A stretch of DNA of 64,000 nucleotides from Clitopilus passeckerianus. Its lineage: Eukaryota > Basidiomycota > Agaricomycetes > Agaricales > Entolomataceae. Made by a program: the position numbers and the translations under genes. A model generated the notes under the pieces. That model made no database searches, had not been told where the DNA came from, and saw nothing but the letters and a program-made list of their open reading frames with translations. The first letter of the stretch is position 1. Every line of letters starts with the position of its first letter. Of this stretch, positions 1 through 64,000 are shown piece after piece. The stretch is from assembly GCA_944990035.1 (NCBI GenBank), contig CALYLX010000034.1:248001-312000 (forward strand), read 5' to 3'.

Positions 1-1234
1 CATCGAGGAAGAAGGTTATTACATCACTTGCCGATAGCTTCGAGGAGATTGCGACGGCTTTGTTAGAGAAGGCCCGAAAGGAGAAAGCCACAGGTATCAC
101 TGAAGGGATCGAGAAGTCTATCCTTGGAGCTCTATGTACGTCTACCTTCTCTTATATAAATACGATTGCTCACGGCTCTGCAGTGCGATCAGAGACTGGT
201 AGCTCTAACGTTCGAATGAACTTGGACGAAATCCGAGCGCAGGTGAGTTATTTGTAACAATGTGATAGAGAGTCATCTAATCCCTCCCAAACAGATCGTG
301 AGTTTTTGCATAACACCTCACAACCATTCTCATCCCGCGACAGAGCCTGTTCATGATCGCAGGATACGAAACAACATCTAGTACGTTGGAGCTTTTGCTT
401 GTTACGGCCCTTACTAAATAAACCCCATTCAGTTACACTCACTGTAAGATCATTCTGCCCAGGATCCCGACTTTGATACTGACGTACACCCAGTGGGCTT
501 TAATCGAACTGTCGCGGAAACCCGAGATCCAGCAGAAACTCAGAGCCGAACTCTCGCAGTTTGCAGACGAGGATCCATCCTTCGAGCAGCTGGGATCCGA
601 CAGCCTCCCATATCTCGATGCCGTCGTTCATGAGACCCTACGACTCCATCCCTCTCTGCAAGAAATTCAACGAAAGGTTTGTACCATCACACGAACTACC
701 AGTTTACTCGTTTCTAAATATTATTCTAGGCGGTCGAGGACGACATAATACCTCTGAGCGAACCCACCAAGGACCTATACGGAAGGGATATTGACACACT
801 TGTTGTCTCCAAGGGCACGGATTTCATCATACCATCCAATGCTATCAACCGTTTGGAAACGCTCTGGGGCGCAAATGCTCGTACCTTCGACCCCGAACGA
901 TGGATCAACGATAGCATCTCCTCAGAAAAGGCTGCCAAGATTCAAAGCTATCACCATTTGCTGACGTTCGCGGATGGACCGCGTACCTGTCTCGGAAGAA
1001 TGTTTGCTGTTACGCAGATAAAGGTAGGCTCGTATCAGACGCCTTTGTTGTCGTACAGCGCTGACTCATTGTACACCATAGGCTGTTCTCAACGTCCTCA
1101 TTCGAAATTATACGTTTGAGTTGCCTGGCGGACCTAATACGAAGTTCGAGGCGCATTTGGGATTGTTGACCAGGCCTAAGGTGGCAGGAGAGAAGAAGGC
1201 TCGAGTTCCACTCCTCGTACGAAAGGTTGATTGA
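1..1234 (+). CDS. Cytochrome P450 (copy A), 3' part of gene
   Basis: This is a haem-thiolate monooxygenase whose 5' exons lie before the window. Exons read as 1-135, 184-242, 295-297, 344-380, 433-443, 494-676, 730-1023 and 1082-1234. Visible P450 landmarks are the I-helix AGYETTS, the ExxR segment HETLRLHP, the meander FDPERW, and the haem loop FADGPRTCLGR with its cysteine ligand. The loop has Ala-Asp where most P450s have Gly-x after the Phe. All frames stay open to a TGA at 1232-1234. It is a close paralog of copies B and C immediately downstream, and exon sizes match base for base apart from small in-frame differences. The 3-base exon (295-297) and 11-base exon (433-443) are inferred from that comparison. 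Substrate is unknown. The family assignment is firm; the splice model is likely. Confidence 0.9.
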
Positions 1235-1906
1235 TAGGACGGTGGGGGCTCTCGCAGAACTCTACATACTACATACTGAATGCATTAGATGTTCTCCTAC
1301 GGGCGTCAAATCCCTTCCTCTTCGCTCACTGTATATATCTCTGCACTAATTTAATACGTATGCAACTACTTGGAATCATTGAGGCAGGGTTTCTTCGGAT
1401 AGTGGTGTTCCATGGCAACAAAGAACTCTCAGGCCCAGGTATACAAGCCTAATTTTCGTAATTACCGCACATCTTCAATTACTCTCCGAACATCCCCTTC
1501 GGAATTCTATAATACCGTACCATTTAGATCAGTTCGGCAGGAGGACATGGGACACTTATGACGAATTTTGGATTTCAGTAAGTTACCTAATCGGGAAGCA
1601 TATTTCATCTTCCCTTGCAAATTAGGACCTCAAGGGTCTAGATATTGGGGCATGGGACAAAGGTCTCGACTTCGGCTTCGGCACTGGTGACCGTCATGGG
1701 CCACAGGACAGCCGAACTGATCGAAATGGTACAGTATCTCAAGCTGGTGGCGCTTGGAGCCTGACGTTGAACGGATCGAATTGCCCGTTACAGTTTCATG
1801 GCATCATCTAAAGCCAGGTAATCGTTTCAACCAAAATAGATGTGGTACAAGTATAAAAGGGATTGTCGACCTTTAAGTTAATATAGACCGACATCATCTC
1901 TCACCC
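1235..1906 (+). other. Intergenic, P450 A to P450 B
   Basis: No gene was recognised. The region holds the 3' flank of copy A and the promoter of copy B. Confidence 0.6.
1852..1859 (+). promoter_or_regulatory. TATA box of P450 B
   Basis: The sequence TATAAAAG lies about 50 bases upstream of the ATG at 1907. This spacing fits a short 5' UTR. Confidence 0.55.
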
Positions 1907-4181
1907 ATGGATTTCTTAAACAACCTCTCGTCGCAAGATGCCGGCCTTACTCACCAACACCCTTATTTTGCTATTGGTGCTTCAGTTTTCGTCGCTGCAA
2001 TTACATTCTCGATCTTGAAACGCTTCCGTCACCGACATTTCACGAAGCTAGCAGGCCCTCCCTCGACGAGTTTCATACTCGGACATTTCCTGGAAGTCTT
2101 GCAGTCGGATGAGCAAGCCAACCTCTACGCCGATTGGGCATTAAAATATGGCCAAGTATACAACGTTCCAGCAACACTAGGATCTCAGGCAATTGTGCTT
2201 TGTGACCTTGCAGCTGTGACGTCAGTACTGTCCAGAGATACTTGGGCCTTTCATCAGGCGCCGAGCATGACTGCCTTCTTCGAGGCCTATGCGAGTCTCA
2301 GTCTTGTTTCCGCCCTAACTTGCCAAGCTAACCATTTCATAGTTTGGCAAGAACCTTGTCATAGTAGAGGGCGAAGACCATAAACGGTAGGTACTAGTAC
2401 CAACGCCACATCTTCTCGACTCTGACCGACGCTTGATTCCAGACAGAGAAGGGCGTTATCAGCCGGCTTTAGTGTAGCTGCAGTGCGCAATGCTACCCCA
2501 GTTTTCTATCGCTCAGTATACACGGTATGAATAGATAGCGCCCTGCCATGCCATGCCATGCCGCTTACTCCCTGATGTAGACTATAGAGCGCTGGAATTC
2601 TCAGATCCAGTCGACGAAGGAAGGGACGGCCACAATTGAGGTACAATCATGGTATTTCGGCTCTATGCACGCCTCCTGTCGTTGTCTGATATCGTATCTC
2701 TAGGATGAATCACATAACGTATGAGGACAGCTGTTGACGCTTCATGCAGCGCAATAATCTCACTTTCACCGGACAGTCTGGACAACATTGGGAACGGCGG
2801 TTTCTCTCACGACTTCGGCACCACAAGAGGCGAACACTCGAATGTCGCTGAAATGTTTGATGCTTTCGCCGACTTGGAAACCGGCTTCGTGGACCTCGCC
2901 GTCTTCTTGCTTGGACCCAACTTCCCTACGCTCTTCCAACTTCCGACGGCGAGGAAGAAGGTCGTTACATCACTTGCAACCAGCTTCGATGAGATTGCAA
3001 TGACGTTGTTAGAGAAAGCTCGAAAAGAGAAAGCAACTGGTGTGAATGAAGGAATCGATAAGTCTATTATTGGAGCTTTACGTGCGTCTCCTGCTCTTAT
3101 ACGAGTACCACTGCTAACGTCTTCGTAGTGCGCTCGGAGACTGGTAGCTCTAATGTTCGGATGACCTTGGACGAAATTCGAGCGCAGGTGAGTTATTTGT
3201 ATCTTTCGTACTATGTATATAGCGTCTAACACCTCCTTTCACAGATCGTAAGCTTTTTGTCGGCCTCCCACGGCCACCATTACTCATTCCGCAAAAGAAC
3301 CTGTTCATGATAGCAGGATACGAAACAACGTCTAGTACGTTGTAGTTCTTGTTTCTTATCTGGCTTATTGATTAAGATATTACCTAGCTACACTGACTGT
3401 GAGAGCATTCGGTTCGAAATCCAGTGCCGCCACTCACCTGATTCTGCAGTGGGCTCTAATTGAACTGTCGCGGAAACCTGAGATCCAGCAGAAACTCAGA
3501 GCTGAACTCTCACAATTTGTAGACGATGATCCAACTTTCGAGCAGCTGGGATCCGACGGCCTCCCCTATCTGGATGCTGTTGTCCACGAGACGCTACGAT
3601 TGCATCCATCTCTGCAAGAAATGCAACGAAAGGTAGATGTTATTACATCCAATGTCGGTTTACCCATTTCTAATATATTGCTCGAGGCGGTCGAGGATGA
3701 CGTGTTGCCGCTCAGCGAACCTATCAAGGACCTATACGGAAGGGATATCGACACCCTTGTTGTCTCCAAGGGCACAGATCTCATCATCCCGTCCAACGCT
3801 ATCAACCGTTTGGAAACGCTCTGGGGCGCAAATGCTCGCACGTTCGACCCAGAGAGATGGATTAACCATATCTCAGAAAAGGCTGCCAAGATTCAAAGCT
3901 ATCGCCACTTGCTGACTTTCGCGGATGGGCCACGTGCCTGCCTCGGGAGAATGTTTGCTGTTACGCAGATAAAGGTAGGATCCTTTCAGGCGCCGTTGTC
4001 ATTCAGCACCGACTCATGGACAATATAGGCTGTTCTCAACGTCCTCATTCGCAATTATACGTTTGAGTTGCCTGGCGGACCTGATACGAAGTTCGAGTCG
4101 CATTTAGGATTGGTACCGAGGCCTAAGGTAGCAGGAGAGAAGAAGGCTCGAGTTCCACTTCTTGTACGAAAGGTTGATTGA
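1907..4181 (+). CDS. Cytochrome P450 (copy B), complete
   Basis: A complete microsomal P450 of about 544 residues in 13 exons: 1907-2290, 2343-2386, 2443-2524, 2581-2651, 2704-2718, 2777-3081, 3129-3187, 3245-3247, 3298-3334, 3388-3398, 3450-3632, 3687-3974 and 4029-4181. The sum divides by three. An N-terminal membrane anchor covers residues about 20-38, followed by the proline hinge KLAGPPS. Later come AGYETTS (I-helix), HETLRLHP (ExxR), FDPERW and the haem loop FADGPRACLGR. The first intron begins with GC (GCGAGT at 2291), while copy C uses GT there. Exons of 15, 3 and 11 bases are conserved in copy C. Intron 3 holds a short CCATG tandem run (about 2545-2562). Neighbours suggest a tandem triplication; the substrate cannot be told. 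Confidence 0.92.
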
Positions 4182-5015
4182 TTGCATGAAGACGCCTCTT
4201 GCGGTACTTTATTACGGATTGATGGACGTCATATCCCATCCTCCTCGCTCACTGTATCTATGTTTACTTGTACACTAATTTAATACCCATGCAAACACTT
4301 GAAAACATTGAGGCAAGTTTCCTTCCAAAAGTGGTGTTCCACCATGATCGTCCTCAAGCGTTCGTACGTTCAAACCCTCACCTCAGATAGCAGTCTATTG
4401 GAGCTAGGGAGGGAAACACTTATAATTCGACGCGAGGCTTGAGAAGAGCAAGCTGTACAAACTTGTACTTATACAGTAGCGTACGACCTTCTCGTACTCC
4501 GGATGCCTTATGGTGCCTGCGCACACGCTCGTCCCAACGTGCGGATGAACAACCAATCGGAAGACTGAAATATGGGAGCCAGCCGGTCGCCTGACGTTAT
4601 TCGAGCCTGCCGAGGAAGGTCGTCATATCAGTCGAACTGCGATCGTGGCAACTGCGAGATTGGCGGCAACCGGGGTTTGGAATTTCCAAGTCAGCCCGGT
4701 TTGCCTATTCAGAGTTCCATGACATTCACTCGCTCAGATAGGTCATTCGCCGGTATATTCTCCTGAAGAGATCTATTCCGATGCTTCTGAAGTCGATACA
4801 TATATTGAGAGCGTCGCCAAAGTTGCCGCCGGCACGCTGGAAGATCCTCGGCTGGCTCATTCCGGACTGAGTTAAATTATCTAATCCATCGTAACCGTCG
4901 GCACATCCAGCTGGGGTTTCTGATTGAGCGTCCCAGAATAGTGACCCTTCCAGGAATACAAAAGCATTCAAAATGTGGAGAACCGCATCTGTCAAACAAG
5001 CTACATTCATCTCTT
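4182..5015 (+). other. Intergenic, P450 B to P450 C
   Basis: About 830 bases with only short, unconvincing ORFs. No gene or repeat was recognised. Confidence 0.6.
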
Positions 5016-7285
5016 ATGGCCACAGAATACCTAAACGGCGTCGCGACAAAGGTTGCTGACCTTGTCAGGGAACATCCTTACGTCGCGCTTGGCACGTCTG
5101 TTTATGTCGCTGCAGTTACTTTCTCAATCCTCACGCGCCGAAGCCGACGTCGATCCACGAAGCTGGCGGGACCTCCTTCGAAGAGCCTGGTCTTTGGGCT
5201 GTCAGGAGATATCATAAGGTCCCCGGACTCGGCAACTATGTTCGAGGAATGGGCCAAGACCTATGGACCAATTTACGAGGTTCCTCTCGCACTTGGAGCA
5301 CATGCTGTTGTGCTGCTCGACCCGAAAGCTCTTGCCTCGATGTTGTCCAAGGATACGTCCGTTTATTACCAACCTAACAATTTGACTGCCTTCTTTGAAG
5401 CCAATGTGAGTATAAACTCCTCGTGTCATACCTTCTGCTTTGAGCTAATTGACGTTTCTCGCAGTTTGGCAAGAACCTGCTAGTCACGGATGGCGATGAT
5501 CACAAACGGCGAGTCTCCTCAGCGTTCAACTTTGCTATGTCTGTTGACACGCAACCTATAGCCAACGGCGAGCTCTGTCTTCCGGGTTCAGTATTGCCGC
5601 CATTCGCAATCTGACAGCTGTGTTCTTCCATTCTGTCAACACGGTGCGCCACCTCCGCTCTATCATGCCTCCCCCATTCTCATATGCTTCTAGGTCAAGG
5701 ACACATGGAGTGAAACCATCAAGTCCAATGGAGGGACTGCCACAATAGATGTACAACACTGGTACGTCCTGACCTATTCAGCCTTCCACACGATTGATTG
5801 ACCCTTTCCTCTCAGGATGAACAACATCTCGTACGAGCTTTCTTAGTTGCTCAAAGTGACGTACTCACACCATACACAGTCTCGACAGCATAGGCAAAGG
5901 CGGCTTCTCCCACGACTTCGGCGCAACTCGAGGCCTTGACTCCTCCGTCGCAGCAAGATTCGACTCCTTCGGCAACCTCAAGCCCAGCTTCATACAGCTC
6001 GCTGGCTTCCTTTTCAGCGCTTACATCCCAGCGCTCGTCAAGCTACCCACGGACAGGAGGAAGTTGATGCAGTCTTTGGCGGGCAGTTTCGAGGAGATCG
6101 CTACGGATTTGTTGGAGAAGGCTAGGCAGGAGAAGGCGACTGGTGTTAATGAGGGTATTGAGAAGTCGATTATTGGTGCTTTGGGTATGTTCTTCTGTCC
6201 TGTTTTCGAGAATGAGGAGCTGACCTGGGGTTTAGTGCGTTCGGAAACTGGTAGCTCTAACGTTCGCATGGACCTTGAGGAGATCAAAGCTCAGGTGAGG
6301 AACTAAAAAACCAAGCCTTAGATCGGTACTGACAGATTTATTAACCCACAGATTGTACGTTTCCTTAGCGTGGCCATTTACATGATATTGATTCTTTGAC
6401 AGAATATGTTCATGATTGCTGGATATGAGACCACTGCAAGTACGTTCATAACGCCATAGCTTCTTACCCTCACTCACCGACTTCGCCTCCCAGCTGCTCT
6501 CACAGTAAGTCCTACCCCATGTTCAGGGGTTGCTCGGACCTAAAACGTGTCTCTAGTGGGCCCTGATTGAACTGTCTCGCCAACCGGAACTCCAACAAAA
6601 GCTGCGAGATGAGGTCGCTCAGTTCGGTGATGAAGACCCCACCTACGAGCAACTTGGTTCCGCCCTACCATACCTAGACGCAGTTGTTCACGAAACTCTG
6701 CGATTACACCCTTCTCTGCCAGAAATATCTCGTACGGTAGGTTTTCCATCCTCGCAACCACACCCACAATCCTGACAATATCTGAAGGCGAACGAAGATG
6801 ACATCTTGCCTGTTGGTGAAACCATTACCGACGCATCTGGAAAAGCGATCGACAGTATCTACGTACCCAAAGGCACCAAGATACGCATCCCAATCAACTC
6901 CGTCAACCGACTGAAAGGTCTTTGGGGAGAGGATGCCCACGAATTTGTCCCAGAGCGCTGGATCAACGATACATTGTCCGCCCAGAAGGCCGCCAAAATA
7001 CAAGGTCATCGTCACCTCCTTACCTTTGCTGATGGTCCACGTACATGTCTTGGCAAACTGTTTGCTTTGACTGAAATCAAGGTATGCAGAATGGCTCGCT
7101 GTCATTTCCAGGTACTGACACCAGTATCACAGACTGTTCTCTTTGTTTTGATTCGAAACTACAACTTTGAGTTGCCCAATGGTCCTGAAACGAAGACGGA
7201 GGTCCACAGAGGGCTGTTGCCTCGTCCCAGGATTGCCGGAGAGAAAGGCGCCCGAGTTCCCCTCATCGTCAAGAAGGTCAACTGA
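5016..7285 (+). CDS. Cytochrome P450 (copy C), complete
   Basis: A complete P450 of about 546 residues in 13 exons with the same architecture as copy B: 5016-5405, 5465-5508, 5562-5643, 5694-5761, 5816-5830, 5880-6184, 6236-6294, 6352-6354, 6403-6439, 6494-6504, 6557-6736, 6788-7081 and 7133-7285; total divisible by three. The membrane anchor spans residues about 25-42. Motifs are AGYETTA, HETLRLHP, FVPERW and FADGPRTCLGK. It is more diverged than A and B are from each other, so it probably split off earlier. The second intron starts with GC (GCGAGT at 5509), whereas copy B uses GT at the same place. The ATG at 5016 precedes the membrane anchor and no upstream in-frame ATG was evident. An MFS transporter follows 285 bases later on the same strand. 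Confidence 0.92.
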
Positions 7286-7570
7286 TCTGGCGGACTCGGG
7301 GCGTCTGGGCTGTTACGGACACATGTATTCTACTCCACTACTATTACCTGCCAACATAAACTACATACCCCTATTCTTACCCATATTTATTTGCAATAAA
7401 ACCCTTTGCAGAGGAAGTGGGGACAGGTATAATATAGCGCAAACTCCGGACCGGTATTTGCCTTGATACGGTTTGGCGTCCACAGCCACCGACACTAGCT
7501 TGACAATCCCTCAATCTTCCATTCATCCTGCCTTTGGGCATGCCCGCTCGCTTGACTTTCTGCTAGAACC

Positions 7571-9585
7571 ATGACACAACAGCCAGGCCCATATCCTGGT
7601 ACATTCAGCCGCCAGCGGCTTACTACCCTCTTTGCGTCGTTATTGGTCGCACTCTGTGCTGGCACCAACTATGTGAGTAGGCCTGCGGTTACATTATCTC
7701 GGCCGAAGCTTATGGGCGTTGGTACTCGATTTCTAGGGCTATGGAGGTGATTGAACAACAAATGGACGCGAATGCATGATGCTGACGACGTGTAGCCTAT
7801 TCACCTCAGCTTCGTGAGCGGCTCCGGATCACCCATACCCAAGTGAACATTATCGGGCTTGCTGGCAATTGTATGATTTCACCAGAATACTCCAGATTCT
7901 AACGACCGATGAGCGATATTTCTCCAGATGGCGTATATGGAAGCGCTCCAATGTGGGGAAGAATCATCGACAAGAGAGGGCCAAAGACCTCGATGCTCTG
8001 CGCCTTCACCCTGCTTCTCGCAGGATACTCGGGTATCCGATACATATACGTTGACGGCGTCCCCGACTCTGCGAACACGATCTCAACGTTCACTTTCGTC
8101 GCTCTCGTCCTGTGCGGACTTATGACCGGTGCTGGTGGTAATGGCGGTCTAACTGGCGCCGTAAACTCCACGGCCAAGACTTTCCCGGACAACTTGGTGA
8201 GCTACAGTTTACAGACCCGGAAAAATGCAATGCGTTGACATTTCTGAACAGCGAGCCACTGCTACCGGTGTAGTCGTATCTGGATTCGGCCTTTCCGCCT
8301 TCTTTTTCTCCAACATCGCCCGATTGGCGTTCCCTGGGAACACGCCGTCCTTCCTAGCGCTGCTCGCATTCGGCACATCTGTGCCTATGCTCCTTGGGTT
8401 CTTCTTGGTCCAACCTATTCCGCTTCCGCCACGTTCACATTCCGCCGATGAAGAAGCTAGGAGGCTAAGTGGGGACCAGGACGCAGAGGAGAGAGCCCTG
8501 TTGAACCGGGATGAGGTTGATATGAGCGATGCTGAGATTTCGGCTAGAACTCCTCCGCAACGTCTTTCCCGAAGGGCTGCTCTCAGGAAGGGTCTGTTGC
8601 CGAATGTTTATGGCAGCCACCTGTTCAAGAGCACCGACTTCTGGCTTTTGTTCAGTATTTTGTCGCTATGTAGGTTGACATATCATTACTTGCAATTCTG
8701 TCGCTTATCCTCCTTTATCAGTGGCAGGAACAGGTCTGACATGTGAGTACCCGATAAATTAGACTCACCAAATGCTCAACTTGCTAAAGTGACAATTTTG
8801 CAGACATGAACAACGTCGGCGATATCGCACAAGCTCTGTATGCTAAAGAATCACCGACATACGATCCTATCGAGGCATCGCATTGGCAAGCAAATCAAGT
8901 CTCTGCTATCAGCCTGCTGAACTGCTTCGGTCGGATTTTCATCGGTAAGCCCTTCTGCCTACATATCTAAGAATTTAATATTCATTCCTGTCTAGGTCTT
9001 GTTTCCGACTACTCAAAACACCGCTTTGGCTTCCCTCGGTCATTTGGCTGCATACTAGTATCCATCTTCTACCTAGCTTCTCAAGTTGTAGCCATAAATA
9101 CGGAGCACATAGGCAGTCTGTGGCTGGCCAGCTCCATCCTGGGGCTCGCCCACGGCGCAGTCTTCGCATTGTTCCCCATGGTCGCACTTGACTGGTTCGG
9201 CATGCGTATGTTCTCTTATTACTTTTCGACCTGTCCAATACTCATTCCTTCCAAAGCTCACTTCTCCGAGAACTGGGGCTTCATCTCCGCGTCCCCCGTC
9301 GTAGCGAGCAACCTCTACTCTATCTACTTTGGCCGAAACCTCGACGCCCACTCCGGCAAACCAGCAACTGCAAATCTCAACCCAGCCGATGAAAGCCTTC
9401 GCTGCCTCATGGGGAGATTATGCTACGTCGACGCGTTGTATGTGACTGCTGGAGGATGCGCACTGGCTCTTGGACTTAGCACGTGGGCGTCCATACGAGA
9501 TCGGAGGAAGATTGCGGAGGGATTGGAGGCCTTGAGGGAGAGGAATAGAGAAAGGGAGGTTATTTGGGAGGGCGGCGAAAGCTGA
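7571..9585 (+). CDS. MCH1: MFS transporter, MCH1/nodulin-like (copy A)
   Basis: A predicted 524-residue membrane transporter of the MCH1/nodulin-like branch of the major facilitator superfamily. Yeast Mch1 is a monocarboxylate-transporter homologue of unclear substrate. Nine exons: 7571-7672, 7737-7746, 7796-7870, 7928-8196, 8252-8669, 8722-8742, 8804-8944, 8996-9205 and 9257-9585; the sum divides by three. The 10-base and 21-base exons have exact-size counterparts in copy B at 18161-20017. Signature stretches are GLAGNYGVYGSAPMWGR, an MFS motif-A-like loop (GRIIDKRGPK), and the C-terminal HFSENWGF. A charged loop of about 70 residues separates the two six-helix halves. A degenerate copy of its last exon lies at 11766-12060. 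The symbol is by family resemblance only. Confidence 0.8.
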
Positions 9586-10131
9586 GGCGTGTAAATATAG
9601 AAATGGAGATCTGCTTAGAGTATGCATTGGGTTGAATTGGATCGCTCTCGTATACGTCGGGCTAATGATTATATTTTCTTGGACTACTCACCCTTGGCAC
9701 ATTCAGCACCTCTCTTCTATCTCACAGACTGACTGCTAATCACCACCATATGATCCATGTATAGAGCTTGTCTCTGCATGGTTGTGAGATCAGCCTTGAG
9801 AGGGCTGAAATGAGTGACGGCGGGAACTATAGGCACATAACCACACAAAGCAGCAGCCCTTTTCTTGGTAATACACCGCCGACTAGGCTCGCCGAACTCA
9901 CAATGTTTAGTCAAATACATACATCTGACTCAGTTCATAGCAAGCGGTATGGCACCACACTTAGCTGAACAAGGTTTCAGCGTATAATGGACAATGAAAC
10001 ATCAGCGGAATTCATTGAACGAGTAATATAGAAGACATTTCGCAGGGGTATAATAAAAAGATTCTGACTGGTAATAAACTGACGACTATACTTGAATCAC
10101 CGACGTTGGAGAAACGACCACCTGGAATCAA
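9586..10131. other. Intergenic between convergent genes
   Basis: About 545 bases between the 3' ends of the MCH1-like gene and the small secreted protein gene. No gene was recognised. Confidence 0.6.
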
Positions 10132-10769
10132 TTACTGCACAACCCATGCAGCTGGGATGGTACCGGGGCAATTATCATAGTTCACCTGAAGCAGGCGGTT
10201 AGGAAATCGTAGGAACTAGAACCAAATAAAAACTGACATGTGCGTAGTCTGATGGGTTGCCCCCTGAGGTACCGATCCAACATTTGGCAGCTGGTGACGA
10301 GGTTGCTACATCTGAAATGCTATTAAATGGTATTTTAAAGTCAGTGAGGGAAAAGATGAAGTTGTAAATGTCCACTCACGTGTATATATCACCCTTGATA
10401 TTCGTGAACAACCAGTAGAATGGGGTTGAACCCCATTCCACAAGGTACTGGTCATTCTTCCCGGGCGCAATATAATAGTTGCCGGTAGTGTCCGCGAGGG
10501 CGTAAGTATTCGCGGCTGTACCAGCTTTTAAAGAGAAGTTCTATCATAGGCAAATGTCAATGTCGTTACGGGGTATTAGTACGGAGTTTGGAACGCACGG
10601 TAACAGCTTTCTCGGTGGTATTGAGTGAGACGACGGGGCAGTTTTCACAAGTGATCAACCCTCTGTTGAAAACTGAACGAACGCTGAGGTAGTGACGGAG
10701 GGTGGCATCCGGTCCCAACGAGAATACCATCACTGGCAAAAGGAGCAGCGAGAGGATGGACTGAAGCAT
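10132..10769 (-). CDS. Small secreted protein, four exons
   Basis: A predicted 155-residue protein. Exons are 10769-10599, 10540-10380, 10319-10238 and 10185-10132, and the sum divides by three. The N-terminus is a clear signal peptide (MLQSILSLLLLPVMVFS). The mature part contains four cysteines (in CENC, CWIG and DNCPG) that could form disulfides. The middle segment, with alternating aromatic and polar residues around YYIAPGKNDQYLVEWG, looks beta-rich. I do not recognise the family. The acceptor of intron 2 was chosen at AATAG because it alone keeps the following frame open. A small extracellular or effector-type role is possible but inferred only from size, signal peptide and cysteines. Confidence 0.72.
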
Positions 10770-10823
10770 GATGCGAGAAAAGATGAGTGGCGAGTGTTGA
10801 GAGAATTCGTCAAAAACATGCCC

Positions 10824-10831
10824 TTTTTATA
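10824..10831 (-). promoter_or_regulatory. TATA box of secreted protein gene
   Basis: On the minus strand the sequence TATAAAAA lies about 55 bases upstream of the ATG at 10769. Confidence 0.55.
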
Positions 10832-11765
10832 CCTAGGTTAACCAGTCGGGAAATGGCAGGGGATAGCGAACCGAGCAACTTCGGAAACCAGGTGTCGACC
10901 AACCACCGCCGAGGGCACGGGCCCTTGCTCGGTTCGGGGTGATCTATGAATCAAGCATCCTGGAACATTCAGAAGTAGTCAATGCTGTCGTTACTGCTTC
11001 TTGAGCGAGTTCCAAAGATAATTATTGAGCGATGGAAGCCGTGAACACTTCATCCAGTCGCACTTCGTCAATGCGATTCCTTTGCCCGAAGCCGCTCGGA
11101 CCTCGACCAAGGTGCGGCAAGAAGCACAGGCAACCGTCCATTCCGGGACTAGAAGCTGTCAATGAAATTCCTGAAAACTCGACTGCCATATGATATGCAA
11201 ATCAGTGAAATGTTCCGTAACCCAGAAGGTTTTTCCCGAGTAGTTCATGTGATGAATCTTCAGCATTCTGGTACTGATTTCTTGAATTTCATCCACAGAT
11301 GGAGTGTTCAACGCTGCACCACCTATCCCACATCTCTAGACCCTACCTCCAGCCATGAGCGCTGAGCGTTGAGCTTCAATATCAACAAACGGTGCAACCT
11401 TTGTCATTCAAACAGAATTCCGACGACATCGGACAGGGTCGCTTAAGTATTAGAGCTACATTCATATCGTCAGATAGGCTGCAAATTAAAAATTACACAC
11501 ACTGTTATTCGGGTGGAGAAGCCTTGCGTAAGAGGACTTTGGTGATGTGGTGACATTTCAGAGCAAGGAGACAATTCCGATTGGTCCAGGGCATAAGATT
11601 GGTTTCCGCCTGTGTGGAACATACTGTACGTCAAGCAACCGAGCGATATGAATTTGGCTGTGAACCCTATCCACACCCACTGAGGGCCCAGAAGAGAATT
11701 TGATCCAATTCTTCCAATTAAAGTCAAGCTACATGACGTAACAGTCTTCCTGCCAGACCTGGCTG
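10832..11765. other. Intergenic, no gene seen
   Basis: About 930 bases with only short overlapping ORFs on both strands. Nothing was recognised. Confidence 0.55.
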
Positions 11766-12060
11766 TGCTACATTGATGCCTTGAATGTAACGGCTGGAGG
11801 GTGCGCGCTGGTTCTCGGACTCAGCGTGTGAGCGTCCATACGAGATCGGAAGAAGATTGCTGAGGGCTCGGAGGCTTTAAGAGAGAGAAATAGAGAGTGG
11901 GAGGTTATTTAGGAACGCGGGGAAAGCTGAGGGGTTTAGATATAGACATCCGGGGGTTTGACTTAGAGTATGCATTTGGCTTGATTTGGATCGGTTTTGT
12001 ATACGTCGGGCTAATTATTATATTCCGTTGGACTTGTCATCCCCGGGACGTTCAGCACTT
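11766..12060 (+). pseudogene. Relic of MCH1-like transporter last exon and 3' flank
   Basis: This stretch aligns by eye with 9421-9715, the final exon and 3' flank of the MCH1-like gene, at a constant offset of 2345 bases in its first part. The reading frame is broken: two tryptophan TGG codons have become TGA (in GTGTGAGCG, near 11835) and TAG (in TTATTTAGGAAC, near 11908). Similarity continues past the stop codon into the 3' untranslated region, so DNA rather than cDNA was copied. No upstream exons of the transporter were found next to it. It is non-functional. Confidence 0.8.
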
Positions 12061-12111
12061 TGCATGTCGTGAATCACTGAACGGTGGTCCAATGGGACCC
12101 ACAAACCTTAC

Positions 12112-12982
12112 ATGACTCATCTTCTCGAAAAAGCTCCTCGGAACCGTAAGTCAAGTCATGCTCCCCCATGCACTCCCGTGCAGTCGCCTCCCGAACTCAT
12201 TCTCGTTCTTGATTCGAGTGGTTCACTCTTGCTCTCCATGGAGAGACAATGGACGCCGGAAACCAAGGTCGCTTGGATCAAGAGACGCGATGATTACACC
12301 AATGCTCGCAAAGCAGATTCCATGGCCGAGCTACGAGAATCTAACCCTCGGGAGTACCAGGTGAAATTGGGTCTAGAAAGGAAGATATTGTAGGCACGAC
12401 TTGAAGAAATGGCCTCGAAAACGAATGCATGGCCGGTACTATTCTTTCTAGTTTTCAAGCGTACACCGATGCTGAGCGTAGTCTTTTTAGATCAACAAGC
12501 ATCCTCTCTGGACAATGCGTGCCCCGTTTGACGGTACACCGTACTTGACACACAATATGTGTCATGTTCATGGCTTCAGTAAAGTGAGGATGAACTCCTT
12601 TCTTAGCTTCGCTCGAGTCCTCAGTCTTTGATGCAGGTTCAATTCCGACAAAATCAGGATCTGAATTCCTTGGTGTACGAGTTCTACATGGAGAGAGTTC
12701 CCGATTGCACAAGCGGAGTAACAAATCGCTTACACCCTACCACTTACCAGACATAACTACCTAGGCCCAAGCCCACACGTCTCATTCTACCGCTTTGATC
12801 TTGCTACTCGAATAGCTCAGATTGAATGGTGGGACGAACTACTAAAAATGAAGTGGGTGGGAGACCAGCATTGGAAGATCGAGGTTTACTTCGAACAGGA
12901 GGTAGAAGGCTGGGTATCAAGACCACGAGGAGATTTTGACCAGAGTCCGGATATATTGTACTATATGGGACAGGAAATGTGA
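12112..12982 (+). pseudogene. Unrecognised coding relic or intron-rich hypothetical gene
   Basis: Two coding-like stretches are seen. The first, 12112-12393, is Lys/Arg/Glu-rich (for example ERQWTPETKVAWIKRRDDY); it ends in TAG and continues in the same frame to about 12531. The second, about 12719-12982, contains EWWDELLKMKWVGDQHWKIE and ends with TGA. Both have protein-like composition, but I could not join them into one open frame with credible splice sites. They may be exons of one unknown gene or parts of a decayed one. The location between two other relics favours decay. No family was recognised. Confidence 0.4.
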
Positions 12983-13174
12983 TGATCTGTGATTACTTAG
13001 GGTTCTTTCAGTTGCGTTTGCAAGCTTGCGCCACACACGGGGGATCATAGAATGTCGCCACGAGGCCTATTATCGCAAGAGGATCGCAGTTTGTGGGCGC
13101 AGTGCGGGAATCGGATCAGGGATATAAAATGTGCAATCGGATGAGCAGCAGACGTATGTACAAGAGTCTACTTC

Positions 13175-13668
13175 ATGTGGTTTTGCCCTTGCTGTGCCAA
13201 TGGTCTCACCATCGTGGAACACGATGGAAAAAATACATGGAGCTGCCCCACCTGCCCGTATCTATTTTCTATAACAAAGCAGGTAAGTTCATCCAAAGCT
13301 AAACTCTGTTAAAGCCTGCCATGAACACACTTGATAAGAAAACCGCTCGAACCTACCGGGAAACCAAGGAAGCTGATGGTGTCCTAAGTCCAGGAGATTC
13401 CTATGAACACTTGCCTCATACAGCGTGTACTGTTCACAGCTCTTAGTAATCTTTGAGGATTTACTAATTCTTCCGGCAGTTCAATGCAATAAATGTCCTA
13501 ACACATCTGTGTACTTCCTGTCAAGCAACTGCAAACGCAGTCGGCTGATGAGCCTATGACAACATGTGCGCAAAGATTCAACTTGCCGATTCTTAATCTG
13601 ACTCCATTGTTTTACCAATAGACTATAGGTATATTGAACTTGACTCAGAGTCACATTTCTGTTCATAA
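13175..13668 (+). pseudogene. Decayed RNA polymerase III subunit C11 (TFIIS-like zinc ribbon)
   Basis: The first exon (13175-13282) begins MWFCPCCANGLTIVEHDGK and continues to the second cysteine pair CPTCPY, typical of the RPC11/RPC10 N-terminal zinc ribbon. A second exon (13339-13426) resembles the linker. A third (from 13480) carries QCNKC and then LQTQSADEPMTT, matching the family hallmark (Q-x-RSADEPMT) that stimulates RNA cleavage. The pieces are not in one frame: a shift near 13520 separates the cysteine pair from the SADEPMT segment. The hallmark Arg is Gln, and the last cysteine pair is missing in the final exon (13622-13668). Splice sites remain credible, so it is probably a decayed gene duplicate rather than a retrocopy. 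A functional copy should exist elsewhere in the genome. Confidence 0.75.
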
Positions 13669-15715
13669 CGGTAACCTTTTCCCGTTCAGATGCACGGCTT
13701 GCGGCACAATTCGAAGAGAGGATTGATTGATGTAAATGGGCAGGATCCTGGCATGTCCCGGTATTGGAGCCAATAGGGCGCTGCGGATGCTAATACCACG
13801 GGCTGTTTGAGAAATTTAGGGACCAATAGCGCAGAATCATGAAGACTCGCCATGCTCGTTCAGAACAAGTTCAGCCTGAGAAACCAGTGTTGTTTACGAG
13901 TCTGGAGGTTACGACAGCGAGTTCTTTTTCCTTGAGGTTACTACGCGGTCGTCTGCATCAGTTCATCACTTACGTTTCCGCTCCCTCATTCGTTCGGTTG
14001 TCATCCTGTTCAAAGCCGATGCACTGCCGTCGTCAAAGTGATGTCATATGCCTACAAATGGTATACAAACACATGGTGCACCCGTCGCCTATCGTTCGGC
14101 AAAGGTTGCCGCTGATCTCGGTGCGTCACGGTCTTTCGGTTACGAGGATGGAGTGGATACTCCATTGAGTTCTTTCCAGCGTCCAAAGTTCCAAAACTTT
14201 ACAATATTTTTGCTTGTTTGTAATTGGTATTTCTCTAATTTCGATTGGTCCATAAACTCATAATTTGCCTTTTATGGGTGCTTAAGTCTCGTGTGAATAC
14301 ATCACTAGGTTAAGTCGATTTCTTGATCCTTAGCTAATTTTTTATCTATACACAGTAATTTTCCTGTGATCATCAATCATTGCATCACCTCAATCCTTTC
14401 CTTTCGTCAACTACGGATGACTTCCAAGTTTCGGAGCGTATTCAAGCCATACGAGACTCCCCTTTGGTGGGTATTGTCTCTTCGAGTAAACCTGTGCCTT
14501 ACCTCCTGACAGAGTACAACGCATTGTAATTTGGTACTCGCTACACTCGCCCTCACGTCGTTCTTTCCCGTCCCCTTCAGAAGACGGCCATTTCCATTGG
14601 AAGTCCTGCGATCTAGCGTCTTAGGACTTCTTCCCTGACCCAGATCGCTACTTAAACTGGTTTGTTCCATCATCTGATGATCAAGCACGACCCTCTCGAT
14701 ACCCGGTGTTTATTGAGAGGCTCAGGCAGTACCTCCGCCCCAATCTGCGTGGCAGATATCCAGAATGGGGTGTCCACGGTTCATTATGGGCCAGTGCTCG
14801 TTTTACTATACCTCTGTGGATAGATCCGCGAGCTATTGGCGTCATGTCAACCCGTACCAACGTGCTTGACTTCAGTTGGCGTTCGTTGTCGCATAAACTG
14901 CATCCTGTTAAGTATGCTTTTTGGGGATACGCGGTTTATTACCCTGTCGTGCAGTGGGCTCGCCTGCTCATAGATATATGTTTACTACCTTGCCTGTAAT
15001 TGTAGGTTGCCAAAACAATGCCAGGAGGGTGATGTTAACCCTAATGGTATATACCTCCACAGAAGAATGCCGATCTGCTTGTCACACTGGATATCCAGCT
15101 GGCGGCATGCCGGTCTTCATACGAAATGTGACATGTCCTAGCCAAATATTGAATTGCCGAGGATGATTACTAGACCAGAACCTGCATCTATGTGTCTAAC
15201 CCCCAAAATCCAGCCAATGAACTGATCCCTAAAGGGTCTAACGCTGGTGATAGCGGCAGCCTCCATCCGAGTTTATGCCATGCCGGAACGGAAGTGGCCG
15301 CTCCATACAAGTCAGCTTAATGGACGACGGTTGGTGCTGAATGGCATGGCTTCAAGTTCCCGTTATTCTCTCTCCTCTCCCATCTTCCCTTAAGCTTTAG
15401 CCCAGCAATTTTAATCATGCGTTAGCATACGCGAGCTTGGATTGTGGGACTGGATGAGTACTTACCTTTGACATTACGTTAGACGCACTGTAGGCCCGGT
15501 TGATATTTCTACTACTAGTAGCATTTGTTTGCTATTTAAGCACCAATACTCGTTCACTTGGAAGTTACAGTTACAGAGATTGAAATTCATTCGGTATAAC
15601 CGAGTAGGTATTCGCTACGCAGTTTCTTTCTTCTCTGAAAAGACTCCGGACTCGTAACCAGCCATGCCGCAGCATTGGCCCACTCCCACAAGTCCAGACG
15701 TTGACTATACGAGCA
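13669..15715 (+). other. About 2 kb with unassigned coding-like fragments
   Basis: No intact gene. Two plus-strand stretches look protein-like: 14386-14529 (contains DDFQVSERIQAIRDSPL) and 14625-14999 (contains DPDRYLNWFVPSSDD and RGRYPEWGVHGSLW). They lie in different frames with stops between, and no clean introns connect them. I do not recognise either. They may be remains of one old gene or a mobile element. The rest shows nothing. Confidence 0.35.
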
Positions 15716-15764
15716 AAGACGTCCAAAGTCGGCTTAGCGACGCTAAGCCGACTTTGGACGTCTT
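15716..15764. repeat. Perfect inverted repeat, 23-base arms, 3-base loop
   Basis: The left arm 15716-15738 is the exact reverse complement of the right arm 15742-15764, with loop GAC at 15739-15741. Weaker symmetry continues outward (GTTGACTATA near 15700 against TATAGTCGAC near 15775), so the whole foldback may reach about 80 bases. It could be the tip of a mobile element, a MITE-like foldback or a hairpin RNA source. No target-site duplication was identified. Confidence 0.85.
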
Positions 15765-15919
15765 GACTCATCTATAGTCGACGACTGATCTGGGCTTTTA
15801 TCACGTGTGTCGCTTTAGAGACTAAGTTCGTTTAGATTGGATAAATTGTTGATAAGGAAAAATACAATGTAATTATCAATTTGCGAGCACATTTTCAGTT
15901 GTGTCATCTAAATCTACAT

Positions 15920-16480
15920 CTAAGTCAGGCTCGGCACCACCAGGCCAGGTGTGGGTTGCAGAAGCTCATAGAGCTCTAATTCATCCTGCAGGCTCCCAAT
16001 TGCACTTCGATTCTGAATTTCCACCCAATGCGCATTATTAAAGTCAAAGAGATCAGCGATCTTAAATGAGAATGATGTAGGAAGAGGAATCACAGGCTCA
16101 CGACTGCGTTCCTGTTCCTCCTTCTCCTCCTCCTCCTCTTCTTCAACAGCGGCGTGGTCGATAGCTGAACGCGTTTTGCTGTGTTGGGCTTGGTGTCGCC
16201 GAGGCAGCAGCAGGAGGTACACTAGCGGGTGTGGCTTGCGTTGATGATAGTGCATATACCACTCCCCTCGAGCAAGCTCAGCAGCCTCCTTCTGTGTGAT
16301 CTCGCCAACCTTGTGATGGAGACATTGGATGCAGATGACTTTATTCTCGTCCCGTTGCCGGTTCGTGAATGCGTCATCGCATTTCTGAGGTAGCGAGTAG
16401 CCAGGGTGGTCTTTGAAATAAGCTCTCCACCAACCTCTCGGTCGAGTAGAGCTTATTCCAGATCCAGTAGCGCGACTCAT
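15920..16480 (-). CDS. Hypothetical protein with BED-like zinc-finger pattern
   Basis: An uninterrupted 186-residue ORF starting at the ATG at 16480. The N-terminal third contains WWRAYFKD followed by CIQC and, about 30 residues later, HYHQRKPH, spaced like a BED/hAT-type finger (C-x2-C ... H-x-H). A run of about 15 glutamates with some lysine follows. The C-terminus has NAHWVEIQNRSAIG and an acidic helix ending PSLT. BED fingers are common in hAT transposases and their domesticated relatives. No catalytic transposase core is present, so this would be a truncated element or a stand-alone DNA-binding protein. The strong palindrome about 160 bases downstream of its stop fits a mobile origin. 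Function is unproven. Confidence 0.5.
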   Translation of the reverse strand: MSRATGSGISSTRPRGWWRAYFKDHPGYSLPQKCDDAFTNRQRDENKVICIQCLHHKVGEITQKEAAELARGEWYMHYHQRKPHPLVYLLLLPRRHQAQHSKTRSAIDHAAVEEEEEEEKEEQERSREPVIPLPTSFSFKIADLFDFNNAHWVEIQNRSAIGSLQDELELYELLQPTPGLVVPSLT

Positions 16481-18160
16481 AGCTGAACAAGAGACGTGTT
16501 ATGGACTTGTTCAGCTCAATCCACCTCTTTTATACAACACTTCTGGAAAAAGTAGGGATATACTTCGATGTTAAGACCTTTTTTTCCTTGGCAGAAGTCA
16601 CTCAGATAATGGTGAATGTGAGCACATTCACTCGTACACTTCCAATATTGGATGCTATCATGAGGCGGCACTAATTCAATCGGAAAAACTCAAGAGGCAA
16701 CTGTATCCACCTCCAGCTTCAAACAAACCGAAATTTTTACATAGTATTATAGAGATTATACATTGAATTCTCCGGTTTGTGTTCTCGGAATTATTCAGCC
16801 TTGTTCTAAGACTGAATCTACTTCACGGCACTCAAATCTTCGACGAGCAAGATTTTTGATCTATTATATTATGTAATGGACATTTCTACGTACACGTGAT
16901 TAAAGTTGCCAATAGTCAGCGACCGTCCATCAACGGTCGTCGAATGGCCGGTGTGGAAATAAATTCCTTAGCCGCAGGGAGTGCACTTGAGTCGGGTCCC
17001 GTTGAGTTTGGTAGAGTACGAGTAAACCTAAGTGAAAAATAATTCCTCGAAGGTTGAGGAGTGAGCGTGAAAGTAGGAGATCAAGAGGTGATGGTGGCCT
17101 TTAGCCGAGACGCGCGACGCGTCTGAGGGAAGGAAAGGGAGAGACTGGGAAACTGAACGTGAAAACACTCAATAAACTAGTGCCCACTCTTTGTGGACGA
17201 TGCTGGAGCTCTCTTTGAGCTCAGTGCTGAAGTATTCTTGAGATGTTCGACTGACGAACGAGCTTAGACAGGCTGGAAAGTTGGGGAGAAGGTATAAATT
17301 GCCGGGAGAGGGGGAAAGTGGGAAAGTGGGGATTCGTGAGGTCGAAAATACAGGTGGTGGGTATTTATAATGTACAGAAACCGAAGGCGCACGTACTCTC
17401 GTGCCCCGGACCCAAAATGATGTCATAATGTACAGAAAAACGAAGAGGGAGCTCGAAAATGAGAGAGAAAGAATAACATACGAAAAAGGAAAGGCCTTGA
17501 CCGAATGTGGAAATACCTCCGGATGACGAGTTCTGGGGAATTTCTCGAGGCGACGGGAGTCGCGTAGGCGTGCTGTGGCCCTAGCAGCATCTTTTACGCG
17601 TCCTAGGACTCCCTTCAGCACTCTACCATCCCAGATTCGTTTCCCCTTTGATATCTCCAGACCCGATGTCGGCTGTATAGTACAATGTAATTAATTATGG
17701 AATAGAAAAGAAGTATACGTATCGTTCGTCTCGAGAGTCCTTAACCATATCCTGCAGAGAATGTGATGCGGTTTACACGATGGAATGGAAGTCTTGACCA
17801 TCCAGACACGCAGAATAACATAACGAGGCGAATAGCGATCTTGAGGAGGAATGCGAGGTTTGCTGCGAATGCCGAGAAAGCTTGATGGTGTCGGGGAAAT
17901 ACCAAGTTGCCGGTGAACGATCTTCTTCTGCACGTTCCCTCTGTACGTCCAGATTCCCTTCCACACCGGCAAAGTCGTGCATCCGACTGTTGGCTCCAGC
18001 TGACGACTGGTACAACACTGTTCAGAGGAACCCCTTTGGTCGGCTCTGCGGACCGGTGGAGCAAACATTCAACAACAAATTCGGAAATTCGGCTTTTGAG
18101 AATCTTGACCATTCAATCAATCATGTCCACCGTCGTTTGTCGACCGCGACCGATTAAGCC
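16481..18160. other. Intergenic, about 1.7 kb
   Basis: Several ORFs of 80-150 codons occur on the minus strand (17169-17621 and two overlapping frames at 17691-18112). Their low-complexity or arginine/serine-rich translations do not look like proteins. No gene was supported. Confidence 0.5.
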
Positions 18161-20017
18161 ATGTCGACGAACATGGATGCTGCAGCGAGCAGAGCGAGGC
18201 GGTCAAGGACGATAACCTTGCTGGCATCAGTAGTTGCAGCACTTTGTGCAGGCACAAACTATGTACGTTCATGAAATTACACCATGACTGCTAGAGAAGG
18301 CTGACACCATTTTCCAGAGTTTCTCAGGTAGAAATGGCAACTAACTTTCTTGAACTGTCTCTAATGGTTATGCAGCATATGCACCTCAACTTGGCTCGCG
18401 TCTTGGTATCAGCCACACCAGGCTCAACATGATTGGCCTCGCAGGAAATTGTACATCCTGCCTCCAAATCCGAAAATGCAGAGGCTAATACTTACTCAGA
18501 TGGAGCGCATATCAGCGGTCCGATATGGGGAAGGCTGATAGACGCGAATGGGCCCCGCCTGGGTTTACTTGCAGCCTGCGCATTCCTGTTCTGCGGTTAC
18601 TTTGGGACGAAGGTCATATACGACCTAGGTGTTCCCGCCAGCTCAGCGACTATACCCATAACGACACTTTGCACCTTGATTCTATTCAAGGCAATGACAG
18701 GGTCCGGAGGCAACGCTGGATTCTCGGCGGGGATGAACTCTACGGCCAAGTCGTTCCCTAGCTCATCCGTAAGTTGCCAGCGTCTAAGGACAGAACAAAA
18801 CTGATTCCTGCATAATAGCGAGCTACGACTGTTGGAATAGTCGCTTCGGGATTTGGGCTATCGGCACTGCTCTTCTCCACCATCTCTCGTGTATTCCTTG
18901 CGGGGAAAACGTCGTCTTTCCTAACGCTTCTTGCGTTTGGGACCTCTGTTCCCATGTTTCTAGGTTCGTTCCTCATCAAGCCCGTACCCCCGCCATCTGA
19001 ACAGGGTACTCTCGAAATCGAATATCCCGAGGAAGAACAGGCATTACTGCCCTCAGATGATGTGCCGAAGCCAGCTCAGCAAGTCAATGTACACGGCCGC
19101 AAGCTTGCAAAGACTTTGAATTTTTGGTTGATTTTTACCATCATGTCGCTACGTGGGTCTGATTTCCTTGTTAGGAACCTGACACGTCCTAACAAAGTAA
19201 CAGTTGCAGGGTCTGGATTAACGTGTACGGTCAACGTCGTTTAGTGTTGTTGTACTTTCGTCTAATTACGATTTTTTTCAGACATCAACAACGTGGGGTC
19301 CATGGCAAGAGCCCTATACGCTCACGAAAACCCAGAATATGACCCTGTGGGTGCCAACATATGGCAAGGAACTCAAGTCTCCGCGATCAGCTTCACGAAC
19401 TTCGCCGGAAGGATCCTTATAGGTAAGTTGAACCGCCCACGTTTTCACCAGCACCAGGACTGACTTAACAAATTCACAGGGCCAATATCCGACCAAGCCA
19501 GGAACCGACTTGGGCTACCTCGCTCATACTGCATGGTTCCAGTCGCACTCTTACTTCTATCTTCACAGCTTGCAGTGTTGACAATTGACCGCGTGGAGTC
19601 GTTGTGGATCGCGAGCTCGATGCTGGGTTCTGCATACGGAAGTATTTATGCACTGTTTCCTAACGTCTGCATTGAGTGGTTTGGGATGCGTGAGTAGTTC
19701 CTCTTCCCATCCTTACGAAGATTCTTTCACACATGAACTTCCCAGCTCACTTTTCTGAAAACTGGGGTTTCATCGCCCTCTCGCCCATCATCTCCAGCAA
19801 CGTATTCGCTCTGGTGTTTGGGCGGATACTCGATGCTCATAGTCCCAAACCGCTTCAGAATGGTATCCTGGCTCTGGCCGACAAAGGGCAGTGTCTTGAA
19901 GGACGGCGGTGTTATTCTGATGCGCTGTATTCAACGTGTTGCGGGTGTCTTTTGGCATTAGTGCTTAGCGTATGGGCTGCATATAGAGAACGCCATCGTA
20001 TTGTGAAAGTATCTTAG
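18161..20017 (+). CDS. MCH1: MFS transporter, MCH1/nodulin-like (copy B)
   Basis: A paralog of the gene at 7571-9585, predicted at 477 residues from nine exons: 18161-18262, 18318-18327, 18376-18450, 18500-18768, 18819-19152, 19204-19224, 19282-19422, 19480-19689 and 19746-20017; the sum divides by three. Exons 1-4 and 6-8 have exactly the same lengths as in copy A, including the 10-base and 21-base exons. Exon 5, coding the central cytosolic loop, is shorter by 84 bases, and the C-terminal tail is shorter. Conserved motifs are GLAGNYG, GPIWGRLIDANGPR, the loop-exon start RATTVGIVASGFGLSA and HFSENWGF. Frame and splice sites are intact, so the gene appears functional. The substrate is unknown. 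Confidence 0.8.
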
Positions 20018-20165
20018 AGGTTAATAGCGATTGCTGAGATGGGAGTCGATTTGAGTTTGTGATGAGTGTTAAAAGCGGTCCAGAGTGCTCTGTGTGGGTC
20101 CTTGGTGGGTCCTGGGATGCTTTCAAATTACAACGGGACCTTGGCTTCTCAGGCGCGTCTTCATC

Positions 20166-21194
20166 ATGTCTACTCTACCCAGTTCAAAACCGGACTTCAT
20201 CGATCTTGCAAAAACGATTGCCCACGCTCATTGCAATACTACAAGCGTATCTTGCCGTCTACACGACGAGCAAGGCTGTTTTAGCCAGACCTACATCGTG
20301 GAACTTGAAGACCAGTCCCAGGTCATCGTCCAGTTTCGAGACAATCCTCTATGTGCTAGCACACCGTACGTCTTTCTTCGCTGGAATATGCACTTGTCCC
20401 CTGAGCGTGTCTGCAGAGAAATTGGGAACCCTGGTTCCAACTATCGAGAAGAAGATTACGGATATCTCTGTATCCACTCATGTCTACATCATGAACTATA
20501 TCAATGGATCGATGTGGAATTCGGCTCTAGGACCCTGGGAGGACGACGCTGCGATCGCTGGCCAACTTGGAGAGGCATTATCGCGCTGTATCGTCGGCCC
20601 AGATTCCTCAGAGGTCGTTGAATCTTACATCATCCCACGCCTCCAATCCGTGTTGCGCGAAAACATTCCATCAGACCAACTTGAACTGCGTAGAAGCGTT
20701 GAAGAACTCATCTCGATTGCTCCTAATCTGAAGAAACTCCCTCTTTCTCTTTCCCATCTGGATCTCAATGCGACGAACGTGAGTAGGCCTTCATGAGCTG
20801 GTCACCACTGCCTAAACATGAACGTCAGATGCTCATTGCGAGTCGGGGGCCACCTCGACTAATCGGCATTTTGGACTGGGAACTCTCGAAGTATCTTCCT
20901 TTCGGCATTGACGGCGCTCGGATACGCTACATGTCTGTGATCAACCGAGACCGAGTCGATTGTCCTGAAGAGCCTGGGTCTACCCTGATTGCAACTTCAT
21001 TCGGGAAAACCTTTACGAGGAATCTTGCTGCTGATCTTAAAGGTTATGTCGTGGACGCCATGAAGGTCGGGGTGATCCTATATCTAGAGTTCCCAGAAGG
21101 CTGTGGGCAACGGGAGACGAGGGACATTCAGAATGCCGAGAATCGTTTGCAATGGTTCGAGGATGTGTTTAGACCACTATGTTCGCCTCGCTGA
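20166..21194 (+). CDS. Aminoglycoside phosphotransferase/choline kinase-fold protein
   Basis: A predicted 312-residue APH-family kinase-like protein from exons 20166-20365, 20406-20778 and 20829-21194 (sum divisible by three). The Brenner motif HxDxxxxN is present as HLDLNATN, giving the catalytic Asp and metal-binding Asn. The second metal site is ILDWE, the equivalent of DFG. The N-lobe ends QVIVQFRDNP, and the hinge region reads THVYIMNYINGSMW. The acceptor for exon 2 was placed at 20405 because it alone joins the two lobes in frame; the resulting intron is only 40 bases. Such proteins are numerous in basidiomycetes, mostly with unknown small-molecule substrates. A link to antibiotic resistance is not implied. 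Confidence 0.75.
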
Positions 21195-21612
21195 GTCTGT
21201 CCACCAAGAGCTCCTGTATTTGTATAGAAACTTGTTACCTGCGGTCATGTAAAATAACAGCCACAGCGACAAGTTTGAAACCCCAGTCCAATGGTAACTG
21301 ACTTGTCAGTCGCAGAGGCCCACAGGTAGGCATATGAAACGCAACGCCGAAATAACCCAAACGTGCAGCAGTCATGATGGGCCTGAAGATCTTCCCTATG
21401 AGACGGCGAAGCGAGATATCCTCCTTCATGGCATGAGTTAGAGCGACGTACTCTCTCAGGCGTCGAAAGAGCCTTCTTCTTGGGCGCAACGATGCTGGTA
21501 TTACTGGGATGATCAACACAAAAGATCGGCGAGGTTGATACGAAATTGAATCACTGCCGCTCATGATATATCTAAAGCGGTCCAGACTTGTCTATTTGGC
21601 TTGCTTTACAAC
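21195..21612. other. Intergenic, APH gene to tRNA
   Basis: A minus-strand 109-codon ORF (21235-21564, Arg-rich) is possible but unsupported by any recognised feature. Otherwise nothing was seen. Confidence 0.5.
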
Positions 21613-21685
21613 GGGGCCATAGCTCAGTTGGGAGAGCAGTAGACTGAAGTTCTAAAGGTCCCGCGTTCAATCCGCGGTGGCCCCA
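21613..21685 (+). tRNA. tRNA-Phe (anticodon GAA), no intron
   Basis: A 73-base cloverleaf. The 7-bp acceptor stem GGGGCCA pairs with TGGCCCC, with discriminator A. The D arm is GCTC...GAGC with AGTTGGGA loop. The anticodon loop CTGAAGT gives GAA. The T arm is CCGCG-TTCAATC-CGCGG. The first anticodon-stem pair is G-A (unpaired) and the other four pair normally. Internal A box (TAGCTCAGTTGG) and B box (GTTCAATCC) are present. A T5 run right after the gene (21688-21692) can terminate RNA polymerase III. Confidence 0.93.
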
Positions 21686-21902
21686 TCTTTTTGTTTTCCC
21701 ACCATTGGATGTCTTCTGCTTTGACATGCGTTTGAACATTCGCAGTATGCCGGCTGGAACAGCATGTACATTCGATGACGCCTGGCGCAGAGCAGAAAGA
21801 AGAGGGGAATAGAGTCCTATCTTGTAGCATTAATCATACATTGTACTGTAAATTATTTACCCTTATAATTACAGCTACTGAAGACGCCGGATAATGTGAA
21901 AA

Positions 21903-22500
21903 TCAGAAGAAGAACGAATGTCGTTTTCTGGAGTCTCGAGAGGATGTTGGACTCGGACCCCAAGCGCTATTCTCGTCGTCGAGCATCTCGGCCTGTTTTT
22001 AGGTCGTTAGTGTAAGTGTGATTATAAATGGGCAGGTAGTGCTCACCACGTAAAGGCATTGTCGTTTGGGATGCTCTTGAATGGCTTCGTACTGAGCAAA
22101 CTGACGAAGGTTGAGAATACACGTGCATTCGAGGCGATTATTGTGACTTACAGGAAACACACCGGACATCACTCTCGATAGCCTGTTGCTTAGCCTGGCT
22201 AGCGATGACTTTCTCGTCTAAGCCTCCGTCAGCTGCAATATCAATCATGGATTCACTGAGTATAACATACCCTAGGTATTCTCGGTATCGGACCTTCAGC
22301 CATTCTGCTAGTCTGGTGCAAGAGAGGGCTGGTGGCGCTCCAGTTCCGCTTCCTAGTTTATAACGGGCAAGAAATGAGGGGCGTGTACTCCACGCCGCGA
22401 AGTAATCAGAATCACAATGCCACTGGTTTCGTGATCAGTGGTGGGTTGCCTTGTGCCTTGCGGAGTCGAGCACGGAGGTCGCAAAGGTGGAAGCTGCCAT
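21903..22500 (-). CDS. Hypothetical protein, intron-rich
   Basis: Proposed from the ATG at 22500 (MAASTFATS), an intron 22473-22423, then a long exon containing WHCDSDYFAAWSTRPSFLA and RLAEWLKVRYREYLG, followed by GGLDEKVIASQAKQQAIESD. Further exons give FAQYEAIQEHPKRQCLY and a C-terminus (AEMLDDENSAWGPSP) ending at TGA 21905-21903. Composition is clearly protein-like and the introns are of normal size, but the middle splice sites are uncertain. Several cysteines are present, without a twin CX9C pattern that I could confirm. I do not recognise the family. It is transcribed away from the BUD14-like gene. Confidence 0.5.
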
Positions 22501-23021
22501 TCGACCTTTGAGAAACGACCAGAACCAGGTATTTATCAGACTTTCTGCTCAGAAGAAGCCCTCGAAGTTTTATGTCGGTCATATTGCGCACCAGAAGGCG
22601 CTCGACGGTGCACGAAGACCACGCCCACGCGAGACGGACCGTGGGCGACGATCATGATGGTTGGTTGTTTCCATGCAGCTCAGGGTCCGACGATTAGCAC
22701 CGTGGACCAAACAGGCGCAAATACCCTCCACACCGTCCTCAACGTCGCCAACGACTGCCAGCGCTGCTGTGTATATCCCGGTCCTCTATATTGCTGAGCA
22801 CGACGAGCAAGTTTTTCTCCGTCTAGGAAGCTACCTAAAAGCACTCTCTGGAGCCTCACTCTCATTTTGGCTCGTCGGCTCGCATCCATACCCAAGGACC
22901 CAGGCAAAGAATTTTGACGCTTGAGGCGCAAGTTTGGTGGAAGGTATTGGTGTGGTTCATGACTGCTATGAAGCTGTTTCTGACCGAAGACCGCAATTTC
23001 CAGTGATTTTATGCAATTCTA
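22501..23021. other. Intergenic between divergent genes
   Basis: About 520 bases between the hypothetical minus-strand gene and the SH3/RA gene. Several frames are open, but none reads convincingly. An unseen 5' exon of the SH3/RA gene could lie here. Confidence 0.45.
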
Positions 23022-26000
23022 ATGCAAGTGCAACCGGCGGTAGATACCAGGCGCTCACGCCAGGACACATTCGATCTGCGGGACCAGATTCAGCAAGACG
23101 ACGGTATGCAACTCCACGCGCACGCGGAAGCTGCAGGAGCAGCAGGCTACCACATGGAAGAGGACCACTCTGTTATGGAAGACGACTCCGAGGGGGAAGA
23201 AGGCGACCAGGACGACATGGACTATGATGATGACGATTCGTCGCTTTCCATCCCGAATGAGTCTATTGACTTTGACCTCGTGTATGCGTTGCATAGTTTT
23301 GCGGCAACGGTGGAAGGACAAGCCAATGTCGTACGAGGAGACAGCCTGTATTTGATGGACGACAGCAACAGTTACTGGTGGCTGGTCCGCGTCCTCAAGA
23401 CTCAAGAAGTCGGATATATACCGGCGGAAAATATTGAAACACCGTTTGAACGGCTAGCAAGACTTAACAAACATAGAAATGTTGATGTAAGGAATACTAA
23501 ATCTCTTTGAACGAAGCAGAGGTGCTAATATTTGCGCGATCTAGCTGGCAACCGCTACTCAGGCTGAAATGAACGAATCCCTGTCGGCACCTAGACCAGG
23601 TGTCAAATCCCCCTCCCCTCTCCCTCGAGGACCTCTGTCCCAATCCCGAGCTGGCCGACGAGGAATCTCCTTCAGGTCCACTCGCAAGGTTCATCGTTAC
23701 CTTCCCGCCATCTGGCACGAAGAAATCGACGAGTCTGAAGGCGAATGGTCAGACTCCAGTTTCGAAGACCAGGACCCTAGTCTTGCACAAGACTTCCCCG
23801 AGAACCGTACACCAATGCCTCCAGGCCCTCCTCTGATAGAAGACGACGCCGACCCCATGGGTTGGGATCCTGAAGTCCTGAGGCAGATGCAAGCCCGCCA
23901 GATCCAAGGAAACCAAGGTCAGATGGCCCAACCAACTGCTTTACAGCCTGGCGCAGCACCAACTCGAGAGCAGCAGATGAAGCAGCAGGAGCAGGAGCGA
24001 GTTGCTCAGCAAAGCCAGATTCAACAGCAACGCGAGTTTGCGGCTCAGCAGCAGCAGCAAATTCAACTACAACCCCAGCAGCAGCAACAGGGCGGTGGGC
24101 AACCGCAGGAACTTCGTCCTTCTAATTCTCGCGAGCAGCTCGGGGGCGGCCCGAGAACTATCGACCCTTTGGCATCTACGGAGACTAGGAAGCTTACTGT
24201 CACTCCCAATATCGCACGAGGCGCTGATGAGACGAATCCTTACCTCACTGGTGCTGCGCCCAATAGGCAAGATGAAGAGAGGGAGAAGAGGCTACGGGAG
24301 GAAGAGGCGGAAGAGGCGAGGAAACGTGCCAAGAGCAAGGAACGAGACAGGATGGTGTCCCCCGTCAGCTCTTCAACGAGCTCTGTCAGGTCCGGTGGCG
24401 GAAAATTACGCAAGGAGCAGCGTGTTGAAGAAGATGAAAATGGGAAGAAGGAGAAGAAGAAAAGCATCCTGGGAAGTTTGTTCAAGAAAAAGGACAAGAA
24501 GGAGAAAAATGCCTCGGTTGGGTCTATTGACAGCACCGAGATCTCGGGTCGTATGTCGGAGGAGTCGAGGAGTACTACTAGGTCCTCCACTGTGGAAGGC
24601 ATCATCTCACCCACGACGGCGACGGCTATGCAACAGCAGCAACAGCAGTCACTGAATGCCCTCCGAGCTTCTCAGGAAATGAAACGCCCTGGAGCAGAGC
24701 CGCAGACACCTGGACAGGTGTCTTCTCATGCCAACCAGCTGCGCCAACGCGACCAGCAGCAGCAAGCACTCTATCAGCAGTACCTCAACCGCTCCCCCTC
24801 TTCTGCTCCCGAAGTCCAACCCTCGTACGGATTCCAATCTGCTTCCACGGTCATGTCCGGCGTGCCTAATAACTACCTCAGCCCGCCTTCTGCTGGTGGT
24901 GCTAAACCACGACCTGGCTCGTTGATTTTGACGCAGTCCATCATGGACGGGCCAGGTGTACCCGAGCTTAGTGTGGTTCGTGTGTTTGCAGGCAAGAACT
25001 TGCAGACGGAGGCGACATTCAAGACTGTGCTACTCAATTCCTCTACCACCGCCGCGGACCTCATCCGACAAGCCACTCAGAGGTTTAGGCTGCCACAAAC
25101 CGACTCCGAGGACGAGTACTACCTCACTATCAAGCGAGTCGAGGCGGGAGATACAGCTTGGCTACGCCCGGAGGAGAGGCCTCTCGTTGTGTTTGAACAG
25201 CAGATGGTTGACGCGCCCAAGGTCAAGAGAAGCAGCGTTGGCAGTATCAGCTCCATCTCAAGTAACCTCTCCATGCACCCCGCCATCAAAAAATTGTCCA
25301 TGAACGACTTCACGGATGACTCCGCAGTCAAGTTCTACCTGAACAGGAAGGGAGATGGTATTGGAGATGATAGTACCATTGGACATGGTGACGATGCGGA
25401 TGAGACCCTACAAGCTGATTCGTCCATGGATTCGGATGCTCAGTTCCCCAATCGCCACCATCTTACAGTCGCGACGAACCTGAATGTTGCCCCGGAACGC
25501 TTCACTTCGCCTACGGCAAGATTTGCACTGCAGATTCTCATATACCCCGATGACCTACCGGATGATATGACGTTCCACCCGTCTACGGAAGCGATTGTGT
25601 TCAAGGATACACTTAGCAAGGCGGATGTGGCAAGTGCACCGGTTGTGTCTCCTAACTTGAGGCGCAAGGTGTTCGCCTTCCCGAAGAACATCACCGTCGC
25701 GGAGGTTATCGAGATTGCACTGGAACGCTTCGGCATTTCTGAGGGTGTGGTTGATGGAGGGGATGAAATCGAGGACAAGTCTAACAAGAGGCGAAGTTCG
25801 TCGAGGGTTCGCTACGGCCTGAACATTGACGTTGCGAATCGAGGTTTGTTCCATCTCCTACCCCTCACCGAACATGACTAATTTGCGTTTTTTTTTTATC
25901 TCATCAGAAAAAGAATTGATACTCTCGAGTAGAGTCATTGACGCCTTCCCCAAACCTCCATCCTACCGCACTCAAGACAAGATATCCGCGAAGCGTCGGT

Positions 26001-27249
26001 CTGTCGACTCTACCCTCCTCCTGGGTTCCATGGACGACGTCAGCCCTGAGGACCCAACGTTCATTTTGCGACGTGCCACCACATACCGCAACTCTACCTC
26101 CCGCCACCGCATGTCTGCCCCTCTCGACGAACTTGCTCTGCAGCAGCTACACCACCACCGCAATTCCACATCCAGCGGTAGTTTCTCAGACCCGAATGCG
26201 TCCCCTGAGACGCAGAAGCAGCCTCTGTCTCGGCAGGAAATCATTGCCCGCCAGAGGGAGGCAACTAGAGCGACCCAGCGTGCCATCCTGTCGGCACAGG
26301 CAAATTCTGTTCGTGGCATGGACGTCCTGTTACCTGGCAATGCTTTGCTGAGGAGCTCGCGGTACGATGTCAATGATCGTATGCGATACTCGTATGTGGA
26401 GGCCGATGGAGAGACCTACGACATCAGCGATATCGTCGAGGAGGAACTGCGAGACCACGTTACGAGCAACCGAGCGGATCTCCTGGAAGGCATCTTGGGC
26501 AGGAAGGACGCTGTTGGGGAGAAGCTGAACAGGGTCCTCAGCAAGATCAAGACTGGCAAGAAGGACAAAGACCTTGGGTCTATCAGAAGCCTTGACTCCT
26601 CAAATAGACGTTCTGCATCCGGCTCGGAATACTCCATGGACGAGACCATTATTGACCATCGCTCCCGCTCCGTTAGTCCGCCAGGATCTGCTGGAGTCAC
26701 TGGACCTTCGCAAGCTGAGCAGCAGCGGTCAAGGTCCGCCGCCGAGGTCCACAACAAGGATTCACGCTCAGGAAACGGGACACCAATGCAGAAGGGTAGC
26801 TCACAAGGTCCTGGAGCTGACCGTCGCCAACCTTCCATCGCTTCCGTCATGTCGGACCTATCAGGATATGCCACTCCTGCCACACACAACACCCAATCCG
26901 ACGAGAGTCAGCGCAGCACAGCCACTCCCAAAGGCCAACAAAAACGACCTTTCATCCCGCAGGATGACTTTGGCATTTCAAACATGCTTACAATCATCGA
27001 GTATAAGAATGCTCAACCAAAGAAGACTCTACCCCCGATCAACCCCGTAGATGAGATGTTGTTCGGCCGACCTATTGATACCCAATCTCTGCATCCAAAG
27101 ATCAGAGATGTTTATGCCCCTGCCTTCAAGCAACTTGAAGAGATGGACAAAGTATGTGGTTCAAGGCGCCCTTTCTTCCTCCGTGCATAACTGATTATCC
27201 CTACCAGGTCTTGGATGACTACCTCGCTCAGGCCCTGGCTGGCTATTGA
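23022..27249 (+). CDS. BUD14: SH3 and Ras-association domain polarity protein (BUD14/Tea4-like)
   Basis: A predicted 1349-residue protein from exons 23022-23486, 23545-25843, 25908-27151 and 27208-27249. An acidic stretch (residues about 45-75) precedes an SH3 domain (about 84-141: YALHSF ... DDSNSYWWLVRVL ... GYIPAENIETP), followed by PFERLARLNKHRNVD, a block typical of Bud14/Tea4 proteins. These regulate formins and anchor PP1 at growth sites. A disordered, glutamine-rich region (about 265-330) and a basic KKKD/E stretch follow. A Ras-association fold is likely at about 626-708 (PELSVVRVFAGKNLQ ... EYYLTIKRV). The C-terminal half is Ser/Gln-rich and ends LAQALAGY. The start is the first ATG in the frame; an upstream exon is possible. 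A role in hyphal polarity is inferred. Confidence 0.82.
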
Positions 27250-27803
27250 CCCACCTTTCATTAATGATTCACGCCTTCCTTTGTTTTAATGCTCACGTTT
27301 TGTGAATTTATATTTATTATTCGAACATAGCCTAATACATCCCATGTTGTTCTTGAAACGCGTTGTGCACAAGCTGGTTAGAAAGCTTCAGGACCCTCTC
27401 CCCACTAAGCAAGAACCTATACCAAACTCTCAGCCGTCACCGTGTGAAGCGAGGGGCCTGAATATGGCATCCTGCGCCGTCAATCTGAGGGCCAGCACTC
27501 CACCAGACATGGCCATCCTTTGCCAATAATGTCGAATCTTGACGGGCAGTCCTTCACATTCTTTTTGTTCGTGCACGACGTTTACTTCTTGTTGTCTTCT
27601 GACGCCATAGCCTTGAAAGCCACTGCTTGAACTTGGAACCTGCAGGCCTCTGTGCGGCGGTATTGTCATTAGCTGGCTCCTACGAAATCATTCATGAACC
27701 TGGGAACCATCAGACATGGAAAGAATGTACCTCATGAAGTTGTATTCGGGGGATATTCGCGTTCGTTGAGCCATTTGCAATTTGGCATCTCTGACTCACT
27801 AAA
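27250..27803. other. Intergenic between convergent genes
   Basis: About 550 bases; no gene was recognised. Confidence 0.6.
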
Positions 27804-29619
27804 TCAGCAAAGCACAACCATTGAGTCAATCAAGCCACGAACCTTGCAATATTCCAAGAGATCTCCTTTCTTTATGTATCCGGACATAATAAAGTTTTGC
27901 TTTAGCAGGTCAGAGTTCTCGTCTATATGCATCTCGCTAAGGTAGCGGTAAAAGTGTGTCTTGTCTCCTGCGATAAGAGCTTCTAGTCCATCACTCAGCT
28001 CTTTGGAGACTAGTTGGTATTCTAGACTCAGGCCCGACGCAAGCTCATATGGCATCCCGTTAGCACTATATTCTATGTCTGGCGGCAGGCTGGATACGGA
28101 GAGGGACAGCATAAAGACATGCTTCATGCGAAGAAGCTGAAGGCGAAGGTGCGCCTCGCTCTTGTTTATGTGAAAATCTTCCGAGCGTACTGGGTCCATG
28201 AGGAATTCACTGAAGGACGCGTGAATAAAGAGTATGGGAATCCTTGAGGAGTTGACCTCTTGTGGTATATCCAGGATTGAGTGAAGGTCAACAAGATGCA
28301 GGTGAACCTGACCAAGGGACATGAAGAGGAATGCTGCGATAAATGCTGGCGACATGCGTTTGATCTCTGTGACAGCCACTCTATTAGTGCGTCGCTGAAA
28401 TAGGGCGTACGGGGCCGACCGGTCAAGCATGAGCTCGAAAATCCGAATGACGATGGGAAGTGAGGGTGGTGCTATGGAGCGGAGAATGTAGAGATATAGC
28501 GCATCAAGTTCTGCGAATGGCCTGTTTCCCTGACCGCTCGAGCTTCCACTGACCCCCATGATTGTTTGAAGGCTTGCTTCAGGATCACTGCGTGGGGAAT
28601 CAATGTATCTCATGGTGACGGCAGCATAGATAAACTGCCCCGATGACTTGCTGACAAGCTTGTCAATGATACCAGGAGGCGGCCACGAGGGCCCAAGATA
28701 GGCATGCTTCCTCCTTATTTCGTCGAATCTACACTCGAGGAAAAGCTTAATGTCCGCATCTGGATTCATGGTATGGTCTAGGACGACCGAGGATGTAAGG
28801 CCTTTCAAAATGTCTTGTCCGAAGCACTCGCGAATCTGGCGTTCTGGACGGCTGGCGATCAAAAATCGGAGTGGAAAGTCGCTCTGTTGCACTGCAAATG
28901 TAATTGCCTCGAGAATCTCGCGTTGCTGTTCTTCATAGTGCTGTGTTGAGGAGTCAATGCAGCATTCGTCCAGCCCATCTATGATCACAATATGAGGTAA
29001 TTCGGAAGCATGGACAACAGCGAGGGCAAGCGGACGGATAATGAGTTCTGTGATCTGGGTCTGGAGGTTCTTCTTGAGTATGCCGATATCACGGTCGAGG
29101 ACATCCTCTATATGTTGCCGAGTGGATGGAACGGAGAGGGTAAGCTGGTACGCCAGGGTGGGAATAAGGCATTTCTTTCCGTTTCTGCCTGACGCCGTTC
29201 TGGAGAAGAAGAAACTGGCAGCAAGGGTCTTGCGCTCGTTCCACCGTTCAGCCAGCGTCTGAGCAATAGCTGATTTCCCTCCTCCTGCCGCGCCACGTAG
29301 CCAGATAACAGGCGTTGAGCTATCAAGTTCGTGAATCCGCCTGTCGATGGTATTCAGGACGGCGCTTCTAGTATCCGGATGACATTTGGGCGGGTCAAAC
29401 CGCGCGTCTGCGTCGAAAAGTGCATCAAAAGCAACATGTTCCTCGAATACTTGGATGGCATTGCCTAGATAATCATTTGGTTAGTCCGGGAACTCTTTCG
29501 TTACAACTTGCAAGCGTACGATGACCGCCGAAGCCATCTGCATGGTAATGCTGGTTGACTGTTTGAGCATTCAGAACGTTGGATTCACGGAAAGATAGGC
29601 CTCTTGTATTTGCGAACAT
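27804..29619 (-). CDS. NACHT-type STAND NTPase (array member 1)
   Basis: A predicted 586-residue NLR-like protein from exons 29619-29520 and 29464-27804 (sum divisible by three). Exon 1 codes a short N-terminal segment (LSFRESNVLNAQTVNQHYH). Exon 2 starts with the FDALFDADARFDPPKCHPDT linker. The Walker A motif is GAAGGGKS (about residue 91), and Walker B is IIDGLDE. Sensor-like SRPER and a downstream helical region follow (SSGQFIYAAVTMRYI, then HASFSEFL). Fungal NACHT proteins act in non-self recognition and regulated cell death. No C-terminal WD40, ankyrin or TPR repeats are visible. An alternative start exists at 29655. The two homologous neighbours are in the same orientation. Confidence 0.85.
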
Positions 29620-29927
29620 GGCTGGATTTCGAAGCAGATGGTGGCCACTGGTCACTGCTTCATGGTCGCCTCATGACAAGCAGTCTGTCAATGGGAGAAT
29701 GCAACTCAATTGATGTCCCTTGGAAACGGGTGATTCAGAACAACGTGACTATCTTGGAAGGCTTGATTTCAATACCGTTCATTTGCAGGGTCTAACGGGT
29801 CACGATAACAGCCAAACCTTCGAACTGGTCTTCGAATAGCTGCATTAATTGTAAAACCTATTTCTTCACCGAATCAAAATGCTTATGTTTCCTAGCCGCC
29901 CCTGCTTCGACCACAAAAGGTAACAAC

Positions 29928-31906
29928 CTATAGCACCCTCTGCCACCACCGTCGTATTTGCTTTCTCACAGTACCCCGTTGCTTTGGGGGGTGGAAGCCT
30001 TCGGATGACTTCTGAGGCTGAGCATCAGACGGTTCCCTGTCATCATTTCTATCGTGAGGTAGCTTCGCCCTGGGTGACCCTACTCCTTCAGCTTTACACC
30101 TCTGACAGTCCGATAGTGAGATGGTGGGTGTTGGCGTAGTGATCTGCATGCCTACCTCAATGTATGCTGAGACAACGGAGCGAGGCAAGTAATCTCGGAT
30201 CCCTTCATCTCGCGCCGTCCCCAGATGATCTAGATTTATAGCTTTGGCATAGCTCATGAACTGGTCCATGTCGTCTGCGTAAAGGGCCTCCAACCCCTCC
30301 CTAAGTTCTGCAGAGACGAGTTGATGCGGCTGCTCTAGTTGGTCCTTCATTTCGAGGGCGAAACCGTTTATGCCGCCCGATGCACATTTCTCTGCACATA
30401 GCACCTGAGCGAATATATGTCTGAGGCGTATGAGTTGGAGTTTGAGTTGCGCTTGAGATCTATCAATAAAGAATCTTGGGGAGCGGGAGGGGTTGGTCAG
30501 AAATTCGCTGAATGATGCATGAATGAAAGATATTGCTGTGAATGAATGGTCTTCGGCTGGAATTTCCACTACGGAATGAAGATCGACGAGGTGCTGATAG
30601 ACCTGGTTAAGAGATAGAAAGAAGTACTCGGCTAGCCAAGCTGGCGAATTCCGCCGCTGCCTGCTTGGAAATAAGTCGAATACTGATAGCCCATAGATCA
30701 TGACCTCGAATAGGCTAGTCACAGCAGGGACAGATCTTAGTGCCACCGACTCCAGAATGCAAATGTAGAGGGCATCAAGCTCTGCAAATGGGCTTTCCCC
30801 GCATTTGTTGTGTTCGAATCCCATGATTGTGCGCAGGCTAGCTTCGGGGTCGGTGCGAGGGGAGCTGAGAAACCTAATTACGACGGCCGCATAGATGAAT
30901 TGCCCAGACGATTCTGAACCAGTTGGGCAATGGTACCAGTGGGTGGCCACGAAGGTCCCAATGAGGGGTGCTTCCGCCTGATTTCATCGAATTTACACTG
31001 AAGGTAAAGCTCGATATCGCCACTGGGATTCTGAGAAGAATCCAGGGAAATGACAGACGTCAGTGTTTTGAGTTTTCCCGCTGCAAAACACTCCCGGATC
31101 TCGCGCTCTGGTCGGCTTCCAAGGAGAAACCTGAGAGGAACATCACTTTGCTGGACGGCAAATGTGATCGCTTCAAGGATTTCGCGCTGTTGCTCCTCGT
31201 GGTTCTGGTGCTCGTGATCGATACAACATTCGTCCAGGCCATCAATGATGATAGTCGTTGGGAGTGTTGAGGTATGGCTCGCAACAATGGCAAGCAGGCG
31301 AATGATGAGCTTCATCATCTGCGTCTTAAGGTTCTTCTTGAGGATCCCGATGTCATGCTTTATCACGTCTTCAATATGTACCCGAGTGGAAGGTACGGAG
31401 ACCATGAGCTGGTAGGCGAGTGTTGGAATCAACGACTTCTTGTCGTTCCTACCAGCAGCACTTCGAGAAAGAAGGAAGCTCGCCGCCAGGGTATCTCGGT
31501 CATTCCACCGTTCGGCCAAGGTCTGTGCTATGACTGACTTTCCTGCACCCGCTGCACCACGCAGCCATATGATTGGTACTGGATTCTCCAAATCGCTGAT
31601 ATGGCGATCTATGTGGTCCAGCACTGCTATCCTAGTCTGAGGATGGCATTTCGGTGGATCAAAACGGGCATTTGCGTTGAAGAGCGCATCGTACGCGATA
31701 TTTCTCTCGAATATTTGGGAGGGTGCTGGACAATGCAACGCGTCAATGCCGAGGTTCTATAGGTAGGCAGAAAGAGTCGAGAGCTCACTCAGACCCTCAG
31801 AGGTATCGGCACCATAGCTATTGTAGTTGTTGATCGTACGTGCATTGGTAAAGTTCGTATCTTGGATAATGACACCATTGGCGTTCGGGAGCAGCGGTAC
31901 TGACAT
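29928..31906 (-). pseudogene. NACHT-type STAND NTPase (array member 2), frameshifted
   Basis: Exon 1 (31906-31789) codes the short N-terminal segment (GVIIQDTNFTNARTINNYN). Exon 2 starts at 31725 with the SQIFERN linker and Walker A GAAGAGKS, then Walker B IIDGLDE. Near 30912 one base is missing relative to members 1 and 3: they have the equivalent of AAATCGTCTGG or AAGTCATCGGG on the coding strand, while this copy has AATCGTCTGG. The frame therefore breaks between LVQ and SSGQFIYAA, and the second half (to 29928) is open in another frame. Everything else, including splice sites, looks intact. It is either a young pseudogene or an assembly error. The homologous 54-base intron near the 3' end has no stop, so it could be retained without a break. 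Confidence 0.8.
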
Positions 31907-32112
31907 GGATCGACTTCAAGGAGGCCCCGAGACCGCACCAAGTCTAAGAGGTGTGAATGGTCCCTATCCAAGTGGTGGTAAAGCGTATAGCAGCCGCTGT
32001 TGTGCCCTGGCCACGGGTGAAAAACGTGATCACCGAAGGACACTGTGGCGGGATAGTCAAGCTTTTGTGCAGATGTCTTGTATTCACGTTTGTATTCTTT
32101 GGGTATACAATC

Positions 32113-34157
32113 TTATTGACTCCATAGTTTCTGGCGCCCCTTACTGGGGCGACCAGAACTAACCACTATCAGTCTATGCCACCACCTCGATACTTGCTCT
32201 TTGAAAGTCCTGCGTTGCTTGTGCGGCAGGAGAGCCTGAGGCTCTTGCTGAGGTTGATCCTTTGGGGGTTCTTCTGTTCTTTCCTTCATTAATATCGAGG
32301 GTTGCGGTGGGCTGATTCCTTGGAAATGGCATTTCTAATAATCGATGGTGAGATGCCATTCGTCTGCGTAGGAGCCGACACACGTACCTCGATGTACCTC
32401 AAAACAGCTGGCCACTTCAAGAAATCTCGAATTCTTTCGTCTCGTCCAGTTCCCAAATGATCAAGGTGGATAGCTTTGACGTATCTTGCCCAACGTTCCA
32501 TGTCCTTGGTGAAAAGGACCTCTAATCCTTCCTTGAGCTCTTGGGAAGGAAGTTGATACGGGAAGTCTAGACCGTCCTCAAGTTCGTATGCAAATCCATT
32601 TGACCCGCCGGCTACAGCGTCCTTTGATGAGATGACCTGGGAGAATATGTGTCTTAAACGTATGAGTTGTATCTTGAGGTGCGCTTGGGATTTTTCTATT
32701 GAGAAAGGGCCAGAGCGAGCAGGGTTGGTTAGGAATTCGCTGAAGGATGCATGAAGGAATGATATTGGGGTCGTTGCATTGTTCTCTGGTGGGATATCCA
32801 GTACGGAGTGAAGGTCTACGAGATGCTGATAGAGTTGATTAAGGGATAGGGAAAAGAACTTTGCTAGCCAAGCAGGAGAGTTACGAGATCCAGGCGCATC
32901 ACCACCCGCGAATACTGAATAGGGACTTGAGCCATAGATCATGACCTCGAATATGCCAGTGACGGCCGAAAGTGAGTTCTGCGAGACTGAGCGCAAAATA
33001 TACGTGTAGAGGGCATCAAGCTCTGCGAACGGACTGCTTCCTCCATGTTCATCCAGTTCGAATCCCATTATTGTACGGAGGCTAGCCTCAACGTCGATAC
33101 GAGGGGAACTGAGAAATCTCATCACAACGGCAGCATAAATGAACTGGCCAGACGATTTCTGGACCAGTTCGGTGATGGTGCCAGCAGGCGGCCAAGCATG
33201 CCCAAGTGAGGGATGTTTCTGCCTTATCTCGTCGAACATACACTGGAGGTAAAGCTCGATATCGGCATGGGGATTCTTCGTGTAATCCAAAGAGACAACC
33301 ATTGTCAGGTCTTTGAGCTTTCCAACCCCGAAACATTCACGGATTTGGCGCTCGGGCCGACTTGCAATGAGGAACCTGAGGGGAAACTCCTTCTGCTGCA
33401 CTGCGAATGCGATTGCTTCGAGGATCTCACGCTGCTGTTCCTCGTGATCCTGAGCTTCATGATCAACGCAGCATTCGTCTAGGCCGTCAATGATTATGTT
33501 CGTGGGGAATGTCGAAGTCTGGCCTGCGACGGTCGCGAGGGGACGAACAATAAACTCCATCATCTGAGTCTGTAGGTTCTTGCTCAGGATTCCGGCGTCG
33601 TGGTTGATAACGCCTTCGATATGCGCTCGAGTGGATGGTACGGAGAGCATGAGCTGGTAGGCGAGTGTCGGTACCAACGACTTCTTGTCATTCCTACCGA
33701 CAGCGTTTCGAGAGAGGAAGAAGCTAGCTGCAAGGCTGTTTGCATCGTTCCACCGTTCGGCCAAAGTCTGCGCAATGGCCGATTTCCCTGCACCGGCTGC
33801 ACCACGCAGCCATATGATGGGTACCGGATTCTCCAAGTCGCTGATATGGCGATCTATGTTGTCCAGCACTGCTGTCCTAGTCTGAGGATGGCATTTCGGT
33901 GGATCAAAACGGGCGTCTGCGTTGAAGAGTGCATCATATGCGACAGCATATTTCTCAAAGCGTTGCACGGAAGCTTGGAAGTAATATGCATTAATGTGGA
34001 GGCTCTATGAACAGAAATCAAAGGAGTCGAACTTACTCACATCCCAGCCTGTGATGCCATGATAGTTATTAACAGTATTGTTGATAGTTCGTGCATTTGT
34101 TAAGCTTGTATCTTGAAGGATAACACCGGTGGCGTTTGGGAAGACTGGTGAAGACAT
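32113..34157 (-). CDS. NACHT-type STAND NTPase (array member 3)
   Basis: A predicted 642-residue protein from exons 34157-34037, 33973-32388 and 32334-32113 (sum divisible by three). The N-terminal exon encodes MSSPVFPNATGVILQDT and TNARTINNTVNNYHG. It is followed by YDALFNADARFDPPKCHPQT, Walker A GAAGAGKS (about 98-106), Walker B IIDGLDECC (about 200-208), SRPERQIRECFG and SSGQFIYAAVVMRFL. The last exon was added because its translation matches the tail of member 2 (KQR.T..Q..RWW.R). Without that splice the ORF ends at 32289. No C-terminal repeats are seen. It is probably the complete, functional reference for this trio. Confidence 0.85.
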
Positions 34158-34504
34158 GGATTACCCCCAAGGAATCCTAGCAGCGGACCCAATACAGAGA
34201 GATGCTAATGGTTGACATTCAAGTTCGACTGATGCAGGCATCGAGCAGCGTGACAGGCTCATGTCAGGGTCGGCCCTGACTCTATCAGGCAACTCGGTTT
34301 ATTTACTTTCAGCATTTCCCAACCAGTGCATCATGTCTCATTCGAAGTAACAGCTAGGGGGCTAGAAATCATGCTCATATTCAACTCTTTGCAATCCTCT
34401 TGCGGAATATAGGGTACATCTCAAGATTCCATAAGCAATTTGGGAGAGAGGAAGGTGGTATATTCAGATGCAAATTTTTACAAACAGCTATATGGCACAA
34501 CACT

Positions 34505-35732
34505 CTAGAACGACAAGGTCTGGCCGGCGTTGGCGACGACGGAAGACTTGACGCCGGAAGTAGCAGCCAAGGAGTAGGAGTAAGGGGCAGAGTTGAAGTT
34601 GCCGGCGGGAGCAGTGTTAGAGACACCACCGAAGTCATTACCCTTGGCGACGGCGTATCCGGTATCGGTGGCGTAGATGCCGTTCTTGCAACCTTGCAGA
34701 AAGAATTCATTTAGCTATGGTACCAGCTTGGATTGATAGTTATTGCTTACCGCTGAATACGTTGTTTTCAACGAGAAGTTGAGCACCATCGCGAGTGTTG
34801 ATACCATCACCGTTGTTCTCAAAGTAGTTGTTAAAGATGTGGCCGTGACCGAAGCGGAAGGAGGGAGTACGAGAGTTCAGGTTGCTCCAGTAGTTGCCGG
34901 CGTAGGTGACGGTAATAGCAGTATCCTCGGCGCCATTGCTGTCGGAGTGGCCAACGAGGGAAGCTTTCCAGTGGTTGTAGAGCTTGCTGTTGGTGACAGT
35001 GATACCAGTGCATCCGTGGGTGATGTCGAGGAGACCATCGTAGTAGTCCTAGGGTAATTTGTTCAGGGCACGAACGAGTGATCTCATAGCCGGACTGACC
35101 TTGTCGTGGTCCCTGTCACTGCTGAGGTCTGCGTGGTCGACCCAAACTTGGGAAGCCGCTTGGATACCGATGGCATCTCCAGCATCAGCCAAGACCTTAG
35201 AGATCTTGACGTTTCGGATGATGACGTTCTTCTCTTCGATGACGCGGAGACCAATGCCAACAAGAGAAGAGCCTTTAGCACCGATGATAGAGGTGTTGGA
35301 GCCAACCTTTACGACGGTGTTGCCGGTAATTGTGCCTACAAGATTCGGTGAGCTATTTTGGGACGATGGTGCATATTTCATTCTTTACCAGAGATAATGA
35401 CAATCTTCTTAGCAGTTCCGGAAACTGCAGAGGTCAAGGCTGAAAGGGAGGTGACGGTTGTCTGAGTGCCTCCGGAACCTCCGCTAGTTCTAAAAATAGA
35501 CATTTTTGTTAGTCTTCAAATTCGAGCTTTTGCGGGAAGCTTTGTACTAACCCTCCGTTCAAGGTTGCGTATCCGACGTTAGCAACATCACCGACCGAGG
35601 CCCGCTTGACAATGGAGGGGGCAGCCTAAAAGTGAGCCAAGTCAGAAAGGAATTTGCTCCTCTATGTGGTACAAGACGTACCGAAACGATCTGGATGGCG
35701 GCGAAAGCGACGATAGAGTGAAGCCACTTCAT
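34505..35732 (-). CDS. Secreted pectate lyase, polysaccharide lyase family 1
   Basis: A predicted 315-residue pectate lyase that cleaves polygalacturonate by beta-elimination outside the cell. Exons are 35732-35682, 35625-35552, 35489-35389, 35335-35100, 35048-34751 and 34692-34505 (sum divisible by three). The signal peptide is MKWLHSIVAFAAIQIVS. The parallel beta-helix core shows the family pattern: VWVDHADLSSDRDHDKDYYD with calcium-binding aspartates, then HWKASLVGHSD, then SFRFGHGHIFNNYFEN carrying the Arg-rich strand, and a C-terminus ending AGQTLSF. All diagnostic residues are present, so the enzyme should be active. Two dead relatives lie at 50347-51324 and 53055-53528. Confidence 0.93.
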
Positions 35733-36831
35733 GTTTGCTTTGAAGATACGAGTGTAGAAGACGTGTAGAACGAGTTCTGGTATACTCGTCGTTGAGGAGT
35801 CGAGCTTTTATACGTATTCGTCCTATGCTCGGATAATCATTGGACTCTACACGGACTTCGCCATGTCGTCCCAATCAGTTCTCTTGGAAGGCAACAGAGG
35901 TGTTGCTTCGAGCCTGGCGGTCCGTCTTTCCGTCCGGCCCTTCTTCTGTCGAGTATTGAATGGAAGCAGAGTACATCACTATTAAGTGAGGTGTGTACTT
36001 TCTACGTTGTTTCGTTCGTGGCAGATGAAAGACTCCAGCATCCAGCGGCCCGTGCGGGGCCCGCGCTGTCCCAGCCTCCAGGGCAAGTTTCAGACGCAGT
36101 AGTTCTTCCAAAGAAATGTGATTCCTTTGAGGCCTGTCCAGGGCTTGTTTCGACAGTATTATGCATGTTGTCGTGGTCTGGTGATGTTGGCGTTTGCGGG
36201 GTACAGCAACTGGGGAAATTGATGGCATCACCCTCCCCGCATTTTTGCGAAAACACCAGCTTTCCCCACGGTACTACGTTGCTGCAGTGTTGCTAGCCGG
36301 TGCCGAGCCTCGAGAAGACTAATGGTCAGAGGCCTGATGCCAAGCACACGGCCGTACGAAAGCTCGACGAGAAATCTTGAAAACACGCTGTCCAAATTCC
36401 TAGCCATCTGTGGTGGAATATGTGTACATTAGAAGCTATTCCACCTTTTTAACGGAACTTGAAGCAGATTGGAAGCAGATGTCAATCTGCACCCTATGAA
36501 CTGAGCTGAGGAGCAATAAGATCCGTGACGACAACAGCACCCAGGCGTCCACGAATACATCCTGTGAGCTCACAGCTCCTCGATTGAGGGCGGAAACCAG
36601 CGGCCCGCCAGGGAAGAAAGAAATGTGGGGCTGCCCCGCACCATGACAGGAAGTTGGATGCCGTGAAGAGGGTATCGGAAAAATATGATCATGAAAATAG
36701 ACTAAACGCGCGTTACGAGCTTCTCAATAGGAACCCGTCGTAGATCATGCCTTTCCATTGCTCATTCCTGGATGAAATTGTTTCTATAAGTCACATAACA
36801 CGGATAATTTGGACCCTCGGCGTGAGCGCGC
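35733..36831. other. Intergenic, pectate lyase promoter to ADE2 3' end
   Basis: About 1.1 kb with overlapping ORFs up to 118 codons on both strands, none convincing. It includes the pectate lyase promoter. Confidence 0.55.
35805..35812 (-). promoter_or_regulatory. TATA box of pectate lyase gene
   Basis: The minus strand reads TATAAAAG about 75 bases upstream of the ATG at 35732. Confidence 0.6.
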
Positions 36832-38807
36832 TTAGGACCGTTTGACCTCATACTTCTCCCACCCAACCTGCTCCAATTTGTGTACCTTCCCCATGACCTC
36901 TGACTCAAGCCCGCTAAGGTAATCATCCATCTGCGTGATGAGCGAAGGAATACCAGCTGAGAGTATCCGGACGCCAAGTAATCCCGCATTCATGCCATTG
37001 TTGATGGCAACTGTCGCAACTGGGATTCCTCTCTGATCACCATCTCTGATCAGCTTCATCGCTCACCAGCATCAACAAAACGTGAAAAACGCACCGGCAT
37101 CTGAACGATACTATGAAGAGAATCCACTCCATCTAGCGAACTGCCTTTGACAGGAACACCAATCACAGGGAGAGCTGTCATCGCGGCAACCATGCCGGGC
37201 AGGTGAGCGGCCCCTCCAGCTCCAGCAATAACAACTCTCAAGCCACGACTCGAAGCCGAGCGAGCATATTCCACGAGGCGGTCCGGTGTACGGTGGGCGG
37301 AGACAATAGTTAGTTCGTACGGGACCTTGAATCGATCCATGATACGAGCTGCAGGGAGCATGACAGGAAGGTCCGAGTCAGATCCCATGATTATCCCGAC
37401 GAGAGGGTATGCGTCAGAGAAGCCTGACCCTGCAGAGGGCGGTTCAGGCGCGTAACGGTTGACTTCTTCTGAGGAAGTTGAAGGGAGGGAGAGGAGAAGT
37501 GGTCGAAGGCGAGCACGGAGTTGGGCATCGGAATCCGCGACGACGGTGATATGTCCCATTTTGCGACCTTTGCGGCATTCTTGTTTCCCATATAGGTGCA
37601 CAGAAGCTCCTGGGACGCTGAGCGCGGTTTTTGTGATCGCTGTAATCTCGTCCATAGACGATGAGTGGCCAATGAGGTTTAGCATTACGGTGGATGGAAC
37701 CTTGAGGTCGGTTGACCCTAGTGGTAGGCCTAGGATGGCTCGAAGATGGTTCTCATATTGAGAGGTCTCGCAAGCTTCGATCGTGTAATGGCCGGAATTG
37801 TGGGGTCGAGGCGCAATTTCGTTGATGTAGAGGCTACCTAATTCCGTTGTTAGCTCTTATGTTGGGCATGAAAGGAATCATAGAAAACAGACCATCGTCC
37901 ATTAGGAACATCTCCACTCCGAAGACACCTGCGCCATCGAAAGTTTTTACCGCAGCTTCTGCTACCGCACGAGCTCTACTTGAAAGCTTGGGGTCTTTGC
38001 TTCGTAGGGGAGCAAATACCAGGTGACAAATGTTATCCTTGTGAACGGTCTCGACGACTGGATATGATTTGACCTCTCCATCGACAGTTCGGACAACCAT
38101 AACGGCGGTCTCAGCGCTGAAAGGAACCCATTTCTCTGCATAGAGAGGTCGATCACCCAGCGCTTTGATAGCTTCGGGTATCTGAGAAACCTCCTTGATG
38201 ACGAAGTTCCCTCGACCATCATATGCCAGGGTTCTGCTTTTGAGCATAAGAGGTAGACCAAGGGTTTCAGTTGCGGCTCGGATAGCATCTTCCGTGGATT
38301 CTACAGATATAAATCGAGAAATAGGAAGACCTTGCTTGGATAGGTGCTCCTTTTGCTGGAATTTGTCCTGGATGATCAAGACCGTCGATGGGCTGGGATG
38401 AATCGCCAAGGGTCGGTCTCGCGAGAGACCTTGGACTTGCTCGAGGGCGGCAACATCGACATGCTCAATTTCAACAGTGAGAACGTCAGCTTTATCTGCG
38501 AGCTCTTTGATCTTCGTGGGATCCTTGAATGAGCCGTCAATGTGCGCAAATTGAGGATCGGAAGCCGCGAGGATTTGTTTGGCTGGAGCATGGTCGCCAA
38601 CATCCAGGATCACAACCTTGATTCCGAGCAACGATGCGGATGCCGCCATCATGCGTCCAAGTTGGCCTCCCCCTATACATTTTGTGTTATTGTTACGATG
38701 CTTCTTCGCAAGATTTCAAAAACCTGAAGAGCTTTAGTGGTCGGAACAGCTAGGAGGCTGATTGGTGACTCACCCTCACCCAAAACTCCTACCACCTTGT
38801 CTGACAT
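36832..38807 (-). CDS. ADE2: Phosphoribosylaminoimidazole carboxylase (fused PurK-PurE)
   Basis: A purine biosynthesis enzyme that converts AIR to CAIR. Exons are 38807-38780, 38672-37893, 37837-37095 and 37032-36832, giving about 583 residues. The N-terminal ATP-grasp PurK half begins [12 protein letters not shown] and contains [12 protein letters not shown], the ATP-binding [13 protein letters not shown] and [18 protein letters not shown]. The C-terminal PurE half contains [22 protein letters not shown] and [11 protein letters not shown]. The length fits the fungal family (about 570). Two in-frame donor sites lie six bases apart at the end of exon 1 (38779 and 38773). The upstream one restores the canonical GGGQLG loop. 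The downstream one would insert Glu-Gly. Confidence 0.96.
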
Positions 38808-40480
38808 ATCTTTTATTGAAGTTGATGTTTTTTCAGGAATAATATGAGATAACGCTAGGTAGGACTCGCAAAGAGCACCCTTATCGTTTGGCTAGGTGAA
38901 AAAATGAACCCTAACCCCGATTTAGGTTCTGGGTCTGTGGCATGGGCTAATCTTATCTGATGCTGTCGGAGAGATTAGATTGAGACGCGACCTGCGGCAG
39001 CAAATTGCGGTTTGGCAGGCTTGACCAATACCCGCTTACTTGCAAAAGTTACTGGGGAATGCTTCTGAGGCTTTCTTGTCCCGACGCGTTCACGGAGTGA
39101 GCAGAGGGGTTGTCAAACACCCATGCGAGTTTTGACATGGCAGGCAGCAAACGTCACTCTTCTATGTTGGCCGTTCATCGGCACGCTCACCTGGGAGGTC
39201 GACGAGTAATCCGGGGTGCGGAATGGCACACGGGTCTCGTATGATTTCCCAAGTAATCTGATTCCAAAGTCGGAAATGTTATACTTTAAGTTGCTGTATA
39301 TATACTCGGGTTTCACCTGCCGCCTGTGATGGACCCCGAAATGCGGCAAGTGGCGGCTTACCGCATCCACTGGGACGAACTGACGGCAGGACGACGCATT
39401 ACTCTCAACTCTGACGCTAGTCTACTTTCGGGTATCGAGAAAGTCTCAAACACCTCTCGTCGAGGTGTTGACGCTCTGGTAATAATCTCCGGCTTCAATA
39501 CCTGCTCAAACATTGTCTCGACGGCTGATCTGCATGTCGCTTCTCAACATGCCGCCGGTGGCGGCTGTTGAATACAGTAAATCCTGATAATAAATGTTTG
39601 CGACAGCTCTCCGTAGATTTTCAGGAGTTCTGTCGCCAAGTCCGCCTACTCACCATATCTGGTAGGAATACCTGACACCAATACCTGTGCAAGAATCTGA
39701 TATCATTCATGAACACGAGGTGTCCTCGGGGCTGGGCGTACTTCCACGAATCGCAAGGCAGCCGCTTGAAGTTCCACATACGTCCAGCATATTACCATAT
39801 ACCCACTAAAGCTAGTGATACGATGGTGATTGGATAGCATTCAGCAACCTCTGGCACTCAGGCTGCAGCCTCCACGATCGGGTAATGATAGGACGACCGA
39901 TGGGAAAATTGATGGGACATCAACAATAAAAATAGCTTATTCATTGACCACCATCTTGCCTTGTAGACATTCTTGCCGCTACGTCAACGGATTTGCTGCT
40001 TGCTGATGCTCTGGAGTCGTATCTACCACACCTGATAGTGAAAATCGTGCTTTTGTCCCCATATCATACTTCTAAAGGTTCTGGTGGTAGACTTTGCTCG
40101 GGCCCTTTTGTAAGCTTCGCTTGAGTGTTCGACACCGGCCGCCGGCACCACAGCATGACACTCATCACTAGATACCTCCAGCTAAAGGCCGCATAATCCT
40201 CTGGCTGGTTCTGGACGGCTGCCGGATTTTCGAGGTTCGGTCTTCAAGAAGTTCTAATGGTACCTTCTATAGATGTGATCGGGCTACTGGCCGACAATGG
40301 AGCTAACCTTGCAGCAATAAGGAGAAAGCTGACACAACACCAGGGTGTCGCGATAGGTGGTTGGCATTTCTCTGGGTGATGGTGCATCATGCCACAGATA
40401 TACATAAACTGTTCATAGAAGTGGCTTGATTGCTTTCGCCATTACCCCCCGTCATCGTGCCCCTCCGCTACTTTAATACT
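38808..40480. other. Intergenic between divergent genes, about 1.7 kb
   Basis: Promoters of ADE2 and the DHA1 transporter. An 81-codon ORF (39329-39571) exists but shows no domain or homolog that I know. No repeats were recognised. Confidence 0.55.
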
Positions 40481-42485
40481 ATGAGTGAGGAAAAAGTCAG
40501 CAAAAGCCCTTCGGAGACGTCTGTTCATGTGGCAAGTGCTTCCGCAACACTAGCGGGGCATCGTAGTACCGACTCTATCGATGTGAAGACGTCGGAGGAG
40601 AAGTCAATGAAGCCAACAAGAGAGGAAATACTAAAGGACCTTCAGGAGGAGTGGGATGCCGACCCCAGGAATCCACGGAACTGGCGTCAAGGGAAGAAAT
40701 GGGTAAGTGGAAGGGGATCTCTCTCAATTCTATCGTCCCTGATTATAGTTTCAATTAAGTTGACAGTAGTGATTGTGAGTACCCAGGTTCTCGGAGCTAT
40801 CGTTCCTCTGAATGACGATGAATCCAGGTCTCATTTTACACCTTCGTCACCCCTGTGGCAAGTTCCATGATGGCGCCAGCGCTACCCAACATAGCAAGAG
40901 AGCTCAACATAACCAATCCGACTGTTCTTGCATTGACACTCTCAATATTTTTGCTCGCCTTCGCCATAAGTCCGTTGGTGATCGGCCCTCTGTCAGAGAT
41001 TTACGGCCGTACATGGGTTAGTTTACCTCCGTTGCGCGGACCCGCTGATTGACCTTGGCTTACGATCCCTTCTTCACTGCACAGATATATCATATCACCA
41101 ACCTCTGTTTCCTTGCGTTCAATATCGGATGTGCATTCTCGACATCAGCGGGAGCCCTTATCGGCTTCCGATTTTTGGGTGCGTCTCGGCCTCATGCTCC
41201 TATGTACGCGATTCATGAATTCTAACGCCTAAGTCTAGCCGGTCTCTTCGGTGCTGCGCCCGTCTCGATAGGAGGAAGCAGCGTAGGCGACCTCTTTAAC
41301 GAACGCGAAAGAGCGAGTGCCATGGCTGTCTGGACCCTTGGCCCGCTCGTCGGACCTGTGGTAGGGCCCATTGCAGGTAATCCCCTACTCGCAATCGCGC
41401 AATAACGGTCTGCTGACCATCGTCCACTGACAGGCGGATTCATCGCCCAAAGTGCGGGTTTCAAATATGTTTTCATTACAATCGTCGGGTTAGCGGGGCT
41501 GGCTGCTATTGTCGCCATCCCGTTCCTTCGAGAAACGTACGCGCCTGTGATACGAAAACGGATAGCCTTGGCTCTCCCTGATGTGGAGAAGCAGAGATAC
41601 GAATTGATCTTGGAGAAGAAGGGCACGCCTTGGCAGGTGCTCAAGATCAGCTTGACCAGGCCGATCATCATGTTGACGAGGAGTCTCGTATGTTTCGTGC
41701 TGAGCTTGTATCTCGCATTGTGAGTTTTCCCCTCCTTCAGGTTATTCGACTGAAATGGCTCATGCTTCATCTGCAGCTCATATGCCGTCTACTACCTCAT
41801 GTTCACCATCTTCCCTGACCTCTTCATGACCAAGTACGGTTTCTCGACCGGAGTAACCGGCCTAACCTACATTGGGCTCGGTATTGGTTTCCTGGTTGGC
41901 TCCGTTCTCGGAGGTAGGATTATGGATAAGCTCTACAACAAGCTCGCGGACAAGAATGGCGGCAAGGGTACTCCGGAGATGAGATTACCGCTTCTCATTT
42001 TCGGCTCTTTCTTCGTCCCCGTCGGACTATTGTAAGTGCTTCTCAGCACAAGCACACGGGAGCCTATTAATCATTTTTGAACAGCTGGTATGGTTGGACA
42101 GCCCAAGTCCAAACGCACTGGATATTGCCTATCCTTGGCACCGCCGTCTTTGGGTGAGATATATTTCAACTCACGGTACTCGGTATTTGACTAACGTCAA
42201 ACCATCTGCAGTTTTGCTTTTATCTTAACTATCCTCCCCGCTCAAATCTACCTTATCGACATCTTCGCCTACTCAGCCAGCGCCCTCTCTGCCGCGACCG
42301 TATTCCGCTCCATCCTCGGCTTCGCATTCCCCCTCTTCGGGTCACAGCTCTATGCAAAACTAGGATACGGAGGGGGTACCTCGCTTTTGGCGGGTCTGGC
42401 TATCGTCATTGGAATCCCATTCCCAATATGGCTGTATTTCAAAGGCGAGAAGATAAGGGCCAGGGGCAACGATCTCTTCCGTTAA
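40481..42485 (+). CDS. MFS drug/multidrug transporter, DHA1 type
   Basis: A predicted 513-residue, 12-helix H+ antiporter-type transporter of the plasma membrane. Exons are 40481-40702, 40760-40774, 40828-41016, 41085-41178, 41239-41376, 41434-41719, 41777-42031, 42085-42153 and 42212-42485 (sum divisible by three). The cytosolic N-terminus ends DPRNPRNWRQGKKW, typical of fungal DHA1 members. Helix 1 reads IVSFYTFVTPVASSMMAPAL. Motif A is PLSEIYGRTW, and the antiporter motif region is AVWTLGPLVGPVVGPIAGGF. The 15-base exon 2 (LTVVI) is required to complete helix 1. The real ATG is 40481; no ATG lies upstream in frame. Substrate is unknown; polyamine or drug export is typical for the family. 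Confidence 0.9.
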
Positions 42486-42823
42486 AACGAGAATATGACA
42501 TGTCATGACTTAAAGATGGAGGACAATAGGATAGCACTACACGACTTTGACACGAGATACAAGTTCAAGAGCATAGTTTAGACTAAATTAATGGCATTGT
42601 TCGCATTCTTTCTACCAAATGTCTCTAGTCCCTACATGAACTCCAGCTCATTCGGAGGCGACCTTAGGTCGCTGCCCGTAGGGCCCTCTAGCACGTCGTC
42701 TGTGGGATTGGCCAAGCGCCATGCACCATTTGAAGATGCTTCCGAGCTGGGCCCGCGAAGAATTCCCCCAAGGTCGAAGTAAATCGATATGGTCTTCGAA
42801 GCACGACAACAGTCGAGCGATTT
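42486..42823. other. Intergenic between convergent genes
   Basis: About 340 bases between the stop codons of the DHA1 transporter and RSA3. Nothing further was seen. Confidence 0.65.
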
Positions 42824-43499
42824 CTAGCCAAGAACGACTTCCATCTCGTTGATCCCATTTTTTGACGATGATGTGAAAACCTCTGCACCGGATGCAAGGG
42901 AGTCGATTAGCAGTGCGAGCCTCGACGTATTCATGCTTGGTTCCTGGGTGAAAGCAGTCCCAGTTAGAATACCAGATGCCTGTATCAAAACAATAAAAAT
43001 ATACCTTTCGTATTTCCTCCAGATCATCTTTGAAGCCATCAGCGATGCTTTCCATCCAGAACTTCCTGAACCGCTCCTTTAATACGGCCTCCTGTTCTTG
43101 CTTGTGCTCTCCAGCTGCGGGAATGAATGAAGGCAGCTGAGTCGGTCGAGGTGATGGTGATCGGGATAATTGTCTTCTTTGAATTTTTGTGACAGGTTCT
43201 TCAACGTCCATTGCAGCTATTTCGTCCCGGACTGCGTCTTCCTCTGACTCGGAGCTCGAGGATGAGGATGAGGAATCAGATTCAGAATCAGATGAGGTTG
43301 CTTCCGAAGATGATTCTGCGGGTGCTGCCAGAGCTGTAGCTTTCGAGCCTATGGTAGCAGAGGGCTTGGGAACTGCAACCTTGTGGGGTCCATCAGACTC
43401 TGAACCTGAAGACGACTCCGACTCCGACGATGAAGAGAACGCTGCTCTTCTCTTCCTCTTGCGTACTCGTTTTCTGGGGGCTGGCTTTGGCGGCGCCAT
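42824..43499 (-). CDS. RSA3: Ribosome assembly protein 3 (Rsa3)
   Basis: A predicted 204-residue nucleolar 60S assembly factor from exons 43499-43005 and 42943-42824. A basic N-terminus (RKRVRKRKRR) is followed by long Ser/Glu/Asp runs. The conserved Rsa3 domain is at the C-terminus: ERFRKFWMESIADGFKDDLE, then after the intron SRLALLIDSLASGAEVF. Yeast Rsa3 works with the DEAD-box helicase Dbp6 in early 60S particles. The exon joint was preferred because reading through the intron destroys the Rsa3 motif. A TTAGGG-type element sits about 80 bases upstream. Confidence 0.9.
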
Positions 43500-43578
43500 C
43501 GTTGCGGACGGTGTTGAGAGTTTGCGTTTTCACCGAAATTTCGCTGAGCTACACGTGCCTCGCCGGACCTACCGTAAG

Positions 43579-43588
43579 GTTAGGGTTT
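43579..43588 (-). promoter_or_regulatory. Telo-box-like element upstream of RSA3
   Basis: On the minus strand the sequence AAACCCTAAC lies about 80 bases before the RSA3 ATG. TTAGGG-type sites bind Tbf1-like factors at ribosome biogenesis genes in several eukaryotes. A role here is inferred from position only. Confidence 0.35.
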
Positions 43589-43806
43589 ACAAAAGCTCGA
43601 CCAAATTTGCAGCCATTTGCAGCTCGAGACGGCACCAAGAGGAATGTAACATTTATGTGGACGGGATGACAAGGAACTAGTAAATTGTTGAGATGCAATG
43701 CTAGAGTCATAAAAGTACATTTGAAAGTATGGATCATTGGATGTGCAATTGATAGGGTACGAAACCCTGACTCTGTGAACGACGAAAACCGAAAGATGAG
43801 AACCCT

Positions 43807-46800
43807 TTAGTATTTATCGGGGTTGACCCAAACTCGTTTCAGGACCATGCTTGAATCCTTCTCCGTCTCCTCGCTGACTTCACCGAGACCCTCACCCTGG
43901 TCGACAGCAGCTTCAACAACATCAACACGAGGACGCCCGGTCTTGCCATCTTCGTCGACAAGGTTGCCCTGTACGGATCGCTGCACATCCACTAGGTGTA
44001 CCAAGCTGCGCTTCCTCTGGTTTCCACCGCAAGCAGCGGAAATTGCCTCCGTGACGAGCTTCAGTGTAGCTGAGATGTTCTTGTTGTCGGTGGGGTTCTT
44101 GTCCTCCTTGGAGTCCTCAACAACCTCGATCCTCTCCTCTTCCGCTTTCTTCTCCGCCTTCAGCTTGGACTCCATGACCACGACGAACTTCATGAGCTCT
44201 TTCGTCAGGGCGCTATCCTTTGTCAGCCTGCCAGCCTCATGCAACTCCTCCATGGTCTTCTTCATCTTGGGAAGCTCCCTCTCGAGAATGGAGATATCGA
44301 TGCGAACGGGGAATTCGCTGTAGTTCCCGTGACCGAGGCAGCTTGGATTGCCTGAGCGACCATTCGAGGTGTTATTTAGCAACTCGAACGCGCGCGCAAG
44401 GATAGCCATGTCGAGAACCGTTTCGCCAACACCATTTTCGAGGAATAGGCCCTCGGAGGGCATGTTGCTGATGAGGATTTCCGCTACTTGAGAGAAGCCA
44501 GCTTGGAGGGCTTTGTGAATGGGAGTAGAGCCATCAACGTCGCGCATCAGGAGAGGAGCTTTGGTGTATTCCGCGATCAATCTGCAGGCACGAATGCTTG
44601 GATTTCCGGATCTCTTGATGGCGATGTGTAAAGGCTGGAAGTGGATGGTGTCATGGCCCGTAAAAGGGTGATTAACAACGACTTACTGTATTCAAGCGGC
44701 CCTTGGACTGCTGGCATAGCATAGCTTCGTTCACTTCTCTCGGGAGTTTCTTAAGAAGATGCTCGAGAACGTCGCAGTTATTATCTTCACATAGTTTGTG
44801 GTAGATGTTCCAGCTGGGAAGAGTGTTGGCATTTCAGATGACAGCATGATATGGAGGCATTTCTTACTCTCTAACAGAGTCGCTTTCCGTGGGTGAAACT
44901 CCGTTGGCAAGCAAGAAGTCGATCAAGGGGATAGACTCGGTGTTGCGGACAGCCAGCATAATGGGATTGTAGCCGATGAATTTGACGCTAACAGGATGAT
45001 TTAGCTGCGATTCCCACAAGGTGTATAGACCCAACTCACCGCTCTTTCAAAGCCTTGGACATCAACTTCGGTTGAATCCTGAACAACTCCTTGACGGTGT
45101 CGAGGTCTCCTCCCAGGATGGCAGCCGTCAATGGAGAATCGCCCAAATCCGTGATAGTCCATCCTAGCAACAGGGGCAGCCTCCCCGCTAGATCCATGGT
45201 TCGGCGTATCTGGTAAGCAAGCTCATCGCCATGGGTGGAGGAGTAGTACTTGTAGGCCACCAGAGGCTTCTCGCTTGCGAGATATTCGAGGATCTTCTTC
45301 GCCTTTGAGGATGCAGCCTGCCAGACGAGAGGGCCCTCGGTTCCCGTATAGACGGCATTTGGATCGTCCGCTTTCGCAAGGTCCACACGTTTCTTGCCGT
45401 GTACCTTCAAGCCGAGGTATAACTTGTTTTGATCATTGATGGCAGGGGAGTGTTCATCCTCGTCGCTCCCTGCTTTCAGGTCGATGTTGCGGCCGGTGCG
45501 GCGGATGTATTCGTCAAGCATCTCGGCGCGATCATACTGGAGGATGGTGTCGAAGACGCGGCCATCAAGAGGTACGGGAAGAGGGCACGATTTGTAGAGG
45601 TTGGCAATGTTGACGAAGGCCTCGAAGTCGCCTTCCTCTATAGCTTGAATCAGCATGTTGCCGCTCCGATTGTAGTGTCGTTTGTCTTTCTCGTCCCAGC
45701 GTTGCCAGGTGAGGTTGGCGTTGATCAGGTCGCGTGGATGGACTTCACTTTCCACCACTGAGCGCTTTTTGGCGATATCAATAAAGGTAATTTCCTCCTG
45801 CTCAACGGTGTCGTCGGAATCTTCAGAACCAATAGACTCGTCGTCGCTGTCGTCGTCTTCTGCAAGAATTGGTGTAAATGAGGGATTCCAGCAACTTCAA
45901 GATCGGCATACCGAAGATGATCTTCTTCATGATCTTCTTCTCCTTCTTGTCTGAGGGGCGATATTGAGCAACCGCGATTGCAATGATGAGTTTTGCTGTA
46001 TTCCACTGGCGACCCTTGATAGCAGCGTAAAGTGGCGTGTATCCTAAAACGAGGGCGAGGTCAGGCTGATTCATGCAAAATTAGGTGAACAAGGTATATA
46101 CCTGTTCTGAGATCCCAAGTAGAAGGGTTTGTTACGGACGCGTTAATATTGAGTGGAATAGCGTCCGATCCCTCCTTGGGTAGGCACATCTGCTGCACCT
46201 TGTCGTTGTTACCGGTGTAGCATGCCTCAAACAACTCGTCGTACAAGGTCGGGAAAGATCCAGCTAGAACATCACGGTTATAGGTCATGGGCTTGAAGTA
46301 CATGTAGCCAATCTCCTTAGGTTCGTCGTCAACCTTGGCATGGGCCGAATAAAACTGGGGTCTTTGATTGTCCTCCCAAAGTTTGCCGGGGTTGAGCTCA
46401 TCCCATGTACTGGCGTTTAGTCCGACCAGTAGCTCCTCCAACTCGGCCATGAACTGAGTGGCATGTTGCTTGGCGATCTTTTGACGGTCAATACCGGACT
46501 GGGTAGTCGAAATAGTAGTGTCGTGTTTGCTCTTCTTGGATTCCTCGTTCATGTGACGAACGATGAACGACTTCCAGGATGATGGATTCTGGCCGGCGAG
46601 GAAGGGGTCTGGTTTCTCGGAAGCCGAGGTTGAGGTAGATGAAGTAGGCTCCTTCTCCAAGTGATGAATTGCCTTCCGGACCCAATCGAGGAGCGTCAAC
46701 CTCTCACTTGAGGAATGATATGCCTGCAAGGCCTGGCGGATGGGTGTGTTGTAGGTAGCGCCAAGTGCAATCAAGGGCTTGACGATGTCGTCGTGGTTTG

Positions 46801-49800
46801 CAATAGCAGTTTCAACAGGCATGTAGGCGCTGTTGACAGCAGAAATAGCCCCGTTTTGGAAGAATCGAGTGCGTATGTTGGAGTCACTAGAGAAGAAAAG
46901 GAGTCAGGAAAATATTGTGAAAATACAAGGCTGATAGACTGACCTGGCCTCCATACCTTGGGCAATATCGTCTTCCGTGAATGTAATCTTCGCTCCGTGC
47001 GCCAACAAGACGGACAACATCGCGTAGTTCTTGGCTTGGAGAGCCGTTATAAGCGGGAATTGAACGACAGACCAATTAAAGGAAGGGAAATTGATGACTT
47101 TCCCCGCATTGGGGTCGCATTTCAACAGAGTTGCGACAAGCTTGAGCCTATCTTTCTGAACGGCCTGATGGAAGATCGTGCGCATCTCGGAATCAGCGGT
47201 GGAGGAGGATGCTCCAGCCAGCAGAAGACGTTCAGCAACCTTGGATGCTACTTCTTCATCGTCTCGGAGAACGGTGACGGTGAGTGGATGAACATGGGTA
47301 TCGCGACCAGAGCTAAGGAGAGTGGGATCAGCTCCAGCCTTGACCAGCTCTTCGATAGAGTCGACAGAACCAGAGTATACGGCATGGCAGATAGGTGTCC
47401 AGCCGAGGTCCCAGTCCGGCATGTTGGGGTTCAGGATGTCAGGCTCGTCTTTATCGTCCGCGTCCAACGGATCTTCGGGTTCCGCGTTCTTGGCTTCATC
47501 CTCGCTCTTTTCGGAGTCCTTGTCGTCGTCGTCGTCGTCCTCATCCTCTTCATCTTCTTTGTCTGCCTTGTCACTATCTTCATCCTCGCCGTCCTCGCCG
47601 CTCATATCCGTATCCATGGGTATGACACCATCATCTCCGCTGGACCAATCATCCTCAGACGAAGGTCGTTCAGAGGGCGCGGCCTTGTCAACCTCCATCT
47701 TTTCTTCATCTTCATCCTTCTTCTCAATCAACCCTGCCTTCTCTGCCTCCTCCTCATTCTGCTTGGTCTTCTCCATCAACTTCCTGATGACCTTCGGCAT
47801 ATCATACTGCGCCGCCAAATGCAACGCATTCCTCCCATCAACAAGCCTATACATCATTTTCGCGCCACCCTCGATCAGGTCAATCGCAATGTCCTCAGCT
47901 TTGACGAGAATGGCGAGATGAAGTGCAGTACGACCAACGTGGTCGCGGCGGTTGACGTCGAATTCTTCTTCTGGTCTGGCAAGAAATTTCTGCACGGTTT
48001 CGCGGTCGTATGCGGCGATGGCGGCGAAGAAGGCTTCGTTGTCGCCGATGTAGACTTGGGCGCTCCATTCCCCGACATCGATGGGGTTGAAGGAACCGGT
48101 CATGGACTGGCGGCCGGGGTCTTCTTCAATGAAGCTAGGGAGTGCTGGTTAGATTTTTCCGGGATATGACGAGAGAAGGAGGTGGCTTACGAAATGCGAC
48201 CACGGATGTAGATCTCGTCTTCTTCTTTCCGAAGATTCCGTTCGTCGTCATCAATTGGCTCAGGACAACACTAGCAAGAGTCCGGGTCAGCCATAGGCAG
48301 AAACGGAGATGGCGATCCTACCTCGCAGCAGTCATCCAAGCACTCTTCCATGTTGCCAAAGAAGGCAGGATGGCGATGCAGGCGCCTATCTTTATTCTTT
48401 GGATTGAAAGTTGCTAAAAGGATGGAAATCAGCTACTGTATGCGCATCAGCCAAACTAAAAGCAGACATACAATTCATCCCCAGATCCGTCTGGTACACT
48501 AATTTCTCGATCCTCCTCGCAGTCCATCCCGGTCCATAGGGAATATGCAAGGTCGCCACGTCATAATCGTTCATCTCCAACCCGACAACACTAGTGTCGA
48601 ATTTCAGATCGCCCTTGTACTTCTTGTTGCGTTTGTTGTTCCTGTTCCAGATATAGGGCCTTCCGCGGAGAGCACGGCGGGATTCTACGAACTTCTTGCG
48701 GACGTTCTCATCGTAGAGTTTCTCGAGGACGAGGAGGCGGGCAAGACCTTCGATACGGGAGATGGCGCGTTCATAGATCTAGAGAAACGAAAAATGAGCA
48801 AATGGCGGGAAAATATCAAGAAAACACGTACAGTAGGATCAACCCTCTCTCGATCCAAAGTAGGGACGTAGACCTCAAATCCTCTGGTAGAGTACTTGGC
48901 GAGACGAACTTCGTAGGATGGGGAACGACGAGTCATGTCGACAGTGTTAGCCTGGCGCATCATGGCGACAATGGATCGGGGATTTGCTAAGACGCGCTCG
49001 CCGTTCCAGAGACAGCATGGTGCGTCAATATCAAAACCTGCGAGAATCTCGGCAGGAGAACTATAAAGCCGGAGGACGACTTGAACAGATCGATAAGGGT
49101 ATTGAGCTATAGTAGAGATGAGTGGGTGGGCATAGTGGTAAAAGTTGGTATCACGAACAGTGGATGGAGACGGTATGCTTGGTGCGAATGCAGGTGACAT
49201 CCCAGGGAACAGAGTCGCGCACGGCTTCGTAAATAGCAATGATCTTCTTCTCAGCCTATAACCAATGAATGTTTCAGCATATAGCAAGTGTGCAGAAACG
49301 GAATGCTCACATCCTCCTTGTTTAAACCGTACAGGAATAGATCAATGTCGGAGGTGGGATAGGCTAAGGAATGGTAATGCTTCCTGATTGCCCTCTTGGA
49401 CTCCTTCTCCTTGTCAGAAAGAGGTGCCAAGCAAGCTTGAACAGCTCCTCCGGCAGCAACGACATTGTTCCAGTCAAGGAGCTGAGACAGCGAACCCTCA
49501 GTGAAAATCGACCAATTCTTCTTGAACTCGTCAAGATCAGCAACCATGCTCGGAGTGCCTTCCTTCCTACGATTTTCTTCCAAGAGTGGCATAATGTACT
49601 TTGCGGAAAGATCTTGCTCATCCTTGGGGACTCGAGCACGCGTAGTGCGAATCGCCTCAGGTGCTGCGAACACGTCAACCAGGCCGACGTTGGGATCTTG
49701 AAGACGTGCATTGTTCTTGTCAGTCGCCCACAGCTTCCTCAACTCTGCTTCGTCGTCGATAGATGGCTGAAGAGCATCGTCAAGAGAGACGCCAGGGCCT

Positions 49801-49856
49801 TCTGGCAACGCGACGATACGCTCGATGAAAGCTTCAGCTTCAGGTGTTTGTTGCAT
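43807..49856 (-). CDS. Large ankyrin repeat protein with nucleotidyltransferase-like N-terminus
   Basis: One gene spread over about 6 kb, roughly 1750-1800 residues. Reading frames join cleanly across about a dozen short introns from the ATG at 49856 to the stop at 43807. The N-terminal part has VVAAGGAVQACLAPL followed about 30 residues later by YPTSDIDLFLYGL, resembling the G-G ... D-x-D pattern of polymerase-beta-fold nucleotidyltransferases. Ankyrin repeats follow (GRTALHLAILVKAEDIAIDL, GRNALHLAAQYDMPKVIRKL, GWTPICHAVYSGSVDSIEEL, GYTPLYAAIKGR, GDSPLTAAILGGDLDTVKEL, GSTPIHKALQAGFSQVAEIL). A very acidic Asp/Glu segment (about 47480-47760) splits the first repeats. The C-terminus is Lys/Glu-rich and ends VWVNPDKY. 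Enzyme activity is not shown; the third catalytic acid was not located. Confidence 0.8.
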
Positions 49857-50346
49857 GGCTTTTACCAGGAGATTCAGCTAATTCCTGGCAGTGAAGATGG
49901 CTTCCGATTATCGTTGACCTTTTATAAGATTGCGGAGTATCCCAGCCTTGCCATGAGGCTTTGTGAATTGGAGCAGTGGTCATGGCGTTCTGAGTCGAAT
50001 GTGCCTGGGTTTGAAAACTCAACCAATCATGGTCCTGCCGCATTTGGGGATGGCGGGCCCGACGAGTCTATTTCTGGTAATGCCACTGGCGGCGCTGATG
50101 CGCTTTGATGCGCCTATGACCGTGATTGGCTACCGCAACCCATACGCGCCTCATTGAATCCCTTAGAAGTCGCACGAACCTGAAGTCACTGACTCAAACA
50201 TAGGCTGTGCCCACGGCATTCACGGCTGGAAACAAAATTTCCTATCTACGACAGGCAATGTGACCCAACCGCGCCCAAGCCGCGCCAGGATAAACCATCC
50301 AAGTGATTACAATTTGAAGGATGCGATCGATCGCTGATCAGGTGCA
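49857..50346. other. Intergenic, about 490 bases
   Basis: Upstream of the ankyrin gene and downstream of the pectate lyase pseudogene. No gene was seen. Confidence 0.6.
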
Positions 50347-51324
50347 TCAGAAAGATAGAGTCTGGCCAGCGGTTTTTGAAACAGAGGCCTTGACAGAAGA
50401 GGCAACAGCTAAGATATAACTGTAGGGTGCCTTGGTGAAGGTACCAATATGTGCATCACTCGTAGCACTGCCGAAGCTGTTACCACGAGCGACAGGAAAA
50501 CCTTTGTCGGTAGAAAACAGAGCTTTCTTGGCACCTATTCAAGGGGGCTATCAGCATGAAGAGTCTCAGAACGGTTTTTAGTCAAAGCCATACCAGTCCA
50601 AACATTATTTTCGACAAGAAGTTTGAGCACCAACACGGGTATTGATGCCATCGCCGTTATTCTCGGAGAAGTTGTTGAAGAGATGACCAGTTTCGAAGCA
50701 GAAAGAAAGAGTGCGGGAGTCGAGGCCGCTGAAGTAGTTGCCAGTATAAGTCACAGTAATTGCCTTGTCGCTTCCAGAACTCGTAAATCGACGCCAACGA
50801 GAGCTGTCAGGAAACCTATGAGTTGTTGATATGAAGACACAGGCTTGATCACATGCAAGATCCAGCGGCGCCGATGATGGAGGTATTCGAGCCGACGCGA
50901 ACGACGGTGTTGCCAGTAATAGCGCCTTGTATGGATTCAGAACCACATCGACATCATGACCGGATATAACCTACCGGAAACCACGACGACCTTTTGGAGC
51001 TACCCTTCACAGCAGCGGTGAGCTCAGCGAGGGTCTTCACGGTGGCAGTTGTGCCACACGATCCACCGGTCGTGCTTGTCAATAGACAATTTTAATCAAC
51101 ACTTCACGATGGCTGGCCGGATCAGAGCTCACCCTCCATTCAGAGTTGCAAGCCAATGGGTGCAACATCATTGACAGATGCCCTTCTGACCACCATATGA
51201 GTAGCCTGGTTATATGAATAGATGGAGTCAGTCACTGACTCCGACGAAAAGAAGGAAATGAAGTTACGTACAAATCCCACCTGGATAAGAGCCGTTATGG
51301 AAACGAGAGTAGAGAACCACTTCA
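50347..51324 (-). pseudogene. Pectate lyase (PL1) pseudogene with internal deletion
   Basis: Homologous to the intact gene at 34505-35732. The signal exon (MKWFSTLVSITALIQVG) and the segment THMVVRRASVNDVAPIG are preserved, but a base is missing in the codons before ATLNGG. The middle exon is cut: after SIIGAAG about 200 bases of the family sequence are missing, including the whole calcium-binding DHxxL...DHD region and the HWKASLVGHSD motif. Reading resumes at KAITVTYTGNYFSGLDSRT. An extra A near GINTRVGAQ shifts the frame again. The C-terminal exon is still readable (VASSVKASVS ... AGQTLSF). It cannot encode an active enzyme. Confidence 0.85.
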
Positions 51325-51761
51325 TGGCTGAAAATGAGAGAGGAAAGGAACGTAGTGTAAGAGACGAGGGGAAATGCATGGTTTGACATACCAGCCAACA
51401 TGCGGGGCGCTCTTATACAAGCGAAAAGATAACGGGACCTACATTCCCTCCTTCGAATAAGTTCCGTAGCGTCCGGTCATCGCTCAGCGCACCCAATGTT
51501 CAGCGCGATCGACGTGCTGGGGTAACAACATGAGAGCTGTTGGTATGGGAATACTTCCCGGGATCGTCATGATATTGTTCAAACGATGGAAAGAGACACC
51601 AAGCAGGATGCCATTTCACCGGCACCTACCAATAGGCGAGAGCTTCCAGGAGCCTGCCGATAGCTGAGCGTCTGCACTAAGGCTTGGACAGGCATATGCA
51701 AGCATGGTTTCCCAAGGAATCAAAGTGGCGATGGTTACCAACGGTGATAAAGTCATGATTC

Positions 51762-52397
51762 TTGTCCATCATGGATTGCTGCCTTCACGTGATGAACTCC
51801 GAAAAATTCTTGGTATTAAGGAAGATAGTGAGGAGAAAAGGGAAAAAGGCAACGACGACAAAGAACAAGAAGAAGAAGAAAAAGAAGGGAAGTGTAGTGC
51901 CTCCCACTCCCTTGACGAAGGAGGTCGAGGAGGGGGAAGGGGATGCCGGTGAGGAGGGTACCAATGACGGGCTCGCTGATGAGGCCAAAGATGGCCCTCA
52001 AGTTGTCAATGAATTCGTTGGCCGGGCTGAGGCTGCAACACGGGGCTTCAGCTCCTCGATGGCTGACCGAAAAGGGGTCAGTTTCGTGACACCGCCAAAG
52101 GAGAACGAGCAGGAGCCGAAAGGTTCGCCCCTCTTGTGCATTTCCGCATTTACTCAGCTCATTATCAAGTCTTCGTCAGATGGAGGAACGCGTGAGCCTC
52201 GGAAAGAGGACACCGGACTCATACTCTCGCCACTTATGAACTGGACGGACGAGAGGCTTCTAAGATGTATGATCGGGCTCTCTTACCTGGGCCTTGACAG
52301 TGAGAACTGGGCTGGTCGGGCGATCAGAGATATCATATGTCCCATTGGGAGGTGCGAGAGAATCCGTGCAGTCGAACAAGCAGTAGAAGGAGATTGA
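51762..52397 (+). CDS. Hypothetical protein, Lys-rich N-terminus
   Basis: An open frame of 211 codons. A run of lysines (KKKKKKKGSVVPPTPLTKEV) is followed by an acidic segment and then a compact region LLRCMIGLSYLGLDSENWAG. The overlapping frame at 51704-51952 also reads like a protein start (MVSQGIKVAMVTNGDKVMIL), so the true gene may begin at 51704 and splice into this frame inside the lysine run. I do not recognise a family. It lies between two dead pectate lyases. Confidence 0.4.
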   Translation: MSIMDCCLHVMNSEKFLVLRKIVRRKGKKATTTKNKKKKKKKGSVVPPTPLTKEVEEGEGDAGEEGTNDGLADEAKDGPQVVNEFVGRAEAATRGFSSSMADRKGVSFVTPPKENEQEPKGSPLLCISAFTQLIIKSSSDGGTREPRKEDTGLILSPLMNWTDERLLRCMIGLSYLGLDSENWAGRAIRDIICPIGRCERIRAVEQAVEGD

Positions 52398-53054
52398 GCT
52401 GCCGAACCAGAGGCGTAACTATAATGACCGGTTTTCGAGCCAAAATTGTATGCAATTTCTTCCGTAGATCAATCAAACCGAGTTTTACTTCCGCGTTTTT
52501 GTGGTCCACGAGAGTCTGAGACTCGGAGTTGCGGTTTACGGAGAGTCAGGAATGTGGCGACAAACTTGAAGGATATGTGGTGTGACATGTGACCGGTTGA
52601 CCAGTGACCCAGGGACCATTCAGCAGATGAACTAGTCTTGACGCCACGGGAACGAGGGCATGATTACGGCGTTCTTATAACTCTCCCCAGTGAGAATAAT
52701 GAGTCGCTCCTCACAATCGCCAGAGGACTGGGGGATCCTGCAGGTTCCGGATTCAATCAACTCACGACATCGTGGTAGCTCGCCATCTCTGGAAAAGGGC
52801 GCTAAATGATTTTGGTCTCGGTTGAGTCCATTCTCTAAACAAGAAGGATGGGTATATCGAACTTGTTGCGGCTTCCGGTTAGGACACTGTTGATGGGACC
52901 TATACCATAGGCCTCAGGCCTGAGGTGACCACAGGTTGACCATTTGGTCTTTTGAACGACCGAGATCTCTACAAGCTGTCAGCTTTTTTCCCTCACATTC
53001 TTCGAAATCATCTTACGCCTCTACAAGATTGTCGAGTCAATTGAGCATTCGCGT
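52398..53054. other. Intergenic, no gene seen
   Basis: About 650 bases; no pectate lyase 5' exons were detected here. Confidence 0.5.
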
Positions 53055-53528
53055 GCAACAACTCGACCGACCTGGACTTTAGGAAGACGCCTTCCTACTG
53101 CTTTGGACATGGAAATATCTTCGAAGACATATACGGAAAACAACAACGACGGCACGACATCAACATCCGTGATGCATTGACGTACTGCAATAAGCCTACC
53201 CGTTCTACCTCTTCAATCTCCGAGAAATAAAAAATCGGACCTCTATCGAATAGGTGCCCAGTTCTTGGTAGAAAACAATATCCGGACAGGTACGCCGCTC
53301 TTCGACCAAGTCGCTAGTGGGACCTGACCCCTGGGATAAGATACCAATCAGCCTCTGTACGCAACAGACGAGGGGTTCGCTGTAGCTCGAGACAATGACT
53401 TCGGAGGCACCAACAACACGGCCCCGGTCGGCAACTTCACCCAAGCTCCTTATTCATACACTCTCATTGCTACAGCCAGCGTTCGAGCATCAGTTGCAGC
53501 TAACGCTGGTCAAATCCTTTCGTTCTGA
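53055..53528 (+). pseudogene. 3' fragment of a pectate lyase gene, decayed
   Basis: Recognisable pieces of the last two pectate lyase exons. NNSTDLDFRKTPSYCFGHGN aligns with the intact NLNSRTPSFRFGHGH; the VENNI strand follows; and the final exon reads LYATDEGFAVARDNDFGG, ending AGQILSF and TGA (53526-53528). Between them, about 53170-53235, frames are broken and partly unalignable. Earlier exons are absent. Orientation is opposite to the other pseudogene, 1.7 kb away. Confidence 0.8.
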
Positions 53529-53818
53529 CTGACAGGCCGGCCGGAGGGAAGCAGATACCAAAATTGGGAGAATCTGTATTCGAAAAGTTTTCTGGCTGTA
53601 GTCTAATAGTAGTTAGCCTCAGGTCCCACTTTGATGTGTACCTCGTTCACAATATGTTCTGTTATCACACATTACCTGCTGACGATCAGGACCTTCCATG
53701 AGATTTGCCGGAACCAATTTTCTGGTGATTGAAGGCGCTGGTATATAGATCCAGCGAAGCCATCTCACCTCATGTCAAGCGGCTGAGAAACATCCGGGCC
53801 ATCAATTCACTCCTTTCT

Positions 53819-55194
53819 ATGCTCTACCACGATAAAACCGTCGTGTACCAGCCTCCCGACCATTTGCTTTGTGGCACAGGAAAACGATACTGGATACCAG
53901 AGCTCAAGGTTCACGAGAATGACCCAGACGCGTTGACTCTCATCCTCCTACACGCAACAAGCTTCCACAAGGAAACATGGGAACCAAGTTTAGAGCGAAT
54001 TCTAGAACACTCCATCCGACCGGGTAGTCCGGTAAAGATTCGTGAAGCTTGGGCATTGGATTGTCCGAATCATGGCGAAGCTGGGTGGCTCAATGAGGAG
54101 AAACTTCACATGCCGGGCTTCCGGAATAACTGTATGTTACCGCATCACGCAGCTTTCCTGACGGGGACAATGCTGACATTTGCTGGTCTCTTTCTCTGCT
54201 ACAGTCACTTGTGAAAAGTATGCTGAAGGTGCACATAGGTTTCTATCAGCAGGCAGCGATGCAGGAGCAAAGGTCGATTTTCGAAAGAGGAACCTCGTCG
54301 GGATTGGGCATTCCTTAGGCGGAAACGCAATGTACGTCCTCTAGTTGCCACCAGCAAGCAACTTCTAAATGCCTTCCAGGTTAATCCTGCAGCATTTGGA
54401 ACCCATCATCCCCTTCAAGTTCTTGATCCTTGTCGAACCCCTCATCAGCCCAGCTGGCCCACAATATCTTCAGAAGCTTCGAACGAAGCTCGTCAAGGGC
54501 GCCTACGAACGGCGTGACGTATGGCCTGATCGGGATATGGCCATGGCAGCTCTGAAGAAACGCGATAGAACCATGTTCTGGGATGATAGAATAGTAGCAC
54601 TTTTTGTGGTGCGTACTTTACCCCATCTTCGTGGTTGTCAGATCAACCGAACCAAACCCACTATGTTTAGAAATTCGCTACCATGCAACATCCTGGGGGC
54701 CTTAACCCAGCAACACCCTATCATGGCGTTGCTCTTGCATGCACCCGCGATCAAGAAGCAGTATGCAATTATACCCCTCTCGTTGGCATTGTAACTCACT
54801 TTGGACAGGCTATGTATCGGGATAACGACGGACCCACATTACCAGTCAAGCATCTAAACCTGGCATGCAAAGAAAAGCCGGTCCATCTCATTCTGGCGGG
54901 CAAAAATGATTTCCTGTAAGCTGCATCTCAATGCAAGCCCATATTTGTGATTTTTTTGACAAGGCTTCATAGGTCCGCTCGGGTTCATGAAGCCATCATC
55001 GACCCTTCCTCAGGCCGGAAGTACGCTTCAATCAAGAAAATAGAAGGGGTTGGCCATTTGGTACTGGTTTCTCTTCCCCCTGGATGGAAACGATGTTGAC
55101 ATCTTGACAGATCCCCCAGGAAGCTCCTGATAGGCTAGGCGACATTCTATACCAAGTCCTGGAATCTTCATATATCATTAAAAGTCGACTTTGA
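53819..55194 (+). CDS. Alpha/beta hydrolase with peroxisomal C-terminus
   Basis: A predicted 345-residue alpha/beta-hydrolase from exons 53819-54131, 54205-54331, 54380-54608, 54671-54760, 54809-54915, 54973-55060 and 55111-55194 (sum divisible by three). The oxyanion region is LILLHATSFHKETWEP, the nucleophile elbow is GIGHSLGGNAM (Ser), an acidic residue lies in LILAGKND, and a catalytic His is likely in EGVGHLIP. The protein ends SRL, a standard PTS1 tripeptide, so import into peroxisomes is likely, as for yeast lipase Lpx1. The first ATG in frame after an upstream open stretch was used; a 5' exon before 53729 cannot be excluded. Substrate is unknown. Confidence 0.82.
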
Positions 55195-55413
55195 CGTATT
55201 TATTCCATTTTGCTCCTCACAATCTCACTGGAACAACGCTATTTGTAATACCATCTGTAGTCACTCATGTCGTAAAATTCTATTTAGACGATCTGATAAT
55301 CGGGGGAAATGGGATAATATTTGGGGAATCATCACTTGTTTGAAAGCAGGATTATATAGGGCAAGACATAAACGGAAAATAGGGGTTATACGAAGTTCAG
55401 CATGTCTCGCTCT

Positions 55414-58154
55414 TCAGGATTTGAAAACTGGGAATTCTCCAATCCTCAACCTCGTGGCCTGCAATACGAGGTACAATCTCAGCAACGTTAGGTCAAGAGA
55501 TGAGATGAGATACATACCCCAAATGGCGAGAGTGTAATGGTGGTGATATTCACAGAGTTGCAAGCTGGGTTCTGAGGAGGCGCCGCAGCGAAGGTATCGC
55601 CAGCAGTCGGCCAACTGACCAAGCAAGCCTTTGCAGTGATCGAAAGCGGAGAAAGGCCAGAATCGAAGATTGGCGAGGGGAGCTTGCCGCTGACGCCCTT
55701 GTTGACGAACTGTAGGGTATTGGGGTCGACGGCGTATTGCCAGTTCGCAGTGGCGTCGTATTGAAGATCAACGGCGTTGGAATTGCCAGATGCAGTGCCG
55801 AGGACGGTTTGCTTGCGGGGAATGTCGAATGCGTAGTTGAGAGGGCCGCGCTGGACTGCGATGGAACCGTGGGGTCGAGATTCTGTAAAACAGGATATCA
55901 GCATATGGCGCAATACTGAAGTACGCTGGACCTCACCTGTGGTAATCTTGGCTGGCAGGTTGAGTGTGAAGCTGGAAGTTCCAGCAGGTACAGAAACGGC
56001 TTGGAGAGTTCCAGCTGCCACATTCTTGGTCTGTCCGTTCTGGACGAGGGTACCACCCGAGACCCATCCTGGGATGCGGATGTAGTAGGTGAACGCCTGC
56101 GCAGCGTTCACTGTCGTAGTTAACTGGTCATTGAATGGGTAAGCGGTGTCGACCTTGACAGACACCTTGTTATCTAGTACAGAGCGTCCTTCAGTAACGG
56201 AAACAAAGGTCAGATTCAGAGACGTACTGTTGGCCAGAGTTGCAGTCGTGCTGAAGGGTCCAAGGTACAAATGGACGAGGGACTTGTTGTCTGGGGTCGT
56301 CAAGAAGGCGTTGGAAACAAACTTGGCCCATCCTTGAGGGAAATTAACCGTGCAGCACCTGGCAACGAGTCAGACTAGGGACAACCGAGGGTGTGGAGCA
56401 ACAACTTACGGATAGTTGGGCTCGAGGCCGAAGACATTGGAGTAGGCTCTGTGAAAGTTGAGTGCTAAGTATCGGCAGGCAAGCAGTGCTCGTACCCATC
56501 GCGGGGGAAAGGGTTGGGGTTCATGTTCTTGGATGCGATCTGGTTCTGCTGCTGCAGGTATTGACGTGACCACATATCTATTTGCATGTTCATCAGACGC
56601 GCCAGGCATGACTGACACAGAACTCACTGGCAGTCAGGGTTGCGGGGAGGGCATTGTAAGTGACACGTTCGACCTATTAAGGGTGTGTCAAATGCTGGTA
56701 ACCAGTACCGTAGCTGTATGGTCTTACCCTGTCAGCGAACTTCATGTCTCCGATGGTTTGATACAAGACGGATCCTCTACACGACTGTGAGCGAAGGTAT
56801 AGGTGCCAAGAAGGGTGGTCTTACGAGTACATGAGCTCCTGCAAGGTCTACGTCAGAATAATATTCGTTGGTTGACAAGGGAATGGAACGTACCACAACC
56901 ATGCACAACTCGGAGCTAAACGACACAATGAGTGAAGATCTTTGCATTAATCGTGGTAGCCTACCCTCGAGCAGCCTCCAAGCCAGCAAGGAACTCGTCA
57001 GCGCCGAAAATGCCAGACGGACGGCCATGGTATTGGAAGAGAAGGTCCCATCCTTTGCTTGCAGCATCAAGATCTGAAGCGAATTATCAGCAGCTGCAAC
57101 GATTGGCTATTGTAGTGAAGCATACCAGTCTGGTTCTTGGTGAACCTGTATGCGACGGCGCCAGCCTTGAGGCCTTCAGCTATGTTAACACCGTGCCAGA
57201 CCAGCTCCTCTCCGAAAGGGTTGCTGAGGCCTTCTGTAGGGCCTTGAGGGAAGTACTAGGGGGTGATGTTATTCAGACGTAATGCTTGGCATTATAGGTG
57301 AGGGTAGTCACCTGGGGAGAGAAAATTTGATCCCACTGGAATCCTGTCGATTTAAGACGCTGCATGGTGTCCAATAAGACGGTCTCCTGGCCATCAGGAT
57401 GGTTGTCATAAAGCCTATTCAGGACTTAGTGTGTGGAGACAAGAATCAATTCTGGCAAACCCACCATTGAAGGGTAATTGCGAACTCATGCCAACGAGCA
57501 CGGGTCCACACTTCGAGACCTTGGTTGTTGATGATCATGCTATTTGCCAACATGACGAACTTGTGGAGAGCAGGAACGACAGTGCTGGCCAAGTCAGGGT
57601 TCGCCTCGACCATCTGGATAGCACCGAGCTGTACGAAGAATTTGTATCGGATATAGGGAAGAACGAATACGTTGACCTACGAAGAAGGGGTACCGACCCC
57701 AGAGGTACCTAGCCTTGCTGGTACCAACCTCCGGTCCGAGCCATCCAGTCGAATCCTGATGAGAGATGACGTAGTTGATGAACTCTCTCGCCTTCGACTT
57801 AAGTGTTGCGGAATTAGACACGACACCGGTACCGACGATTCCGTTGAACCAGTAGCTACCGGCTTCTTCAAGGTCGGAGTACAGGGCATTACCCCCAAGC
57901 CAGGTGGTCTGGGAGATATAATTGTAGAACTCGTGCTCATGCCCAGCAAGACCGTTGACCTGGACGTTCAGTTGATCTGCAAGCCACCCGCTGGGCATAA
58001 CGGCCCCTAACGGAAGGGGGTTATACTTCTTTGAAGCAACTGAGGGCAGACATTAGGGACAGAATTTACGGGTAGGACGTATTTACGTACGTTGACTTGC
58101 AACAAGGCCGGAGAGGGCAAGGTTGATCAGACAGATACGCAAGAACAGAGGCAT
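55414..58154 (-). CDS. Secreted GH127-like (DUF1680) glycosidase
   Basis: An intron-rich gene for about 620-640 residues. The signal peptide is MPLFLRICLINLALSGLVAS. The N-terminal domain begins LPLGAVMPSGWLADQLNVQV, then GLAGHEHEFYNYI and TWLGGNALYSDLEEAG, the usual start of the (alpha/alpha)6 barrel of DUF1680/beta-L-arabinofuranosidase-like proteins. The central part includes RARWHEFAITLQWLYDNHP and YFPQGPTEGLSNPFGEE. The C-terminal beta domain includes AFTYYIRIPGWVSGG and IAVQRGP and ends GEFPVFKS with TGA at 55416-55414. Catalytic residues were not individually placed. A plant cell-wall arabinan role is plausible but inferred. The exon map was only partly worked out. Confidence 0.82.
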
Positions 58155-58201
58155 TTCGACTCGAAGATGTCTGAAGTCCCATCTCAACATTTAGACACTC
58201 A

Positions 58202-58207
58202 TTTATA
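58202..58207 (-). promoter_or_regulatory. TATA box of GH127-like gene
   Basis: The minus strand reads TATAAA about 48 bases upstream of the ATG at 58154. Confidence 0.55.
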
Positions 58208-59015
58208 GTCCTTCGACGAAACGGCTATCCGTGAGCGCCAAAACCCATGACTATTGGTTCTTGCGTCAGTGATTCTTCATCGGCACCCAAATTGTGGTTG
58301 AAACTGCACCCAAATGCAGCTCCCTGACTGTCTTAGGGAATCTATCACCATTTTCTGGAGTTTGCAACTCTGCAAAAAACCGTACATCAGCAACTTCAGA
58401 AGCTCCACAATTTACCGAGTGACCTACGAGCATATGGAGGGTAGTGAAGTCATACGGTGGCGAGCACATGCCTGCCCATTTCCCCTACACCAGAGGTCAC
58501 ATTACTCGGTGAGGGTGAACTGTTGCCGATGAATCGAAGCAACCGCAATCAGGAGGACACATCAGCACAATTCAGTTATGCCAAAAACCATGCATGAAGA
58601 TCGGTAACCACAAGCTGCTGGGCAGCTCATCTGCGCTCAAATTGGCATTGTTGCAATCGTGGTGGCGATAGAAGAAAATTATAGCTGCTGAAACTCTGGC
58701 ACCATCTAATCGATGTGGCCGTAAGGATGATTCCAGAAATAACGAAGGTATGGGTCATCAGATTGGAGAACTTGAAGAAGCACTACATCATGAGGAAGCA
58801 AAGGAAAGATTTTTAGGCTAGCTATTGATCCGAGTATCCTTCGAATAAGTCGGATGACAAGACGAGCAAGAACGTCAGTCCTCGAGACGGCAGCAGTTGT
58901 TATTGAACCTCATGTTCCATTCGGACCGACTGCAGCATCCCAGCTGGCTCGAAACTTGAACGGAGTCCGAGAAACAGCATGGTCGCGGTGTTGCTATCAC
59001 AGTCACGGTTCCGTC

Positions 59016-59114
59016 ACGCGTGAGAAAATGGCATCGTCATGTGCTTTGAAGGCAAGACGCGTCGAGACGTGTTTTATTGCTATCTCCTGATTGGTCGCCA
59101 CGAATTCGACGCGT
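59016..59114 (+). promoter_or_regulatory. Cluster of three MCB (ACGCGT) boxes
   Basis: Three exact ACGCGT hexamers fall within 100 bases, about 160-260 bases upstream of the ATG at 59273. In fungi this is the binding site of MBF (Mbp1-Swi6 type), which drives G1/S genes. Confidence 0.55.
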
Positions 59115-59272
59115 AGCGGTTTGTTCTCTGCTTGAGCTGGAGGGTGGGAACTCTGGTTCTTCGCGAAAATAATTATAGCTCGTACTTTGACACACTCTCA
59201 AGAACTTTAAGCTCATATACGCTATTTTCGTACGACAACGTCCAGCTGAAAATTATTCTCAGCTAAAACGTG

Positions 59273-60501
59273 ATGGAGCGGCAAAATTTGTACAGTTCGC
59301 AGCACACGCCACTGAGAGAGACCGGTAAGGGCACAAGAGCTTCTGGTTCTATACGAATTACTAACATGAAAATACTACCCTCTAAGCTCAAATCTCCTAT
59401 CGCAGACGACGCCTAGATCCCACCAATTCTTTTCGATATCAGTCTATTTCGGCTCCAAGTCAACTCCCAGAACAGCCGCCTAAGCATCGCTCGAGTACCT
59501 CCTCAGAATACGCTCCCTCATTCGGCGTAAAGCAATACCTTCAGAACGCTTACAGAGCAACTTCAGACTGGGTCAATCAATTAGAAGACGAGGTGCAAGG
59601 TCAGCGAACCAACTATACAGCGCTCGAAACAGAGAACAAAGCTCTGCGAACCGAAAATTACAGCCTCCGACGTCAGCTCACCGATGTTGAAAATGATAAC
59701 AGAGCACAAGAAGCACTTCGTACAGCCTATAAGAACGAAAGGGACCAATTGCTTGAAGACAACAACCAACTAAAAGTGGAGTTGAACCGGTTGGAAGAAG
59801 AGGCGAAGAGGATACCAATCCTCGAGCGGGCACTTGAGAGGCAGGACGAAGATATTGATCGGCTGCGCTCCATCTTTGAAGTGAAGGTTTACGAGTTGCA
59901 GGAAACGGTAGCTCACCGCAATCATGAAAATGAAGAGCTGCAACGAAAATGCGCAGAGCTAAAAACCCAGCTACAGTATGTTGCAAGTCGTAACTGTGAT
60001 CTCCTTAAGAGAAGTGCTCAGAAAGAGCCTCCGGAGTACCAGGTGAATAATGTTCTCAATCTACAAGACAATTCGCTCATAGAAGAAATAGTATAGTCGA
60101 GATGACGAGCTTCAGAAAAGGGCTCGACCTCAACTAAGACGTTCATTAGTACCTGTCCGGACCTCTCCTGAGGCTATTAGAAAGAAAATCAAACTAGCAC
60201 ATCAGTCAGAAAATATGGCGAGCAATCCTTCCTCCCAAAGCTCTATCTTCTCTAGGTCCACGACATTGGTCTCCTCCCAAGCATCCTCCATCAGCTGCCA
60301 TAGTCCCATAAATGACATGGACTTCCAGGTAACTTGACCCATCAGATTCCCCTGTAGAACAGCTAGACTGACACCCATCCCGACTCACCATTCACTGTAA
60401 TCCAGGCTCCCGCCAAAAGCCTTGAATTGGCACCAGAACAACCCACCTGGATGTTCACGGATCTCGTTTTCGTACATTTTACTCCAGAGGATTATCTGTA
60501 A
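59273..60501 (+). CDS. Coiled-coil protein, possibly cell-cycle controlled
   Basis: A predicted 346-residue protein from exons 59273-59324, 59387-60042, 60092-60328 and 60406-60501 (sum divisible by three). The Ser/Gln/Arg-rich N-terminus contains HTPLRET. A long coiled coil follows (about residues 75-225), with heptads such as ALETENKALRTENYSLRRQL and RLEEEAKRIPILERALERQ. The tail has SP and Ser-rich stretches and ends FVHFTPEDYL. Using the acceptor at 60091 rather than the earlier AG opens the third exon. Not assigned to a family; coiled-coil kinetochore, spindle-pole or septum proteins are possible. Upstream ACGCGT boxes suggest G1/S expression. Confidence 0.7.
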
Positions 60502-60730
60502 ATCATGAATTGGGATTGCCTGGTACATATATTGCCGACATAGAGAACACATAGACATGCTGAATGGTCTAGAACTGTAGCAGAGGAAGGTCGGAATAGG
60601 TATATAAGAGACGTAATGCGGGGTATGGTATAGTACACAGATGAATGCGGTGAAATAAAATTCGATGTCAAAATGCAAACTGGGAAATCAACAGAGTAGG
60701 GCGAAGATATAGAGTGGTATAGGTCGATGC

Positions 60731-62214
60731 TCAAAACACCCCCATCGACTGCTGATGCTGGTACAGCTTCAACCTCAGGGCGTATAACTCAGCAGGCTGC
60801 AGTGCCGAGACTTCCGCACTCTCCTTCGGATGCTCCTTGATACAGTGGTCGCGAAGGGTCTCCCAAGACGCGGACGACGGGAAGGTCACCCGACCAGGGC
60901 TTGTTGGGCATGGAGATTTATTCTTTGATAACCTGAAAGATAGATTCGTCAGTAAAGCGTACGATGACAAGACTGGGCAAGCAAGACTCACATGCAAGCC
61001 CGGCAGTGCAGTTGATCTGACTTACTAATATACATCAGGTCGACGTGGAGAAGTGGAGGGTGGTTGGGCGTAAGAGGAATGGACACGTCCTCCGGCTCAG
61101 CCTTAATCGTCGTAACATCTGGCTTGATCTCCTCGACGGGAGCTTCGAGAGGAGGAAGGGAGGGTATCTGTAGGTTGCCTGAAGACGACGACGACGAAGA
61201 GGATGAAGAGGAAGGTGATCTGTGATGCTTGGAGATGGGGATGTTGGCCGACTCGTCATCACTATCGATACAGGTAGATGAGGTCGATGTGTCGGATCCA
61301 GCATTGGAGGGCCTCCTGAACTCCGCAACAGACCCAGCTGAGTTGGTGGGATGTTCAGCGAAGGTAGGTCCAGCCAGTGGGTCGATGAACGGGATGGAAA
61401 TCATTGTCGGGCTACCTGGATTTGCCGTATTTCGGGCAATAGATCCGGGAGGGAAAAGTTGAGATCGAGGGCTGAGTTTGAGCTCAGCGGGATCGAAATT
61501 TGCAGGGAGACTCCGGCTGCGTTGGTATCGGATGGAATTACCAAAAGTGGCGTTACGAGGAGAGTTGTGAGGGGATGGGTAGAGGAGAGTATGGGTAACT
61601 CCCAGTTCCTCGCTATCAGAATCGACATCCGCAGAAGCAGGAGGCTCCTCTGGGAGAGCAGTAGCTGGCGGAGGGGGGGTAAAGATATCGGACGAGAGTC
61701 TAGGTCGGGTGGGACTAGCAGGGCCGGGAGAAGAGCCCAAGGAAGCAGGAGCGCTGGAGGGTGGGGAAGTGATAGTCGACTTCCCCTTTTCTTCAGCAGC
61801 CAGCTGCATTTCGTGCTGTCTAGCACTGACACGCTGAGCAAGCTGGCGAGCAGCGACGCATTCTTTTTGGAGTGCCATACATTGCGTTCGCCATCTTTCC
61901 TTTTCTTGTTGCTCCCGGAAGACGGCTTTTGAGCACGCAGAGCGAAGGGTGGTGAGTTCCGCTTGTATACGCTCAGCGCATCCACGGAACGTCGTATCTA
62001 TGTAGCTCATGGTGCTGTTAAATACGGGGCTAACCGGGGAAAGACCTTGTCGCATGTATGTGACTTGTTGCTGGGTGGGCTGAGTGCGAGGGAGATCCTC
62101 TATTCTTCGTGCACTGGTGGAAGCGACTGGGTACGGGTGAAGAGCCATAGAAAGCATGCGAGTTGGTTGAGGCTGATCGGTCATCTTGCGCATGGGCCGG
62201 TGCACAGTGGCCAT
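60731..62214 (-). CDS. Ser/Pro-rich protein with C-terminal zinc-finger-like motif
   Basis: A predicted 474-residue protein from exons 62214-60992 and 60932-60731. The N-terminal half includes a helical segment (RIQAELTTLRSACSKAVFRE ... ERWRTQCMALQKECVAARQL) that may form a coiled coil. A long disordered region with SP and Ser repeats, including 12 serines, follows. A sumoylation-like IKAEPED site is present. The C-terminus has LHCRACMLSKNKSPCP and, about 30 residues later, LRDHCIKEHP, a C-x2-C ... H-x4-H arrangement split by the intron. It may be a nuclear regulator, but no family is assigned. The short tail ends HQQSMGVF. Confidence 0.7.
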
Positions 62215-63256
62215 GGGAGATGGTCGATGTCGTGTAGCTGTACGGATTGGTCCTAATGCATTGCGTGAGGCTGCATTTATGGTTGGGACAGCCTAAACAA
62301 CACGATGTCAATAAATGAAGCCTATGCAAGAGAAAAACTGGCGCTTTGACCCACCTCGGAACTTGATTTCGACGAAAGGGATGGATTCATATTCGGCCGT
62401 TAGCGAAATTGGATGGAAAACGGGGAGGGTCGCAGGCTCCAGAGCACAAGCGAAGTATCAGATTCGTACAAAGATGGAACAAAGGAGGTTGGACGCGAAG
62501 GGCCCATCCATCCTTTAGTATGGATTCAGCCTCCTGCCAGTCGCCAACTGATCAACTGTGACTGGACAAAAAGACAATAAGCGGAGACCATATCCGGACG
62601 ATCGCCCCGGAATTCGTTTTTGGCAAGAACAATTAGGAGACGAGTACCATCTAATTGTTGATGCATCCATACACGCTAGTGGCGAAGTGCTTCCCAGGGC
62701 CGCAATGAAGCTTTTTGTTTCGCCTCCAGGCTGAAATGCTTTGGTTATTGGCGGTTTGGAGACTTCGATCGGCTAACCCCGGTCAATAACAATAAGCTGC
62801 CAGCACCAGGTTTTGTACCGCTTCAGCAAGCACAATCCCGCGAAGACCAGAGTGAAGGAATCCTGAAGAATCTTAGAGATAGCAATCCTATCTTTTGTGG
62901 GTGTCCTCGGTTTTGTGGGCGCAATTGTGGTTGACGGACAATCGCGCTTTCAGAATGTTCAACCTATTCTGTAACTCGATTGTGTTTTGCCATTGTGGTA
63001 CGCCTAACGGCACCATAGCGATTACCATGTCAATTCCACTTCATTGATGGTTTCTGATTGAATGAAGGTCGATTTGCCATTTGGTTCTGGCCGCGATGCA
63101 GCACTTTCAAAGCACTTTGGTGGTCCTCTGTCACGTAGTTTTTCTTGTTGACAGCTGTTGTTCAAAGCCTTTCCCCTAGAGCAGCACAGCCACTCTACCC
63201 TGCATTCCGTCATATTCCATCACCAACGTCGCCTTACAGACCCTCGGCCGAGATCA
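62215..63256. other. Intergenic between divergent genes
   Basis: About 1 kb. ORFs are short and unconvincing; nothing was recognised. Confidence 0.55.
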
Positions 63257-64000
63257 ATGCAACTCATACCAGAGGACATAATATCCTATATCGTTGGCTA
63301 CATAGGCGCTGACGAACAAGCGCTGCGAACTTGCAACCTTTCCTCGAGAATTTTTCGACCTTCGTGCAAGAAATACCTCTTTGCTTCTATCTCCGTTTCT
63401 CTTAGCCCTGGAAGCAGATATGAAGCACGCCACAAACGGCTGCACGAAGTCTTGGCCTCGAGCCCTGATGTAGGGGGCTACGTGAAGCAACTAAACCTCA
63501 CCTTAACCAACCGAGGGACCGGACCAGATGGGGTCGCCGTGCTGTCCCAATTTCCTAGACTTCGACGCTTGGTAATCCTCAGTGGCGAAGTGGCAATGAT
63601 TCGGTGGCTTAACTTGCCTGAAAAGCTGCAGAATTCAATATCGTCACTCTTTCTGCTACCTACTTTGGAGAGTTTGACGCTCTCATACATAGCCGATTTC
63701 CCGACCTCTGCCCTCTGTGTCGCCACTTCGCTGAGGGCATTGGACCTCGATTCTATCACCGTTCTATCCGCTGAGGAAGAACCTGCCTCAGATTCACAGA
63801 AACCAAACATATGTCTCTCCTCCGTAGGGAAGCTGGAGACCTTCCGGCTCACTACCCTATCCACGGACGATCTCGAGACCATTCTTACCCAAGTACTAGG
63901 TGTCCAAGCTGGCACGGAACCCGTACTACGTGACCTGGAACTTCAAACCAGTACAATGCTGCACAGCAGCCTATCCTCTGTGCAGGGTATACTTAACACA
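63257..64000 (+). CDS. F-box/LRR-like protein, N-terminal part
   Basis: Open from the ATG at 63257 to the window end (248 codons). The start MQLIPEDIISYIVGYIG has F-box character, followed by RTCNLSSRIFRPSCKKYLF, typical of agaricomycete F-box proteins. Leucine-rich stretches follow (GYVKQLNLTL, FPRLRRLVILSG, LPTLESLTLSYIADFP, SLRALDLDSI). Such proteins recruit substrates to SCF ubiquitin ligases and are highly expanded in these fungi. The 3' end lies outside the window. Confidence 0.75.
   Translation, partial: MQLIPEDIISYIVGYIGADEQALRTCNLSSRIFRPSCKKYLFASISVSLSPGSRYEARHKRLHEVLASSPDVGGYVKQLNLTLTNRGTGPDGVAVLSQFPRLRRLVILSGEVAMIRWLNLPEKLQNSISSLFLLPTLESLTLSYIADFPTSALCVATSLRALDLDSITVLSAEEEPASDSQKPNICLSSVGKLETFRLTTLSTDDLETILTQVLGVQAGTEPVLRDLELQTSTMLHSSLSSVQGILNT

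What the first reader, a model, noticed from the sequence alone, without database searches (positions are those of the whole stretch)
295..6354. Three-base microexon (one Ile codon) in all three P450 copies
At 295-297 (ATC), 3245-3247 (ATC) and 6352-6354 (ATT) a single codon lies between an AG acceptor and a GT donor, with introns of about 45-57 bases on each side. Including it gives AQ-I-x-x-F-M-I-AGYETT, the normal spacing between the I-helix AQ and AGxET. Skipping it removes one residue from the oxygen-binding helix. The codon and its flanking splice signals are kept in all three copies although intron sequences differ. Three-base exons are extremely short and would be missed by most gene finders.
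Basis: partly seen in the sequence, partly recalled or inferred. Interest (0 to 1): 0.78.

Follow-up and report, generated by a model that had tools for sequence, protein, structure and literature searches.

The report
Single-codon exon in mushroom P450 genes
Three neighbouring mushroom cytochrome P450 genes each carry an exon only three bases long that adds one amino acid to the enzyme's oxygen-binding helix; the same tiny exon recurs across the gene family and seems to have been missed in many published gene models.

Summary
At 295-297 (ATC), 3245-3247 (ATC) and 6352-6354 (ATT) one codon lies between AG and GT, with 46-57-nt introns on each side. I modelled 29 copies of this P450 family in the host genome (about 16 loci plus presumed alleles). 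A spliced aligner calls the 3-nt exon in 20; 3 more hold AG|GTC|GTGAGT at the same place although the aligner skipped it; in 6 the codon is fused to the preceding exon (59+3=62 nt). None of the 29 lacks the codon; it reads Ile, Met or Val. Skipping it would need a 101-120-nt intron, while 248 other introns in these genes run 47-72 nt. Among 208 public relatives, 23 of 68 Agaricales entries lack one residue exactly here, against 0 of 130 from other named orders; 10 of 10 entries without organism name, on 1.8-3.1-kb contigs, keep it. Best reading: an old, constitutively included single-codon exon spliced by intron definition. No RNA of this fungus was available. The kind is known (3-nt exons in animals, a 1-nt exon in Fusarium CYP621A, I-helix micro-exons in Phanerochaete). 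What I add is the family-wide recurrence, the fused natural forms and the likely database error.

The parts
295..297 (+). 3-nt exon ATC (Ile), P450 copy 1
   Evidence: AG|ATC|GTGAGT, introns 52 and 46 nt
243..294 (+). intron upstream of the 3-nt exon, copy 1 (52 nt)
   Evidence: gtgagtta..ccaaacag; CTAAT at -18
298..343 (+). intron downstream of the 3-nt exon, copy 1 (46 nt)
   Evidence: gtgagttt..cgacag
3245..3247 (+). 3-nt exon ATC (Ile), P450 copy 2 (exon 8 of 13)
   Evidence: AG|ATC|GTAAGC, introns 57 and 50 nt
3188..3244 (+). upstream intron, copy 2 (57 nt)
3248..3297 (+). downstream intron, copy 2 (50 nt)
6352..6354 (+). 3-nt exon ATT (Ile), P450 copy 3 (exon 8 of 13)
   Evidence: AG|ATT|GTACGT, introns 57 and 48 nt
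6295..6351 (+). upstream intron, copy 3 (57 nt)
6355..6402 (+). downstream intron, copy 3 (48 nt)
184..242 (+). exon 7, copy 1 (59 nt, ends ..AQ)
3129..3187 (+). exon 7, copy 2 (59 nt)
6236..6294 (+). exon 7, copy 3 (59 nt)
344..380 (+). exon 9, copy 1 (37 nt, SLFMIAGYETTS)
3298..3334 (+). exon 9, copy 2 (37 nt)
6403..6439 (+). exon 9, copy 3 (37 nt)
433..443 (+). 11-nt exon 10, copy 1
   Evidence: separate in 20 of 29 family copies
3388..3398 (+). 11-nt exon 10, copy 2
6494..6504 (+). 11-nt exon 10, copy 3
2704..2718 (+). 15-nt exon 5, copy 2
   Evidence: separate in 25 of 29 family copies
5816..5830 (+). 15-nt exon 5, copy 3
1..1234 (+). P450 copy 1, 3' part (gene begins upstream of the window)
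   Evidence: one search ended the first partial exon at 136, the donor gtacgt puts the end at 135, as the full model has it
1907..4181 (+). P450 copy 2, 13 exons, 544 aa
   Evidence: PF00067 241.6 bits
5016..7285 (+). P450 copy 3, 13 exons, 546 aa
   Evidence: PF00067 228.2 bits

Best explanation
The three bases are a genuine, constitutively included single-codon exon. It supplies the hydrophobic residue (Ile here, Met or Val in relatives) that follows AQ in the I-helix and keeps six residues between AQ and AGYETT. Two short introns, inserted three bases apart in what was one coding stretch, isolate the codon. Each intron is small enough (46-65 nt) to be recognised on its own (intron definition), so the exon need not be recognised as a unit. 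Because the two sites are three bases apart, the introns are probably removed one after the other. Shown here: sequence, splice signals, recurrence in the family, fused natural variants, protein spacing. Inferred: inclusion in this organism's mRNA, one-after-another removal, and the enzyme's need for the residue.
For: (1) AG|codon|GT in all three copies. (2) Of 29 modelled family copies in the host genome, the spliced aligner called a 3-nt exon in 20; 3 more have AG|GTC|GTGAGT at the site; 6 have the codon fused to exon 7, with exact sums (59+3=62); 0 of 29 lack it. (3) Over 16 loci codon position 2 is T in 16 of 16, position 1 is A or G, position 3 varies: the pattern of a conserved hydrophobic codon. 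(4) Flanking introns are 46-65 nt (52 introns); 248 other introns are 47-72 nt (mean 54.0, SD 4.2); the skip form would need 101-120 nt in the 23 split copies. (5) The intronic parts of the codon-side sites score within the range of the other sites: donor percentile 0.17-1.00, acceptor 0.09-0.97. (6) With the codon, the I-helix aligns without a gap to CYP3A4; without it the Pfam score falls from 228.2 to 220.3 and from 241.6 to 233.2 bits. (7) 169 of 208 public relatives have six residues with I, V, M or L first; 23, all Agaricales, have five; 10 of 10 entries without organism name have six. (8) P0006, a 557-aa open frame on a 1,924-base contig too short for 12 introns, keeps the Ile (SQIHLLMI-AGYETT) and branches between Lyophyllaceae rows that are one short and the window's own copies.
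Against: No RNA from this organism. In 3 of 29 copies (C24_51792, C54_344516, C136_605256) the aligner preferred a single 110-114-nt intron; I assigned these by motif. The aligner's queries hold I, M or V at the site, which favours this parse, and on a stretch without a proper gene it invents exons of 1-7 nt, so its call alone is weak evidence; the constant place and exact sums carry the weight. Some codon-side sites are weak: donors ATG|gtttgt and ATG|gtaatt, two acceptors at percentile 0.09-0.10; with the exonic bases counted, donors after GTC/GTT score 4.3-5.6 against a median of 7.4. The one-short public entries could be true skipping rather than error.
Confidence: 0.93

Rival explanations
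1. There is no exon: a single intron of about 101-110 nt is removed and the I-helix is one residue shorter; the AG-NNN-GT is accidental.
For: The aligner chose this for 3 of 29 copies; 23 of 208 public entries have this form.
Against: 248 other introns in these genes are 47-72 nt; shuffles give the motif in 0.25-2.25% per locus; the codon is fused to exon 7 in 6 of 29 copies; 10 of 10 entries without organism name keep the residue; Pfam score falls by 7.9 and 8.4 bits.
Confidence: 0.03
2. The codon is a regulated cassette: inclusion gives an active oxygenase, skipping gives an in-frame enzyme with a shorter I-helix and altered or no activity.
For: Three bases keep the frame; micro-exons in animals are often regulated (abstracts and passages); Doddapaneni 2005 suggested that micro-exons promote alternative splicing in fungal P450s (passages).
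Against: No skipped form among the 10 entries without organism name; the codon is hard-wired by the missing intron in 6 of 29 copies; the intronic part of the codon's donor is at or above the median percentile in 20 of 23 split copies. None of this measures this fungus.
Confidence: 0.04

Closest known systems
1-nt exon in Fusarium CYP621A P450 genes (Nelson and Syed 2026, PMC12940212; parts 1 and 2 of 3 read)
   Same: Ultra-short exon inside a conserved fungal P450 motif, wrong in nearly all gene models, found through spacing, intron length and a relative lacking the introns; same logic as here
   Different: 1 nt in the PKG motif of an ascomycete family, with RNA reads; here a whole codon in the I-helix of a basidiomycete family, without RNA
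Micro-exons in Phanerochaete chrysosporium P450 genes (Doddapaneni et al. 2005, PMC1184071; passages read)
   Same: Basidiomycete P450 genes with frequent 45-55-bp introns and micro-exons; PMC12940212 mentions several in the I-helix motif, one of 8 nt in AGHETT of CYP5141A1
   Different: Shortest exon given there is 6 bp; no single-codon exon in the passages read
3-nt micro-exon of Drosophila homothorax (PMC7392893; passages read)
   Same: Three-base, in-frame, evolutionarily conserved exon
   Different: Alternative, the first three bases of a 48-bp exon, isoforms with partly distinct functions
1-nt exon of Arabidopsis APC11 (PMC4674806; passages read) and plant micro-exons (PMC8831610; passages read)
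   Same: Constitutive exon (APC11) far below exon-definition size; intronless relatives in which the base is part of a large exon; widely misannotated
   Different: Plants, other genes, RNA-proven

Membership tests
Cytochrome P450 (PF00067) | Pfam model above curated cut-off | tested here: met
   228.2 and 241.6 bits against 22.8 for copies 3 and 2
Cytochrome P450 (PF00067) | Haem motif FxxGxRxCxG and ExxR (motifs recalled) | tested here: met
   Both found in the models of copies 1-3; haem motif in 29 of 29 family copies, my narrow ExxR pattern in 25 of 29, the other 4 not looked into
Cytochrome P450 (PF00067) | I-helix AGxETT at the usual distance | tested here: met
   Ungapped against CYP3A4 with the codon included
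Micro-exon | Very short internal exon flanked by GT/AG introns | tested here: met
   3 nt, introns 46-57 nt in the window copies
Micro-exon | Included in mature mRNA | not testable with these tools
   No RNA of this organism; only transcript-like entries of relatives
Micro-exon | Evolutionary conservation of the exon | tested here: met
   Of 29 modelled copies 23 split (3 of them by motif only), 6 fused, 0 without the codon; exon boundaries in other species not seen
CYP621A-type 1-nt exon | Single nucleotide inside the PKG motif | tested here: not met
   3 nt, in the I-helix
Recursive splice site (zero-length exon) | AG directly followed by GT so that the first splice rebuilds a donor | tested here: not met
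   Copies 1-3 read AG|AT[CT]|GT; in the family 9 of 29 copies (GTC, GTT) do start with GT

The most novel reading that the evidence does not exclude
The single-codon exon is a regulated in-frame switch: under some conditions a P450 isoform with an I-helix one residue shorter is made, with altered oxygen activation, and the one-residue-short public entries in Agaricales record real transcripts rather than errors.
Probability: 0.05. Interest if true: 0.75.

Novelty: new member of a known kind. Interest (0 to 1): 0.42.

Why it matters
A one-codon exon that recurs through a large enzyme family shows how far intron definition may go in genes with ~54-nt introns, and gives a natural series (split, fused upstream) for testing it. 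In practice, public entries of this family in Agaricales often lack a residue of the oxygen-binding helix (23 of 68 looked at here), so expression from such models could fail for a trivial reason.

Tried and rejected
Order of intron removal: branch-point-like CTNAY near the acceptor was found in 18 of 23 upstream and 17 of 23 downstream introns, so no order can be read from it. With stricter CTRAY it was 14 of 23 against 9 of 23, which I do not interpret.

Other-species DNA: one scan of viral contigs with copy 3 found nothing. The genome collection with DNA is prokaryotic, so exon boundaries in other fungi were not seen, only their proteins.

Aligner results against my reading: 3 of 29 family copies were parsed with a single 110-114-nt intron. 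N-terminal parts of several models are unreliable (odd short exons, introns of 82-109 nt) and were left out of the intron count; a first count of 250 introns held at least one such artefact of 109 nt, the corrected count is 248. Of 37 anchors modelled (22, 15) eight were set aside as other families or failed models: C112_207822, C23, C125, C111, C133, C43, C48, C139. C112_207822 has a 57% identical exon; on re-modelling only the last two exons (294 and 150 nt) fitted, so it looks like a 3' fragment without the I-helix. The C24_51792 model has one in-frame stop. One search scored 79 of 332 candidates, so 29 copies is a lower bound.

Alleles: pairs were assumed from position and identity; 8 of 10 pairs compared are 93-98% alike, C112_506384/C1_132195 78% and C24/C54_344516 86% (the latter counted as two loci). 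The C54/C136 pairs were judged from the tree only.

Protein spacing: 208 is all proteins listed by three searches (120 shown each of 889, 724 and 650 hits, overlapping). Classes: 169 six with I/V/M/L first, 20 five, 2 six with Q first, 9 without AGxET match to my pattern, 3 not anchored, 5 longer. By eye four more have six (P0097, P0100, P0103, P0157), and the three not anchored (P0005, P0129, P0161) are one short and were added to 20 to give 23; P0005 and P0129 are also disturbed upstream. The order was looked up for seven Agaricales species and one Boletales species; for the other genera it is recalled. The Fisher value ignores relatedness.

Literature: nine searches were run. That I found no single-codon exon in a basidiomycete P450 rests in the held open-licence library; two searches concerned other points.
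Full report
What is there. The window lies in a 64.8-Mb genome (G000, contig C34:248001-312000), a basidiomycete to judge by its nearest relatives. Its first 7.3 kb hold three tandem P450 genes. Copies 2 (1907-4181) and 3 (5016-7285) have 13 exons; copy 1 is cut by the window edge. Exon sizes of copy 3 are 390, 44, 82, 68, 15, 305, 59, 3, 37, 11, 180, 294, 153. The spliced proteins are P450s (PF00067, 228.2 and 241.6 bits).

Is it an exon? Four lines say yes. First, splice signals: AG|ATC|GTGAGT, AG|ATC|GTAAGC, AG|ATT|GTACGT, whose intronic parts score within the range of other sites of these genes. Second, intron length: the flanking introns are 46-65 nt in the family, 248 other introns are 47-72 nt, and skipping would require 101-120 nt. 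Third, protein spacing: inclusion gives six residues between AQ and AGYETT and an ungapped match to CYP3A4, while leaving the residue out costs 7.9 and 8.4 bits against Pfam. Fourth, natural variants, described next.

The family in the host genome. I fetched 24 regions and modelled genes with a small spliced-alignment script. Twenty-nine modelled copies belong to this family, about 16 loci plus presumed alleles (8 of 10 pairs compared are 93-98% alike; C112_506384 and C1_132195, 78% alike, may be two loci). A separate 3-nt exon was called in 20 of 29. In 3 of 29 the script used one 110-114-nt intron, but AG|GTC|GTGAGT sits at the right place. In 6 of 29 the upstream intron is absent and the codon is the last of exon 7, which is 62 instead of 59 nt. 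None of the 29 lacks the codon. It reads ATC, ATT, ATG, GTC or GTT. In the same way the 11-nt exon is fused to the next one in 9 of 29 copies (11+180=191), and the 15-nt exon is not separate in 4 of 29 (86 = 71+15 in two of them, 80 in the other two, which I did not resolve). The exact sums show where exon edges are. A caution: on a stretch that holds only a gene fragment the same script invents exons of 1-7 nt, so a single call proves little; the constant position does.

Copies 1 and 2 are recent duplicates with introns almost as alike as exons, so their agreement is not informative; copy 3 and the other loci are.

Age and direction. In a quick tree of 61 proteins the fused C112/C1 copies are nested among split ones, which points to loss of the upstream intron there; the C34_152187/C36_227277 pair sits in another clade, so split/fused needs two changes. 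Public relatives extend the picture: of 208 proteins, 169 have the six-residue spacing with I, V, M or L first, 20 are one residue short at this point, plus three read by eye; these 23 are all among the 68 Agaricales entries, 0 among 130 from other named orders. They come from twelve genera (Lyophyllum, Tephrocybe, Sphagnurus, Mycena, Hypsizygus, Psilocybe, Pholiota, Volvariella, Stygiomarasmius, Crepidotus, Cyclocybe, Crassisporium). Two Pholiota proteins that are neighbours in the tree differ in it, one with six and one with five, as expected of annotation error. Some entries carry what look like footprints of the introns: AQ-M-VRI-NVLLL (P0098, Mycena), QMVCKSKY (P0123, Infundibulicybe) and QMVCQ (P0007, Termitomyces) read like translation on through a donor after the codon; extra stretches of 19 (P0022, Hygrophoropsis) and 17 residues (P0163, Suillus) before the M read like a kept upstream intron. 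P0205 (Imleria) has 9 extra residues, too few for an intron, and fits neither (all). From this I infer that the exon is at least as old as the last common ancestor of these Agaricales, and that Boletales may have the upstream intron alone. Genomic DNA of these species was not seen.

Transcript-like evidence. Eight contigs are too short to hold 12 introns, so they are probably cDNA. The best is P0006, which branches between one-short Lyophyllaceae rows and the window's copies.

How it works. A 3-nt exon is hardly recognisable as a unit. Guo and Liu proposed intron definition with stepwise removal for the 1-nt APC11 exon (passages of PMC4674806). In C. [quoted passage not shown] With introns of ~54 nt throughout, this gene fits that model. 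I could read no removal order from branch-point-like motifs. If one intron were kept, 5 of the 6 single-retention forms of copies 1-3 meet a stop in the stretch translated, and the sixth (copy 1, downstream intron) shifts the frame; skipping stays in frame.

Compared with what is known. Three-base exons are known in animals (PMC7392893), 1-nt exons in plants and, since February 2026, in Fusarium CYP621A, where the authors also note several I-helix micro-exons in Phanerochaete P450s. The 2005 Phanerochaete survey gives 6 bp as shortest P450 exon. I found no report of a single-codon exon in a basidiomycete P450 in the searches named in Tried and rejected; most subscription papers are outside that library. 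So this is a new member of a known kind, with good comparative support and a practical annotation error attached.

Noticed in passing
2291-2342 and 5509-5561: GC-AG introns: copy 2 intron 1 and copy 3 intron 2 both begin gcgagt.
   Followed up: no
C112 and C1 family copies (L053, L055); C24, C54_344516, C136_605256 (L052, L047, L049): Unusual I-helix motifs: AGYEPT in four copies and AGYQTT/AGYQTV in three, where the usual acid or alcohol residue is replaced.
   Followed up: partly
L039 and L040; L047/L048 and L049/L050: The assembly appears to hold both haplotypes: the three-gene P450 array on C34 has a counterpart on C36 (95-98% protein identity), and the C54 array a near-identical one on C136.
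   Followed up: partly
G000 contigs C34, C36, C54, C136, C112, C1, C24, C120: The family is expanded, partly in tandem clusters; single introns are missing with exact exon sums in different clades (11+180=191; 71+15=86; 59+3=62).
   Followed up: partly
L054 (C112:206400-210200): A 3' fragment of this P450 family: only the last two exons can be recognised.
   Followed up: partly
7571-9585: A multi-exon open frame right of the P450s reads like a major-facilitator transporter by eye; not searched.
   Followed up: no
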